DNA from: Clostridiales bacterium | GTDB taxonomy: Bacteria > Bacillota > Clostridia > Lachnospirales > Lachnospiraceae | Reading direction: 5' to 3' | Length of the DNA: 64,000 bases | Assembly: GCA_021204085.1 (NCBI GenBank) | Contig: JAJPZY010000033.1 | Span: forward strand, 1 to 64,000 | Shown here: positions 1 to 64,000 of the stretch, piece by piece | How positions within the stretch are numbered: the first letter of the stretch is position 1 | How the letters are laid out: the number at the start of each line of letters is the position of its first letter | Notes under the pieces: model-generated | Told to the model about the DNA's origin: nothing | What the model saw: the letters and a program-made list of their open reading frames with translations, nothing else | The model's database searches: none | Position numbers and translations under genes: made by a program

Positions 1-52
1 AAGCATGGCAACATGTGGAGCTGACTGTCACTAATCGTCTGAGGGCTTGACC
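1..52 (+). rRNA. 3' end of 23S rRNA (partial)
   Basis: gagctgactgtcactaatcgtctgagggcttgacc resembles the Firmicutes 23S 3' terminus (ctgactgatactaataggtcgagggcttgacc). Confidence 0.75.
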
Positions 53-276
53 AAAGGCGGAGAAAAGCGGTATGTATTCCGGAGATGCAGGGAAGAGGAT
101 GTATCCTCTGAGCTGCATAGACGGGAGACATGAGGTTTGCGTAGCAAACACACCGAGGGAACGCAGTTCCTGAGGTGACCGGTTTTCGGATAACGCCATA
201 GACAAACTTGTATGACAACTTGGATCACTCTGTATGAGGTTTTGAGGGTACATGCCAAAAAAAGAAGAGAGAATAA

Positions 277-348
277 TCCTCGATAGCTCAATGGTAGAGC
301 CCGCGGCTGTTAACCGCGTTGTTGCAGGTTCGAGTCCCGCTCGGGGAG
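277..348 (+). tRNA. tRNA-Asn (GTT)
   Basis: Cloverleaf: acceptor tcctcga/tcgggga, anticodon loop ctGTTaa, TPsiC ggttcgagtcc. Confidence 0.93.
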
Positions 349-354
349 TAAAGA

Positions 355-397
355 TAACGCATCCGGACAACTGTTCGGATGCGTTTTTTGGCTTTTG
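355..397 (+). terminator. Rho-independent terminator after tRNA-Asn
   Basis: aacgcatccgga-caactg-ttcggatgcgtt followed by TTTTTT. Confidence 0.85.
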
Positions 398-470
398 ATG
401 AAATACAATTCATTCAAAAAATGCCATGCAGCATTATGAAATACATATATGCTGACATGGCATTTGTGTA

Positions 471-1781
471 TTAAAGAATATCTATGTACTCTCCTGAAAG
501 TGCCTTGTTCATGCTGCGGACTGCGCAGAATTTACCGCACATGCTGCAGGTATCACTGTGGTCATCTTCGGGTAATCGCGCGTTCCGGATGGATTTTGCT
601 GTCTCGGGATCCAGGGCACAGGCAAACTGTGCATCCCAGTCCAGATTGCGTCTGGCATCAGCCATCTGGTCGTCTATGTCCCTTGCACCGGGGATTCCCT
701 TTGCGATGTCAGCCGCGTGCGCGGCAATCTTTGAGGCGACGATTCCCTGTTTAACATCTTCTACATTGGGAAGTGCCAGGTGCTCTGCCGGTGTAACATA
801 GCAGAGAAAAGCTGCGCCGTTCATGGCTGCTACCGCACCTCCGATGGCAGCGGTAATATGGTCGTAACCGGGGGCAATATCTGTGACCAATGGTCCTAAT
901 ACGTAGAACGGAGCGCCCATGCAGATCGTCTGCTGTACTTTCATATTAGCGGCGACCTGATCCAACGGTACATGTCCGGGTCCTTCCACCATGACCTGTA
1001 CGTTGTGTGCCCAGGCACGTTTTGTAAGTTCACCCAGACGGACCAGTTCCTCAATCTGGCAAACGTCTGTAGCATCAGCCAGACAACCGGGGCGGCAGGC
1101 ATCGCCAAGCGAAATTGTGACGTCGTATTCTTCGCAGATGTCCAGAATCTCGTCATAATATTCATAGAAAGGATTCTCCTCGCCCGTCATGGACATCCAG
1201 GCGAATACCAGGCTGCCTCCGCGGCTTACAATGTTCATTTTTCTCTTGTGTTTTTTGATCTGCTCAATGGTTTTGCGGGTGATGCCGCAGTGAAGCGTGA
1301 CAAAATCTACGCCGTCCTGAGCGTGCAGACGGACCACATCGACAAAGTCTTTTGCGGTTAGTGTGGCCAGATCCCGCTGGTAATGGATGACACTGTCATA
1401 GACCGGGACAGTGCCGATCATAGCCGGACATTCGCTGGTCAGTTTTTGGCGGAACGGCTGTGTATTTCCGTGGCTGGATAAGTCCATAATCGCCTCTGCT
1501 CCGAGAGAAACGGCGCTCATAACCTTCTCCATCTCGATGTTGTAGTCTTTGCAGTCTCTGGAAACGCCGAGGTTGACGTTTATCTTGGTGCGCAGCATAC
1601 TGCCTACTCCTTCCGGATTCAGGCAGCTGTGGAGTTTGTTCGCCGGAATTGCGACTTTTCCTCCTGCTACCAGCCCCATCAGTTTTTCCACAGGCATGTG
1701 CTCTTTTCTGGCTACAGTCTCAATCTGTGAAGTGATAACGCCTTTTCTCGCTGCATCCATCTGTGTGGTATAAGTACTCAT
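471..1781 (-). CDS. thiC: Phosphomethylpyrimidine synthase ThiC
   Basis: ThiC-like protein with [11 protein letters not shown] cluster motif; start MSTYTTQ with GGAGGT RBS, so the listed ORF start is too long. Confidence 0.95.
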
Positions 1782-1881
1782 AGTTACCTCCTTATGCAAC
1801 GTTTTTATATAGCGGCGCAAAGTGGTGTCCCCGATGTGCCGCTCTTTTCTATTATAAGCGATAAGATTTTTATTGCAAGGA

Positions 1882-2061
1882 TTACTTTTCGCCATCGGTC
1901 TTTAACAGCGGCGGCGGGTAGGGGTACAGCATACGGTAGGATTCCTTTTCGGATTCACTTTGTGCTGCAGTGGGCATGAGACCGGTTTGCTCGGTCGCAG
2001 AGGCGGCCTGACCAATATAATCATAATCATCTGCGATGTTCTGTTTTTTATCTTCAGACAT
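1882..2061 (-). CDS. Small hypothetical protein
   Basis: [18 protein letters not shown]...[29 protein letters not shown] before ATG. Confidence 0.6.
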
Positions 2062-2180
2062 GAAAAAACTCCTTTCCATATTGTTATCAGGATGTCGGAA
2101 ATATAAAATGATATGTTTTCGCTATCCTGATCGTAGTATGTGAAAAAGGAGTTTTTCTATACTTTTGAATGGTTATTTAT

Positions 2181-3122
2181 TTAGATAAATACGGCCTGAT
2201 CGACCACAAACTGCATGGCTTTTTCAAGACCGAGCTGGTCTATAATGCAATCCATTTCTTCCTCGCCGATCATTTCGGTGAAGGTTTCATAGTCCTCGCC
2301 TTCTTCTTCGGCCATGGCAGTCACAGTATCCTTAATTTCATCGTCAGAGACTGTCAGATTCTCTTTTTCGATGATGGCGTGGAGGACAGATTCCGATTGA
2401 ATGACGCGTAAGGTTTCGTCCATCAGCTGTTCGCGAACCTGCTTTTCTGTCAGGCCGGAACGTTTGCAATATACTTCCGGAGAGATACCCTGATCTTCCA
2501 GATCAAACAGGAAATCCTCATATAAGGAATCGAATACGTCATTTTTTAAACGACGGTCAATGGGAATCTTCGAGTTCGCAATAATCTGATCCAGCAGTTC
2601 GCGGTTCATTTTTTCCTCTGCGGAAACACGTCGGCGCTCTTCAAGGTTTGTGCGGATTTCTGCTTTCCAGTCAGAAAGCGTATCATGCTCGGAAAAGTCC
2701 CGGGCAAATTCATCGTCTATTGCCTGATATTCCGGAATGCGCAGGGCGTTGAGGCGTACCTTATAAATGCCGACGCGGCCGGACAGGTTATCAATACGAT
2801 AGTTTAAAGGGAAGGTGGTGGCAATTTCAAAAATGTCTCCGGGAACATGTCCGATGATCGCTTCCTCAAAGCCTTTGATAAAGGTATGAGAGCCAAGAAG
2901 CAGGGGATAATTATGCCGTTTGCCGTTCGGTACGGCTTTCCCCTCACAGCGAAGCACAAAATCAATGACAGCCTGGTCTCCCCAGTCTGCGGGGCGGTCG
3001 TCAATATTGCGTACGACTGCGTTTTCCCGCTGCCTGTCCTGAAGGACCTTTTCAACCTCTGCGTCCTGTACGGCCAGATCAGGTTGGCGGACTTGTAATC
3101 TTTTATAATTTCCTAATTTCAT
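2181..3122 (-). CDS. Trigger factor-like FKBP-type peptidyl-prolyl isomerase without the N-terminal ribosome-binding domain
   Basis: FKBP-like core (GDQAVIDFVLRCEGK...LLGSHTFIKGFEEAIIG) plus helical trigger-factor-like C-terminus. Confidence 0.75.
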   Translation of the reverse strand: MKLGNYKRLQVRQPDLAVQDAEVEKVLQDRQRENAVVRNIDDRPADWGDQAVIDFVLRCEGKAVPNGKRHNYPLLLGSHTFIKGFEEAIIGHVPGDIFEIATTFPLNYRIDNLSGRVGIYKVRLNALRIPEYQAIDDEFARDFSEHDTLSDWKAEIRTNLEERRRVSAEEKMNRELLDQIIANSKIPIDRRLKNDVFDSLYEDFLFDLEDQGISPEVYCKRSGLTEKQVREQLMDETLRVIQSESVLHAIIEKENLTVSDDEIKDTVTAMAEEEGEDYETFTEMIGEEEMDCIIDQLGLEKAMQFVVDQAVFI

Positions 3123-3303
3123 ATGATCTTTCCTTTTATGATTTATATTTGAAAATATTGTTTTTGAAGCTTTTGAGCGACGGATGCCGCTGATTTCATG
3201 TAGTATAGCACAGGACAGGCAGAAAAGGCAATTTTATTTGAGTGAAAATTTTGTTTCCTTTCTTTTCTGTGATATGTTATTGTAGTAAGGAAGGATTTCA
3301 GAT

Positions 3304-4293
3304 ATGGACAGACATTTGTATGATGAATTAAAAAAAATCACATCGGAGGAGAAACAGATCCTTTCGGGAAATGCACGGGTGGATCGGGAACTGTACAGTA
3401 CCGGGAATACGGATGGCGATATTCATACTGTAGAAGCGCGGAAGCTGCTGGAGGCGGGAAAGCTGATTGAATTGCGCAAACACACCAGATTTGTTCATTT
3501 TCCCAGACATACACATGATTATGTGGAAATGATTTACATGTGTTCCGGATCAACCCGCCAGCGAATCAACGGGCATGATGTAGTACTCTCAGAGGGCGAG
3601 CTTCTGCTCCTGAATCAGAAAGCTGAGCATGAGATTTTTCCTGCGGGGGAGGATGATATAGCGGTCAACTTTATTATACTTCCGGAGTTCTTTGATCAGG
3701 TTCTGCGGATGATGACAGATGAAGCAAATGCTCTCAGGGATTTTGTGATTGACTGCCTGCAAAGTGATTGTGCCGGCGCCGGTTATATGCATTTTAAGGT
3801 TGCACAAATTCTGCCGGTTCAGAATCTGGTAGAAAATCTGATCTGGAGTATTCACAATCATCAGCCGAACCGACGCAGTATGAATCAGATGACGATGGGA
3901 CTGCTTTTTTTGCAGCTGATGAATCACATGGACCGGATGGAGACTGACGCTGTCGGCGAGGAGCAGCTGGTAATTTCTGTCCTTCGGTACATTGAGGAGC
4001 ATTACAGAGACGGGGAACTGACGGAGTTGGCACAAATCCTTCATTATGATATATCCTGGCTTTCAAGAGAAATTCGACGGCAGACCGGGCGGACATATAC
4101 GGAGCTTGTTCAGGAAAAGCGTCTGAATCAGGCGGCTTATCTTCTGGCGCATACGGCTATGTCTGTGATGGATGTAGGGATGGCAGTCGGATATGAGAAT
4201 CAGAGTTATTTTCATCGGATTTTTCAGAAACAGTTTCAGATGACGCCCAGAAATTATCGTATGAAAGCACGGGAGAGCACGCCAACTAGCTGA
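3304..4293 (+). CDS. AraC family transcriptional regulator with N-terminal cupin
   Basis: HTRFVHFPRHTHDYVEMIYMCSG cupin motif; C-terminal double HTH (VGYENQSYFHRIFQKQFQMTPRNYR). Confidence 0.9.
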   Translation: MDRHLYDELKKITSEEKQILSGNARVDRELYSTGNTDGDIHTVEARKLLEAGKLIELRKHTRFVHFPRHTHDYVEMIYMCSGSTRQRINGHDVVLSEGELLLLNQKAEHEIFPAGEDDIAVNFIILPEFFDQVLRMMTDEANALRDFVIDCLQSDCAGAGYMHFKVAQILPVQNLVENLIWSIHNHQPNRRSMNQMTMGLLFLQLMNHMDRMETDAVGEEQLVISVLRYIEEHYRDGELTELAQILHYDISWLSREIRRQTGRTYTELVQEKRLNQAAYLLAHTAMSVMDVGMAVGYENQSYFHRIFQKQFQMTPRNYRMKARESTPTS

Positions 4294-4408
4294 ACGGTTG
4301 ATAACCGGCGGGAATTGTTTTACAATTGATGGCATAGTGTATGCGTGACAGTAAATAAAAAATATAGAGTTGCCGGGCAATCTTACCCGGAATTGCGGAG
4401 GAACAGAT

Positions 4409-5254
4409 ATGGCAGAGGAAAAAAAGTTCGCCTTGTTGGTAGATGTAGATAATATCTCACCGAAATATGTGTCGGTGATGCTGAACGAGGCAAAGTCATA
4501 CGGGAGCGTCAGTGTTCGCCGGGCTTATGGCGACTGGACAGACCGTCAGAAAAAAACGTGGAAGGAATGCCTGTTGGAGTATTCTATTATTCCGATCCAG
4601 CAGTACAGTTATACGACAGGGAAAAACGCATCGGATTCATCGATGATCATCGATGCCATGGATATTTTATATACGGACAATGTGGATGGATTTATCATCG
4701 TGTCTTCGGATAGCGATTTTACCCGTCTGGCTATGCGTCTGCGGGAAGCGGGGAAGATGGTGATTGGGATGGGTGAATCGAAGACACCGAAGGCGTTTGT
4801 GCGGTCCTGCGAAGAGTTTAAAGTGCTGGATGTCCTGTTCCAGAATACAGTGGATGAGGAACAGTCCGCCGCCGCTGAGGCTGCGGCTGCGGAAGAGGAG
4901 GATTCTTCTGTGGAGACTTCTCCTATTACAAAGCTGTCGAAGATTAAGAGAACGATTTTTGATATTATCGATAAAAATTCTGACGAGGACGATACGATGC
5001 TTTTGTCAGAACTGGGACGGCTGCTGACCCGAAAGTATCCGGATTTCGATGAACGAAACTACGGAAAATACCGGAAATTCAGTGAGTTTATCCGCATGAT
5101 CGACGGGCTGGAAGTTGTGATGGTGAATTCCGACGACAAGCAGCGGACCCCCATCGCCTATGTAAGAAGGCAGGTGAAGGAAGCAGCGCCGCCGCAGGAA
5201 GCGTCCTCGGGTGCAGGTTCTTCGAAGAGGAAGAAAACGCGAAGGCATTCCTGA
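4409..5254 (+). CDS. NYN domain protein with C-terminal LOTUS/OST-HTH domain
   Basis: FALLVDVDNISPKY...IIVSSDSDFTRLAMRLRE; OST-HTH-like C-terminal segment. Confidence 0.85.
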   Translation: MAEEKKFALLVDVDNISPKYVSVMLNEAKSYGSVSVRRAYGDWTDRQKKTWKECLLEYSIIPIQQYSYTTGKNASDSSMIIDAMDILYTDNVDGFIIVSSDSDFTRLAMRLREAGKMVIGMGESKTPKAFVRSCEEFKVLDVLFQNTVDEEQSAAAEAAAAEEEDSSVETSPITKLSKIKRTIFDIIDKNSDEDDTMLLSELGRLLTRKYPDFDERNYGKYRKFSEFIRMIDGLEVVMVNSDDKQRTPIAYVRRQVKEAAPPQEASSGAGSSKRKKTRRHS

Positions 5255-5368
5255 GCGCCTAAGGTTCCGTGAGCGCTGGATTTCGTTTCAGCTAAGAGCA
5301 CCCCTGCAAAGTTGTCTGAAAATATATCCAACCCTTCCGCGCACATATCCTTTATATATTGTGGCACC

Positions 5369-6304
5369 TCAGCCGGCTCCGAGGAGCGCAGCCATGATGG
5401 GGATGGTGATCAGGGAACACAGGGTGGAAATGACGACACCGATAGAAGCAGTCTTGTTCTGTCTGGGATACGGGGCGCTGCCCATGGCGACCAGGGCGGC
5501 TACAGGCATACCGGCGCCGATGGTGCAGATGCTGATGATTGTCGGGTCGCTGGTCCACAGGTGCATGAAAGCCCAGACAATGAGAGGCATCAGTCCTAAG
5601 CGGATCGGCAGCATGGGCCAGATGCCTTTTTCTGTCCTGATTTCTTTGAAAGAGGCCGCGGCCATGGAAGAACCGATGATAATCATGGAGAGCGGCGTTG
5701 TGATATTTCCGATGAATCCCACACAGGTATAAAAGATGTCCGGCATCGGGATATTGGCAAAGTAGATCACTAATGCAGCGACGGAAGCGATGATTCCGTT
5801 GTTGATCAGACTGCGCAGCTGCGGTTTGTGTTTTTCAGTGTTATGCGCCTCAATAGCGGCGTCTTTCTGAAAATAATGCATTGCCAGCGTGAAAAATAAA
5901 ATGTTAAACGGCATGTTGAAAATGGTTATGTAGAAAATCGCGCTGTCTCCGAACAGGGCCTGTACTACAGGATATCCTATGAACGAATTGTTCGAAAAGA
6001 TAAACATACACATGTATGTGCCGCGCAGGTATGCGGGAACCCGCATGATTTTTGTCAATATTCTGGCAAGAATCGGGAAAATCATGTACATGACTACGCC
6101 TGCCAGAAACAGCTTAAGGATCATCTGAGGGTCGTCGTGCGAGACGGTTGAGATGCTGTTTAAGATGATACACGGACAGGTAATCTGTACGATCATGGCG
6201 GAGAGCTTCGCGTTCACCTCCGTATTTAAAATCCCTTTGCGGAACAGATAGAAGCCGATCAGCATGGCGACCAGCAGTTTACACATGGTTGAAGCAATAA
6301 TCAT
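5369..6304 (-). CDS. AEC family (auxin efflux carrier) transporter
   Basis: Polytopic membrane protein with PCIILNSIS and GxFIGYPVVQALFG type motifs. Confidence 0.85.
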   Translation of the reverse strand: MIIASTMCKLLVAMLIGFYLFRKGILNTEVNAKLSAMIVQITCPCIILNSISTVSHDDPQMILKLFLAGVVMYMIFPILARILTKIMRVPAYLRGTYMCMFIFSNNSFIGYPVVQALFGDSAIFYITIFNMPFNILFFTLAMHYFQKDAAIEAHNTEKHKPQLRSLINNGIIASVAALVIYFANIPMPDIFYTCVGFIGNITTPLSMIIIGSSMAAASFKEIRTEKGIWPMLPIRLGLMPLIVWAFMHLWTSDPTIISICTIGAGMPVAALVAMGSAPYPRQNKTASIGVVISTLCSLITIPIMAALLGAG

Positions 6305-6627
6305 AACCCGTAACTCCTTGTAGGTTTTATATTTTCATATATAAATTAACACAATTCAGAGAAAATTCCAATATTAACATATTCTGCCGGCAGAAGCCGC
6401 CTGGAAAGAGAAAAACCGCTGAGGCGGGGAACGGGATTTCTGAAATACAAATAAGGACAGTTTTTTGATCAAATGTTGTCCTTTTTTTCATAAGGGGAAT
6501 CTTTTATGATATGAAAAGAATCAGAAAGAATCAGCGGAAGAGCACCGCAGAGAATCCGGGCGGATACTTTGAACTCTGCGGTACAGGAAAAACATTTCAC
6601 AGAATTCTGAAGAAAGAAGGGGAAGAT

Positions 6628-8028
6628 ATGGCAGAATATTATCTTGCGATTGATATCGGTGCTTCCAGCGGCCGTCATATTCTGACACATTTGGAAGACG
6701 GAAAGATGGTTTTGCAGGAGATCCACCGTTTTCCAAACGGAATGACGGAGAAGGACGGCAGAAAAGTCTGGGATATTGATCATTTATTCGCGGAAGTCCA
6801 GATTGGAATGAAAAAGTGTGCCGAGTTAGGAAAGATTCCGGTGAGTGTGGGGATTGATACCTGGGCGGTTGATTTTGTCCTCCTGGGAAAAGATGGGGAG
6901 CGCATCACCGATGCGGTGGCGTATCGAGACAGCCGCACGGAGGGCATGGATGAGAAAGTATATGAAATCATTCCGGAAACAGAGCTTTATGCGCGCACCG
7001 GCATCCAGAAGCAGAAGTTTAATACGATTTATCAGCTGATGGCCATGAAGGAGCAGGAGCCGGAGCTGCTGATGCAAGCGAAGACCTTTTTGATGGTTCC
7101 GGATTATCTTCATTATCTCCTGACCGGCGTGAAGGCGGTGGAGTACACGAATGCGACTTCCTCGCAGCTGGTAAATCCGGTGACAAAACAGTGGGATAAG
7201 GATCTGATGGAGATGCTTGGATATCCGGCGGAGATTTTTCCTGAGATTAAGGTTCCGGGTACCTGCCTCGGAGAGCTGACTCCCGAAATGCAGGAGAAAA
7301 TCGGTTACAATTGTAAAGTGATTGCGCCGGGTACTCATGATACGGCGTCTGCTGTACTGGCAGTTCCCGCCGAGGCTGATGAAGATACGTTATATATCAG
7401 CTCCGGGACATGGTCGCTGATGGGGACAGAGCTTATGGAGGCAAACTGTACACCCGAAGCGCAGAAGCATAATTTCACTAACGAGGGCGGATATAATTAC
7501 CGCTTCCGCTTCCTGAAGAATATCATGGGCCTCTGGATGATTCAGTCTGTAAAGAAAGAAATCGGAGCGGACTTGTCCTTTGGCGAGATCTGTGATCAGG
7601 CATCCCGTGAAACGATTGCTTCAAAGGTGGATTGCAATGACGACCGCTTCCTCGCACCGACAAATATGACGGAGGAGGTTCAGGCAGCCTGCCGCGAGAG
7701 CGGACAGGAGGTGCCGGTGGGCATAGCGCAGGTGGCATCGGTGGTTTATAACAGCCTGGCAGAGTGCTACGGTGAGACCTGCCGCGAGATAGAAAGCCTG
7801 ACAGGGAAGACTTATGGAAAAATTCGCATTGTCGGCGGCGGAGCCAATGCGGAATATCTGAATGAGCTGACCGCAAAGGCATCCGGAAAGGCGGTTTATG
7901 CCGGTCCTACCGAGGGCACGGCGATCGGAAACCTTGCTGCGCAGATGATTTCGCGCGGAGCGCTCGGCAGTCTGGAAGATGCCAGAGCGTGCATCGGGAA
8001 GTCGTTCCCAATCCACATCTATCAGTAA
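6628..8028 (+). CDS. rhaB: Rhamnulokinase
   Basis: MAEYYLAIDIGASSGRHIL, ISSGTWSLMGTEL, GGGANAEYLNELTA; internal ATG 6628 with GGGGAAG RBS. Confidence 0.93.
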   Translation: MAEYYLAIDIGASSGRHILTHLEDGKMVLQEIHRFPNGMTEKDGRKVWDIDHLFAEVQIGMKKCAELGKIPVSVGIDTWAVDFVLLGKDGERITDAVAYRDSRTEGMDEKVYEIIPETELYARTGIQKQKFNTIYQLMAMKEQEPELLMQAKTFLMVPDYLHYLLTGVKAVEYTNATSSQLVNPVTKQWDKDLMEMLGYPAEIFPEIKVPGTCLGELTPEMQEKIGYNCKVIAPGTHDTASAVLAVPAEADEDTLYISSGTWSLMGTELMEANCTPEAQKHNFTNEGGYNYRFRFLKNIMGLWMIQSVKKEIGADLSFGEICDQASRETIASKVDCNDDRFLAPTNMTEEVQAACRESGQEVPVGIAQVASVVYNSLAECYGETCREIESLTGKTYGKIRIVGGGANAEYLNELTAKASGKAVYAGPTEGTAIGNLAAQMISRGALGSLEDARACIGKSFPIHIYQ

Positions 8029-8123
8029 CGGAGGGAAAGGGATATACGAACCCCACAGGTTATGTACTAGTGATGACAGAAGGTAATTAGTTTTATATCA
8101 TAAATAAAGAAAAGGAGCGTATT

Positions 8124-8984
8124 ATGAACAGTATATTTGGCGTAAAAGTAATCGAAGAGTATATTCAGATGTGCACGGACGGTGTGCGTCAGGGATGGCA
8201 TGAGAGAAACGGCGGTAACCTGACCTACCGCATGCGTCCCGAGGAGGTGGACGAATGCCGGCGGTATTTTAAGGCAGAACCCGGCGAATGGGTGAACATG
8301 GGCGTGCAGGCGGACAATCTGGCCGGTGAGTATTTCATTTCTACTGGCAGCGGTAAGTTCCTCCGCAATGTAGACCTGGAGCCGCAGAATAACATCTGCA
8401 TCGTGGAGATTAACGAGGCAGGCGACAGCTACCGTATTGTCTGGGGCCTGGAAGAGGGCGGCGTGCCCACCAGCGAGTTTCCGACTCATTTTATGAACCA
8501 TTCCGTCCGTAAACGCGTGACCAACGGTGAGAACCGCGTGATTTATCATGCGCATACACCGTACGTGATCGCCCTGACCTTTGTCCTTCCGCAGAGTGCG
8601 GAGGTCTTTACCCGGATGCTCTGGAAGAGCGCGACGGAGTGCTGCGTTGTCTTCCCCGGCGGCGTAGGCGTTGTTCCGTGGATGGTACCCGGCGGTGCTG
8701 ATATCGCAAGAGCAACCTGTGCGGAGATGGAAAAGTATGATGCGGCGATATGGTCTTTCCACGGCCTGTTTGTTTCCGGACCGGATTTTGATATTGCCTT
8801 CGGCCTGATGCATACGATTGAGAAGGCGGCTCAGATCGCAAGTATTGCGCTGTCTGCAAGTCCTGACGGAAAGCTGAGACAGGTGATCACGGATGATAAC
8901 TTAAGGGCGATCGGGAAAAAATTCGGCGTAACCTTAAATGAAGATGTGCTGAACTATAAATCAGATGATCCGCTGTATTGCTGA
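8124..8984 (+). CDS. rhaD: L-rhamnulose-1-phosphate aldolase
   Basis: Class II aldolase, RhaD-like (QGWHERNGGNLTYR, FISTGSGKFLRN, HAHTPYVIALT). Confidence 0.93.
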   Translation: MNSIFGVKVIEEYIQMCTDGVRQGWHERNGGNLTYRMRPEEVDECRRYFKAEPGEWVNMGVQADNLAGEYFISTGSGKFLRNVDLEPQNNICIVEINEAGDSYRIVWGLEEGGVPTSEFPTHFMNHSVRKRVTNGENRVIYHAHTPYVIALTFVLPQSAEVFTRMLWKSATECCVVFPGGVGVVPWMVPGGADIARATCAEMEKYDAAIWSFHGLFVSGPDFDIAFGLMHTIEKAAQIASIALSASPDGKLRQVITDDNLRAIGKKFGVTLNEDVLNYKSDDPLYC

Positions 8985-8997
8985 TAAAAATCAATGG

Positions 8998-9040
8998 TGT
9001 GAAGTCCCCTCGGAATGCAAAATTCTGAGGGGACTTTTTA
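8998..9040 (+). terminator. Terminator after rhaD
   Basis: aagtcccctc-ggaatgcaaaatt-ctgaggggactt followed by TTTT. Confidence 0.85.
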
Positions 9041-9108
9041 CTGCCGTAAAACCACACAAAATAACAGAAAAATCAAAGAAAAAACCACATAAAAACAGGA
9101 AGAAACCA

Positions 9109-9137
9109 TTGACAACCCACATAAAGAACCGTATAAT
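9109..9137 (+). promoter_or_regulatory. SigA-type promoter of the microcompartment operon
   Basis: TTGACA (9109-9114), 17-nt spacer, TATAAT (9132-9137). Confidence 0.85.
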
Positions 9138-9231
9138 ATAGAAAAAATGTGGGATTTTGTGGGATTTAGAAGAATTCCGGAAGAATGAAATATTGCGGGC
9201 AGAGGTCTGCTTATAAAAGTGAGGTGGAAGA

Positions 9232-11772
9232 ATGGCAAAATATAACACGGCAAAGATGCCGAAGTCCGGTCGTATTACCCGCATGGTAGAGCATCTTTTT
9301 GCGAAGATGCCGGAGATTGAGTCGGCGAGAGCAGTTCTGATCACCGAGTCCTATCGTCAGACAGAGGACAAGCCGGAGGTGATGAAAAAAGCACTTGCAT
9401 TTGCTCATATTCTGGATCATATACCGATTATTATCCGTCCGGAAGAACTGATTGTAGGAAGCACAACCCTTGCGCCGCGGGGGTGCCAGACGTATCCGGA
9501 GTTTTCCTATGAGTGGCTGGAAGCGGAGTTTGATACGGTTGCGGTTCGGGAGGCGGATCCTTTCTATATTTCAGACCAGGCAAAACGGGAGATCGCAGAG
9601 GCTGATCGTTACTGGAAGGGAAGGACGACAAGTGAGCTGGCCACTGCCTATATGGCTCCGGAGACAAAAAAGGCCATGGCGCACAACATGTTTACCCCCG
9701 GGAATTATTTTTATAACGGTGTTGGACATATTACGGTTCAATATGAAAAGGTGCTGGCAATTGGTTTTGAAGGAATTATGGCGGAAGCGCAGGCAGAGCT
9801 TGACGCGTGCAGCGTGGGGGATGCGGATTATGCCTCGAAGCATATTTTCCTGGAATCTGTGTTGATCAGCTGCGCGGCAGCTGTCCGTTATGCACGCCGT
9901 TATGCGGATCTGGCGAAACAGCAGGCAGAGGTGTGCGGGGATGCGCAGCGCAGGCAGGAGCTTTTGCAAATTGCCGCAAATTGCGCAAAAGTCCCGGGAA
10001 AGGGAGCAGAGGCCTTCTGGGAGGCGTGCCAGAGTTTTTGGTTTGTGCAGCAGCTGATTCAGATTGAATCATCGGGACACTCGATTTCTCCGGGGCGCTT
10101 TGACCAGTATATGTATCCGTATTATAAGAAGGATCTGGATGCGGGGAGGCTGAGCCGTGAGTTTGCTCAGGAATTGATTGACTGCATCTGGGTAAAATTA
10201 AATGATCTGAATAAGTGCAGAGACGGAGAGAGCGCGAAGGGATTTGCGGGATACAGCCTGTTTCAGAATCTGGTCGTCGGCGGTCAGAATGCGAAAGGAC
10301 TGGATGTGACCAATGATCTGTCCTTTATGTGCATTGACGCATCTGCTCATGTCTTTCTTCCGCAGCCGTCCCTGTCCATTCGTGTATGGAACGGTTCGCC
10401 GCAGGATCTTCTGATTCGGGCGGGGGAGCTGACACGGACGGGCATTGGTTTTCCGGCTTATTATAATGATGAGGTAATCATTCCCTCTCTGATGAGCAGA
10501 GGGCTGCCCTTGGAGGAGGCGCGGGAGTATTGCATCATCGGCTGCGTGGAGCCTCAGAAGCCGGGAAAGACGATGGGATGGCATGACGCTGCTTTTTACA
10601 ATATGTGCCGTCCGCTGGAGCTGGTGTTCTCGAACGGTGTGGATTGCGGAGAACAGATCGGACCGCAGACCGGCGATGTGGAACAGATGCAGACATTTGA
10701 AGAATTCTATGAGGCGTACTGTACGCAGCAGAATTATTTTATTTCCCTGCTGGTCAATGCAGATAATGCGATCGACCAGGCGCATGCGGATCGCGCGCCG
10801 CTTCCGTTCCTGGCATCCATGGTGGATGACTGTATGAAGCGGGGAAAGACCTGCGAACAGGGCGGCTGTGTCTATAATTTCACCGGCCCGCAGGGATTCG
10901 GTATTGCCAATGTGGCGGATTCCCTGTATGCGGTAAAGAAACTGGTTTTTGATGAGCAGAAAGTTTCCATGAGGGATCTCAAAAAAGCACTGATGTTTAA
11001 CTTCGGAAAGACAGACGAGCCGCTGGTGGTGGCGCAGATTGCCGGCGATGTGGCGCGTGAGTTTGTCAATCAGGGCGTGACGCCGGCTCCGAATGTGGTG
11101 GCGGAGACATCGCGGCAGATCATTGCGGCGTCGGTGACGCCTGAAGATCGGAGAAAATTCGAGGATATTCAGAAAATGATCGGCGAGGTTCCGAAGTACG
11201 GAAATGATGATGAGGTGGTAGATCATTTTGCGAGGGAAGCGGCCTATACATATACAAAACCGCTTTTGAATTATCATAATCCGAGAGGTGGCCAATTCCA
11301 GGCAGGACTGTATCCGGTTTCGGCGAATGTTCCGCTGGGCGCCTGCACGGGAGCGACGCCGGACGGCCGCTATGCGGGCATGCCGGTGGCGGATGGAGTA
11401 TCTCCGAGCGCCGGGCGCGATTCGCAGGGACCTACGGCGGCGGCCAATTCCGTTTCTACTCTGGATCACGGAATTGCCTCTAACGGCACGCTGCTGAATA
11501 TGAAATTCCATCCGTCGGCTTTGAGCGGCGACACCGGGCTGGAGAATTTTGTCAGCCTGATCCGCACCTATTTTGACCGTAAGGGAATGCATATGCAGTT
11601 TAACGTGGTTTCCAGAGAAACCCTGTTGGATGCACAGGAACATCCGGAGAATTACAGGCATCTGGTGGTGCGTGTCGCCGGGTATTCCGCGTTGTTTACT
11701 ACGCTGTCGCGCAGCCTGCAGGATGATATCATCCGCAGAACAGAACAGGGCTTTGGCGACACAAGGGGCTAG
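9232..11772 (+). CDS. Glycyl radical enzyme, B12-independent 1,2-propanediol dehydratase-like
   Basis: Thiyl/acid motif EYCIIGCVEPQ; glycyl radical motif VVRVAGYSALF near the C-terminus; BMC context. Confidence 0.93.
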   Translation: MAKYNTAKMPKSGRITRMVEHLFAKMPEIESARAVLITESYRQTEDKPEVMKKALAFAHILDHIPIIIRPEELIVGSTTLAPRGCQTYPEFSYEWLEAEFDTVAVREADPFYISDQAKREIAEADRYWKGRTTSELATAYMAPETKKAMAHNMFTPGNYFYNGVGHITVQYEKVLAIGFEGIMAEAQAELDACSVGDADYASKHIFLESVLISCAAAVRYARRYADLAKQQAEVCGDAQRRQELLQIAANCAKVPGKGAEAFWEACQSFWFVQQLIQIESSGHSISPGRFDQYMYPYYKKDLDAGRLSREFAQELIDCIWVKLNDLNKCRDGESAKGFAGYSLFQNLVVGGQNAKGLDVTNDLSFMCIDASAHVFLPQPSLSIRVWNGSPQDLLIRAGELTRTGIGFPAYYNDEVIIPSLMSRGLPLEEAREYCIIGCVEPQKPGKTMGWHDAAFYNMCRPLELVFSNGVDCGEQIGPQTGDVEQMQTFEEFYEAYCTQQNYFISLLVNADNAIDQAHADRAPLPFLASMVDDCMKRGKTCEQGGCVYNFTGPQGFGIANVADSLYAVKKLVFDEQKVSMRDLKKALMFNFGKTDEPLVVAQIAGDVAREFVNQGVTPAPNVVAETSRQIIAASVTPEDRRKFEDIQKMIGEVPKYGNDDEVVDHFAREAAYTYTKPLLNYHNPRGGQFQAGLYPVSANVPLGACTGATPDGRYAGMPVADGVSPSAGRDSQGPTAAANSVSTLDHGIASNGTLLNMKFHPSALSGDTGLENFVSLIRTYFDRKGMHMQFNVVSRETLLDAQEHPENYRHLVVRVAGYSALFTTLSRSLQDDIIRRTEQGFGDTRG

Positions 11773-11802
11773 AAGTTACAAACCAGATATTCGGAGTAAA
11801 TT

Positions 11803-12600
11803 ATGAACGAAAGAACGAACATCACCGGCAGAATCTTCGATATCCAGCGTTACTCCATTCACGACGGTCCGGGCATCCGCACGATCGTTTTCCTGAAAGG
11901 GTGCGTCCTTCGGTGCCGCTGGTGCTGCAATCCGGAATCTCAGGAATATGGGATTCAGACCATGCGGACGGCGGACGGCGGGGAAAAAATTGTCGGACGG
12001 GATGTGACTGTGGGAGAGGTTATGGATATGGTGGAACGCGACCATCCGTATTACCGCAGAAGCGGCGGCGGCCTGACACTGTCGGGCGGCGAGAGCCTCT
12101 GTCAGCCGAAATTTGCCGGAGCGCTTCTGGCTGAGGCAAAAAGCAGAGGAATCTCTACCGCCATGGAGAGTATGGGATGCGCTCCATGGGAAGTGATTGA
12201 AGGAATTTTGCCCAGCTTGGATCTCTATCTGATGGATATCAAGCATACGAACCCGGCGAAGCACAAGGCCTTTACCGGGAGGAGCAATGAACTGATGCTG
12301 GAAAACGCCAGACGAATCGCGGCGTCGGGGTTGACGGATCTTGTGATCCGCGTCCCGGTGATACCGACCTTCAATGAGACGCCGGAGGAAATTGCCGATA
12401 TTGCCCGGTTTGCGGACAAGCTGCCCGGTGTAACGAGGATTCATCTGCTGCCGTACCACCGGCTCGGCCAGGATAAATACACCGGCCTGGGCAGAGAATA
12501 TACCATGACGGATATCCGGCCGCCGGAAAATGAGCATATGCAGATGTTAAAAAAGACCGTAGAGAGTGTATCCCGGCTGCACTGCCATATCGGCGGATGA
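11803..12600 (+). CDS. Glycyl-radical enzyme activating protein (radical SAM)
   Basis: CVLRCRWC = CX3CX2C; SGGGLTLSGGE motif; directly downstream of the GRE. Confidence 0.93.
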   Translation: MNERTNITGRIFDIQRYSIHDGPGIRTIVFLKGCVLRCRWCCNPESQEYGIQTMRTADGGEKIVGRDVTVGEVMDMVERDHPYYRRSGGGLTLSGGESLCQPKFAGALLAEAKSRGISTAMESMGCAPWEVIEGILPSLDLYLMDIKHTNPAKHKAFTGRSNELMLENARRIAASGLTDLVIRVPVIPTFNETPEEIADIARFADKLPGVTRIHLLPYHRLGQDKYTGLGREYTMTDIRPPENEHMQMLKKTVESVSRLHCHIGG

Positions 12601-12650
12601 ACTTCCGGAGGAATTTTGCATAAAAACCGGATGCTGTGAGAGGGGTGATT

Positions 12651-13022
12651 ATGATAGAAGATATTTCATTGGAAAACGGAATGAGAATCATACAGGAAAC
12701 TGTTCCCGGCCGTCAGGTGACTCTGGCGCATGTGATTGCCAGCCCGGATCCCATTCTGTATAAGAAGCTGGGGCTGGATCCCAGCCTGGATTATGAAAAG
12801 GCGGCGATCGGCATTACGACTGTCACGCCTTCGGAGACGGCTGTGATCATGGCGGACGTGGGATTGAAAGCCAGCGGCATTGAACTGGGATTTGTGGATC
12901 GTTTCAGCGGTACACTGATCTTTACCGGAACGGTTTCCGCAGTGGAAGCAGCCATGGAAGCCATGATGGACTATGTGAGAGACCGGCTGGGACATACGGT
13001 GTGTGAGATGACAAAGACGTGA
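12651..13022 (+). CDS. Microcompartment shell protein, permuted BMC-H (PduU/EutS-like)
   Basis: MIEDISLENGMRIIQETVPGRQVTLAHVIASPDP...IGITTVTPSETAVIMADVGLK. Confidence 0.85.
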   Translation: MIEDISLENGMRIIQETVPGRQVTLAHVIASPDPILYKKLGLDPSLDYEKAAIGITTVTPSETAVIMADVGLKASGIELGFVDRFSGTLIFTGTVSAVEAAMEAMMDYVRDRLGHTVCEMTKT

Positions 13023-13082
13023 TCTCTCTTCTGCTCGCCGGACGCAGAAAATAAAAAACGATGATTCCTGACTGAGGTAAGG

Positions 13083-13592
13083 ATGATGAAAAGACTGATA
13101 CTGATGGGCCGCAGTATGGCGGGCAAAACAACGCTTACGCAGGCGCTGCGGGGAGAGGAAATCCACTATTATAAGACGCAGGACATTCACCATTACGGAA
13201 GTGTCATTGACACGCCGGGGGAATATGCCCAGAGCAGACGGCTTGGGAAGGCACTGGCGCTTTACACTTACGAGGCGGATATTGTCGGTATCCTGGCGGC
13301 GGCCAATGAGCCTTACTCTATTTTTCCACCGAATGTCACCTGTCAGGCGAACCGGGAATGCATCGGCATTGTGACGAAGATTGACCGCCCGGATGCCAAT
13401 GTGCCGCAGGCAGACCGGTGGCTTCGGAATGCCGGATGTGAAAAGATTTTTCATGTTAATTCTCTGGACGGTACCGGTGTGGCGGAGATCATTGGTTACC
13501 TGAAAGAGCAGGAACGTGACGATCCCGGATGCGCAAAAGAGGGTCTGAAAACCGAGCGGGATCATACAAGAGGCAGCAATTCAAATTTTTAA
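13083..13592 (+). CDS. EutP/PduV family GTPase-like protein
   Basis: P-loop GRSMAGKTTLTQAL; DTPGEYAQSRRLGKAL; VTKID. Confidence 0.9.
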   Translation: MMKRLILMGRSMAGKTTLTQALRGEEIHYYKTQDIHHYGSVIDTPGEYAQSRRLGKALALYTYEADIVGILAAANEPYSIFPPNVTCQANRECIGIVTKIDRPDANVPQADRWLRNAGCEKIFHVNSLDGTGVAEIIGYLKEQERDDPGCAKEGLKTERDHTRGSNSNF

Positions 13593-13630
13593 CATAAAAA
13601 AGAAATTATTATGCAGGAGGATGTACTTCA

Positions 13631-14488
13631 ATGATGAACGAAATGGAAATCAAAAAACAGATCTGTGAGATCGGAAAGAAAATTTATAACCGCGGCATGG
13701 TTGCGTCAAATGACGGCAATATTTCCGTAAAACTTAACGACCACACATTTTTATGCACACCGACGGGAGTATCCAAGGGATTTATGACACCAGAGTACAT
13801 TTGCAAAGTAGATGAAAACGGCAATGTAATTCAGGCAAACAAGGGGTTCAAACCGTCGTCTGAGATCAAGATGCATATGAGAGTGTATCAGAAGCGCCCG
13901 GATGTGGGGTCTGTAGTACATGCTCATCCGATTTACGCGACATCCTTTGCGATCGCAGGCATTCCGCTGACACAGCCGATCATGCCGGAGGCGGTTATCG
14001 CACTGGGATGTGTTCCAATCGCAGAGTATGGTACACCTTCTACCATGGAAATATCCGACAGGCTGGAGAAGTATCTGCCCTATTTTGACGCGGTTCTCCT
14101 GGAGAATCACGGCGCTCTGACCTGGAGCACAGATCTGCTGGCGGCTTATCACAAGATGGAGAGTGTGGAGTTTTATGCGGAGCTTCTCTATCATTCAAAG
14201 GTTCTCGGCGGACCGAAGGAATTCGATAAGGAAAATGTGAAAAAGCTGTATGAGATCCGCCGGAAGTTCGGCATGCCGGGGAAACATCCCGCCAATCTCT
14301 GCCTGAATAAGGATGGCGAAAACTGCCATAACTGCGGCGGAAGCTGTGCGGAGTACAAGAACTTCCCCGGATATGAATATGATTTTGTTGGTGGCGGATG
14401 CGACAACAGCAGCGCAGGCCAGAGCGGCAGCGTGGATGAAGCGACCATCGCGGCAATTGTACAGAAAGTTATTGCAGAGATGAAATAA
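13631..14488 (+). CDS. Class II aldolase, fuculose-phosphate aldolase-like, with C-terminal encapsulation-peptide-like helix
   Basis: VVHAHPIYATSFAI zinc motif; C-terminus VDEATIAAIVQKVIAEMK. Confidence 0.88.
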   Translation: MMNEMEIKKQICEIGKKIYNRGMVASNDGNISVKLNDHTFLCTPTGVSKGFMTPEYICKVDENGNVIQANKGFKPSSEIKMHMRVYQKRPDVGSVVHAHPIYATSFAIAGIPLTQPIMPEAVIALGCVPIAEYGTPSTMEISDRLEKYLPYFDAVLLENHGALTWSTDLLAAYHKMESVEFYAELLYHSKVLGGPKEFDKENVKKLYEIRRKFGMPGKHPANLCLNKDGENCHNCGGSCAEYKNFPGYEYDFVGGGCDNSSAGQSGSVDEATIAAIVQKVIAEMK

Positions 14489-14538
14489 TATGCTGCAGGG
14501 GACAGATATGGTTTTAACATCAGAAAGGAAGTGATACC

Positions 14539-15930
14539 TTGGAAATCACAGAAACTCAGATCAAAAATATTGTGCAGCAGGTTATGGCGCAGATGCAGCT
14601 GAACGGCGATACAAAAGCGATGCACGGTGTTTTTGCGGATATGGACACGGCGATTGCGAAAGCGAAGGAAGCACAGAGGACGGTGCGTGTGATGTCCATG
14701 GATCAGAGAGAAAAGATTATTTCTGCAATGCGAAAAAAGATTAAGGAAAATGCGGAGACTCTTGCGAGAATGGGCGTGGAGGAGACCGGCATGGGAAATG
14801 TCGGCGACAAGATCTTAAAGCATATTCTTGTGGCGGAAAAGACGCCGGGGACAGAAGATATTACGACGACTGCATGGTCCGGCGACCGTGGTCTCACACT
14901 GGTGGAAATGGGGCCGTTCGGGGTTATCGGGGCGATTACGCCCTGCACGAATCCCAGCGAAACGGTGCTTTGCAACACGATGGGGATGCTTGCGGGGGGA
15001 AATACCGTAGTTTTTAATCCGCATCCTCAGGCGGTAAAAACCTCCATTTTCGCAATCAACCTGCTCAATGAGGCTTCTCTGGAAGCGGGCGGTCCGGACA
15101 ATATTGCATGCACTGTTGAAAAGCCCACACTGGACAGCAGCGCTGTCATGATGAAGCATCCGGATGTGCCGCTTCTGGTAGCGACCGGGGGTCCCGGCGT
15201 GGTCACCGCAGTCCTCTCCAGCGGCAAGCGCGGCATCGGCGCGGGCGCGGGCAATCCGCCGGCGCTGGTAGATGAGACGGCAGATGTGAAAAAAGCAGCG
15301 GAAGATATTGTAAACGGATGTACGTTTGATAACAACCTTCCCTGCATCGCAGAGAAAGAAATCGTTGCGGTGGACAGCATCTGTGACGAGCTGATGCGTT
15401 ACATGGTGGAGGAGCAGGGATGCTATCTGGCTTCAAAAGAGATCCAGGATAAACTGATCGCCACTGTGTTTACAGAGAAAGGCGCACTGAATCGGAAGTG
15501 TGTGGGCAGGGATGCCAAAACCCTTCTGGCAATGGTGGGGGTGACTGTTCCGGACAGTATCCGCTGCATTACCTTTGAAGGGGAGATGGAAAACCCGCTG
15601 ATCGCAGAGGAACTGATGATGCCGATCCTGGGTGTTGTCCGCGCGAAAGATTTCCCGGATGCGGTAAAGAAATGTGTATGGCTGGAACACGGGAACCGCC
15701 ATTCGGCGCATATTCATTCCAAGAATGTTGACCGGATCACGGAATATGCGAGGGCGATGGATACCGCAATTCTTGTGAAAAACGGCCCGTCTTACGCGGC
15801 ACTCGGATTTGGCGGCGAGGGTTTTGCGACTTTCACGATCGCCAGCCGTACCGGTGAGGGGTTAACCAGCGCGGCCAGCTTTACCAAGAGAAGAAGATGT
15901 ACAATGTCAGACGCTTTGTGTGTCCGCTGA
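14539..15930 (+). CDS. CoA-acylating aldehyde dehydrogenase (PduP-like) with N-terminal encapsulation-peptide-like helix
   Basis: PTNP-like ITPCTNPSETVLCN and NGCTFDNNLPCIAEKE; N-terminus MEITETQIKNIVQQVMAQM; TTG start. Confidence 0.92.
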   Translation: MEITETQIKNIVQQVMAQMQLNGDTKAMHGVFADMDTAIAKAKEAQRTVRVMSMDQREKIISAMRKKIKENAETLARMGVEETGMGNVGDKILKHILVAEKTPGTEDITTTAWSGDRGLTLVEMGPFGVIGAITPCTNPSETVLCNTMGMLAGGNTVVFNPHPQAVKTSIFAINLLNEASLEAGGPDNIACTVEKPTLDSSAVMMKHPDVPLLVATGGPGVVTAVLSSGKRGIGAGAGNPPALVDETADVKKAAEDIVNGCTFDNNLPCIAEKEIVAVDSICDELMRYMVEEQGCYLASKEIQDKLIATVFTEKGALNRKCVGRDAKTLLAMVGVTVPDSIRCITFEGEMENPLIAEELMMPILGVVRAKDFPDAVKKCVWLEHGNRHSAHIHSKNVDRITEYARAMDTAILVKNGPSYAALGFGGEGFATFTIASRTGEGLTSAASFTKRRRCTMSDALCVR

Positions 15931-15957
15931 TCAGATTAGGTTGGAAAGGAAAATATT

Positions 15958-17160
15958 ATGGAAATGAATCAAAATCAGGTAGAAGCCATTGTGCGGCAGG
16001 TTCTGAACAACTTATCCGGAACTTCTGCAGGCAAAACGGCGCAGGCGGGGAAGCAGGTTCCGAAGACTGCCCGTGTGGCAATGCTGACTTCTCTGGAGAA
16101 CTTTGAAATTAAGGAATTTCCCATACCGGAGGTCGGGGACGACGATATTCTGGTAAAGGTAGAGGGGTGCGGAATCTGCGGGACAGATGCACACGAGTTT
16201 AAGAGAGATCCCTTCGGATTGATCCCGGTAGCTTTGGGACATGAGGGCACCGGCGAGATCGTAAAGATGGGCAAAAATGTAAAAACAGACAGTGCCGGCA
16301 AGCCGGTTTCGGTAGGTGATAAAGTAGTAACCTGTATGATTTTCCAGGACAACCCGGATATAACCATGTTTGACCTGAACAAACAGAACGTGGGCGGGGC
16401 TGATGTATACGGCCTTTTGCCGGATGACGACGTTCATTTAAACGGATGGTTTTCCGATTACATTTTTATCCGCGGCGGTTCGACATTTTTTAATGTCAGC
16501 GACCTGGACCTGGATTCAAGAATTCTGATTGAACCCTGCGCGGTATTAGTGCATGCGGTGGAACGGGCAAAAAGTACGGGAATCCTGCGTTTTAACAGCA
16601 GGGTAGTCGTGCAGGGCTGCGGCCCCATCGGGCTGATCTGCATCGCCGTGTTAAAGACGATGGGTATTGCGAATATCATTGCCGTAGACGGAAATGAGGG
16701 AAGACTGGAATTCGCGCAGAAGATGGGCGCGACCGGCAGTGTCAACTTTAAGGATTACGGCGGCGCAGAAGAGATGGCAAAAGGAATCGCGGAGCAGTTC
16801 GGAGGACATCTGGCGGATTTCGCTTTCCAGTGTACCGGTTCTCCGGCCGGACACTCGAATATTTATAAGTTTATTCGCAACGGCGGAGGCTTGTGTGAGC
16901 TTGGATTCTTTATTAACGGCGGCGATGCGACGATCAACCCGCACTTTGATATCTGTTCAAAAGAGATCACGACGGTGGGAAGCTGGGTGTACACCCTGAG
17001 AGATTATGCAACGACGTTTGACTTCCTGAAAAGCGCCAATGCGATCGGGCTGCCGATGAAAGAACTGATTACCGATAAATATCCGCTGAGCCAGATCAAC
17101 GAAGCGTATCGTAAGAACCTTGCAATGACAGGCCTGAAAATTGCGGTTATGGCGGATTGA
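15958..17160 (+). CDS. Zinc-type medium-chain alcohol dehydrogenase with N-terminal encapsulation-peptide-like helix
   Basis: GCGICGTDAHEF and GHEGTGEIVKMG zinc motifs; N-terminus MEMNQNQVEAIVRQVLNNL. Confidence 0.9.
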   Translation: MEMNQNQVEAIVRQVLNNLSGTSAGKTAQAGKQVPKTARVAMLTSLENFEIKEFPIPEVGDDDILVKVEGCGICGTDAHEFKRDPFGLIPVALGHEGTGEIVKMGKNVKTDSAGKPVSVGDKVVTCMIFQDNPDITMFDLNKQNVGGADVYGLLPDDDVHLNGWFSDYIFIRGGSTFFNVSDLDLDSRILIEPCAVLVHAVERAKSTGILRFNSRVVVQGCGPIGLICIAVLKTMGIANIIAVDGNEGRLEFAQKMGATGSVNFKDYGGAEEMAKGIAEQFGGHLADFAFQCTGSPAGHSNIYKFIRNGGGLCELGFFINGGDATINPHFDICSKEITTVGSWVYTLRDYATTFDFLKSANAIGLPMKELITDKYPLSQINEAYRKNLAMTGLKIAVMAD

Positions 17161-17197
17161 ATAATCAGAGAGACTGGATTCAGAAAGGAACTCTATC

Positions 17198-17515
17198 ATG
17201 GATGAGAGAGCAGTGGGAATGCTGGAGGTCTACGGCCTGGTGTGTGCGTTTCTGGCAGCGGATGCCGGATGTAAAGCGGCTGATGTTACACTGGAGCCTT
17301 TTGATAAGAATAAACCGGCCAATGCGGATTCCCTTCCCGTACCGCTTTTGGTTACAGTAAAATTCCGGGGAAGCGTGTCCGATGTGACAGCAGCCGTAGA
17401 AGCCGGACGAAAGGTGGCGGAGGCCACCACGGGAGTTGTAGTCAGCCATGTGATTCCCAGGCCGACACAGCATACATTGAAAATGTTGGGAATCTGCGCT
17501 TTTGACAAAGATTGA
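17198..17515 (+). CDS. BMC-H shell protein with altered, extended pore-loop segment
   Basis: BMC fold (AVGMLEVYGLVCAFLAADAGCKAADV...SHVIPRPTQHTLKML) with FDKNKPANADSLPVPL where PduA-type proteins have KIGSG. Confidence 0.88.
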   Translation: MDERAVGMLEVYGLVCAFLAADAGCKAADVTLEPFDKNKPANADSLPVPLLVTVKFRGSVSDVTAAVEAGRKVAEATTGVVVSHVIPRPTQHTLKMLGICAFDKD

Positions 17516-17554
17516 TAAAAGCAGGGAAAGCAAAACAGAAAGTGAGGATAAGCG

Positions 17555-17842
17555 ATGAAGCAGGAAGCATTGGGAATGATTGAAACCAGAGGATTGACAG
17601 CGGCGATCGAGGCGGCAGACGCGATGACGAAGGCCGCGGAGGTGGCGTTGGTCGGGACGGAAAAAATCGGTTCCGGTCTGGTGACTGTAATGGTTCGCGG
17701 AGATGTCGGAGCCGTAAAGGCAGCCGTAGAGTCCGGTGCGGCGGCAGCAAGCCGTCTGGGTGAGCTGGTGGCACAGCACGTCATTCCGAGACCGCACAGT
17801 GATGTGGAAAATATTCTGCCCGGTTTTCCTGAGGGGAAGTAA
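17555..17842 (+). CDS. BMC-H shell protein (PduA/J-like)
   Basis: [56 protein letters not shown]. Confidence 0.95.
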
Positions 17843-17845
17843 TTC

Positions 17846-18157
17846 ATGGGTACATCATACGGATTAATCGAGGTTTCCGGCATAGTTGCTGCAATTGATT
17901 GTCTGGATGCGATGTGCAAGGCTGCGGAAGTTGAACTGGTGACGTGGGAACGAAAGCTGGGAGGCCGTCTTGTGACAGTGATCGTCGAGGGGAGTGTAGC
18001 TGACGTGAAGGCGGCGGTTGAGGCCGCAGCGTCTGTCGCAAAGCGGAATGATCACATTTTCGCCGCAAGCGGAGTGATCGCCGCACCCTGCGAGGAGACC
18101 CGGAGGATGGTCAGGCTAAGCGCAAAGCGTCTGGCTGAAAAGAAGCCGGAAGCGTAA
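17846..18157 (+). CDS. BMC-H shell protein, divergent
   Basis: [54 protein letters not shown]. Confidence 0.9.
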
Positions 18158-18252
18158 GGAAACAACTGCTGGCGTTATCCGTAAGGAGACGGCAGGCAGA
18201 TCATATAAACAATAAAAATAATTACAGGAAAAAGCCAAAGGAGGAAAAGAAA

Positions 18253-18531
18253 ATGGCACAGGAAGCATTAGGAATGGTTGAAACCAGAGGTCTGGTAGCA
18301 GCAATTGAGGCAGCTGATACCATGTGCAAAGCAGCCAATGTTGCGCTGGTCGGCACGGAAAAGATCGGCTCCGGTCTGGTAACTGTGATGGTTCGCGGCG
18401 ACGTCGGCGCAGTAAAATCTGCTGTAGAAGCGGGAGCAGCCAATGCGGAAAGACTCGGTGAGCTGGTAGCACAGCATGTCATCCCGAGACCGCACAACGA
18501 CGTAGAAGGAATTCTTCCGAAGATTAAGTAA
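18253..18531 (+). CDS. BMC-H shell protein (PduA/J-like), close paralog of 17555-17842
   Basis: [56 protein letters not shown]. Confidence 0.95.
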
Positions 18532-18693
18532 GACATTCGGAGAAAAAGAGTCTGGTATGAGTGAAGCGGGGCGATTCGGGCGTATCTTCGCAGAAAAGCC
18601 TGTGTATTGCGGCAGACGGTTCCATCAGCTGCCGCAGTACATGCACTCATGTCCTGCAGCCTGTGAGAATACGCGGAAGAGGAAAATGCAGAG

Positions 18694-19338
18694 ATGAATC
18701 AAAAGCAGATAGAAGAAATCACGCGGATGGTCTTATCCTCCATCCAAAAAGAAATGGGCAGGAGCGACGGTTTTTCGGTGCCTGTGGGAGTCAGCAACCG
18801 TCATATTCATCTGAGTCAGGAGGATGTGGAAATCCTTTTCGGAAAGGGGCATCAGCTGACCAAAAAAAAGGAACTCATGGGCGGACAGTATGCCTGTCAG
18901 GAATGCTGTACGATCGTGGGATTGAAGCTGCGGGCAATTGAAAATGTCCGTGTTCTGGGTCCCGCGCGGAAAGCAACGCAGGTGGAAATCAGCAGTACGG
19001 ACGCCAGAAAACTGGGCATTCAGGTGCCGGTGCGTGAATCCGGGGATATTGCGGGAAGCGCGCCGATCGCTATCGTTGGACCGAAGGGAGCCGTTTACTG
19101 TCAGGAAGGCTGTATCGTGGCGGCGCGGCATATTCACATGGCGCCGGCTGACGCGGCTGCCTGCGGGGTAAAGGACGGCGATTATGTCAGCGTAAAGGCA
19201 GACAATGAGAGAGGAACGACTTTCCATCAGGTAAAAATCCGTGTGGATGAGTCCTTTACACTGGAGATGCATATTGACACGGATGAAGCGAATGCATGTG
19301 AGATCGGTACCGGCGACAGGGTCACCATACTTGCGTGA
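18694..19338 (+). CDS. pduL: Phosphate propanoyltransferase PduL with N-terminal encapsulation-peptide-like helix
   Basis: VPVGVSNRHIHLSQEDVEILFG; CIVAARHIHMAPADA; N-terminus MNQKQIEEITRMVLSSIQKEM. Confidence 0.94.
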   Translation: MNQKQIEEITRMVLSSIQKEMGRSDGFSVPVGVSNRHIHLSQEDVEILFGKGHQLTKKKELMGGQYACQECCTIVGLKLRAIENVRVLGPARKATQVEISSTDARKLGIQVPVRESGDIAGSAPIAIVGPKGAVYCQEGCIVAARHIHMAPADAAACGVKDGDYVSVKADNERGTTFHQVKIRVDESFTLEMHIDTDEANACEIGTGDRVTILA

Positions 19339-19405
19339 ATGAATCTGTGCAAAGCAGATGGAATGCCTGCGGCCCTGAGGACCGCGAAAACATGAGGAAA
19401 AAGCA

Positions 19406-19678
19406 ATGTTGATAGGAAAAGTGACAGGAAGCATCGTTTCAACGCGCAAACAGGAAAATCTGATCGGCAACAAATTTATGATCGTTGAGCCGATCGGAAT
19501 CATGGGCGGTGAGACAAAGCAGGTGATTGCTATTGATAACATCGGTGCCGGCATCGGTGAATATGTGCTGGTCGCGCAGGGGAGCGCAGCGCGGATCGGA
19601 TGCGGGATGCCGGATGCGCCGGTAGACGCGGCGATTGTCGGTATCATAGATGATATCGGAGAATTGGATCGATCATAA
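19406..19678 (+). CDS. BMC vertex protein (EutN/CcmL family)
   Basis: MLIGKVTGSIVSTRKQENLIGNKFMIVEP...DNIGAGIGEYVLVAQGSAAR. Confidence 0.94.
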   Translation: MLIGKVTGSIVSTRKQENLIGNKFMIVEPIGIMGGETKQVIAIDNIGAGIGEYVLVAQGSAARIGCGMPDAPVDAAIVGIIDDIGELDRS

Positions 19679-21009
19679 TGAAAATAGAGGAATTAAGCAA
19701 AATTTTGCGTGAGAGCGGTGTCGTCGGAGCCGGAGGCGCAGGATTTCCGACCTATGCCAAGCTTTCGGAAAAAGCAGATATTGTTCTTATGAACTGTGCG
19801 GAATGCGAACCTCTGTTAAAACTGCATCGACAGCTTTTGAGTGCGCACACAGAGGAAATTCTGCAGGCTTTTGCGCTGATTGCAGAGACAGTGGGCGCAA
19901 AGGAAGCGATTATAGGAATTAAAAAAGAATATACCGGCACAATCCGTGCCATTCAGGAATATATAGCGGCATTTCCGGGAATGCGGATACATGAACTCCC
20001 GGGCGCCTATCCCATGGGAGATGAGGTTGTGCTGATCTATGAAGCCACCGGAAAGACCGTACGGCCGGGCGGTCTTCCCATCGAACAGGGGGTTGCGGTT
20101 TTTAATGTAGAGACACTCTATAATGTTTACCGCGCAGTCTGGGAGAACCAGGGGGTGACTTCAAAATATGTCACTGTTGTGGGTGAGGTGGAACATCCTG
20201 TCACCGTCCGGGTACCGATTGGTATGCCGGTTGCGGAAGTAACGGCCATGGCGGGAAGATGCAAAACGGAGGATCCGGTTTATCTGCTCGGCGGTCCCAT
20301 GATGGGAAATTTCGGCAAGGCGGGGCAGCCGGTGACGAAAACCACAAACGCGATTATCGTTTTGGACAGACAGCATCCGCTGGTGCTGAAGAAGCAGAGC
20401 CGTTTTACAACGGATGTGGCGCGGGCTGCAAGTACCTGCTGTCAGTGTCAGACATGTACAGACCTGTGCCCCAGGCATAATCTGGGTCATCCGATCCGTC
20501 CGCATTTGTTTATGCGCGCAGCAGCGAACCGGGATTTTCGTGATCTGGAGCCGTTTCTGGATACCATGTTCTGCAGCTCCTGCGGCCTGTGTGAGATGTA
20601 CAGCTGTCCGCAGGGACTCAAACCGCGGAGCATGATTGCGGAATATAAAAACGGACTTCGCAAAGCGGGAGTGCGCCCGCCGGAGCGGACGGCAAAGCCG
20701 GTGAAGGAAGCACGGGAATACCGCAGAGTTCCGGAGAACCGTCTGCTGGGGCGGCTTGGGCTGCAAAAATATGATGTGGAGGCGCTGCTGGACGATCAGG
20801 TCCGAACGGGCCGGAAGGTAAAAATTATGCTGAGCCAGCATATCGGCGCTCCTGCGAAGGCAGATGTGGCAAAGGGGGCGTCTGTTCGGGCAGGACAGGT
20901 GATTGCGGCAGCAGCAGATGGCCTGAGTGTAAATATCCATACACCATTGTCAGGCATTGTCACGGAAGTTACGGAAAGATATGTGACGATTGCGGCGGAT
21001 GAAGGATAA
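19678..21009 (+). CDS. PduS-like RnfC-related Fe-S/flavin protein
   Basis: GVVGAGGAGFPTYAKL; two Cys clusters CCQCQTCTDLCP and CSSCGLCEMYSCP. Confidence 0.92.
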   Translation: MKIEELSKILRESGVVGAGGAGFPTYAKLSEKADIVLMNCAECEPLLKLHRQLLSAHTEEILQAFALIAETVGAKEAIIGIKKEYTGTIRAIQEYIAAFPGMRIHELPGAYPMGDEVVLIYEATGKTVRPGGLPIEQGVAVFNVETLYNVYRAVWENQGVTSKYVTVVGEVEHPVTVRVPIGMPVAEVTAMAGRCKTEDPVYLLGGPMMGNFGKAGQPVTKTTNAIIVLDRQHPLVLKKQSRFTTDVARAASTCCQCQTCTDLCPRHNLGHPIRPHLFMRAAANRDFRDLEPFLDTMFCSSCGLCEMYSCPQGLKPRSMIAEYKNGLRKAGVRPPERTAKPVKEAREYRRVPENRLLGRLGLQKYDVEALLDDQVRTGRKVKIMLSQHIGAPAKADVAKGASVRAGQVIAAAADGLSVNIHTPLSGIVTEVTERYVTIAADEG

Positions 21010-21056
21010 CTGCAGCGTGATAAAAGTTTACGCCGTGTATAAAGTGGGAGGTTAAC

Positions 21057-21605
21057 ATGCAGCGTGCGATCGGAATGATAGAATTTAAAACGGTTTCCGC
21101 GGGAATCACAGCGGCTGATCAAATGGTCAAAACCGCGGAGGTGGAGATCCTGGAGGCACAGACTGTCTGCCCCGGAAAATACATAGCCATTGTGGCGGGA
21201 GACTTAAGTGCCGTAAAAGCAGCGGTGGATCGGGCGCGGGCGACCCGGCCGGAGGAGCTGATCGATGACTTTGTCCTGGGAAATCCGGATGAATCCATTT
21301 TTCCGGCTATCTACGGCACCAGCCAGATCGGGGAGGTTGCCGCGTTGGGAATTCTGGAGACTTACGATGCCGCGTCGATTATCGTAGCTGCGGATATTGC
21401 AGCCAAAACAGCGATTGTAAAACTGATCGAGCTGCGCATTGCCAAAGGAATGTGCGGGAAATCCTATATGCTGATTACCGGTGAGGTGGCTGCCTGTGAG
21501 GCGGCAATCGCGAAGGCAAGGGATTCCGTCGGGGAAAAGGGAATGTTCCTTGATTCGTCGGTTATTGCGCGGCCGGACGCGCAGATCTGTAAGGCCATTC
21601 TGTAA
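21057..21605 (+). CDS. Tandem BMC-T shell protein, PduT-like
   Basis: Two BMC domains (AIGMIEFKTVSAGI... and ALGILETYDAASIIVAAD...); Cys38 in TVCPGKY. Confidence 0.92.
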   Translation: MQRAIGMIEFKTVSAGITAADQMVKTAEVEILEAQTVCPGKYIAIVAGDLSAVKAAVDRARATRPEELIDDFVLGNPDESIFPAIYGTSQIGEVAALGILETYDAASIIVAADIAAKTAIVKLIELRIAKGMCGKSYMLITGEVAACEAAIAKARDSVGEKGMFLDSSVIARPDAQICKAIL

Positions 21606-21644
21606 TCAAATGAAAGTCAAAAGGTCAGGAACGGAGTTAATTGT

Positions 21645-22442
21645 ATGCTGGCTGTTGAGAGAAGAAAATTAATTTTAGAGCAGCTTCATGAAGAGAAACA
21701 TGTTGTGGTCAGTGAATTGTCCCGGCGGTTTTCCGTGTCGGAGGAGACGATCCGGCGGGATCTGGAACGGTTCGAGAAAGAAGAACTGGTAACAAAAAGC
21801 TATGGCGGAGCCGTTCTGAAGGAGAGCGTCGGCACGGAAGTTCCCTTCAAGATCCGGAAAAAGAGAAATGTGCTGGGCAAACGGGTAATCGGCGAGATTA
21901 TTGCGGATTCCATCGCGGATGGCGACCATATTCTGCTGGATCCGAGCACCACGGCGCTGTTTGTGGTGAAGATGCTTCGCAGCGCCGGAAAGAAAAATAT
22001 CACGATCATTACGAATTCCGTGGAAGTGCTGATGGAATGTGCCGAATACAATGATTGGGAGGTAATCTCTACCGGAGGCAATATGCAGGCGGAAAAATTT
22101 GCGCTGACCGGACCGCGGGCAATCGCGGGTATTAAGGAGTTTCATGCAGATAAGGCCATTATTTCCTGCCGGGGAATCGATATGAAAAAGGGCCTGACGG
22201 ATACAAATATTATGTTTTCACAGGTAAAACAGACGATGCTGGACAACGCGGCGGAACGGATTCTGGCGGTGAACAGCAGCAAATTTGACCAGGTGTGTTT
22301 TTCCAGAATCTGCGATCTGTCCGGTGTCGACACAGTTGTAACCGATAAGATTCCGACGGAAGCGTGGATGACTTATCTGAGCGATAAAGGGGTGAAATGT
22401 ATCTATGGAGAACAGGACCAGAGTTATAGCATTTGCCAATAA
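21645..22442 (+). CDS. DeoR family transcriptional regulator
   Basis: N-terminal HTH (ERRKLILEQLHEEKHVVVSELSRRFSVSEETIRRDLERFEKE) and C-terminal sugar-phosphate sensor domain. Confidence 0.94.
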   Translation: MLAVERRKLILEQLHEEKHVVVSELSRRFSVSEETIRRDLERFEKEELVTKSYGGAVLKESVGTEVPFKIRKKRNVLGKRVIGEIIADSIADGDHILLDPSTTALFVVKMLRSAGKKNITIITNSVEVLMECAEYNDWEVISTGGNMQAEKFALTGPRAIAGIKEFHADKAIISCRGIDMKKGLTDTNIMFSQVKQTMLDNAAERILAVNSSKFDQVCFSRICDLSGVDTVVTDKIPTEAWMTYLSDKGVKCIYGEQDQSYSICQ

Positions 22443-23196
22443 CAAGGGCGGAAGCGGGAAGACGACAACCTGCGCCAACGTGGGGTATTCTCTGTCCATC
22501 CTCGGGAAAAAAGTACTGCTCATTGACGGCGACATGCAGCTGAATCTGACGCTTTCTTTTTTTGAGGAAGAGCAGGTGATGGAGTTTGCAATGGGAGAAA
22601 AAAATCTCTACCACGCAATTTGCGGACAAAAAGACCTGTCCGAATATGTGATTTCCACCAGGTACGAGAACCTGGATATGATTCCATCCTCCACATTGAT
22701 GAGCGGTATCGAATTTGAACTTTTCACCAAGTGGCAGCGGGAGTTCATTTTAAAGAATTGTCTGAAAAAAATCCGTGAGATCGGCGGGTATGATTATATA
22801 CTCATTGATGCGCCGCCGACTCTCGGCGGCTGGGTGATGAATATTCTTTGTACTTCCGATTATGTGGTGATGCCGGTGGAAGCCAGTCCCTGGGGCCTTT
22901 TCGGTATTGCCAATATGTTTGATTTCCTGGATCAGGTCAGGCAGATGAATCCTGACTTAAGCCTTCTGGGAATTGCGGTCACAAAGATGGATATGCGGAA
23001 GAATTATTATAAACAGACGCTGGAAGCCCTGCATGAGGCGGATGATGTGAAAGTGTTTGATTCCGTGATCCGTATTGACAGTGAGGTGGAATGGGCGCAG
23101 GATAACAGCAAACCTGTCATGGCACATAAGAAAAGCGCAAGGAGCGCCGGGGAATATCTGGCGTTGGCAAAGGAGATGGATGCATTATGTCAGTAG
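22405..23196 (+). CDS. ParA/MinD-family ATPase, McdA-like candidate
   Basis: Deviant Walker A NNKGGSGKTT, LLIDGD, LIDAPPTLG; overlaps the 3' end of deoR. Confidence 0.92.
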   Translation: MENRTRVIAFANNKGGSGKTTTCANVGYSLSILGKKVLLIDGDMQLNLTLSFFEEEQVMEFAMGEKNLYHAICGQKDLSEYVISTRYENLDMIPSSTLMSGIEFELFTKWQREFILKNCLKKIREIGGYDYILIDAPPTLGGWVMNILCTSDYVVMPVEASPWGLFGIANMFDFLDQVRQMNPDLSLLGIAVTKMDMRKNYYKQTLEALHEADDVKVFDSVIRIDSEVEWAQDNSKPVMAHKKSARSAGEYLALAKEMDALCQ

Positions 23197-23519
23197 GAGC
23201 GGCAAGTATCAAAAGAGCAGCCAGTAAGGCGGCGACGGAAGAAGCAGCGAAGAAGGCGGCGGAGATAGAGGAGTCTGTCGGCAAAGACGGAGAGACTGCC
23301 GTGGAAACGACGGAGAGCGAAGCAGCACCGGAAGCAAAGGCTGCGCGCGAAACCGGAAAAAAAGCGGAGAAGAAGACGAGCGGGAGAAAAAGGACATCAT
23401 CGAAAAAGGTAACGTCAGCAACAGTTCCTTCCGTATCTCCTGAAGTCGTCGAAAAAATGAAGCTCAATCAGAATCGGGCAGTCCATCTGACGGAGGAACT
23501 GCCGGTACATTTACTGTAA
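23187..23519 (+). CDS. Small Ala/Lys/Glu-rich low-complexity protein, candidate ParA partner
   Basis: Start codon overlaps the parA stop region (ttATGtcagTAG); conserved-looking C-terminus VSPEVVEKMKLNQNRAVHLTEELPVHLL. Confidence 0.75.
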   Translation: MSVGAASIKRAASKAATEEAAKKAAEIEESVGKDGETAVETTESEAAPEAKAARETGKKAEKKTSGRKRTSSKKVTSATVPSVSPEVVEKMKLNQNRAVHLTEELPVHLL

Positions 23520-23544
23520 AAAAACTGCGATTTGAAAAAATACA

Positions 23545-23573
23545 TTGCGAATCTTCCGGTAAGTCATTATAAT
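23545..23573 (+). promoter_or_regulatory. Promoter of mtnA
   Basis: TTGCGA, 17-nt spacer, TATAAT. Confidence 0.7.
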
Positions 23574-23615
23574 AACGGCAGTGTGCAATGAAAAACAGCA
23601 GGAGGATTTTTTGAA

Positions 23616-24740
23616 ATGGCAAATGCATTGAATCTGGATACGGTCGTCCTCTCGGAGGATGGCAAAAGTATCATTATTCTTGACCAGACCCTGTTGCCGG
23701 GAAAGACGGAGTATCTTTCTCTTAATAAGGCGGAGGATATCTGGGAGGCAATCTATAAACTGCGTGTGAGAGGAGCGCCGGCGATCGGTGTGACCGGAGG
23801 CTTTGCTTATTATATCCTTGCCTCTCAGCTGGATACGGATGACATGGATCAGTTCGTGGCGGAGTGCACGAAGATTATGGAGTATATCAATTCTTCACGC
23901 CCGACGGCTGTGAACTTAAGCTGGGCGTTGAATCGGATGCATGCGGTGCTTTTGGCGGAGAAAGAAGGAAAAACCGTCGCGCAGATGAAGGAGCGGCTGA
24001 AGGAAGAATCCATCGCAATCCGTGAGGAGGACATAGCAATCAGCCGGAACATCGGTGCTTACGGCTATGAGCTTCTTGAAAAACTGGGAAGGGGCGTGGG
24101 TGTGATGACACACTGCAACGCCGGAACGCTGGCTACCGCAAAATACGGCACAGCGCTTGCCCCGATTTATATTGCTCTGGAGCAGGGGTGGGATCCGAAA
24201 AAGGATCTCCATGTGTATTGCGATGAGACCCGGCCGTTGCTGCAGGGTGCCCGGCTCTCCGCTTATGAGATGCAGACAGCCGGCGTCGACACTTATGTGC
24301 AGTGCGATAACATGGCTTCCTACACGATGAAGTCCGGAAAAATCGGGATTATTTTTGTGGGCTGCGACCGTGTGGCGGCGAATGGAGATTTTGCAAATAA
24401 GATCGGTACCAGCGGCGTGGCAATTATCGCAAAACATTACGGAATTCCCTTTTATGTCTGTGCTCCGTCCTCGACGATTGATATGACTTTGGAGTCCGGC
24501 GATGAGATCAATATCGAGCAGCGGAAGGCGGAAGAAGTCACGGAAATGTGGTATGAACAGCGTATGGCTCCGGAAGGCGTGGGAGTTGTGAATCCGGCTT
24601 TCGATGTGACAGATCACAGCCTGGTGACAGGTATTATTACCGAGAAAGGAATCGCGACAGCGCCATTTAAGGAATCATTTGAAAAAATGGGGATTCGCCC
24701 GGTTGAAAAATATGTAGACAAAAAAGAACTCTGCTCTTGA
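23616..24740 (+). CDS. mtnA: S-methyl-5-thioribose-1-phosphate isomerase (MtnA/DrdI family)
   Basis: RGAPAIGVTGGFA; MTHCNAGTLATAKYGTAL; DETRPLLQGARLSAYE; GCDRVAANGDFANKIGT. Confidence 0.93.
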   Translation: MANALNLDTVVLSEDGKSIIILDQTLLPGKTEYLSLNKAEDIWEAIYKLRVRGAPAIGVTGGFAYYILASQLDTDDMDQFVAECTKIMEYINSSRPTAVNLSWALNRMHAVLLAEKEGKTVAQMKERLKEESIAIREEDIAISRNIGAYGYELLEKLGRGVGVMTHCNAGTLATAKYGTALAPIYIALEQGWDPKKDLHVYCDETRPLLQGARLSAYEMQTAGVDTYVQCDNMASYTMKSGKIGIIFVGCDRVAANGDFANKIGTSGVAIIAKHYGIPFYVCAPSSTIDMTLESGDEINIEQRKAEEVTEMWYEQRMAPEGVGVVNPAFDVTDHSLVTGIITEKGIATAPFKESFEKMGIRPVEKYVDKKELCS

Positions 24741-24757
24741 AGCAGGGTTCCTTTTTA
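24726..24757 (+). terminator. Terminator overlapping the mtnA stop codon
   Basis: gaactctgc-tcttga-agcagggttc followed by TTTTT. Confidence 0.7.
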
Positions 24758-24961
24758 TATCATAGGAAAGATCTTGCTTTTGTAAATTGTTAAAGTGCGT
24801 GATTTCCTATGATATAAAAACACTCCGTGAGGATGCGCAGCAGCTGTGCACGCTTGTTCACTAAGCTCACGATGTTCGCTAAGTGAGCCAATGCGTCGCG
24901 GATAGGAAGTTTTTGCTGCGCAACCGCTCGCGCGAAGTGTCGCAGGGCGACACTTTATTTT
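24756..24961. repeat. Intergenic repeat, copy A (long form)
   Basis: 14-bp perfect inverted repeat (tatatcataggaaa/tttcctatgatata), tgcgcagc...gctgcgca arms, terminal aagtgtcgc-agg-gcgacactt hairpin; near-identical to 62697-62853 except for about 55 nt extra. Confidence 0.9.
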
Positions 24962-25004
24962 AGAAGATAAATATTGCCGGCTATTGATGTCCGGGTGGTT
25001 TCGG

Positions 25005-25259
25005 TTATTTCTGTGCATTATATGCCTCGCGGACTGCTTTGGAAAGCTGATCCGGACATGAGGTCGGTTTAAAGCCGCAGCGGATACCGGACAGCGTCGA
25101 TTCTACTTCATCTACGGTGCGTCCGGCTACCAGCCGGGAGACACCCTGGAGATTGCCGTTGCAGCCGCCGGTAAATTTTACGTTTTTCACGATGTCGCCG
25201 TCTAATTCTACTTCAATCATGGTGGAGCAGGTACCTTTTGTTCTGTATTTGTAGCTCAT
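25005..25259 (-). CDS. TSCPD domain protein (TIGR03905-like)
   Basis: MSYKYRTKGTCSTMIEVELDGDIVKNVKFTGGCNGNLQGVSRLV...CGFKPTSCPDQLSKAV. Confidence 0.85.
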   Translation of the reverse strand: MSYKYRTKGTCSTMIEVELDGDIVKNVKFTGGCNGNLQGVSRLVAGRTVDEVESTLSGIRCGFKPTSCPDQLSKAVREAYNAQK

Positions 25260-25473
25260 AATGTTTCCTCCTTGTGTCAGTTTGTTTTTCGGATTTCTGC
25301 CGCTTCTGCAATATTGTTTTTTGTTAAATGCGATTCACAGCAGGCAATCAGACTTTATTCATACTATCATATCTGATAAAAATCGACAAGAGATAAAAAG
25401 AGATTGAATCTCGCAATGAAAAGTGTAAAATGGTAAATGTTTAAGGCTTATTTTGCATGGAGGAGTTTAGAAC

Positions 25474-26214
25474 ATGTATATCAATGAATATGGCAGCAGC
25501 AGTCTGCCGAAAGTTATTATTCTGCATCCCATGGAGGTGACAGGTGAGGAAATCTATCATCTGATTCTTCCTTATTTGAATGGGTTCTATTGTTTTATCG
25601 CGCCGGACCAGGGCGGTCACGGGAAATCCGATCCGTATGTTTCGCTGAAAAATGAGGTTGAGACTCTGAAAACATATCTTTTCGATAAAGGTTATACGGA
25701 CATCCGCCTGCTGTTTGGCGCGTCCATGGGTGTGACAGTGGCTTATGAACTGCTGAAGGACAAAAGATTCCATGTTGACCGGATCTGGTTTGACGGGGGA
25801 ATGCTTGCGAAACATGCACCCGTGATGAACCGGCTGATGCAGATGGTTTTCTTAAAAGCGGCGCATCTGTTCCGGAAAGATCCGAATGCGACATCTGACC
25901 GTGTGGAACTTTATGGCGAAGCGATGGCCGGTATGATGAAAGAGAATATGATTCGTTTGCGGGATGAGGATATACGGCAGATCTGCACGACCTGCTGCCA
26001 TCGAGATCTGGTAAAGCTTCCGGCGGAAGTGCAGAAGCGAATGCATCTGGAATGGGGAGAGACCGATTTTGCGCTTCGTCCGTCAAAAAGGTCGCTGGAA
26101 AAATATTTTCCGGAAGTGGAGACTGTTATCCGCAGGGGGTATGCGCATTGCTCCTATATGGCGCAGAATCTGGAGTCGTATGTCGCACAGATTGAGTCAT
26201 ATATCGAAATGTAA
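25474..26214 (+). CDS. Alpha/beta hydrolase
   Basis: APDQGGHGKSDPY and LLFGASMGVTVAYELL nucleophile elbow. Confidence 0.8.
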   Translation: MYINEYGSSSLPKVIILHPMEVTGEEIYHLILPYLNGFYCFIAPDQGGHGKSDPYVSLKNEVETLKTYLFDKGYTDIRLLFGASMGVTVAYELLKDKRFHVDRIWFDGGMLAKHAPVMNRLMQMVFLKAAHLFRKDPNATSDRVELYGEAMAGMMKENMIRLRDEDIRQICTTCCHRDLVKLPAEVQKRMHLEWGETDFALRPSKRSLEKYFPEVETVIRRGYAHCSYMAQNLESYVAQIESYIEM

Positions 26215-26230
26215 AGAGGTAATTGTATAT

Positions 26231-26308
26231 ATGGAACAAGTATGTTTTGGTGAGTTTGAAAAGAGTATGGATGATTTTCATGAGTCGCATGATATGAGGG
26301 AGTGTTAG
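26231..26308 (+). CDS. Possible 25-aa upstream ORF before the MATE gene
   Basis: MEQVCFGEFEKSMDDFHESHDMREC; stop codon is 1 nt before the GTG start of the MATE gene. Confidence 0.35.
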   Translation: MEQVCFGEFEKSMDDFHESHDMREC

Positions 26309-26309
26309 T

Positions 26310-27674
26310 GTGAAAAAGGAAACTACTGTTGGCATGGATATGCTTCACGGACCCATGCTGAAAAATATTTTGTTGTTTGCCCTGCCGCTGGCGGCGGGCA
26401 GTATTCTGCAGCAGCTGTTTAATGCGGTGGATGTGGCTGTCGTCGGCCAGTTCGCGAGCAGCCAGGCGCTGGCAGCAGTGGGAGCAAACTCCTCCGTTGT
26501 CACGCTGTTTATTAATTTTTTTACGGGAATATCCGTCGGGAGTAATGTCGTAATCGCTCATATGATCGGAAAAGGGGAGGAGGATCAGATCAGCGGCGCC
26601 GTACATACATCGATTGTGTTTTCGCTTCTTTCGGGTTTGGTGATGCTGGTGGCGGGCATTCTGATCGCAAGGCCGCTTCTGACACTTATGTCGACTCCGG
26701 ACAACATCATGGATATGGCGGTTTTGTATCTGCGTATTTACTGCGTGGGTATGCCGTTTATCCTCCTCTATAATTTTGCCGCGGCAATTCTCCGCAGCAT
26801 CGGCGATACGCGCAGGCCGCTGTACTGTCTGGTGACAGCCGGGGTGTTGAATGCCTGCCTGAACCTCTTTTTCGTGATTGTTCTGCACATGGGTGTATCC
26901 GGTGTCGCCATTGCTACGGTGATTTCCAATGTTGTCAACTCCGGAATGGCTGTCTGGTTTCTCTGTCATTCTGACTCGACAGTTCGGCTGGAGTTGAAGA
27001 AACTGCGCATTCAGAAGAGAGAACTGATGCTGATTTTAAAAATCGGCGTACCGTCAGGAATTCAGGGGATGGTTTTTTCCATTGCAAATGTTTGTATTCA
27101 ATCCTCTATCAATTCTTTCGGTTCGGATGCCGTTGCGGGGTCTACCGTGGCCCAGAATTTTGAGTATATGTCCTATTTCCTGGTCAGCGGATTTAATTCG
27201 GCGGCAGTGACATTTGTCAGCCAGAATTACGGCGCCGGCAATCTAAAGCGCTGCAAAAAAGCATTTCTCTTAAGCCTTGCACTGGCAGCAGTCATCGACT
27301 TTGCCGTCGACAGCTCTTTTTATCTGGGACGCAATACGCTGATCGGATTCTTCACCACTGACGCAGCGGTAATTCCCTACGCCGTATTGCGGCTGCGGTA
27401 CGTCGTGCTGCCGCATGTGATGATCAGCTCCTATGAGATCAGCGGTTCCGCACTGCGCGGCCTGGGGCATTCTCTGCTCCCGTCCGTCCTCATGATCTTC
27501 GGCACCTGCGTATTCCGCCTGATCTACATCAACACCGTTGTGCCGGCTTACCATGAATTTTCCGTGCTGATGCTGGTATATCCATTATCATGGCTCATCA
27601 CGGGAACCCTGGTCGTAGCAGCGTTTGTTGTAGTGTGGAGAAAAATTGTGGGTTCAGCAACTGTTGTCGATTGA
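26310..27674 (+). CDS. MATE family efflux transporter
   Basis: GPMLKNILLFALPLAAGSILQQLFNAVDVAVVGQF; GTG start. Confidence 0.92.
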   Translation: MKKETTVGMDMLHGPMLKNILLFALPLAAGSILQQLFNAVDVAVVGQFASSQALAAVGANSSVVTLFINFFTGISVGSNVVIAHMIGKGEEDQISGAVHTSIVFSLLSGLVMLVAGILIARPLLTLMSTPDNIMDMAVLYLRIYCVGMPFILLYNFAAAILRSIGDTRRPLYCLVTAGVLNACLNLFFVIVLHMGVSGVAIATVISNVVNSGMAVWFLCHSDSTVRLELKKLRIQKRELMLILKIGVPSGIQGMVFSIANVCIQSSINSFGSDAVAGSTVAQNFEYMSYFLVSGFNSAAVTFVSQNYGAGNLKRCKKAFLLSLALAAVIDFAVDSSFYLGRNTLIGFFTTDAAVIPYAVLRLRYVVLPHVMISSYEISGSALRGLGHSLLPSVLMIFGTCVFRLIYINTVVPAYHEFSVLMLVYPLSWLITGTLVVAAFVVVWRKIVGSATVVD

Positions 27675-27816
27675 TAACCGTATTTATTCAGAACGTTTGC
27701 TCAGGATGCGTCTGATGTTGTAAAAATACTTTCAGGCAACTTTGTAGGGGCGTTGCCCCGGTTGTCTTAAAATATATGGTGGCACCTGCTGCTTCCGTTG
27801 TACATTGCCCGGAGGT

Positions 27817-29643
27817 TTATCCCAACTGCGCTGATACCGCGTCTTCTACGAACTGCTGCCGGTGCAGGCGGTAGTAGTAGCCTTTGGCGGCGAGCAGTTC
27901 GCTGTGCGTGCCCTGTTCCACGATTTTGCCGTCTTTCATGACGAGGATCACATCTGCGTCACGGACGGTGGAGAGCCGGTGCGCGATCATGAAACTGGTC
28001 CTGCCTTTGGTCACGGTGAGGATAGCTTCCTGAATGGCTTTTTCGGTCAGCGTGTCTACGCTGCTGGTGGCTTCATCCAGAATCAGAATCTGCGGGTTGG
28101 CCAGCAGTGCGCGGGCGAAGCTTAGGAGCTGTTTTTCTCCGGTGGAGAGGAGGTCGCCGCCTTCGCCAACCTGGGTTTCGTAACCGTGTTCCATATTTGC
28201 GATGATGCCGTCCGCGTGAACCCGCCGGACGGCTGTTTCGATTTCTTCCATCGTTGCATCCGGATTCCCGTAGCGCAGGTTGTCCAGGATCGTTCCGGAA
28301 AAAAGGTGGGGCGTCTGGAGGACATATCCGATGTGGCTGTGCAGCCAGAGCTGGCTCCGCTCGCGGGCATCCCGTTCGTCGATCAGGACCTGTCCGTCGG
28401 TCGGCTCATAGAAGCGGCAGACCAGATTGACCAGCGTGCTTTTTCCGGCGCCGGTCTCACCCACAATGGCAACCATGGAACCCTGAGGAACTTTTAGGTT
28501 AAAGTGTTCCAGGACGTTTTCCTCCCCGTCGGGATAGCAGAAAGTCACATCTTTAAACTCAATATCTCCCCGCAGCGGTTCCCAGTTTTCCTTTTTCGGG
28601 GCGAAGGTGTCCCCGTACTTTTCAATAACTTCCGGTGTGTCTGAGACATCGGATTCGGTATGGAGCAGCGTGTTGATTCGCTCTACGTTTACCTGCGTCT
28701 GAATCAGTTCCGAGATGACGTTTACCAGATCCTGTACGTAATCATTCATGGAAGTGGCATAGTTCATAAACACAGCCAGATTTCCCAGCAGCAGAAGACC
28801 GGCGGTGTTTAAGATGCCGCCGCGCCAGAGCACAAGCGCCAGAGCGATACTGGAAAAAAAGACGATCACGGCGCGGAAGAGTGCGCGGTAGCGCCCGGCA
28901 CGGACACTTGTTGCCCGCATGGAGGAGGTGTCGTGCTCAAAGTCGCGCTGTATTTTGTCCTCAATTACCAGAGATTTGACAGTTTTCGCTCCGGTTATCC
29001 CCTCATTAAAGTCGCCGGTGATGACGCTGTTTATTTCACGGACGGATCGGTTTTCCCTTGTGATATGGCGGGAAAAAAATACCGTCGCCAGAATTTCCAG
29101 CGGAAGGACGATCAGGAGCAGACCGCCGAGTATCGGATTTAAGGAAAACATGATGATAAATATGCCGATCAGGTAGACGACAGTGATCACGGCGTCCATC
29201 AGTCCCCAGCTGACAATCATTCCGATTTTATTGGGATCCGAGATTACCCGGGAATGGATGTATCCCGTGCTGTTCTGGTTAAAATAGCCGAAAGAGAGCG
29301 TCTGCACATGGTCAAAGCATTTCTGCCGGATATCCCGGTCTACGACGACCTCCGCTTTGAAGGCATAATAAATACCGATGGAATTGACCAGACCATACAG
29401 CAGCAGGATTGCGACATAGAGGATGATCATCCCGGGCAATGTATCCAGTGTCTGTTCCCCGATGTAATGGTTGATCGCATAGTTCTGGAACAGCGGCAGG
29501 ATGGCATCGATAACACTGGTAAGGCCCATGGAAATCATCACGGTCAGCATCATTTTCCAATGGGATTTTACCAGATTCCAGATCTGGGGCAGACCAAACC
29601 ACTTCAGGTGAATGATCTGTTTGCCGGAAGTTGTGTTGTTCAT
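27817..29643 (-). CDS. ABC exporter, fused permease/ATPase, subunit 2
   Basis: Walker A GETGAGKST; signature LLSTGEKQLLSFARA; LILDEATSSVDT. Confidence 0.93.
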   Translation of the reverse strand: MNNTTSGKQIIHLKWFGLPQIWNLVKSHWKMMLTVMISMGLTSVIDAILPLFQNYAINHYIGEQTLDTLPGMIILYVAILLLYGLVNSIGIYYAFKAEVVVDRDIRQKCFDHVQTLSFGYFNQNSTGYIHSRVISDPNKIGMIVSWGLMDAVITVVYLIGIFIIMFSLNPILGGLLLIVLPLEILATVFFSRHITRENRSVREINSVITGDFNEGITGAKTVKSLVIEDKIQRDFEHDTSSMRATSVRAGRYRALFRAVIVFFSSIALALVLWRGGILNTAGLLLLGNLAVFMNYATSMNDYVQDLVNVISELIQTQVNVERINTLLHTESDVSDTPEVIEKYGDTFAPKKENWEPLRGDIEFKDVTFCYPDGEENVLEHFNLKVPQGSMVAIVGETGAGKSTLVNLVCRFYEPTDGQVLIDERDARERSQLWLHSHIGYVLQTPHLFSGTILDNLRYGNPDATMEEIETAVRRVHADGIIANMEHGYETQVGEGGDLLSTGEKQLLSFARALLANPQILILDEATSSVDTLTEKAIQEAILTVTKGRTSFMIAHRLSTVRDADVILVMKDGKIVEQGTHSELLAAKGYYYRLHRQQFVEDAVSAQLG

Positions 29644-31466
29644 GATTCGTCTGCCTCCCTTCCTGACTGGATGTCATAGATTTCGCGGTACAGGCCCGGA
29701 CGGGAGATCAGCTCCTCGTGTGTGCCGGAATCCACAAGTTTTCCTTCTTTTAAAACAATAATCTGATCCGCGGCCATCAATGTGGTGGTGCGGTGGCTGA
29801 CAAGAATTACGGTTGCGTTGCCCATGTATTCCTTCAGATTGCTTCGAATCCGGGCGTCTGTCTCAGCGTCTACGGCAGAGAGTGAGTCGTCGAAAACCAG
29901 GATGGGGGCCTGAAGCGTCAGGGCGCGGGCAATGGCGGTGCGCTGTTTCTGTCCGCCGGACAGCGTCATACCGCGCTCGCCCACGAAAGTATCATATCCT
30001 TTCGGAAAACTTTCGATGGTATCAGAAAGCGCCGCCATATCTGCAGCTTTTTCAACCTGGGATTCGTCCGCCTTTTCCTGCGTAATGGTAATATTCTCCG
30101 CGATGCTGCGGCTGAACAGGAAGGGCTCCTGCATGACATATCCGATATTTTTCCGCACCCAGGCAGCCGGTATTTCCTGCAGGTCTGTTCCGCCGACGGT
30201 AATTTTGCCGTTTTGCGGCGGCAGAGGGTAAAATTTAGTCAGGAGCTGGATCAGTGTGCTCTTGCCGCTTCCTGTGGTGCCGAGGATACCGAGCGTGGTG
30301 CCTGCGGGAATCGTAAAACTGATGTCGCTTAGCAACTCAGGCTGTCCCGGATAGGAGAAGCTGACATGGTCAAAGATGATGTCCCGGTTCATGGGAGCTT
30401 CGGTGCTTTCCGGTGCGTCCTCCTCTGTCGGTGCGCACATAATCTCATAGAGTCTCTGGAAAGAGACGCCGGTTTTACTCATTTCACTTAAGATACGTCC
30501 CAGCATGCGGACGGGGCGCAGCAGCATCGTCACGTAGGAAATCATGGCGAGGAGAGCGCCGACGGTGAGGTTCGAACGGACGCACATGACCGTTCCGACT
30601 GCCAGAATCAGCATCATAACCAGGCCGCTTAAGAAGTCAATAAAAAAGAAAAAGATGGTCATGAACCGGCCGAGGTCCACCCACCGGTCGGTGACAACCT
30701 GATTTTGTATCCGGAACTTTTCCCGCTCGGACCGCTCTTTTCCGAATGCCCGGACAACGCGGACGCCGCTTAAGTTTTCCTGCGCGATCGTGGAGAGGAC
30801 GCCTTCATTTTCATCGCATTCCTTAAACCCTCGGCCGATGCCGTTGTGGAACCAGAGCGAGATCCCTACGATGACCGGTATGCTTGCCAGGGCAATGAGC
30901 GTCAGCTGCCACTGAATCCGAAACATAAAAACCAGAGCCAGCAGGATGGTCATAATCATGGAAAACAGTTTGACAAAATGCTCGGAAAGAAACGTCTTTA
31001 CTTCCTCCACATCCGTGGTGCATCGCTGGAGGATATCGCCGGTCTGGTGAGAACTGTGCCACTCCACAGACAGCCGTTCCAGGTGGGAGAACAGGTGGTC
31101 ACGCATGTTGCAGACAAAGCTTTCGCTGCCTTTGACTACGCACATCTCGTAAATGTAGCGGAGCACCACCGCAATCAGGGTAGTAACGATCACTGCAAGC
31201 GCCGGCACCCAGAGATGTGACTTCAGCCATACGATTCCGCCGCTGTCTGCAAACCAGGACAGAACAAAAGCGGGAATCGAATCCGTGCTGTTCCCGAGAA
31301 TCCCATCCACTGTGTACTCAATGATCTTCGGGCGCACCATGTCCGCCAGAGCAGAGAGACACGCAAAAATAATGGCGCCGACGAAGTAACCCGCTGCTCC
31401 TCTGAGGAAGAGGAGCAGCATATCTTTTTTCTGAAATTGATTTTTTTGGCTTTGCGATTTTTTCAT
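29640..31466 (-). CDS. ABC exporter, fused permease/ATPase, subunit 1
   Basis: Walker A GTTGSGKST; signature LSGGQKQR; degenerate Walker B LVFDDSLSAVDA; overlaps next gene by 4 nt. Confidence 0.93.
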   Translation of the reverse strand: MKKSQSQKNQFQKKDMLLLFLRGAAGYFVGAIIFACLSALADMVRPKIIEYTVDGILGNSTDSIPAFVLSWFADSGGIVWLKSHLWVPALAVIVTTLIAVVLRYIYEMCVVKGSESFVCNMRDHLFSHLERLSVEWHSSHQTGDILQRCTTDVEEVKTFLSEHFVKLFSMIMTILLALVFMFRIQWQLTLIALASIPVIVGISLWFHNGIGRGFKECDENEGVLSTIAQENLSGVRVVRAFGKERSEREKFRIQNQVVTDRWVDLGRFMTIFFFFIDFLSGLVMMLILAVGTVMCVRSNLTVGALLAMISYVTMLLRPVRMLGRILSEMSKTGVSFQRLYEIMCAPTEEDAPESTEAPMNRDIIFDHVSFSYPGQPELLSDISFTIPAGTTLGILGTTGSGKSTLIQLLTKFYPLPPQNGKITVGGTDLQEIPAAWVRKNIGYVMQEPFLFSRSIAENITITQEKADESQVEKAADMAALSDTIESFPKGYDTFVGERGMTLSGGQKQRTAIARALTLQAPILVFDDSLSAVDAETDARIRSNLKEYMGNATVILVSHRTTTLMAADQIIVLKEGKLVDSGTHEELISRPGLYREIYDIQSGREADES

Positions 31467-31532
31467 AACGCGTCTATTCTATATAATTTTTCACGATTAT
31501 GCAATAAGAAAAAAGAAGTGATGAAATCAGAT

Positions 31533-31823
31533 TTAAGCAACCACCTGATAACTATAACTGTTTTGATACATATATTCCGGAGCACAGTCGATTTCTCCGT
31601 TCGCCCATGTGACAATTCCATGATCAATAACTGCAGATGAAAAAACATCTTCGTTGTTTAAAGGATTAAAAACCTCGCCTTCAAGGATCGTCGCATCGAA
31701 TAGTCTGGTTTCTCCATTGGAAAAAGTAAGAAGCATAATTTTATCCGGTAAAACTTTTATTTTTAATACTTTAACAGGATTCATCGGTTCGCCACCATAT
31801 ACAATACCATTTAATATATACAT
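31533..31823 (-). CDS. DUF2442-like protein
   Basis: NPVKVLKIKVLPDKIMLLTFSNGETRLFDATILEGEVFNPLNNEDVFSSAVIDHGIVTWANGEIDCAPEYMY. Confidence 0.8.
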   Translation of the reverse strand: MYILNGIVYGGEPMNPVKVLKIKVLPDKIMLLTFSNGETRLFDATILEGEVFNPLNNEDVFSSAVIDHGIVTWANGEIDCAPEYMYQNSYSYQVVA

Positions 31824-31842
31824 TCTGTCACCTCTATTTCAA

Positions 31843-32117
31843 TTATTTCAATGGCTCTATTTTTTTGAATGCTTTGTTTCTTACTGCGTTATTCCAGGCT
31901 TCATATAGTTCATCTTCGTGGATGGCCATCCATCCTGAAACCATTCGGAACTGTTTTAACGGCAATTTACCTTCCAAGAGTTCTCCGTCCAGAGAAACGG
32001 ATGCTTCATATTCTCCATAGTACACATGTACGTGTGGCTTGTGGTGCCTGTCATTATCATTGAAAATCATTTGTTATGATGATTCCGTAGAATCTGCTAA
32101 TTTCCGGCACAGGATAA
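31843..32117 (-). pseudogene. DUF4160-like protein, apparent +1 frameshift near codon 12
   Basis: Minus strand: aggaggttatcct-GTG reads VPEISRFYGIIITNDFQ*, while MIFNDNDRHHKPHVHVYYGEYEA continues in the next frame. Confidence 0.75.
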
Positions 32118-32200
32118 CCTCCTTTCATGTTATATGTTGTATCGCTGCGTAACAGATATTGTTGGTTATGCCAGTTTTCTAACATATTTTTGTAAAAAAT

Positions 32201-33712
32201 TTACCGACTCAGTCGCTCCTCCATGGCATCGACCACTGTCTGCAGCACTTTGATGCGGGCATAATACTTATTGTTGCCCTCGACAATGATCCAGGGAGCT
32301 GCCATTGTAGAAGTGCGCACCAGCATCTCATCCACCGCTTTTTCATACTCATCCCATTTTTCGCGGTTCCGCCAGTCCTCATCCGTAATCTTCCACTGTT
32401 TTTCGGGAATCTCCATCCGCTCTTTGAAGCGGCGCTCCTGTTCATCCTTGTCAATCTGAAGCCAGAACTTCAGCACGATGGCGCCGTGGTCGACGAACTG
32501 TTTCTCCATTTCGTTAATTTCCTGATAGGCGCGCTGCCATTCCTCGCGGGTGCAGAATCCTTCAATCCGCTCCACCATGACGCGGCCGTACCAGGTGCGG
32601 TCAAAGATCGCGATGTGGCCGTCCTTGGGAACGTTGTTCCAGAAACGCCAGAGATAATGGTGAACTTTTTCGATATCATTGGCTGCGGAGGTGGGATGCA
32701 CCCGGTATCCGCGGGGATCCATTTTTTCCGTCAGCCGCTTGATGGCGCCGCCTTTGCCTCCGGCATCCCACCCTTCAAAACCGAGAATGACCGGGATCCG
32801 GCGCTTATATATCTCGCCGTGGAGATCTGCGATGCGGTTTTGCAGCCATTTCAGTTCGCGCTTGTATTCATCCTTTTCCAGAGACAGGCTCAGATCTACT
32901 TTCTGCAGGCTGGAAGTCCGGAGGACGTCATCTGCGTATTCGGAAGCCGGAGTCGGAGCATGGTCAATCACATCCGCGGTGTCGGTCGCAGCTTTCTCAG
33001 CTTTGCGGCGAAGGGCTGCCTTCAGTGCTTCAATCACTGCCGTATAAATTTTTACTGTAGCGAAGGAACGGTCCATGGACTCAATGATCGTCCAGGGGGC
33101 GTAGGCGGTGTCCGTGCTCTCCAGCATCTCGTCATTCATGGCTTTGTATTTCTCGAAATCCCGGTTGCGTTGAATATCCTCCTCGGAAACCCGCCAGGCG
33201 CTGGATTTTGTATTGGTCAGACGTTTGAACCGCTTTTTCTGTTCCTTCTGGTCGATGCAGAGGAAGAGTTTGATCAGGACATGCCCGTCGTCTGTCAACT
33301 GCCGCTCAAAAGAATTAATATCGTTGTAATAATTAATCAGCCGGGACTCATTGGTGATGCCGTCAAAGCGATCGACCAGAACCTTACGGTACCAGCTTCG
33401 GTCAAAGATTGCAATCTGTGTCGTGGACGGAAGCTTTGTCCAGAACCTCCAGAGAAACGGATGCATCATTTCTTCCGTGGACTCCGGTCCGATAGAATGG
33501 ACGTAGAATCCGCGCGGGTCAAGCGCCTGAATCAGTCGGCTGATCTGGTAGCCTTTGCCGGCTGCTCCAAACCCCTCGAAGACGATGATCACCGGAATCT
33601 GTGCGGATTTACATTCGCGCTGCAGCCGGGAAAGTTCCGGCTGAAGGACATCCATGCGCTTTTTGTAATCCTCTTTTGACATGGTTTTTGTAAGATCAAG
33701 CTGTTCTAACAT
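32201..33712 (-). CDS. pap: Two-domain PPK2-family polyphosphate:AMP phosphotransferase
   Basis: Two PPK2 domains: FEGFGAAGKGYQISRL and FEGWDAGGKGGAIKRL; FDRSWYRKVLVDR and FDRTWYGRVMVER. Confidence 0.92.
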   Translation of the reverse strand: MLEQLDLTKTMSKEDYKKRMDVLQPELSRLQRECKSAQIPVIIVFEGFGAAGKGYQISRLIQALDPRGFYVHSIGPESTEEMMHPFLWRFWTKLPSTTQIAIFDRSWYRKVLVDRFDGITNESRLINYYNDINSFERQLTDDGHVLIKLFLCIDQKEQKKRFKRLTNTKSSAWRVSEEDIQRNRDFEKYKAMNDEMLESTDTAYAPWTIIESMDRSFATVKIYTAVIEALKAALRRKAEKAATDTADVIDHAPTPASEYADDVLRTSSLQKVDLSLSLEKDEYKRELKWLQNRIADLHGEIYKRRIPVILGFEGWDAGGKGGAIKRLTEKMDPRGYRVHPTSAANDIEKVHHYLWRFWNNVPKDGHIAIFDRTWYGRVMVERIEGFCTREEWQRAYQEINEMEKQFVDHGAIVLKFWLQIDKDEQERRFKERMEIPEKQWKITDEDWRNREKWDEYEKAVDEMLVRTSTMAAPWIIVEGNNKYYARIKVLQTVVDAMEERLSR

Positions 33713-34018
33713 GTAAATACCCCCATTTCCTTTTTGTTTTTTATTTGTAATTATTCAGAACAAGGCAAATTTGTAGAAAAACAGTGTCGGATGCTTGCAT
33801 TCGTAAACTGTTTTTGTGCAAATTTATCTGGCGAGAACGCGACAGCGAGGAAATGTACCCACAGGGCAGATCCACAGCATTTTCGAGTCTGGTCCTGAAT
33901 AGTTACTTTTATTTTACACAATAAGAGGAAAATATTCTATAGACAATATGTTTTTTGTTATGCGAAAAGTGATGAAAATATTTGATTATTTCGGAACATT
34001 AATTTTTTCATAATATGC

Positions 34019-34046
34019 TTGACATCTGCAAGCATAGTGTTATTAT
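34019..34046 (+). promoter_or_regulatory. Promoter of the metal-transport operon
   Basis: TTGACA (34019-34024), 16-nt spacer, TATTAT (34041-34046). Confidence 0.7.
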
Positions 34047-34056
34047 ATAAATAACA

Positions 34057-34074
34057 TATGAACAATCGTTCAAA
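34057..34074 (+). promoter_or_regulatory. ArsR/SmtB-type operator candidate
   Basis: Inverted repeat TGAAC-AATC-GTTCA just downstream of the promoter; ArsR family gene in the same cluster. Confidence 0.6.
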
Positions 34075-34106
34075 TGAAAATATGAACAAAAAAAGGAGAA
34101 AGAAAA

Positions 34107-34325
34107 ATGAAGAAGACCTATAAAATTGATGTTGACTGCGCGAATTGTGCGAACAAGATGGAGGAGGCCGCAAACAAAACCGACGGAGTGAAATCCGCTA
34201 CTGTTAACTTTATGACGCTGAAAATGATTGTGGAGTTCGAGGAGGGGCAGAACCCGAAGGATGTGATGCCTGTGGTATTGAGGAATTGTAAGAAGGTAGA
34301 AGATGATTGTGAGATTTTTTATTGA
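34107..34325 (+). CDS. Heavy-metal-associated (HMA) domain protein
   Basis: KKTYKIDVDCANCANKMEEAANKTDGVKSATVNFMTLKM. Confidence 0.9.
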   Translation: MKKTYKIDVDCANCANKMEEAANKTDGVKSATVNFMTLKMIVEFEEGQNPKDVMPVVLRNCKKVEDDCEIFY

Positions 34326-34337
34326 GGAGAACCTCTT

Positions 34338-36203
34338 ATGAATAAAAAACAGAAGAAAAATCTTACCCGAATCATTGTATCTGCGGTTTTAATGGTGATT
34401 TTGGCGTTGCTTCCTCTGGAAGGATATCTGCGTCTGGTGTTTTTCCTGATCCCGTATCTGATCATTGGATACGATATCCTCCGAAAAGCTTTTAAGGGGA
34501 TTTTAAACCGTCAGGTTTTTGATGAGAATTTTCTGATGGCGGTGGCTACGGTCGGTGCGATTATCCTGGGAGAATATACCGAGGGCGTAGCGGTTATGCT
34601 TTTTTATCAGGTCGGAGAGCTTTTTCAGAGCTATGCCGTGGGAAAGAGCCGCAGAAATATCAGTGATCTTATGGATATTCGTCCGGACTATGCAAATGTG
34701 GAAAGGGACGGAGAGCTGGTGCGTGCAGATCCGGATGAAGTAGAGGTTGGCTCAGTCATTGTCGTGCAGCCGGGGGAGAAGGTTCCGATTGACGGTGTAG
34801 TAATGGAAGGCTCTTCTTCTCTGAATACCAGTGCGCTGACCGGTGAGAGCGTTCCCCGAAATGTGGACGAGGGAGGAGAGGTCATCAGCGGCTGTATCAA
34901 CATCAGCGGAGTTTTAAAGATTCAGACGACGCGGGAGTTCGGGGAATCCACGGTTTCAAAGATTCTGGAACTGGTGGAAAATTCAAGTTCGAGAAAATCC
35001 CGGTCAGAAAACTTTATCTCAAAATTTGCGAAATATTATACCCCTGCAGTATGTGCGCTGGCGTTGGTTCTGGCAGTGATTCCGCCATTGATCCGCCTTT
35101 TTATGGGACTGACGCCGGAATGGGGCAGCTGGGTATACCGTGCGCTGACATCCCTGGTCATCAGCTGCCCGTGTGCGCTGGTCATCAGTATTCCGTTGAG
35201 TTTCTTTGCCGGAATCGGCGGTGCGAGCAGTCAGGGTATTCTGGTTAAGGGTTCGAACTATCTGGAGACGCTGTCACAGACAAAGTGTATGGTATTTGAC
35301 AAGACGGGCACTCTGACAAAGGGCGTATTTGAGGTCAGCGGCATTCATCACAATGCGCTGCCGGAGGAGACACTGCTGATGTATGCGGCGTATGCCGAGT
35401 GTGCTTCCTCCCATCCTATCAGTAAGAGTCTCCGTCTGGCCTATGGAAAGCCGATTGACCGGAACCGAGTGACAGACATTGAGGAGATCAGCGGACATGG
35501 AGTAACAGCCATGGTGGACAGCCATTCTGTGGCGGCCGGCAATTCGAAATTGATGCACAGGCTGGGAATTGAGTGCAGGGACTGTCATCAGATGGGGACC
35601 GTTGTTCATATTGCTGTTGACGGTACTTATGCGGGACATATCCTGATCTCCGACATTGTAAAGCCTCATGCGAAAGAGGCGGTTCGGGAAATAAAACGTG
35701 CCGGTGTTGCACAGACAGTGATGCTCACCGGTGATACAAAAGAAGTTGCGGAGCATGTGGCAAAAGAGCTTGAGATTGATGCGGTTTTTGCAGAACTGCT
35801 TCCGGCGGATAAAGTTGCAAAGATCGAGGAGCTTCTCGGTGAAAAGAAAGACAGGGAAAAAATCGCTTTTGTCGGCGACGGCATCAACGATGCACCGGTG
35901 CTTTCCCGTGCGGATATCGGAATTGCGATGGGAGCTCTCGGTTCGGATGCGGCGATTGAAGCAGCCGATGTTGTGCTGATGGATGATGATCCGTTAAAGA
36001 TTTTAAAGGCAATCAGGATTTCCCGGAAATGCTTACGTATTGTATATCAGAATATGTATTTTGCGATCGGCGTCAAGGTACTCTGCCTGATTCTTGGTGC
36101 GTTCGGCATTGCAAATATGTGGATGGCGATTTTTGCCGATGTAGGCGTGATGGTGATTGCGGTGCTTAACGCAGTGCGGGCATTATTCGTGAAGCGTTTA
36201 TAA
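34338..36203 (+). CDS. Heavy-metal translocating P1B-type ATPase (Cd/Zn/Co-like)
   Basis: SCPCALVIS; FDKTGTLTKG; GDGINDAPVLSRADIGIAMG. Confidence 0.94.
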   Translation: MNKKQKKNLTRIIVSAVLMVILALLPLEGYLRLVFFLIPYLIIGYDILRKAFKGILNRQVFDENFLMAVATVGAIILGEYTEGVAVMLFYQVGELFQSYAVGKSRRNISDLMDIRPDYANVERDGELVRADPDEVEVGSVIVVQPGEKVPIDGVVMEGSSSLNTSALTGESVPRNVDEGGEVISGCINISGVLKIQTTREFGESTVSKILELVENSSSRKSRSENFISKFAKYYTPAVCALALVLAVIPPLIRLFMGLTPEWGSWVYRALTSLVISCPCALVISIPLSFFAGIGGASSQGILVKGSNYLETLSQTKCMVFDKTGTLTKGVFEVSGIHHNALPEETLLMYAAYAECASSHPISKSLRLAYGKPIDRNRVTDIEEISGHGVTAMVDSHSVAAGNSKLMHRLGIECRDCHQMGTVVHIAVDGTYAGHILISDIVKPHAKEAVREIKRAGVAQTVMLTGDTKEVAEHVAKELEIDAVFAELLPADKVAKIEELLGEKKDREKIAFVGDGINDAPVLSRADIGIAMGALGSDAAIEAADVVLMDDDPLKILKAIRISRKCLRIVYQNMYFAIGVKVLCLILGAFGIANMWMAIFADVGVMVIAVLNAVRALFVKRL

Positions 36204-36304
36204 ATTTCCGGGATTGAACTTATGTAAAACCGTGCTTTACGGAGCAATCTGTGATATCATAGGAGCAGATCGATACGTTCATTGCGGAAAGGAAGGAATG
36301 ATTT

Positions 36305-36667
36305 ATGAAGGATCATGGCGTGGAAATTTGCGATACGATAGAGGTGCATGAGGATCTTGTGAAAAAAGTGATGGAGAATATGCCGGAGGAGACGGAACTG
36401 TATGACCTGGCAGAGCTGTTTAAAATTTTCAGTGACTCCTCACGCATTCGAATTTTGTTTGTTCTGTTTGAGGCGGAGGTGTGTGTCTGTGATCTGGCGA
36501 AGATGCTGAACATGTCTCAGTCGGCGGTTTCTCATCAGCTTCGTATATTAAAGCAGAGTAAACTGGTCAAGAATCGCCGCGATGGAAAGTCCGTTTTTTA
36601 TTCACTGGCGGATGATCATGTGAGAACGATTATCGCACAGGGGAGAGAGCATATTGAGGAGGACTGA
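36305..36667 (+). CDS. ArsR/SmtB family metal-responsive regulator
   Basis: EVCVCDLAKMLNMSQSAVSHQLRILKQSKLVKNRRDGKSVFYSL. Confidence 0.94.
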   Translation: MKDHGVEICDTIEVHEDLVKKVMENMPEETELYDLAELFKIFSDSSRIRILFVLFEAEVCVCDLAKMLNMSQSAVSHQLRILKQSKLVKNRRDGKSVFYSLADDHVRTIIAQGREHIEED

Positions 36668-36732
36668 TTCATAAATCGGCTGTCTTGTTAGGCTGTGACA
36701 GAAGGAATTCTATACAATTCCATTAGGAAAAA

Positions 36733-36767
36733 AGAGGGGATATCGCTTGCCGATATCCCCTCCGGTG
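36733..36767 (-). terminator. Hairpin downstream of guaB
   Basis: gaggggatatcg-cttg-ccgatatcccctc. Confidence 0.7.
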
Positions 36768-36781
36768 TTATTCGGTTCCGA

Positions 36782-38323
<1,542 letters not shown>

Positions 38324-38329
38324 TTATCA

Positions 38330-38358
38330 ATTATAGTGACTGGTTTTGACAATGTCAA
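38330..38358 (-). promoter_or_regulatory. guaB promoter
   Basis: Minus strand TTGACA, 17-nt spacer, TATAAT. Confidence 0.8.
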
Positions 38359-38417
38359 CTTTTTTATTTCCATCTTTGCTTTTTTATGTTATAGTCGATG
38401 AAAAGGAGAAATACAGC

Positions 38418-39212
38418 ATGAAATTTCGACCGTGCATTGATATTCATAACGGAAAAGTAAAACAGATTGTCGGCGGTTCCCTGAAAGACGCGGGAGATAT
38501 TGCCGTAGAAAACTTTGTTTCCAGACAGGATGCCGCTTTTTATGCAAATCTGTATCAGAGACGAAAGATTGCGGGCGGCCATGTGATCCTGCTGAATGCC
38601 AGGGACTCTTCTTATTATAAGGAGACAAAGCGGCAGGCGATGCTTGCGCTTGCGGCTTATCCCGGCGGTTTGCAGGTGGGCGGCGGAATAAGCCCGGAAA
38701 ACGCGGCGGATTTTTTACATGCGGGAGCCAGCCATGTGATCGTCACTTCCTGGGTGTTTAAAGACGGGATCCTGAATTATCGTAATCTGGAGGAGCTTTG
38801 CGATGTTACCGGCCGGGAGCGGCTGGTGCTGGATTTAAGCTGCAGAAAGCGGGACGGAGCTTATTATATTGTAACGGATCGCTGGCAGAAGTTTACCGAC
38901 GAGCGCATTACGGAGCACTTGCTTGACATCTTAAGCAGCTATGCCGATGAGTTCCTTATCCACGCGGTAGATGTGGAGGGGAAAGCTTCCGGTATCGAAC
39001 GGGAGCTGGTGGAATTGCTGGGCGGCTGGCACAGGATTCCCATTACTTACGCGGGAGGCGTAGGCAGTTTCACGCATCTTGAGCAGCTGAAGGAGTGGGG
39101 ACAGGGATATCTGGATGTTACGATCGGCAGTGCGCTGGACATCTTCGGAGGTTCCCTGAAGATGGAGGAGGTGCTGGCGTTCCTCGGAGAGGAGAAAATA
39201 GCAGCGCCGTAA
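38418..39212 (+). CDS. hisA: HisA isomerase, eukaryotic (HIS6-like) type
   Basis: FRPCIDIHNGKVKQIVGGSL, VTSWVF, LVLDLSCRK, FLIHAVDVEG, GSALDIFGG resemble yeast HIS6. Confidence 0.88.
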   Translation: MKFRPCIDIHNGKVKQIVGGSLKDAGDIAVENFVSRQDAAFYANLYQRRKIAGGHVILLNARDSSYYKETKRQAMLALAAYPGGLQVGGGISPENAADFLHAGASHVIVTSWVFKDGILNYRNLEELCDVTGRERLVLDLSCRKRDGAYYIVTDRWQKFTDERITEHLLDILSSYADEFLIHAVDVEGKASGIERELVELLGGWHRIPITYAGGVGSFTHLEQLKEWGQGYLDVTIGSALDIFGGSLKMEEVLAFLGEEKIAAP

Positions 39213-39294
39213 GTATGAACAGGTATTCTTTATATCATAATAGGGAAAACATTGTTATTTTAAAGCTGAGCAGATAGAGAAAACGTAAATTTCA

Positions 39295-39432
39295 GGGGAT
39301 TCTTCAGGGCATCCCGTTAAATATATGCGTCATCTGACGGTAAACAATTCATAAGCGGACTTTTCATGTCCGCGTTGAATTTGTTTTTCGGAAGATGGTG
39401 CAATAATATAAAAAATGCCCTGAAGCATCCCC
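39295..39432 (+). ncRNA. Structured leader candidate upstream of glnA
   Basis: 18-nt arms ggggattcttcagggcat / atgccctgaagcatcccc (one mismatch) enclosing about 102 nt with an internal gcggac-ttttcat-gtccgc hairpin. Confidence 0.5.
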
Positions 39433-39453
39433 GTCCCAAAAAAGGAGGAAGAT

Positions 39454-40785
39454 ATGAGCAAATATACGAAGCAGGACATCATGCGGATGGTAGAGGAAGA
39501 AGATGTCGAGTTTATCCGCCTTCAGTTTACAGACCTTTTTGGAGGGTTGAAGAACGTGGCAATCACCAGCAGCCAGTTGGAGAAGGCGCTGGACAACCGC
39601 TGCATGTTTGACGGCTCATCCATTGAGGGTTTTGTTCACATTGAGGAGTCGGATTTATATCTGCATCCGGATCTCGATACGTTTACGATTTTCCCCTGGA
39701 GACCGCAGCAGGGCAAGGTGGCGCGTTTTATCTGTGATATCTATACGCCGGAGGGAACCCCTTTTGAGGGGGATCCCCGGTTCATCTTGAAAAAAGTCAT
39801 CCGGCAGCTGGAGTCCATGGGATATGGATTTGAGATCGGGCCGGAGTGTGAGTTTTTCCTGTTTCACACAGATGATGCCGGATGCCCGACCACAGAGAGC
39901 GGAGAAAAGGCCGGATATTTTGAAATGGGACCGAATGATCTGGGGGAGAATGCCAGACGGGATATGGTACTCACTCTGGAGGATATGGGCTTTGAGATTG
40001 AAACATCCCATCATGAGGCGGCGCCCGGTCAGCACGAGATCGATTTCAAGTATGAACCGGCTTTGCATGCGGCGGATAATATCATGACATTTAAGCTGGC
40101 AGTGAAGACTATCGCGAAGCGTCACGGGCTCTACGCCACCTTCATGCCGAAGCCAAAGTCCGATAACAATGGCTCCGGGATGCATATCAATATGTCGCTG
40201 TCAAAAGACGGCAGGAACCTTTTTACGGATCCGAAGGATGAGAATGGTCTGAGCAAGGAAGCATATTATTTTATCGGGGGTCTGATGAAGCATGTTTACG
40301 GGATGAGTGCGGTTACCAATCCGCTGGTCAATTCTTATAAACGTCTTGTATCCGGATTTGAGGCCCCGGTTCATATTGCCTGGTCGGTGAAAAACCGCAG
40401 CCCTCTGATCCGGATTCCTTCTCTGCGCGGGGGCAATATGAGGATTGAGCTTCGCAGTCCGGATTCCGCAGCGAATCCTTATCTGGTGATCGCGCTTTGC
40501 CTGGCTGCGGGTATGGATGGGATTGAACATAAGATCCTGCCTCCGGAGAGCATTAAGAAAAATATTTATGAGCTGTCCGAGGAGGAGTGCCGCGAGCTTG
40601 GAATTCGTCAGCTTCCCGCGAACTTAAATGATGCGCTGGATGCGATGGAAGAGGACGTGTTTGTCCGGAATGTTCTGGGTGAACATATTACGACTGCATA
40701 TCTGGAAGCAAAGCGGAAAGAGTGGGATGCTTACTGCCGGACAGTCAGTGAATGGGAAGTAAGTCAGTATCTGGACAAATATTAA
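39454..40785 (+). CDS. glnA: Glutamine synthetase type I
   Basis: DGSSIEGFVHIEESDLYLHPD; ETSHHEAAPGQHEID; NNGSGMHIN. Confidence 0.96.
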   Translation: MSKYTKQDIMRMVEEEDVEFIRLQFTDLFGGLKNVAITSSQLEKALDNRCMFDGSSIEGFVHIEESDLYLHPDLDTFTIFPWRPQQGKVARFICDIYTPEGTPFEGDPRFILKKVIRQLESMGYGFEIGPECEFFLFHTDDAGCPTTESGEKAGYFEMGPNDLGENARRDMVLTLEDMGFEIETSHHEAAPGQHEIDFKYEPALHAADNIMTFKLAVKTIAKRHGLYATFMPKPKSDNNGSGMHINMSLSKDGRNLFTDPKDENGLSKEAYYFIGGLMKHVYGMSAVTNPLVNSYKRLVSGFEAPVHIAWSVKNRSPLIRIPSLRGGNMRIELRSPDSAANPYLVIALCLAAGMDGIEHKILPPESIKKNIYELSEEECRELGIRQLPANLNDALDAMEEDVFVRNVLGEHITTAYLEAKRKEWDAYCRTVSEWEVSQYLDKY

Positions 40786-40806
40786 TATAAAGGTGGCAGC
40801 GGAAGT

Positions 40807-41355
40807 TTGACAGGAATTATTATTGCATTTCCCCGGGCGGATGTCGGGAAAAAAATTAAAACCATACTGGTTCGCAGCGGCTTTCAGGTGGTCAGTGTGT
40901 GTACCAGCGGTGCTCAGGTAATCCAGGAGGCGAACAGCCTTCAGGACGGGGTTGTCGTGTGCAATTACCGCCTGCCGGACATGATTTACCGCGAATTAAA
41001 GGAGTATCTTCCCGTCGGATTTCAGATGGTTACCATTACTTCAAAGGATGAGTGGGCGGAAAACGGGGATTCTGATGTGATCAGCCTTTCTCAGCCGCTG
41101 AAGGTGCATGAATTGATTTCTACCATGGAAATGGTTACATACAACCTTCAGAGAGCGAGAAAACGAAGGCGCCAGCAGCCGCATCAGCGTACCGCGGAGG
41201 AGCAGGAGCTGATCAACAAAGCGAAAAGCATTCTTATGAGCCGTAATAATATGACTGAAGAGGATGCGCATCGGTATCTTCAGAAGACCAGTATGGATAA
41301 CGGAACCAGTTTCACGGAGACTGCACAGATGATATTGAGTATGATGGATTTCTAG
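40807..41355 (+). CDS. ANTAR domain response regulator
   Basis: Receiver-like N-terminus; C-terminal LINKAKSILMSRNNMTEEDAHRYLQKTSMDNGTSFTETAQMIL; TTG start. Confidence 0.9.
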   Translation: MTGIIIAFPRADVGKKIKTILVRSGFQVVSVCTSGAQVIQEANSLQDGVVVCNYRLPDMIYRELKEYLPVGFQMVTITSKDEWAENGDSDVISLSQPLKVHELISTMEMVTYNLQRARKRRRQQPHQRTAEEQELINKAKSILMSRNNMTEEDAHRYLQKTSMDNGTSFTETAQMILSMMDF

Positions 41356-41433
41356 CGCGGCGTTTCGTAAAGAACAGATCAGCAGAACGACACTTAATTT
41401 ATAAGCCGTATCAGGGGTGAAAGGAAACAGGCT

Positions 41434-42720
41434 ATGACACTTTTAATAAAAAACGGGATCGTGATAAATCCCGCTGACAGATCAGAAAAAGAGGCAGACA
41501 TTCTGATCCGCGATGGTGTGATTGAAAAAATTGAACGTACGATTGAGGCAAAGGCGGCAAAGGCAGATCAGGTGGTTGATGCCGGCGGTGCGTATTGTAT
41601 GCCGGGGTTTATCGATCTGCATGTACATCTGCGGGATCCCGGACTGACTTATAAAGAGGATATTGCTTCGGGCGGCGCGGCTGCGGTACACGGAGGTTTT
41701 TCCACGATTGTTGCCATGCCGAATACGAAGCCGGTGGCGGATTGCCCGGAAGTCATTGCGTATGTACAAAATCGGGCGGCAGAGGTGACAAAAGTTCATG
41801 TGCTTCAGGTTGGCTCCGTGACAAAGGGGATGCGCGGTGAGGAACTCTCGGATATCCGCGGGATGGCGAAAGCCGGATGCATTTGCCTCAGCGAGGACGG
41901 TAAATCGGTGATGAATTCCGATCTTTACCGTGACGCCATGCGGATTGCCGTAGAGGAAAACATGACTGTGCTGGCTCACTGTGAGGATATCAACCTTGTG
42001 CACGGCGGCGTTTTAAATGCCGATGAGAAAGCCGCATCTATGGGTATGCCCGGGATTTCCAATGCGGTGGAAGACATTATTGTCGCACGGGATATTCTGC
42101 TGGCAAAAGAGACGGGCGCGCGGCTGCATCTCTGTCACTGTTCGACGAAGGACAGCGTGGAGATGGTGCGTCTGGCGAAGGCGGATGGCGTCCGTGTGAC
42201 CGCGGAGGTTTGCCCGCATCATTTTTCGATGTCTTCAGAGGAGATTGACGGCGATGATGCTAATTTTAAGATGAATCCGCCTTTGCGCACCAGAAAAGAT
42301 GTGGAAGCTCTTCAGCGGGGCTTGTCGGAGGATGTCATGGACGTGATCTCTACCGACCATGCGCCGCATTCCGCAGAGGAAAAAGCGCAGAGCATCCGCA
42401 AGGCGCCGTTTGGCATTGTGGGGCTGGAGACGGCGGCAGCGCTGACTTATACGCATCTGGTAAAACCGGGGATTCTTACGATGATGCAGATGGCGGAGAA
42501 GATGAGCTATAATCCTGCTAAAATTCTCGGATTGAATAAAGGCGTGATCGAGGTCGGCGCGCCGGCGGATATTACCGTTTTTGATGCGGAGAAAGAGTGG
42601 GTTATTGATCCGGAGAAGTTTTTTTCCAAAGGAAAAAATACACCGTTCGCCGGGAAAAAGGTGGCGGGGAAGGTGGTCGCCACCATTATAGATGGGGAAG
42701 TGGCCTTTTGTGAAGCGTAG
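41434..42720 (+). CDS. pyrC: Dihydroorotase
   Basis: GFIDLHVHLRDPGLTYKEDI; STDHAPHSAEEK. Confidence 0.95.
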   Translation: MTLLIKNGIVINPADRSEKEADILIRDGVIEKIERTIEAKAAKADQVVDAGGAYCMPGFIDLHVHLRDPGLTYKEDIASGGAAAVHGGFSTIVAMPNTKPVADCPEVIAYVQNRAAEVTKVHVLQVGSVTKGMRGEELSDIRGMAKAGCICLSEDGKSVMNSDLYRDAMRIAVEENMTVLAHCEDINLVHGGVLNADEKAASMGMPGISNAVEDIIVARDILLAKETGARLHLCHCSTKDSVEMVRLAKADGVRVTAEVCPHHFSMSSEEIDGDDANFKMNPPLRTRKDVEALQRGLSEDVMDVISTDHAPHSAEEKAQSIRKAPFGIVGLETAAALTYTHLVKPGILTMMQMAEKMSYNPAKILGLNKGVIEVGAPADITVFDAEKEWVIDPEKFFSKGKNTPFAGKKVAGKVVATIIDGEVAFCEA

Positions 42721-42859
42721 GTGATTTGGATGATGTATCAGAATTATCTGATGCATCCTGTGCGAAGGAATATGATATTTTAATGACGTTGATAAAAATG
42801 TGATTTGTGTTTTTAGAAGCCAGTTAATATGAAGAATAGAAAAGCGGAGGAAAACGGCT

Positions 42860-43786
42860 ATGATAAACAAGCTTATAGAAAAGATCCAAAAGACCGGGGC
42901 GCCGATCGTGGTGGGCTTAGACCCGATGCTGGCCTATGTGCCGAAGCATATTCAGAAGGCGGCGTTTGCTGAGTACGGCGAGACGCTGGCGGGTGCGGCG
43001 GAAGCGATCTGGCAGTTTAATAAGGCGATTATTGATGCGACATATGATCTGATTCCGGCAGTGAAGCCGCAGGTGGCGATGTATGAGCAGTTTGGCGTAG
43101 AGGGGATGCAGGCGTTTCAGAGGACGGTTGCGTATTGCCATGAGAAGGATCTGGTGGTGATCGGCGATGTGAAGCGTGGCGATATCGGTTCTACCTCGGC
43201 AGCTTATGCGGCGGGACATTTGGGCACGGTGCAGGTGGGAAGTAAGAGCTATGCGCCGTTTGATGAGGATTTTATTACGGTGAATCCGTATCTCGGCACG
43301 GATGGAGTGAAGCCTTTTGCAGAGGTGTGCAAGGCACAGAAGAAGGGGCTGTTTATTCTGGTGAAGACTTCCAATCCTTCCAGCGGAGAGTTTCAGGATC
43401 GCCTGATTGACGGGAAACCGCTGTACGAGCATGTGGCGGAGAAGGTTGCTGCCTGGGGAGCGGATTGTATGGGTGATTCCTACAGCTATATCGGAGCGGT
43501 GGTGGGAGCTACCTATCCGGAAGTCGGCAAGGTACTCCGGAAGGTTATGCCGAAGAGTTTCATCCTGGTTCCGGGTTACGGCGCGCAGGGCGGAAAGGGC
43601 AAAGATCTGGTTCACTATTTTAACGAGGATGGCCTGGGTGCGATCGTGAATTCTTCCCGCGGCATTATCGCGGCCTATAAGCAGGAGGCGTACGCGCGCT
43701 TCGGGGCGAAGAACTTTGCGGATGCTTCCCGCCAGGCGGTGGTTGATATGGCGGAGGATATCCGCGGAGCGCTTGCGGCAAAGTAA
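42860..43786 (+). CDS. pyrF: Orotidine 5'-phosphate decarboxylase
   Basis: VVGLDPMLAYVPKHI; VIGDVKRGDIGSTSAAYA; VPGYGAQGG. Confidence 0.95.
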   Translation: MINKLIEKIQKTGAPIVVGLDPMLAYVPKHIQKAAFAEYGETLAGAAEAIWQFNKAIIDATYDLIPAVKPQVAMYEQFGVEGMQAFQRTVAYCHEKDLVVIGDVKRGDIGSTSAAYAAGHLGTVQVGSKSYAPFDEDFITVNPYLGTDGVKPFAEVCKAQKKGLFILVKTSNPSSGEFQDRLIDGKPLYEHVAEKVAAWGADCMGDSYSYIGAVVGATYPEVGKVLRKVMPKSFILVPGYGAQGGKGKDLVHYFNEDGLGAIVNSSRGIIAAYKQEAYARFGAKNFADASRQAVVDMAEDIRGALAAK

Positions 43787-43872
43787 GTAAACGGAAAATA
43801 TTACTAATCTGTGCGGCCTGCAAGATTAGCAACTGCACAGTTAGTATTATTTCAGTATGAAAGGGAGAATAT

Positions 43873-44643
43873 ATGGCAGAAAAATTTCAGGAGCAGGCGG
43901 TAGTTCTGTCCCAGTGCGAAATCGCGACGGATATCTACAGCCTGTGGATACAGACGGAACAGATTGCGGCGCACACCCGTGCCGGTCAGTTTCTTTCGAT
44001 TTATTGTGATGACGGGAGCCGCCTGCTTCCGCGCCCGATCAGCATCTGTGAGATTGACCGGGAAAAAGGAACACTTCGCATGGTTTACCGCATTGCGGGG
44101 AAGGGTACCGCTGAGTTTTCAAAAAAGCTGGCGGGTGATATGCTCCGTGTGACCGGCCCTCTCGGAAATGGCTTTCCGTCGGGGGAGAAAAAAGCGTTTT
44201 TGATCGGCGGAGGTATCGGTATCCCGCCGATCCTGGAGCTTTCCAAAGAACTGAAGTGTGAAAAGCAGATGGTTCTGGGATATCGGGATGCGAACCTTTT
44301 CCTTTTGGAAGAGTTTCAGAAGCAGGGCGAGGTGTACGTTGCCACGGAGGATGGCAGTGCAGGCACAAAAGGAAATGTTCTGGATGCGATTCGCGCGAAC
44401 GCACTTACGGCAGATGTTATTTATGCCTGCGGTCCGACGCCGATGCTCCGCGCGCTGAAGGCCTATGCGGCGGAGAACGGCATGGAGTGCTGGCTGTCTC
44501 TGGAGGAGCGGATGGCCTGCGGCATCGGCGCCTGTCTTGCCTGTGTGTGCAAGTCGACGGAGGTGGACGGGCATACGAATGTACATAACAAGCGAATCTG
44601 TAAGGAAGGGCCGGTTTTTAACGCCCGGGAGGTGGAACTGTGA
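43873..44643 (+). CDS. pyrK: Dihydroorotate dehydrogenase electron transfer subunit
   Basis: LLPRPISICEID; GGGIGIPPIL; CGIGACLACVCKS 2Fe-2S motif. Confidence 0.95.
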   Translation: MAEKFQEQAVVLSQCEIATDIYSLWIQTEQIAAHTRAGQFLSIYCDDGSRLLPRPISICEIDREKGTLRMVYRIAGKGTAEFSKKLAGDMLRVTGPLGNGFPSGEKKAFLIGGGIGIPPILELSKELKCEKQMVLGYRDANLFLLEEFQKQGEVYVATEDGSAGTKGNVLDAIRANALTADVIYACGPTPMLRALKAYAAENGMECWLSLEERMACGIGACLACVCKSTEVDGHTNVHNKRICKEGPVFNAREVEL

Positions 44644-45545
44644 TCAATACAAGAGTAACCATCGCCGGAGTCGAGTTTCAGAATCCGGTTATGACAGCTT
44701 CCGGAACATTTGGTTCCGGTGAGGAGTTTTCGGAATTTGTCGATTTAAACCGCCTTGGCGCAGTGGTCACCAAGGGCGTGGCGAATGTGCCGTGGCCGGG
44801 CAATCCGACACCGCGCATCGCGGAGGTGTACGGCGGCATGTTAAATGCCATTGGCTTGCAGAATCCCGGAATCGATGTGTTTATCAACCGGGATATTCCT
44901 TTTTTGAAAAAATATGACACGAAGATTATCGTGAATGTCTGCGGCAGGTCAACGGAGGACTATTGTGAGGTTGTTGAGCGTCTGGCGGATCAGCCGGTGG
45001 ACATGCTGGAGATCAACATCTCCTGCCCGAATGTAAAGGAGGGCGGCATCGCATTCGGACAGGATCCGAAAGCGGTGGAGGCGATCACGAAAGCCTGCAA
45101 AAAGGTTGCAAAGCAGCCCGTGATCATGAAGCTCAGCCCGAATGTGACAGACATTACTGTCATGGCGAAGGCTGCGGAGGCAGGCGGCGCGGATGCGCTT
45201 TCCCTGATCAATACGCTGACCGGGATGAAGATTGATGTCAACCGCCGGACGTTTGCGATCGCGAACAAGACCGGCGGGCTTTCCGGACCGGCGGTGCATC
45301 CCATTGCAGTGCGCATGGTTTATCAGACCGCACAGGCTGTCGGCATCCCCATTATCGGCATGGGCGGTATTTCCACCGCGGAGGATGCCCTGGAGATGAT
45401 TCTGGCCGGTGCAACTGCGGTGAGTGTCGGCACGGCTAATTTTGCAAATCCGACGGTAACGATGGAAATCGCGGATGGAATTGAGAGGTACCTTGAGACA
45501 TCGGGAATTTCCGATATCAATGATCTGATCGGAGCAGTTCGGTAA
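44640..45545 (+). CDS. pyrD: Dihydroorotate dehydrogenase (class 1B)
   Basis: NPVMTASGTFGSGEEF; EINISCPNVKEGG; PVIMKLSPNVTDI. Confidence 0.95.
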   Translation: MINTRVTIAGVEFQNPVMTASGTFGSGEEFSEFVDLNRLGAVVTKGVANVPWPGNPTPRIAEVYGGMLNAIGLQNPGIDVFINRDIPFLKKYDTKIIVNVCGRSTEDYCEVVERLADQPVDMLEINISCPNVKEGGIAFGQDPKAVEAITKACKKVAKQPVIMKLSPNVTDITVMAKAAEAGGADALSLINTLTGMKIDVNRRTFAIANKTGGLSGPAVHPIAVRMVYQTAQAVGIPIIGMGGISTAEDALEMILAGATAVSVGTANFANPTVTMEIADGIERYLETSGISDINDLIGAVR

Positions 45546-45557
45546 CGGGAGAAAGAA

Positions 45558-46928
45558 ATGGAAGAAAAAGCAAATCCGCTGGGCACTGAAAAAGTAACTG
45601 GCCTTATGATAAAATTTGCGATACCGAGTATTGTCGCAATGGTAATCGGGGCAGTCTATAATATTGTAGACCAGCTCTTTATCGGCCATGCGGTGGGAAC
45701 ACTTGGAAACGCGGCGACGAATGTAGTCTTTCCGCTGACAACGTCCAGTGTGGCGCTGGCGCTTCTGTTCGGAATCGGAGGGGCTTCCAATTTTAACCTG
45801 AATATGGGCAGAGGAAAGACAGAAAAAGCTCCGTATTATATCGGAAATGCTCTGGTGCTTCTGGTTTTAAGCGGTATATTGCTTTGCATCGTATCAGAAG
45901 TCTTCATGACTCCGCTGCTCCGTGCTTTCGGCACGCCGGATGATGTTTTTCCCTATGCGAGAGATTATCTGCAGATTACGGCGATCGGTTTCCCCTTCCT
46001 GATACTGACAACAGGCGGCGGACACCTGATGCGCGCGGACGGAAGTCCGCGGATGACGATGTTCTGCAGTCTGATCGGAGCGATTTTGAATATTTTTCTG
46101 GATGCGTTGTTTGTTCTGGTGTTTCATTGGGGGATGCGGGGAGCCGCGCTGGCCACGATCATCGGGCAGATTGTTTCTGCCATTATTGTGGTTCTTTATA
46201 TGCGCGGATTTAAAACCGTTCCCTTGCGTGCGGAGCATTTTAAATTACAGTGGCAATATGCGAAGCAGATCATGGTTATCGGTGTAGCTTCGTTCTTCAA
46301 CCAGATCTGTATGATGGTGGTGCAGATCGTGATGAACAATTCCCTGACATATTACGGCGGATTATCTGTTTACGGAGCTGCGATTCCGCTGGCCTGCGCG
46401 GGCATTATTATGAAAGTGTATCAGATATTCATGTCCGTGCTAATCGGCCTGTCGCAGGGGGCGCAGCCGATTGAGAGCTTTAACTATGGTGCGAAAAAAT
46501 ATCAGCGCGTGAGAGAGGCTTATCTGATCGCGGCAGTGATCGGCCTGGTGATATCTGTTATATGTTTCATTTTCTTCCGCCTGTTTCCGAGACAGATCCT
46601 GGAATGGTTCGGGAGTAATACGGAGGAATATTTTGAATTCGGCGTCCTGTTTTTCCGGATATTTATGTTTTTCACCTGGCTGAATTTCCTGCAGCCGGTG
46701 TCCTCATCCTTCTTCCCGGCAATCGGAAAACCGCAGAAGGGAGTCTTTCTGTCACTGACGCGTCAGCTGATCTATATTTTGCCGCTGCTGCTTCTCTTGC
46801 CGCTTCGTTTCGGACTGATGGGTGTGCTGTACGCGGCGCCGATCGCGGATCTGATGTCAGCGGTCACAACCGTGATCATGGTTGTGCTGGAGTTCAGAAA
46901 TATGAAGCAGCTGGAAGAAAAGGGCTGA
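45558..46928 (+). CDS. MATE family efflux transporter
   Basis: GLMIKFAIPSIVAMVIGAVYNIVDQLFIGHAVG. Confidence 0.92.
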   Translation: MEEKANPLGTEKVTGLMIKFAIPSIVAMVIGAVYNIVDQLFIGHAVGTLGNAATNVVFPLTTSSVALALLFGIGGASNFNLNMGRGKTEKAPYYIGNALVLLVLSGILLCIVSEVFMTPLLRAFGTPDDVFPYARDYLQITAIGFPFLILTTGGGHLMRADGSPRMTMFCSLIGAILNIFLDALFVLVFHWGMRGAALATIIGQIVSAIIVVLYMRGFKTVPLRAEHFKLQWQYAKQIMVIGVASFFNQICMMVVQIVMNNSLTYYGGLSVYGAAIPLACAGIIMKVYQIFMSVLIGLSQGAQPIESFNYGAKKYQRVREAYLIAAVIGLVISVICFIFFRLFPRQILEWFGSNTEEYFEFGVLFFRIFMFFTWLNFLQPVSSSFFPAIGKPQKGVFLSLTRQLIYILPLLLLLPLRFGLMGVLYAAPIADLMSAVTTVIMVVLEFRNMKQLEEKG

Positions 46929-47214
46929 ATATATAGCAACATTTTTTGACAAATTACTGCATATTTATAGCAGACCGTATGTACGCTGATAAATAGAGAT
47001 AATTTCCAAAACCTTTTATATCCATACCGGAAACGGCTCCTGCTGCGGCGGGAGCTTTTCCTTTGGTAAATACTGCTGTTCACAGTTTTTTTGCCTGAAT
47101 TTTCTATATTCATATATGAATTTAGGAAAATAGTGTTGAAATAACGCCGGGCGATGGTGTATGATAAAAAAACACAGGATGACCAGTCTGAGTGTATAGA
47201 GGAGGATCTAATAT

Positions 47215-48129
47215 ATGGAAACAAGGACGAATCAGGAGATAAAAGTTCCGGTTGTCTCAAAGGAGGAGGAGACTCGCGTAAAGGCGCTGGGTTTCCTGAA
47301 GGATAAACGGACGGCGGATAAGTTCAATTGCCGTGTGATTACCCGCAACGGAAAGATCACGGCTGCGGAGGCCAAAGTGATTGCAGAGGCCGCGGAGATT
47401 TACGGCAGTGGAGAGGTGACAATGACAGCCCGTTTGACGATGGAGATTCAGAGCGTACCGTTTGATAAGATTGAGGAATTGCGGGAATTTCTGGCGAAAG
47501 CAGGATTGGAGACAGGCGGGACAGGCGCAAAGGTTCGCCCGGTGGTTTCCTGCAAGGGAACGACCTGCCAGTATGGATTGATTGATACATTTGCACTATC
47601 TGAGGAAATTCATGAGCGGTTTTATCACGGGTACGGACAGGTGAAACTGCCGCATAAGTTTAAGATTGCCGTGGGCGGATGTCCGAACAATTGTCTGAAG
47701 CCGGATTTAAATGATGTCGGCATTATCGGGCAGAGGGTTCCCAGGGTGGATCTGGAAAAATGCCGAGGCTGTAAAGTCTGTCAGATTGAAAAGAACTGCC
47801 CCATCGGCGCAGCAAAGCTGGTGGGGGATAAGATAGTGATCGATGAGACAGCCTGTAATCACTGCGGCCGCTGTGTGGGCAAATGTCCGTTTGGGGCTGC
47901 GGAGGATTATGTGAACGGTTATCGGGTCTGCATCGGCGGACGCTGGGGAAAGAAAGTCGCACAGGGGCGGTATCTTGATAAGATATTTACCGATAAAGAC
48001 GAAGTTTTGGATACGGTGGAACGCGCAATTATTCTTTTCCGTGATCAGGGTATCGCAGGGGAGCGATTTGCGGATACGATTGCAAGGCTTGGATTCGAGA
48101 ATGTGGCGGCGCAGATCTGCGGCGACTAA
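47215..48129 (+). CDS. Sulfite/nitrite reductase-like siroheme Fe-S protein with ferredoxin domain
   Basis: CKGTTCQYG and GGCPNNCLKPDLNDVG siroheme/4Fe-4S motifs plus CRGCKVCQIEKNCP and CNHCGRCVGKCP. Confidence 0.88.
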   Translation: METRTNQEIKVPVVSKEEETRVKALGFLKDKRTADKFNCRVITRNGKITAAEAKVIAEAAEIYGSGEVTMTARLTMEIQSVPFDKIEELREFLAKAGLETGGTGAKVRPVVSCKGTTCQYGLIDTFALSEEIHERFYHGYGQVKLPHKFKIAVGGCPNNCLKPDLNDVGIIGQRVPRVDLEKCRGCKVCQIEKNCPIGAAKLVGDKIVIDETACNHCGRCVGKCPFGAAEDYVNGYRVCIGGRWGKKVAQGRYLDKIFTDKDEVLDTVERAIILFRDQGIAGERFADTIARLGFENVAAQICGD

Positions 48130-48358
48130 AATAGAAAGAAACATCAGATGCAGCAGATCTTCATTATCAAATTGAGGTCCCATTCCGGCATTGCGGAACG
48201 GGTTGCCGATGTCGTAGCTATTCGTTCTATCCATATTCATCATAGAAAAATATATCCTTGGGTTGGTGTATCATCCGGCTCAGGAAGCAGAGGACGGTGA
48301 GCTCATATATATCTGCTCTCCGCCCTCCTGATTCCGTCCGATTAATCTGACCGTCCGA

Positions 48359-50599
48359 CTAACGTTTCACAATCGCAGTCACAGACATTGCAGTCGCTCC
48401 TTCGTCGGGCGCGATGACATTCTCATAGATTGCAAGCTCGCCGCCAGCGGTATTTACAGATATTTCGCCGCCTTCGGAGGAGGTGGAAACAACGCTGTAA
48501 CCCTCAGCCGGAATGATGCTGTAGTACAGTTTTCCGTCGATGTAGTTCTGACGTTTTACGGTAAATGCTTTGGAATCTAACGTGCCGTCTTCTGTCTGTG
48601 CGTAGAAAGTGTAAGCTACATTGCCGTAGGTCTGGCCTGCGTCGCAGATGCCGTTGTCGGCTGCTTCGATGACCGTGGAATCAACAACGATCGTAACATT
48701 GCCTTCGGTGTATGTGCCGTCTGCTTTCGCTTCACCGCCAACCGTCAGTTTTTTCACGTTAACAGTAACAGCTGTGTCAGCAGTAAGATCCGTCATGGCC
48801 TCGATGGTAAGATTCTGGAGATAGCCGTCGCCGGTGACATTCCATTTTGCACCGTTTAAGGTAACATTGATCGGATTGTTCAGCAGCGGAGCGGCAGTGT
48901 GGCAGTAACGTCCGATAATCAGGCAGTCGCCGTTCTGTCCGCCCTGCTCGGCGTTATAGTTTACATGGTCATACTCTTTGGAGCCAAGGAATGCGTTCAG
49001 AACTGTGCCGTTGGGAACAATCTTGCCTTCCAGGTCTACATGAACCGCAGTTGAGGAAGAGATTGTGCCGGTCAGAACTGCGTTTTCAACTGCAACATTC
49101 AATTCCTGACGATAGTTGTAGATGCAGTTGTAGATATCGCCGGCGTATTCTCCGTTTTTCAGTGTAGCATAGCACTCGGTGACGGAGCTTAAGGTTGCCT
49201 CAGCCTCATCTGCGTGATCGTTGATCGTATAGGTGGTGATGCCCGGGTTGCCTGCGTCGTCGGATTCAACCAGTTCTACCAGGATACCGTCTTTGGAACG
49301 GGTGGAAGTACCTGAGAAATTAATCTCGCAGTTATCTACAATGATATTGGAAAAACCGGTGTTCGCCGCGCCGGATTTGATCTGCAGCAGGGCGTCTACG
49401 GTATCAACTTTGGTGTTGTTCAGTTCGTAGGTGCCGCCTGCGGACTGCTGCGTCATGAATGCATTGTGCTCTGCATACAGATAGGAGTCGATATACTCGG
49501 AACCGCTGCGGCCGGAGCCCATGATCTGGATATAATCCGGGGAGTAGAACTCGACGTTTTTATATCTGTTATGTACGCCGGAATCTGCGTAAGTAACATA
49601 GCCGGATCCTCCTACGGTGAAACCGTATTTCACGCCGGCAACTTCCTTAATGGCGGTATACTCTTTGCCTTCCTCGGCGACTTCCAGTGTACCGATGCCG
49701 GAGAGGACGTTTTCACAGTCCAGGCAGTAGGTGCCGCAGATATCATAGGCTGTACCGGAGTCACAGGAGATTGCGCCCCATCCGGTCGATACGATGATGC
49801 TGTCTTTGAAGATGCCCTGCCCGTCTGCCATAACGTTCAGTGTACGGACGGTGCCTTCCATGCCGAGTGCGAACGGCACACGCTTCATCATTGCCGGGGT
49901 CAGGTTTGCAAACTCATCATAGGTATCAAGTGTCTCTTTGGAGTAAAGAACGGAGTCTTTCACATTTGCGATGGAGGTATTGTCCACATAAAGTCCGCAG
50001 CGGATGCAGCCTTCCGTCTCAATATAGGAGTCTGTGATATCGACAACGGATTTGTTGTCTGCCATGATGGAAGCGCCCCATCCGGAGAGGTCATCGCCGC
50101 CGTCGCCTTTGGCGTAAAACTTAGAATTATTGATCGCATATTTTGTGCCTTCGTCCAGAAGGATACCGTTAAAATGCGGTGCGTTGGATGTCAGGGTGAT
50201 GCCGTCTGCTTTTGCTGCGTCACAGGTTCCGCCCTGAATCAGCTGGGCGGCGGAGTAGTCGTCCATGATCCGGCCGTCTTTAACCAGAAGTGCCTGACGG
50301 AAATAGTAAGTTGCTTTTTCTTCTTCTTTTGCTCCGGACCACGGTGCGGCGCTGGGACCGCCGACTCTGTAGATGCCGACCGATATGATCTCAAATCCTT
50401 CTTTTACTTCATAGGAAGCGCCGGGAATCAGATTCTCCTGTGCACCGTCTACGATGAGGATGAGTGTCTGTCCTTCTCCTGCGGATACGGTCTGCTCTGC
50501 GCCATCTGTTTTATAGGTTGCACCGATAACGGTGGAGGCGATGGCGGTGGTGGTATAGTTGTTCGCCACCTCCGTGCGGATGATTTCTAATGTTTTCAT
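48359..50599 (-). CDS. Beta-helix-like repeat protein, no obvious signal peptide
   Basis: Ser/Asn/Asp-rich repetitive pattern (NNSKFYAKGDG, VDITDSYIETEG, ANVKDSVLYSKE, IIVDNCEINFSG) typical of parallel beta-helix rungs; start MKTLEIIRTE after RBS GGGGAGA. Confidence 0.65.
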   Translation of the reverse strand: MKTLEIIRTEVANNYTTTAIASTVIGATYKTDGAEQTVSAGEGQTLILIVDGAQENLIPGASYEVKEGFEIISVGIYRVGGPSAAPWSGAKEEEKATYYFRQALLVKDGRIMDDYSAAQLIQGGTCDAAKADGITLTSNAPHFNGILLDEGTKYAINNSKFYAKGDGGDDLSGWGASIMADNKSVVDITDSYIETEGCIRCGLYVDNTSIANVKDSVLYSKETLDTYDEFANLTPAMMKRVPFALGMEGTVRTLNVMADGQGIFKDSIIVSTGWGAISCDSGTAYDICGTYCLDCENVLSGIGTLEVAEEGKEYTAIKEVAGVKYGFTVGGSGYVTYADSGVHNRYKNVEFYSPDYIQIMGSGRSGSEYIDSYLYAEHNAFMTQQSAGGTYELNNTKVDTVDALLQIKSGAANTGFSNIIVDNCEINFSGTSTRSKDGILVELVESDDAGNPGITTYTINDHADEAEATLSSVTECYATLKNGEYAGDIYNCIYNYRQELNVAVENAVLTGTISSSTAVHVDLEGKIVPNGTVLNAFLGSKEYDHVNYNAEQGGQNGDCLIIGRYCHTAAPLLNNPINVTLNGAKWNVTGDGYLQNLTIEAMTDLTADTAVTVNVKKLTVGGEAKADGTYTEGNVTIVVDSTVIEAADNGICDAGQTYGNVAYTFYAQTEDGTLDSKAFTVKRQNYIDGKLYYSIIPAEGYSVVSTSSEGGEISVNTAGGELAIYENVIAPDEGATAMSVTAIVKR

Positions 50600-50639
50600 G
50601 ATAGATGTCTCCCCTTTCTTTGGGATGATTGGTGATTTA

Positions 50640-50695
50640 AAAAAGGATTTCTCAGATGAATGAAACAAAGGCAAGGAGGCCATCTGAGAAATCCT
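50640..50695 (-). terminator. Terminator/attenuator between MDR and beta-helix genes
   Basis: Minus strand aggatttctcagatg-(22 nt)-catctgagaaatcct followed by TTTTTT. Confidence 0.75.
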
Positions 50696-50704
50696 GCTAT
50701 TTGT

Positions 50705-51760
50705 CTACTCTTCTGTCCAGCAGATTACGCCGCCGGTCATCGCGGGATCAACCTTCGGGAATACATATTTTGCGTATGCTTCCGTAATCTCAGTGTACTT
50801 GAACTCATGGCTGATCAGCGGAGTGATGTCAAGCTTGCCGTATGCGATCAGATTTAAGAATACCTGAATGTCTTCGTCAGAAGTCCAGGTGTCGGAGTTC
50901 GCATAGCGGAGCAGATCGCGGTGCATTACCGGCGGCCATACGCCGTCGATGAAGAGGTCGGCTCTTCTCAGCTTGAACGGCTTGGAGTTGACATAGGTAC
51001 CGATGAGGCTTGCGCCCTTCTGCATGATCGGGTCGTCGATGGGAGGCATTGCCTCGCCGTGTACCTGAGAAATCATGACCAGACGTCCGCGCTCGCCGAT
51101 CAGCTCTGCTGCCTGCATCAGAGGTCCTCTTGCTCCGGTCGCCTCGAAGATAACCGGCAGACCGCCGCGGTTCAGTTTATTTACCTCGCGCTCCAGACCG
51201 TCCGGATCGGTTTTGGAATTGATTGCGATGTCAACGCCCATCTTTTTTGCAGCTTCCAGACGTCCGTCATCAAGATCGGTGACGATGACCGGAATCGCGC
51301 CCGCCAGTTTTGCTACCTGTGCAGTGATCGCGCCCACGAAGCCCTGTCCGAGTACTGCGCACGGCTCGCCGAGCTGTAAGCCTGAGCGGCGGAGCGCATA
51401 CATGCCGGTGTGTCCGAGGTTCCAGAAGGAAGCCTGCTTTAAGTCAACGCCCTCCGGGCAGATGGTGCAGTTTAACTCGTCCATGATCAGGTACTGCGCA
51501 TGCTCGCCGGTGGTGACGACATGGTCGCCGACCTTCAGCTCGCGAACGTCCGGTCCTACTTCGACGACTTCCGCAGCCATCGCATAGCCGATGCTGGTGG
51601 GAAGCGGAACGATGTGCTCGCCTAAGAGGCCGTTCTCTGTGCCGGGGCTCATCGCGCTGTATTTTGCTTTTAATAATACCTGTCCGGGACCCGGTGCCGG
51701 GAGTTCTTTCTCAGCGAGTACGACTTTGCCGGGCTGTGCCTGTGCATATAAAGTTTTCAT
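50705..51760 (-). CDS. Medium-chain dehydrogenase/reductase family oxidoreductase
   Basis: GHTGMYALRRSGLQLGEPCAVLGQGFVGAITAQVAKLAGA Rossmann motif. Confidence 0.9.
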   Translation of the reverse strand: MKTLYAQAQPGKVVLAEKELPAPGPGQVLLKAKYSAMSPGTENGLLGEHIVPLPTSIGYAMAAEVVEVGPDVRELKVGDHVVTTGEHAQYLIMDELNCTICPEGVDLKQASFWNLGHTGMYALRRSGLQLGEPCAVLGQGFVGAITAQVAKLAGAIPVIVTDLDDGRLEAAKKMGVDIAINSKTDPDGLEREVNKLNRGGLPVIFEATGARGPLMQAAELIGERGRLVMISQVHGEAMPPIDDPIMQKGASLIGTYVNSKPFKLRRADLFIDGVWPPVMHRDLLRYANSDTWTSDEDIQVFLNLIAYGKLDITPLISHEFKYTEITEAYAKYVFPKVDPAMTGGVICWTEE

Positions 51761-51797
51761 GATGATGTTCCTCCTCTTTAAAAAATATTTGGTTGGT

Positions 51798-52223
51798 CTA
51801 TTTCGGCTGCTGGATGAGCTCGATCAGGACACCGTTGCAGTCGCGGATGAACATGACTGCGTCGTCTCCCATGCGAACCTCATGTGCGATGTCTACGCCG
51901 TTTGCCACGAAGCCTTCTTTCAGGGCGTCCATATCATCGGTGGCGAATGCCACGTGTTTGGTGCCGACTGTCTGGAGGTCTGTGTTCGGAGTCAGGCGGT
52001 CTTCCGGAATCGGTTTCGGATCATCGTACTCAAAGAGCTCAATCTGATATCCGTCTTTTTCAATGAAGCAGATTTTTGCTTTCAGCGGCGGACAGTATCC
52101 GTCATCCTTTACCAGAACAAACCCCAGATTCTTTTCATACCACTCCAGAGATTCCTGCATGTTGTTAACACTGATGCCGGTGTGGAGTACTTTCGTTACA
52201 TTGCTAGCTGCCATTTTATACAT
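51798..52223 (-). CDS. VOC (glyoxalase/bleomycin resistance superfamily) protein
   Basis: VLHTGISVNNMQESLEWYEKNLGF; KHVAFATDDMDALKEGF; VMFIRDCNGVLIELIQ. Confidence 0.9.
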   Translation of the reverse strand: MYKMAASNVTKVLHTGISVNNMQESLEWYEKNLGFVLVKDDGYCPPLKAKICFIEKDGYQIELFEYDDPKPIPEDRLTPNTDLQTVGTKHVAFATDDMDALKEGFVANGVDIAHEVRMGDDAVMFIRDCNGVLIELIQQPK

Positions 52224-52538
52224 TCTCCTTTCTTTTTCGTATGGATTTTAATGTTTTGTTATAAAAATTATAGCACCTTGGCTTTCGAGATTACATGAAG
52301 TTTTTTGTGAATGAGCGGACGTTTTTTTACAAATGGATAAGCTGGCGGGGATTTGACAGAACGGCAGAGATTTCTTTTTTAAAATTCTATTGAATCCCGG
52401 AAGTCATGATGATATACTGATTTTGTTTCTGATTAAACGAAGGCAGGCGGAGAACACATGCGTGTTCGGTGAGCGGCGAGGTTTGATCAATGAGTGAAAG
52501 ATTTGGGATAAAGTATAAGTATAAAGGAGCGTACCGTT

Positions 52539-53216
52539 ATGGAACAGTACAAACAGGAATTTATAGATTTTATGGTCGAGTCCGACGTCCTGAAGTTCGG
52601 AGAATTTACGTTAAAGAGCGGGAGAAAATCTCCGTTCTTCATGAATGCCGGGGCATATGTTACCGGTTCACAGCTGCATCGGCTGGGGATTTATTACGCG
52701 AAAGCGATTTATGATAAGTATGGCACGGACTTTGATGTCCTGTTCGGTCCTGCATACAAGGGGATTCCTCTTGCAGTAGTGACTGCAATCGCTTTCTCTG
52801 AGTTATACGGGAAGGAAGTCCGTTATTGTTCGAACCGCAAAGAGGCAAAGGATCACGGCGATGCGGGGATTCTTCTCGGCAGCAAGATCAAAGACGGCGA
52901 CCGTGTAGTGATCATCGAGGATGTAACTACCTCGGGCAAGTCGATTGAGGAGACATTTCCTATTATAAAAGCACAGGGAGATGTGACGATTGTCGGCCTT
53001 ATGGTTTCATTAAACCGGATGGAAGTCGGCAAGGGCGGGCAGAAGTCTGCGCTGGATGAGATCCGGGATCTCTACGGATTTGAGACAGGCGCTATTGTAA
53101 CCATGGCTGAGGTTGTAGAGTATCTGTATAATCAGCCGAAAAACGGACGGATCGTTATAGATGATACATTAAAAAACGCGATTGACACATATTATGAACA
53201 GTACGGCGCAAAATAG
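52539..53216 (+). CDS. pyrE: Orotate phosphoribosyltransferase
   Basis: GPAYKGIPLAV; VVIIEDVTTSGKSIEET. Confidence 0.95.
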   Translation: MEQYKQEFIDFMVESDVLKFGEFTLKSGRKSPFFMNAGAYVTGSQLHRLGIYYAKAIYDKYGTDFDVLFGPAYKGIPLAVVTAIAFSELYGKEVRYCSNRKEAKDHGDAGILLGSKIKDGDRVVIIEDVTTSGKSIEETFPIIKAQGDVTIVGLMVSLNRMEVGKGGQKSALDEIRDLYGFETGAIVTMAEVVEYLYNQPKNGRIVIDDTLKNAIDTYYEQYGAK

Positions 53217-53253
53217 AAATTATTCGTATAATATAGCGGAAATAGAGTTTTTT

Positions 53254-53748
53254 ATGTTCATTAACAAGCATAAAAAGAGTATGAGGCTTTTATGCTGGAT
53301 TCTCTTTGCCATATATATTGCCGTAATGGTTTACTTTCTGTTTTTTTCTGAGCGACTGGGAAGATCCTGGACGGATCGGGCGTATCATTACAACCTGATT
53401 CCGCTTCGGGAAATCCGGCGTTTTCTGACTTATCGAGAGCAGGTCGGTTATGCGGCGGTTTTTTTTAATCTGGCGGGGAATGTATTGGTTTTCATGCCGT
53501 TTGGTTTTCTGGTGCCGGCCATGTTTCGGAAACTGAGGAGTTTTTTTCGCGTGGTGCTTCTCGGGTTTGAACTGAGTCTGGCTGTGGAGTGTGTTCAGCT
53601 CATCACCAAAACCGGAAGCTTCGACGTGGATGATCTTCTTCTGAATACCGTTGGGAGCGCAATCGGTGTGTTGATTTATCTGATCATACAGCATAAAAGG
53701 GACGCGGCGGCAGACCGCCGCAGAGAAGAGAGAAAGGGCCTGCAGTGA
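53254..53748 (+). CDS. VanZ family protein
   Basis: NLIPLREIRRFLTYREQVG...FNLAGNVLVFMPFGFLVP...VQLITKTGSFDVDDLLLNTVGSAIG. Confidence 0.92.
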   Translation: MFINKHKKSMRLLCWILFAIYIAVMVYFLFFSERLGRSWTDRAYHYNLIPLREIRRFLTYREQVGYAAVFFNLAGNVLVFMPFGFLVPAMFRKLRSFFRVVLLGFELSLAVECVQLITKTGSFDVDDLLLNTVGSAIGVLIYLIIQHKRDAAADRRREERKGLQ

Positions 53749-53830
53749 ATGGCTGGCATATTGTATATCTTGCTGCCGGTTTTTGAGAATGCAGAAACGA
53801 TATGAATGATGTTATATATGAGGTGGATGG

Positions 53831-54169
53831 ATGGCAAGCCGCAGGAGAGAATATTTTCGCAAGACGCGTAAAGTGAGAATGCGTGACCTGAAGCACTCCG
53901 TCACGGGATGGCTTGGTATGATATCGGCTCTGCTGTCGGCAGGGCTTTTTGTTGTGTCTGTCTGCTTTTCCTATTATTATAAAGGTGATGCGGACATTTA
54001 TGTGGGCAGTGTCGGCCTGCTTGCGCTGGTGCTTGCGGCGGGTGCGTTTGTCCTGGGGATCTTGGCGGTTCGGGAGGAAAAAGTCCGGCCGGTTCCGCCC
54101 CGGATGAGCCTGGCGCTCGGGATGGTTATGACCGTATTATTGGTTGGATTGTATGCTTATGGCATTTAA
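53831..54169 (+). CDS. Small membrane protein (DUF6142-like)
   Basis: Basic N-terminus followed by three hydrophobic segments. Confidence 0.6.
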   Translation: MASRRREYFRKTRKVRMRDLKHSVTGWLGMISALLSAGLFVVSVCFSYYYKGDADIYVGSVGLLALVLAAGAFVLGILAVREEKVRPVPPRMSLALGMVMTVLLVGLYAYGI

Positions 54170-54192
54170 AGATTAAGAAAGCGGGGTAAAAA

Positions 54193-56271
54193 ATGGCAGA
54201 TTTAGCTTGGAACACACCGGATGAGGAGCTTACGGGGGAACGGTATAATCTGATGATTGACCGTATCTCACGAATTGCCGCTGACCGGTTAGTGCCGGAA
54301 GAGTATCAGGATTATTTTGAGAAGGGGGCAGCTCTCCTCCTGAAAGCGATTGATATTTACGAGAAAAAGAAGGATGGACGGCTGGCAGAGCGTACGCTTT
54401 TAGAGTGTCAGGCAGATCAGGCGGCGCTGTTTGGGCATATTGCGCCGGAGAATTATGAGACCAGCTATGCGAATCCTGCTTATGCAGCCGCGGCGTTCGG
54501 AACAGAGGCCGGACAGATTCTGACATTGCTCTGTTCGGAGATGGAAGGCTGTATCGCCTATGCCTTCGAGGGCAGGCAGCAGGAGCTGACGCTGCTTCTG
54601 GAGCTTTTTGTTCAGGTATATAATGCGTTTGAGGAAGAGGATCTTGCCGAGGCAAAGGATATAATCTACTGGTTTTTCCATGATTACAGCGAGATCTTTG
54701 TGGAGAATTCCATCCATGATATGATCTGTGCGGAGGACAATTTCTTCATTGATATCATTATGAATGCCGATCTCAGTGACCTGCGCTATCTGTACAGCTA
54801 CGGTCTGCCGGTGAGCGAGAGTGATCTGGCGATTGCGAGGTTCTTAAATACGCTGCCGGAAGCGGAGATCCAGGCGATGGCGGATACTTATACAGAAGGG
54901 TACCGCATCGGTTTTGAAAACGTCGGGATTGATCTGTCAAAGAAAAAGACCGCGGAGCTCGACTTCCCGATTGGCTTTGAACGGATGATGCGGGCAGCCA
55001 TCTGCAACCTGCAAAAACTGGGTCTGGCAGTTACGGTGGCCCGGGAGCCGGTTTCTTCATTTTCTAATAAAGGGTCTTACAAGAGGGGGATTTATTCCAC
55101 TTCCGTGAACCGGCAGTACGATTTTGACCACAGAGAGGACAAGGCATTCTACTTCGACAAAGCCTTTGTGGAGCGCTATCTGGAAGTGCAGCGCACAGTG
55201 TTTGAACAGCACAGGGAGGAGGCGCTGGTATATGCCGGCCCTGCCGTGGTGGAAGTATTTGGCGAGACGCCGTTTTCTCCGGAGAGCAAAGAATCCGCCA
55301 TTCATTATAGTGAAGAGCAGCAGAAGCTGAATGTCTACTTCGCCTCGGAGCGGAGCACGACGATTTACAAATATATCCCCGGTGAGGAGCGGAGTTTTAC
55401 GATTATCGCTTATCCGACGCCGGACATCGGCGCACAGTTTGAGGAGATCTTCGCGGAGACCGTAAAAGTCAACACGCTGGATTATAAGAAGTATCAGGCC
55501 ATTCAGCAGTGCCTGATCGATGTGTTGGACGGAGCCGAGCGGGTGCACATTGTCGGCAGCGGGGACAACCATACTGACCTGACTGTCGCCATTCACCGTC
55601 TGGACGATCCGGCGACGCAGACGGCTTTTGAAAATTGTGTGGCGGATGTCAACATTCCGGTGGGAGAGGTCTTTACTTCTCCGGTGCTGACCGGGACCAA
55701 CGGGGTGCTCCATGTGACAGAGGTGTTTTTAAACGGTCTCCAGTATCAGAATCTAGAAGTCGTATTTAAGGACGGGATGATCGATTCTTATTCCTGCACG
55801 AACTTTGATTCGGAGGAGGAGAATCTGAAATACGTAAAGGACAATGTCCTGATGCATCACGATACGCTTCCTATGGGCGAATTTGCCATCGGCACGAATA
55901 CCACGGCGTACCGCATGGCGCGCGTTTATCAGATTCAGGACAAGATGCCGATCCTGATCGCGGAGAAGACAGGCCCGCATTTTGCCGTGGGCGATACCTG
56001 TTATTCCCGTGAGGAGGAGATTGAACGGAAAAATCCGGACGGCAAGTTTATTGTTGCGAAGGAAAATGAGTGCAGCGTCCTCCGGAGTGAAGATCCGGCG
56101 AAGGCATATTTTAACTGCCATACCGATATCACCATTCCGTACAATGAGTTGGGCGCGATTACGGCGATTTACGCGGACGGAAGCACCGCGGATATCATTC
56201 GTGACGGGCTGTTCCGGGTAGAGGGAGCGAAAGAGCTGAATGAGCCGTTGCTGGTGCTGGAAAAGTGTTAG
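54193..56271 (+). CDS. Large conserved hypothetical protein (DUF5716-like, tentative)
   Basis: Long acidic ORF downstream of the DUF6142-like gene; DUF name from memory. Confidence 0.6.
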   Translation: MADLAWNTPDEELTGERYNLMIDRISRIAADRLVPEEYQDYFEKGAALLLKAIDIYEKKKDGRLAERTLLECQADQAALFGHIAPENYETSYANPAYAAAAFGTEAGQILTLLCSEMEGCIAYAFEGRQQELTLLLELFVQVYNAFEEEDLAEAKDIIYWFFHDYSEIFVENSIHDMICAEDNFFIDIIMNADLSDLRYLYSYGLPVSESDLAIARFLNTLPEAEIQAMADTYTEGYRIGFENVGIDLSKKKTAELDFPIGFERMMRAAICNLQKLGLAVTVAREPVSSFSNKGSYKRGIYSTSVNRQYDFDHREDKAFYFDKAFVERYLEVQRTVFEQHREEALVYAGPAVVEVFGETPFSPESKESAIHYSEEQQKLNVYFASERSTTIYKYIPGEERSFTIIAYPTPDIGAQFEEIFAETVKVNTLDYKKYQAIQQCLIDVLDGAERVHIVGSGDNHTDLTVAIHRLDDPATQTAFENCVADVNIPVGEVFTSPVLTGTNGVLHVTEVFLNGLQYQNLEVVFKDGMIDSYSCTNFDSEEENLKYVKDNVLMHHDTLPMGEFAIGTNTTAYRMARVYQIQDKMPILIAEKTGPHFAVGDTCYSREEEIERKNPDGKFIVAKENECSVLRSEDPAKAYFNCHTDITIPYNELGAITAIYADGSTADIIRDGLFRVEGAKELNEPLLVLEKC

Positions 56272-56339
56272 CATAAAAATAGTCCGGAACAGGTAATGTT
56301 ATAATTACAAAAAGTTATATAGAAATTCAAGGTGATTGT

Positions 56340-56681
56340 ATGTCTCATAGAATTCAGGAACTATTGAAGCAGTATGTCAATGAACTTAAAAAAATCTATG
56401 GTTCACATCTGAAGCAGGTAATCCTCTTCGGTTCTTATGCCCGTGGGGATTTTCGGAAGGATTCAGATATAGATATAATGATTCTGTTGGACTTGTCGGA
56501 TATGGAGATAAAAAAGTACAGAAATCAGCTTTCTTTTCTTACTTATGATTTTAATATGGACTATGAAGTAGATATTAAACCGATTGCAAAGAGTGACAGT
56601 CATTTTAAAAAATGGGTGATTAACTATCCTTTTTATGCCAATATAGATAAGGAGGGAGTGACTTTATATGGAGCAGCGTGA
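56340..56681 (+). CDS. MNT-type minimal nucleotidyltransferase
   Basis: LFGSYARGDFRKDSDIDIMI matches GSx10DxD. Confidence 0.92.
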   Translation: MSHRIQELLKQYVNELKKIYGSHLKQVILFGSYARGDFRKDSDIDIMILLDLSDMEIKKYRNQLSFLTYDFNMDYEVDIKPIAKSDSHFKKWVINYPFYANIDKEGVTLYGAA

Positions 56682-57096
56682 GGACATTGGAACACGTGAT
56701 GATCTGGTTAAATACAGATTGAAAACAGCAAAGGATGATTTGCGTGCTGCAAGGTTATTATTTGATGCAAATGAATATAAAGCCGCGAACAATCGGGCAT
56801 ATTACGCAATTTTTCGTGCTGTTAATGCAGTGCATGCTATGGATGGGAAAGCATACAGGCGACATGAAGATGCCATAGCAAATTTTAATAAGGAATATGT
56901 AAAAGCAGAAATATTTCCGCGCAAAATCGGACGGAAAATTACACAGGCTGAGGAAATCCGGCATGCGAGTGATTACGATGATTTTTATATTGCGACATTG
57001 GAAGAAGCGGCTGAGCAAATAGAAACCGCAGAGGAATTGATCGAAATGATTGAATCGTACTGTGTTAACCGGATGGAAGAGGCCGGGAATGATTAG
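56668..57096 (+). CDS. HEPN domain protein
   Basis: ANNRAYYAIFRAVNAVHAMDG with Rx5H; overlaps the MNT gene. Confidence 0.9.
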   Translation: MEQREDIGTRDDLVKYRLKTAKDDLRAARLLFDANEYKAANNRAYYAIFRAVNAVHAMDGKAYRRHEDAIANFNKEYVKAEIFPRKIGRKITQAEEIRHASDYDDFYIATLEEAAEQIETAEELIEMIESYCVNRMEEAGND

Positions 57097-57124
57097 AAGA
57101 ACTGTATAACAAGGAGGATACATC

Positions 57125-57625
57125 ATGCCGAAAGTAGGAATTGTGATGGGCAGTGATTCAGACATGCCCGTAATGTCAAAAGCAGCAGAGATTTTAGACA
57201 AACTGGGAATTGATTATGAGATGCGTATCATTTCCGCACACCGTGAGCCGGATATCTTTTTCGACTATGCGAAGAGCGCGGAGGAGCGCGGATATAAGGT
57301 TATCATCGCGGGTGCCGGAAAAGCGGCTCACCTGCCGGGTATGTGCGCGGCGCTGTTTCCGATGCCGGTCATCGGTATTCCGATGAAGACCTCTGATCTG
57401 GGCGGAGTCGATTCATTGTATTCGATCGTGCAGATGCCGAGCGGCATTCCGGTAGCTACCGTGGCGATCAACGGCGGTGCAAACGCGGGAATTCTGGCGG
57501 CGAAGATTCTGGCTACCGGGGATCCGGAAATCCTGGAGCGCCTGAAAGCCTATTCCGAGGAGTTAAAAGACCAGGTAGTGGCGAAGGATGAGAAGCTGCA
57601 GGAGACGGGTTGGAAGAATTACTGA
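57125..57625 (+). CDS. purE: N5-carboxyaminoimidazole ribonucleotide mutase
   Basis: VGIVMGSDSDMPVMSKA; SAHREPD; GAGKAAHLPGM. Confidence 0.96.
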   Translation: MPKVGIVMGSDSDMPVMSKAAEILDKLGIDYEMRIISAHREPDIFFDYAKSAEERGYKVIIAGAGKAAHLPGMCAALFPMPVIGIPMKTSDLGGVDSLYSIVQMPSGIPVATVAINGGANAGILAAKILATGDPEILERLKAYSEELKDQVVAKDEKLQETGWKNY

Positions 57626-57781
57626 TCCGGTAAGCTTTAAATAATCAGAAATAGTACGCGGACTTACGGAAAAGCAGTTTTTATATGCGTATACAACAAA
57701 AAGTATTACAAAACTAATCACGAAAAAGTATATCGTGACTAAGCAATATTTATGAATAACACAAACAGAAGGAGACCAAGT

Positions 57782-58807
57782 ATGGATTATAAGACATCGG
57801 GCGTCGATATTGAGGCCGGCTACAAATCCGTAGAACTGATGAAGGAACACGTAAAAAAGACCATGCGCCCGGAGGTTCTCGGGGGACTGGGCGGATTTTC
57901 CGGCGCGTTTTCTCTGGAAAAAATAAAGGAGATGGAGGAGCCGGTGCTTCTGTCCGGAACGGACGGCTGCGGCACGAAGGTGAAGCTGGCGTTTCTGATG
58001 GACAAGCATGATACCATCGGAATCGACGCGGTGGCGATGTGCGTCAATGACATTGCCTGCGCCGGGGGAGAGCCCCTGTTTTTCCTGGATTATATTGCCT
58101 GCGGGAAGAATTATCCGGAGAAGATTGCCGAGATTGTGAAGGGTGTGGCCGAGGGCTGCATCCAGTCGGACGCTGCGCTGATCGGCGGCGAGACGGCCGA
58201 GCATCCGGGACTGATGCCGGAGGATGAGTATGACCTGGCCGGATTTGCCGTGGGCGTCTGCAATAAAAAGGATTTGATCACGGGAGAGAATCTAAAGGCG
58301 GGAGATGTCCTTATCGGTATGGCTTCGACCGGCGTGCACAGCAACGGATTTTCTCTGGTACGGAAGGTCTTTGAGATGACGGCGGAATCTCTGAATACAT
58401 ATTATGATGAGTTAGGGAAGACGCTCGGCGAGGCGCTGATCGCACCGACCCGGATTTATGTAAAAGCGTTGAAGAGCATTAAAAACGCGGGCGTTACGGT
58501 GAAGGCCTGCAGCCATATCACCGGCGGCGGATTTTATGAGAACGTGCCCCGCATGCTTGTCGACGGCGTCCGGGCTGTGATTGAGAAGGACAGCTATCCG
58601 ATTCCGCCGATTTTCACACTGTTGCAGAAGACCGGAGAGATTGAAGAGCAGATGATGTACAACACCTATAATATGGGTATCGGCATGATCGTGGCGGTAG
58701 ACCCGGCGGATGCGGATGCGGCGATGGCAGCGATTCGCGCGGCGGGTGATACTCCTTATGTGATCGGCCGGATTGAAGCCGGAGAAAAAGGGGTGACATT
58801 ATGTTGA
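57782..58807 (+). CDS. purM: Phosphoribosylformylglycinamidine cyclo-ligase
   Basis: [52 protein letters not shown]. Confidence 0.96.
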
Positions 58808-59424
58808 GAATTGCCGTGATGGTTTCCGGAGGCGGAACGAATCTGCAGGCGATCATCGACAGCATTGCGGATGGCAGAATCACCAACACGGAGATTGTGA
58901 CGGTGATCAGCAATAATAAATCTGCTTATGCACTGGAGCGTGCGGCTGCGGCCGGTATTCCGGGTCAGTGTATTTCCCCGAAGGATTATGAGACCAGAGA
59001 GGCGTTTGACGAGGCGCTGCTTGCGGCGGTGGATGCGGCGAATGTCGACCTCATTGTGCTGGCAGGATTTCTGGTGGTGATTCCGGAAAAAATGATTGCG
59101 AAATACCGCAACCGGATTATCAATATTCATCCATCCCTGATTCCGTCGTTTTGCGGAACAGGATATTACGGTCTGAAGGTACACGAGGGCGTTCTTGCCC
59201 GCGGAGTGAAAGTCACCGGGGCGACCTGCCACTTTGTGGATGAGGGGACCGACACCGGACCGATTATCTTACAGAAAGCGGTGGAGGTAAAAGAAGGGGA
59301 TACCCCGAAGGTGCTTCAGCAGCGTGTGATGGAGGAAGCCGAGTGGATTATTATGCCGAAGGCGATCGACCTGATTGCGAACGGGCGCGTGTCGGTCGTT
59401 GACGGGTTGGTACATATACGATGA
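58801..59424 (+). CDS. purN: Phosphoribosylglycinamide formyltransferase
   Basis: [46 protein letters not shown]. Confidence 0.96.
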
Positions 59425-59566
59425 GCAGTGATTGCGAGATAAGCAAGATAGGAAATCTGTGATTTCCGTGATCGCGCTTATACATAGTAGTTCGTAAGAA
59501 CGAAGCAATCAGCTTTTATCGATGGTGAATAGAGAATCAACAGAAACATTTCAAGGAGGATTTGTG

Positions 59567-60841
59567 ATGAAGGTTTTAATCGTAGGAAGCGGCGGACGTG
59601 AGCATGCCATCGCCATGAGCGTGGCAAAGAGCAGCCGTGTGGATGAGATTTACTGTGCGCCGGGCAATGCAGGCATCGGACAGATTGCCGAGTGCGTTCC
59701 CATTGGTGCGATGGAGTTTGAAAAGCTGGTGGCCTTTGCAAAGGAAAAAGCCATCGACCTGACGATCATCGGCATGGACGATCCGCTGGTAGGCGGTGTT
59801 GTGGATGCTTTTGAGGCGGAAGGGCTTCGTGTCTTCGGCCCGAATAAAGCAGCCGCGATTCTGGAAGGGTCTAAGGCATTTTCCAAGGATCTGATGAAAA
59901 AATACAATATTCCCACAGCGGCGTATGAGAACTTTGATAATCCGGAGGATGCGCTTGCATATCTGGAGACTGCGAAGATGCCAATCGTGCTGAAGGCGGA
60001 CGGTCTGGCGCTTGGCAAGGGCGTGCTGATCTGCAATACACTGAAGGAGGCAAAAGCCGGCGTGCAGGAGATTATGCTGGATAAGAAGTTCGGCTCCGCC
60101 GGCAACCAGATGGTCGTCGAGGAGTTTATGACGGGCCGTGAGGTGTCGGTTCTCTCCTATGTGGACGGAAAGACCATCAAGATCATGTCCTCCGCGCAGG
60201 ATCACAAGCGCGCGAAGGACGGCGATCAGGGACTGAATACCGGCGGTATGGGTACGTTTTCCCCCAGCCCGTTCTATACGAAGGAAGTCGATGATTTCTG
60301 TGAAAAATACATCTTCCAGCCAACGGTGGACGCAATGGCAGCAGAGGGACGGCCGTTTAAGGGCATCATTTTCTTCGGTTTGATGCTGACCGAGGACGGG
60401 CCGAAGGTACTGGAGTACAACGCCCGTTTCGGCGACCCGGAGGCGCAGGTGGTTCTGCCGCGAATGAAGAATGATATCATTGAAGTGATGGAAGCCTGCA
60501 TCGACGGTACCCTGGATCAGATTGATCTGCAGTTCGAGGATAACGCGGCGGTTTGCGTGGTGCTTGCCAGCGACGGCTATCCGGTTTCTTATCAGAAAGG
60601 CTTTGAAATCAAAGGTCTGGAGAATTTTGCGGATAAAGACGGATATTATTGCTTCCATGCCGGCAGCAAGCTGAATGACGAGGGAAAGATCGTGACCAAC
60701 GGCGGCCGGGTGCTCGGTGTTACGGCGAAAGGGGCTGATTTAAAAGAGGCCCGCGCCAACGCTTATAAGGCGACAGAGTGGATTGACTTTGAGAATAAAT
60801 ACATGCGCCATGATATCGGAAAGGCGATTGATGAGGCATGA
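59567..60841 (+). CDS. purD: Phosphoribosylamine-glycine ligase
   Basis: MKVLIVGSGGREHAIAMSVAKS; KADGLALGKGVLIC; LEYNARFGDPEAQ. Confidence 0.96.
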   Translation: MKVLIVGSGGREHAIAMSVAKSSRVDEIYCAPGNAGIGQIAECVPIGAMEFEKLVAFAKEKAIDLTIIGMDDPLVGGVVDAFEAEGLRVFGPNKAAAILEGSKAFSKDLMKKYNIPTAAYENFDNPEDALAYLETAKMPIVLKADGLALGKGVLICNTLKEAKAGVQEIMLDKKFGSAGNQMVVEEFMTGREVSVLSYVDGKTIKIMSSAQDHKRAKDGDQGLNTGGMGTFSPSPFYTKEVDDFCEKYIFQPTVDAMAAEGRPFKGIIFFGLMLTEDGPKVLEYNARFGDPEAQVVLPRMKNDIIEVMEACIDGTLDQIDLQFEDNAAVCVVLASDGYPVSYQKGFEIKGLENFADKDGYYCFHAGSKLNDEGKIVTNGGRVLGVTAKGADLKEARANAYKATEWIDFENKYMRHDIGKAIDEA

Positions 60842-60918
60842 GCGGCCGGCATTATGCGGGGTTTCCGGTGATGCTGCGTGGAATGAGATCGTAAGGTTTT
60901 TCGTGGAGTGAATTAGTT

Positions 60919-61542
60919 ATGAAGAGAGCAGTGATCTTTGATATGGACGGAACCCTCTGGGATTCCGTGGATAACATCGTAATTTCATGGAATCAGGCGC
61001 TGCCTAAAATCGGCATAAAGGATTTGGTTATCACCAGAGAGCAACTTCTCGGGCTTATGGGCAAGACTATGGACAAGTTTGCCGAGGCATTATTCCCTCA
61101 GTACCCACAGAAAAAAGGAATGGAACTGTTTCACGTTCTGGAGCTGGCGGAGAATGAATATCTCCGTCAGCACGGGGCTGTTTTGCTGGGCGACGTGGAG
61201 GCAGTTTTTCGCAGGCTGCATGACCAGGGATGCGGCGTCTGCATCGTGAGTAACTGTCAGGCCGGATACATCGAAGCGTTTCTGGCGCATTATCATCTGG
61301 ATGATCTGGTGGATGATCTGGAGTGTTATGGCAATACCGGGTGCGGAAAGGTGGACAACCTGAAAGCGGTTATCGCTCGTCAGGGACTGGAAAAATACTG
61401 GTATCTGGGCGACACGCAGGGAGATTACGACGCCTGCGCGGAGGCAGGGGTGCCTTTTATCTGGGCATCTTACGGGTTTGGAACGGTAGAAGCAAAAGTG
61501 CCGCAGGCGGATTCACTGGAGGAGATTCTGCAGATAGTGTAA
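60919..61542 (+). CDS. HAD family hydrolase (phosphoglycolate phosphatase-like)
   Basis: VIFDMDGTLWDSVDN; CIVSNCQAGYIEAFL; WYLGDTQGDYDACAEAG. Confidence 0.92.
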   Translation: MKRAVIFDMDGTLWDSVDNIVISWNQALPKIGIKDLVITREQLLGLMGKTMDKFAEALFPQYPQKKGMELFHVLELAENEYLRQHGAVLLGDVEAVFRRLHDQGCGVCIVSNCQAGYIEAFLAHYHLDDLVDDLECYGNTGCGKVDNLKAVIARQGLEKYWYLGDTQGDYDACAEAGVPFIWASYGFGTVEAKVPQADSLEEILQIV

Positions 61543-61669
61543 GAGTATCATCATCTGTAAGGGCTTTTGTCCCCTACATTTGATGATACCAGGGTCAAAA
61601 TAAGAAAAGAATTCTCTGATTTCTGTGATCAAACTTATGCGCAGCAGGTCATGAATGGAGCGTGCTATG

Positions 61670-62041
61670 AATTTTGCCACCGACGAATATGTAAAACATA
61701 ATGGAGATAATCTGTGGGATTTTGAAGTTTTGGATGGTTGTGATTTTATCAATGTAAATCACATACATCCGCTGAAACAGCGTGATATCGCGGCCCTGAC
61801 GCGTATTCTGAGTTATGATGCGCATATACGGGAAGCGATTGTTTTTGGCAGTTCCGTGAGATTTGACTGCAATTCTGCCAGCGATCTGGACGTGTTGGTT
61901 GTTCGTGATGATGATAAAATGAGGATCGATGCTCCGGTGGATGAGATTTGCAGTGAAATGGATGTTGTTTTTGCGTCTCATATGGGAGACAGACTGAGAG
62001 ATGAGATTGCCCGTACGGGTGTTCCTGTTTACAGGAGGTAA
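61670..62041 (+). CDS. MNT-type nucleotidyltransferase domain protein
   Basis: IVFGSSVRFDCNSASDLDVLVV matches GSx10DxD. Confidence 0.85.
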   Translation, partial: NFATDEYVKHNGDNLWDFEVLDGCDFINVNHIHPLKQRDIAALTRILSYDAHIREAIVFGSSVRFDCNSASDLDVLVVRDDDKMRIDAPVDEICSEMDVVFASHMGDRLRDEIARTGVPVYRR

Positions 62042-62047
62042 CTGATT

Positions 62048-62245
62048 ATGTGCGATATCCGTTATTTTAAATCTGCTTACCATAACTATGAGGTTGCGGA
62101 AAAACTGATGCAGTATTATAAGAGCGATAAATTGTATTTAAATGATGTCGCTTATAATCTGCAGCAGTGTATTGAAAAAACATTGAAGGCTTTTTCAGAG
62201 TGCAAGGGAATTACTGTTCCGCATCTTTCGAAAACGACTGACTGA
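62048..62245 (+). pseudogene. Truncated HEPN domain protein
   Basis: YHNYEVAEKLMQYY...VAYNLQQCIEKTLKAFSECKGITVPHLSKTTD* has only the N-terminal half of a HEPN-like domain. Confidence 0.6.
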
Positions 62246-62330
62246 AATTCATTAGTGATAAACCGGAGCCGGAAGTTGCTTTTCTTGTTTATCAGGTATG
62301 GGGAATGTATAAAAATAAAGTTTCCATGCC

Positions 62331-62359
62331 TTGACAATTCCGAGATTCTTGTTTATGAT
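62331..62359 (+). promoter_or_regulatory. Promoter of the valS T-box transcript
   Basis: TTGACA, 17-nt spacer, TATGAT. Confidence 0.75.
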
Positions 62360-62365
62360 GTTTTC

Positions 62366-62697
62366 GTTGTCAAAGGTTAAGACAAAGAAGAGTACGTATC
62401 TGCAGCGGCAGCAGAGAGGATGGCTCAGAGGCTGAAAAGCCGTCCGGCAGGCGGGATGCGGAAGTGACTTTGGAACCGGATCTCTGAAAGCAATCAGTAG
62501 GAGATTCCGTCTCATCCCCGTTAACGGATGAAAGAGATTTCGATATCTTTCCGGAAAAAGGTAAAGCAGTTCACAGCTGTTGCCCGGGCGTTGAAATACG
62601 ATTGCAAGGATTATTTTATGACAGGATATCGAAAAACGAAGGTGGTACCGCGAACAGTTTCGCCCTTCACATGCGTAAGCATGTGGAGGGTTTTTTT
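62366..62697 (+). promoter_or_regulatory. T-box leader upstream of valS
   Basis: Stem I-like agagagg...ggatctct, T-box aaggtggtaccgcg (62639-62652), terminator cgcccttcacatgcgtaagcatgtggagggTTTTTTT. Confidence 0.9.
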
Positions 62698-62853
62698 GTA
62701 TCATAGGAAAGACCTTGCTTTTGTAAATTGTTAAAGTGCGTGATTTCCTATGATATAAAAACACTCCGTGAGGATGCGCAGCTCGCGGATAGGAAGTTTT
62801 TGCTGCGCAACCGCTCGCGCGCGAAGTGTCGCAGGGCGACACTTTATTTTTTT
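62697..62853. repeat. Intergenic repeat, copy B (short form)
   Basis: 12-bp IR tatcataggaaa/tttcctatgata, same internal arms and same terminal hairpin as 24756-24961. Confidence 0.9.
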
Positions 62854-62880
62854 ACATCGAAGATGAAAAGGAGACGATTA

Positions 62881-64000
62881 TGAAAGAATTAGCCAAGACC
62901 TACGATCCGAAAGGGATTGAAGACCGACTCTATAAAAAATGGGAGGACAACGGTTATTTCCACGCAAAAGTGGATCCCGATAAAAAGCCGTTTACCATCG
63001 TGATGCCGCCGCCGAATATCACCGGGCAGCTGCACATGGGGCACGCGCTGGACAATACGCTGCAGGATATCCTGATCCGGTATAAGAGAATGCAGGGATA
63101 TTCCGCACTGTGGCAGCCCGGAACAGACCATGCGGCGATCGCCACGGAAGTGAAGGTGATCGCCAGCCTGAAGGAAAAGGGAATCGACAAGGCGGATCTG
63201 ACGCGGGAAGAGTTTTTAAAGTATGCCTGGGAGTGGAAGGATGAGTACGGCGGACGGATTGTGCGCCAGTTAAAGAAGATGGGTTCTTCGGCCGACTGGG
63301 AGCGCGAGCGGTTTACAATGGATGAGGGCTGCTCCGATGCGGTAAAGGAGACGTTTGTCCGCCTGTTTGATAAGGGATATATTTACAAGGGTTCCCGCAT
63401 CATCAACTGGTGCCCGGTCTGCAAGACGTCCATCTCCGATGCGGAGGTGGAGCATGTGGAGCAGGCGGGCCATTTCTGGCACATCAAATACCCGATCATC
63501 GGAGAGGAAGGCCGCTATGTGGAGATTGCCACCACCCGTCCGGAGACGATGCTCGGCGATACCGCTGTAGCCGTCAACCCGGAGGATGAGCGGTATCAGG
63601 ATATCATCGGTAAGATGCTTCTGCTTCCGATTGTGAACCGGGAGATTCCGGTCATCGCCGACCCTTATGTGGACAAGGAGTTCGGAACCGGCTGCGTGAA
63701 AATCACACCGGCGCACGATCCGAACGATTTTGAGGTAGGCAAGCGTCACAATCTGGAAGAGATCAATATCTTAAATGACGACGCGACGATTAACGCGAAC
63801 GGTGGCATCTATGAGGGCATGGACCGCTACGAAGCCCGCAAGGCAATCGTGGAAAAGCTGGATGAGATGGGACTTCTTGTGAAAGTCGTGGACCATGTTC
63901 ACAATGTCGGAACCCATGACCGATGCAAGACCACGGTGGAGCCCATGATCAAGCCGCAGTGGTTTGTGAAAATGGACGAGATGGCGAAGCCGGCCATCGA
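62881..64000 (+). CDS. valS: Valyl-tRNA synthetase, truncated by window end
   Basis: [49 protein letters not shown]; open to the window edge so absent from the ORF list. Confidence 0.95.

Follow-up and report, generated by a model that had tools for sequence, protein, structure and literature searches.

A ParA-type ATPase and a small two-ended adaptor as a candidate McdAB-like positioning system of GRM5 microcompartments in Lachnospiraceae

Introduction

Active, ATP-driven positioning of bacterial microcompartments has been shown for carboxysomes, while for the metabolosomes of gut bacteria it is treated as an open question in the reviews of the field (PMC13052382). In Halothiobacillus neapolitanus, the first 20 residues of the carboxysome adaptor McdB are both necessary and sufficient for binding to the ATPase McdA, with K7 being critical (PMC12204374), and an aromatic residue at the C-terminus of McdB is needed for carboxysome binding, Tyr being a fair substitute for Trp (PMC11321042). 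ParB proteins carry an N-terminal motif of aliphatic residues with one central basic residue that stimulates ParA (PMC12462528). Near GRM and PDU operons, putative McdB-like proteins whose last five residues include Tyr or Phe have been reported on the basis of bioinformatics only (Basalla et al. 2024, PMC11321042, citing MacCready et al.), and PduV has been proposed for microcompartment positioning (PMC8262871). The distribution of Pdu microcompartments in Salmonella was unaffected by ParA, MinD or McdAB (PMC12866334), and such positioning is therefore not universal among metabolosomes.

Here, we describe a ParA-type ATPase and the product of the small open reading frame downstream of its gene, referred to as ORF110, in a window of 64,000 nucleotides, by which we mean the whole stretch of DNA analysed (Clostridiales bacterium, Lachnospiraceae; assembly GCA_021204085.1, contig JAJPZY010000033.1). 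An earlier note on this DNA had read the two genes as a pair that positions a propanediol-type microcompartment, with the small protein as an "unrecognised McdB analogue". The McdB-like layout reported below agrees with the analogy, while "unrecognised" goes too far, since McdB-like proteins have already been reported from the vicinity of GRM and PDU operons (PMC11321042). ORF110 probably belongs to the same class as those proteins, the two being likened by description only, and the finding thus falls in a class proposed earlier. The present survey adds a GRM5-restricted distribution that includes unlinked pairs, a two-ended motif, a His variant in the window, a Soj-like ATPase and a partnerless clade.

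Results

Annotation of the window revealed a complete GRM5 (fucose/rhamnose, glycyl-radical propanediol) microcompartment locus, with parA and the small open reading frame located 3' of deoR (Table 1). The assignment follows the GRM5 definition of PMC4207490 and PMC6325248 and is based on the presence, according to Pfam, of a glycyl radical enzyme (GRE) and its activase, a class II aldolase, PduS/PduT, DeoR and shell genes. Names were given by Pfam for the GRE, its activase, PduV, the class II aldolase, PduL, EutN, PduS and the BMC shell genes, whereas RhaB, RhaD, PduP and PduQ were named from sequence and synteny; the second and third BMC-H genes were assigned via homology in relatives and a PF00936 genome scan. 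The four BMC-H proteins are presumed to form the cargo surface. A promoter-like TTGCGA-17-TATAAT element lies at 23545-23573 between ORF110 and the MtnA gene, for which reason the latter is probably a separate transcription unit.

Table 1. Coordinates of the GRM5 locus, the ATPase gene and ORF110 in the window.
Feature	Position	Strand	Basis or remark
Glycyl radical 1,2-propanediol dehydratase	9232-11772	+	Pfam PFL-like, Gly_radical; substrate assigned from GRM5 context
GRE activase	11803-12600	+	Pfam Radical_SAM
PduV	13083-13592	+	Pfam PduV-EutP
Fuculose-P aldolase	13631-14488	+	Pfam Aldolase_II
Aldehyde dehydrogenase PduP	14539-15930	+	Sequence and synteny
Alcohol dehydrogenase PduQ	15958-17160	+	Sequence and synteny
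Four BMC-H shell genes	17198-17515, 17555-17842, 17846-18157, 18253-18531	+	Pfam BMC on first and fourth
PduL phosphotransacylase	18694-19338	+	Pfam PTAC 1.4e-77
EutN vertex protein	19406-19678	+	Pfam EutN_CcmL
PduS	19678-21009	+	Pfam Complex1_51K, RnfC_N
PduT-type tandem-BMC shell protein	21057-21605	+	Pfam BMC, two stretches
DeoR-family regulator	21645-22442	+	Pfam HTH_DeoR, DeoRC; 38-nt overlap with parA
ParA/Soj-type ATPase (McdA-like), 263 aa	22405-23196	+	Pfam AAA_31 2.6e-55
Shine-Dalgarno-like AAGGAG	23170-23175	+	Sequence, within parA 3' end
McdB-like adaptor ORF110, 110 aa, Ala/Lys/Glu-rich	23187-23519	+	Orthologues 3' of parA
N-terminal motif MSVGAASIKRA	23187-23219	+	Conserved; putative ParA-activating peptide
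C-terminal motif ELPVHLL	23496-23516	+	Conserved; putative BMC docking motif
Methylthioribose-1-phosphate isomerase (MtnA)	23616-24740		3' of ORF110

The ParA-family ATPase, which the earlier note had described as overlapping the 3' end of deoR, was confirmed by its Pfam match and carries the deviant Walker A sequence NNKGGSGKTT (Walker A K14-T21, Walker A' D41, Walker B D135); K14, K19, D41 and D135 are invariant among 50 relatives. A single-chain AlphaFold (AF2) model reached a pLDDT of 88.2 and matched Soj (9a6n) and ParA (8ray) as best PDB folds, ahead of the beta-McdA of Cyanothece (6non/6noo/6nop; TM-score ~0.8, 22% identity). The same order was obtained by sequence, with E-values of 2.9e-32 for Soj/ParA versus 6.9e-12 for the only McdA represented in the PDB, a beta-type protein. 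As Soj/ParA ranked ahead of McdA in both fold and sequence, we conclude that the enzyme is a Soj-like ATPase and no close relative of beta-McdA; on this comparison with the beta-type McdA in the PDB, it does not qualify as an orthologue of carboxysome McdA. Its C-terminus is formed by the last helix, EYLALAKEMDALCQ; with regard to the membrane-targeting amphipathic extension found at the C-terminus of MinD, inspection by eye revealed no basic extension there. Judged from its sequence, the ATPase is intact and has a Soj fold.

ORF110 starts 10 nt ahead of the parA end, as the earlier note had observed for a 110-aa Ala/Lys/Glu-rich frame beginning in the last parA codons, and this arrangement is kept in relatives, in which the partner frame starts 10-47 nt ahead of the parA end in 73 of 74 scored cases and a purine-rich Shine-Dalgarno stretch lies within the parA 3' end. 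Translational coupling of ORF110 to parA is suggested by this arrangement. The protein gave no match in Pfam or NCBIfam, and hence none to a ParB domain.

Approximately 67 distinct adaptor orthologues were found 3' of parA; they share M-x-V-G-x-x-S-I-K-R-A at the N-terminus and L-P-x-(Y/H/F)-L-L at the C-terminus, the two being joined by a low-complexity linker that varies in length. The N-terminal segment singled out in the earlier note coincides with the conserved G-x-x-S-I-K-R-A, while of the C-terminal segment it had highlighted, the last six residues (L-P-x-Y/H-L-L) are the conserved part. In the motif-selected set of 67, the N-terminal invariance arises partly by construction. A set of 65 distinct proteins was also considered, for which downstream frames had been picked only on composition (A, K, E, T, P and S making up more than half), size and the presence of a Shine-Dalgarno-like stretch ahead of them. 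Here, Pro at -5 and Tyr/His/Phe at -3 were present in 65/65 and G-x-x-S-(I/L/M)-x-R near the N-terminus in 64/65, the exception having the motif upstream of a misassigned start. Position -3 is occupied by Y in 51, H in 14 and F in 2 proteins of the motif-selected set (n = 67), and the window adaptor carries His in place of the Tyr of most relatives; among the last five residues, a Tyr or Phe is present in 53 of the 67 orthologues but not in the window copy. The invariant C-terminal Trp of carboxysome McdB is absent from the adaptor, which is thus not an McdB sensu stricto. Mean codon-position diversity at the conserved ends of the 67 distinct genes was 0.58 at position 3, 0.12-0.13 at position 2 and 0.22-0.39 at position 1, and the conserved ends together with this third-position variation led to the conclusion that ORF110 is no chance reading frame.

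Adaptor lengths range from 72 to 232 aa, with nearly all of the variation residing in the linker, which consists of 20% A, 18% K, 11% E and 11% T with only 6% FWYILMC, and which therefore shares with McdB a repetitive, biased composition and low hydrophobicity. A charged N-terminus, here the GxxSIKRA motif, and a gene beside that of the ATPase are further McdB features found in the adaptor. Net charge per linker residue has a median of +0.08 (window +0.02, range -0.07 to +0.18). AlphaFold (AF2, 28 orthologues) predicted a helix at residues 5-28, a middle with pLDDT ~47-54 and ends at 76-79. As to the disorder prediction called for in the earlier note, the low confidence of the AlphaFold middle is joined by a FoldIndex that was borderline (+0.007 for the window adaptor, negative in 49 of 74 orthologues), an index that is borderline for such alanine-rich sequences; on these predictions, the middle of the adaptor is likely disordered.

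A scan of genome contigs provided the best 80 ParA relatives, nearly all from Lachnospiraceae, and BMC shell genes were located in the examined flank of 28 of these best 80 loci and of 21 of the best 26 (L009-L034). A partner frame was recovered by the strict motif in 74 of 114 ParA loci. Three loci of other Clostridia (L044, L067, L078) contain the same pair by a GRM locus ordered shell genes, GRE, activase, PduV and parA, and two others (L029, L033) show DeoR-ParA-adaptor with no shell genes in the flank examined. We also surveyed 299 genomes of the family, nearly all of different genera, for ParA (E<=1e-60) and for shell genes (PF00936). ParA was detected in 34 and shell genes in 92 of the 299, and all 34 ParA-positive genomes were BMC-positive (hypergeometric p 2.5e-20). 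When GRM5-like genomes were defined as those with BMC genes plus a GRM5-type aldolase (n = 62), 33 of the 34 ParA-positive genomes fell among them (p = 1.4e-25; both p-values ignore kinship between genera), corresponding to 33 of 62, so that about half of the GRM5-like genomes are devoid of ParA. The sole ParA-positive genome outside this set (G042) is a 270-contig assembly with one weaker BMC match, and ParA was found in none of the 13 survey genomes with the aldolase but without BMC genes. Two ParA-positive genomes from outside the family were likewise BMC-positive. The earlier note had made its reading depend on closest ParA homologues residing in BMC loci and on conservation of the small frame, and both expectations were borne out.

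Linkage is not required for this co-occurrence. In G144, ParA and BMC genes share one contig at a distance of ~875 kb, and in G179, G250 and G110 ParA lies on a contig other than that of the aldolase, >100 kb from the contig ends; in unlinked genomes the ParA-adaptor pair is found with neither DeoR nor AraC genes adjoining. That unlinked pairs still co-occur with the compartment argues against hitch-hiking. Among plasmid records there was no match above 42% identity to the window ParA, and distant ParAs of that collection, at 42% and 37% identity, have a ParB gene next to them instead of the adaptor. One such record (L195, Acetoanaerobium noterae), labelled plasmid pTPELB2, in which a ParB-like gene comes after the gene of a ParA with 42% identity, measures 2.6 Mb, a size that suggests a misfiled chromosome.

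No adjacent partner is recognisable in one clade of the ParA tree, which comprises 32 rows, has a support of 100/92 and lies within partner-bearing rows; the same holds for a non-family genome (G374). Where linkage was readable, parA of this clade lies 5' of the rhamnose/GRM5 genes, often with an AraC-type regulator after it, and the GRM5 loci are otherwise complete. A search for an adaptor in trans by the C-terminal pattern in seven partnerless genomes gave about as many matches as the reversed-pattern control, none of which stood at the end of an adaptor-like frame among the loci examined, while the N-terminal pattern, applied to the same seven and to three partner-bearing genomes, returned one unrelated protein only from the partnerless ones. 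Scanning the GRM5 loci of the clade also revealed nothing adaptor-like. Fusion of the adaptor to a longer BMC-H4 in these loci was considered and rejected, as the extra length stems from in-frame start codons lying upstream, and the real C-termini carry no extension. The partnerless-clade ParA shows near-fixed differences at four sites (52, 71, 169 and 235), and since it stays conserved, another partner is presumably used. Apart from this, the loci L172-L184 of the clade contain an extra EutS-like small protein of ~120 aa (IVQELVPGKEITIAHLIASP) and a DUF336-like protein, both named by eye and both seemingly missing from the window locus, which suggests two GRM5 subtypes.

Discussion

We propose that the GRM5 microcompartment has a dedicated positioning system of the McdAB kind, formed by the two proteins ParA and ORF110, a reading to which we assign a probability of roughly 0.78. 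By analogy with the McdB and ParB precedents and given the three-part, McdB-like layout of the adaptor, the conserved pair probably spaces or anchors GRM5 compartments in the cell by a nucleoid-based Brownian ratchet. ATP-bound ParA dimers would coat the nucleoid, and the basic N-terminal helix of the adaptor (GxxSIKRA) would bind the ParA dimer and trigger ATP hydrolysis and release, while the C-terminal LPx(Y/H)LL may dock on the shell or core of the microcompartment. Depletion of ParA around each compartment would then create a gradient by which the compartments are spaced and distributed to the daughter cells. The positioning interpretation of the earlier note is largely supported; ParA binding, shell binding and positioning itself we infer from the sequence features and the distribution of the pair.

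Several other functions were weighed. As the nearest matches of the ATPase by sequence and fold are partition ATPases of the Soj/ParA type, and more distant relatives adjoin a ParB gene, the pair could represent a plasmid, prophage or chromosomal ParAB system for DNA partition that merely neighbours the BMC locus. This is very unlikely, given that the partner has no ParB domain, that the genome possesses its own, separate soj-spo0J pair (C108) and that plasmid matches end at 42% identity; the occurrence of ParA in BMC-positive genomes only comes close to refuting it. Similarly improbable is a role of ORF110 as a direct tether of microcompartments to DNA, resembling Ala-Lys-Pro-rich histone H1 or PhaM, with ParA as a mere regulator. 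KPAAKK-like repeats, a composition known from H1-like proteins, do occur in some orthologues, but the linker is a weak polyampholyte and not strongly basic, and it is the two ends that are conserved and not the linker.

The pair might, on the other hand, control assembly or cargo recruitment through an ATPase cycle on nascent GRM5 compartments instead of their spacing, and the C-terminal motif could bind core enzymes as well as shell proteins, while PduV in the same locus might already serve positioning. We regard this as unlikely, since an adaptor with two ends and a long, variable linker between them suits a tether better than a chaperone. Regulation of deoR/BMC operon expression by the adaptor, with ParA as a signalling ATPase, would accord with the overlap of deoR and parA in the window, their adjoining position in several relatives and the AraC-type gene that follows parA in one clade; the unlinked genomes, which carry the pair with no adjoining DeoR or AraC gene, render such a role highly improbable.

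The positioning reading is favoured by the co-occurrence with BMC genes, the linkage, the unlinked pairs, the differently ordered GRM loci, the conserved ends, the predicted helix with its low-confidence middle and the precedents. Counting against it are the partnerless ParA subclade, the absence of ParA from about half of the GRM5-like genomes, the missing C-terminal Trp and the His variant, the borderline FoldIndex and the Salmonella Pdu data.

With respect to origin, the pairing of the 42% and 37% relatives with ParB suggests that the BMC-linked ParAs go back to a partition-type ATPase that was recruited, although the direction of descent is only inferred, because the outgroup rows of the tree are too distant for rooting. 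As a tentative scenario, Clostridia may have evolved positioning independently of McdAB by recruiting a partition-type ParA and replacing ParB with a new adaptor family, in which GxxSIKRA serves as ATPase tag and LPx(Y/H)LL as organelle tag, for the fucose/rhamnose compartment of gut bacteria, with one clade later losing or replacing the adaptor, perhaps by a partner that forms part of the organelle. For the compartment of fucose and rhamnose breakdown, the pair offers a candidate of two defined, conserved genes with two short tags predicted to mediate binding, and, if the reading is true, these tags could serve for tethering engineered shells.

Among the closest known systems is McdAB of alpha-carboxysomes (H. 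neapolitanus), with which the pair shares a ParA-type ATPase with signature lysine, a small low-complexity adaptor encoded immediately downstream, and a basic N-terminal segment and short conserved C-terminus in this adaptor. The pair differs in that the cargo is a GRM5 metabolosome and that the adaptor ends in LPx(Y/H)LL without Trp, the likeness being one of organisation. With beta-McdA from Cyanothece, the window ATPase has the ParA fold in common, at an identity of only 22%. Soj-Spo0J/ParAB systems resemble the pair in ATPase fold and in a partner N-terminus with aliphatic and basic residues, whereas the partner described here lacks a ParB/CTPase domain and its distribution is BMC-restricted. 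The PduV/EutP GTPase is likewise an NTPase from the same BMC locus that has been proposed for positioning; it is Ras-like, belongs to an unrelated family and is present in addition to ParA, with which it may act jointly or at a separate step. The ParB N-terminal motif is comparable to I8 and R10 of the adaptor, and the layout of McdB, in which an ATPase-binding N-terminus is connected by a spacer to a cargo-binding C-terminus, is the one that the adaptor appears to have in common with it.
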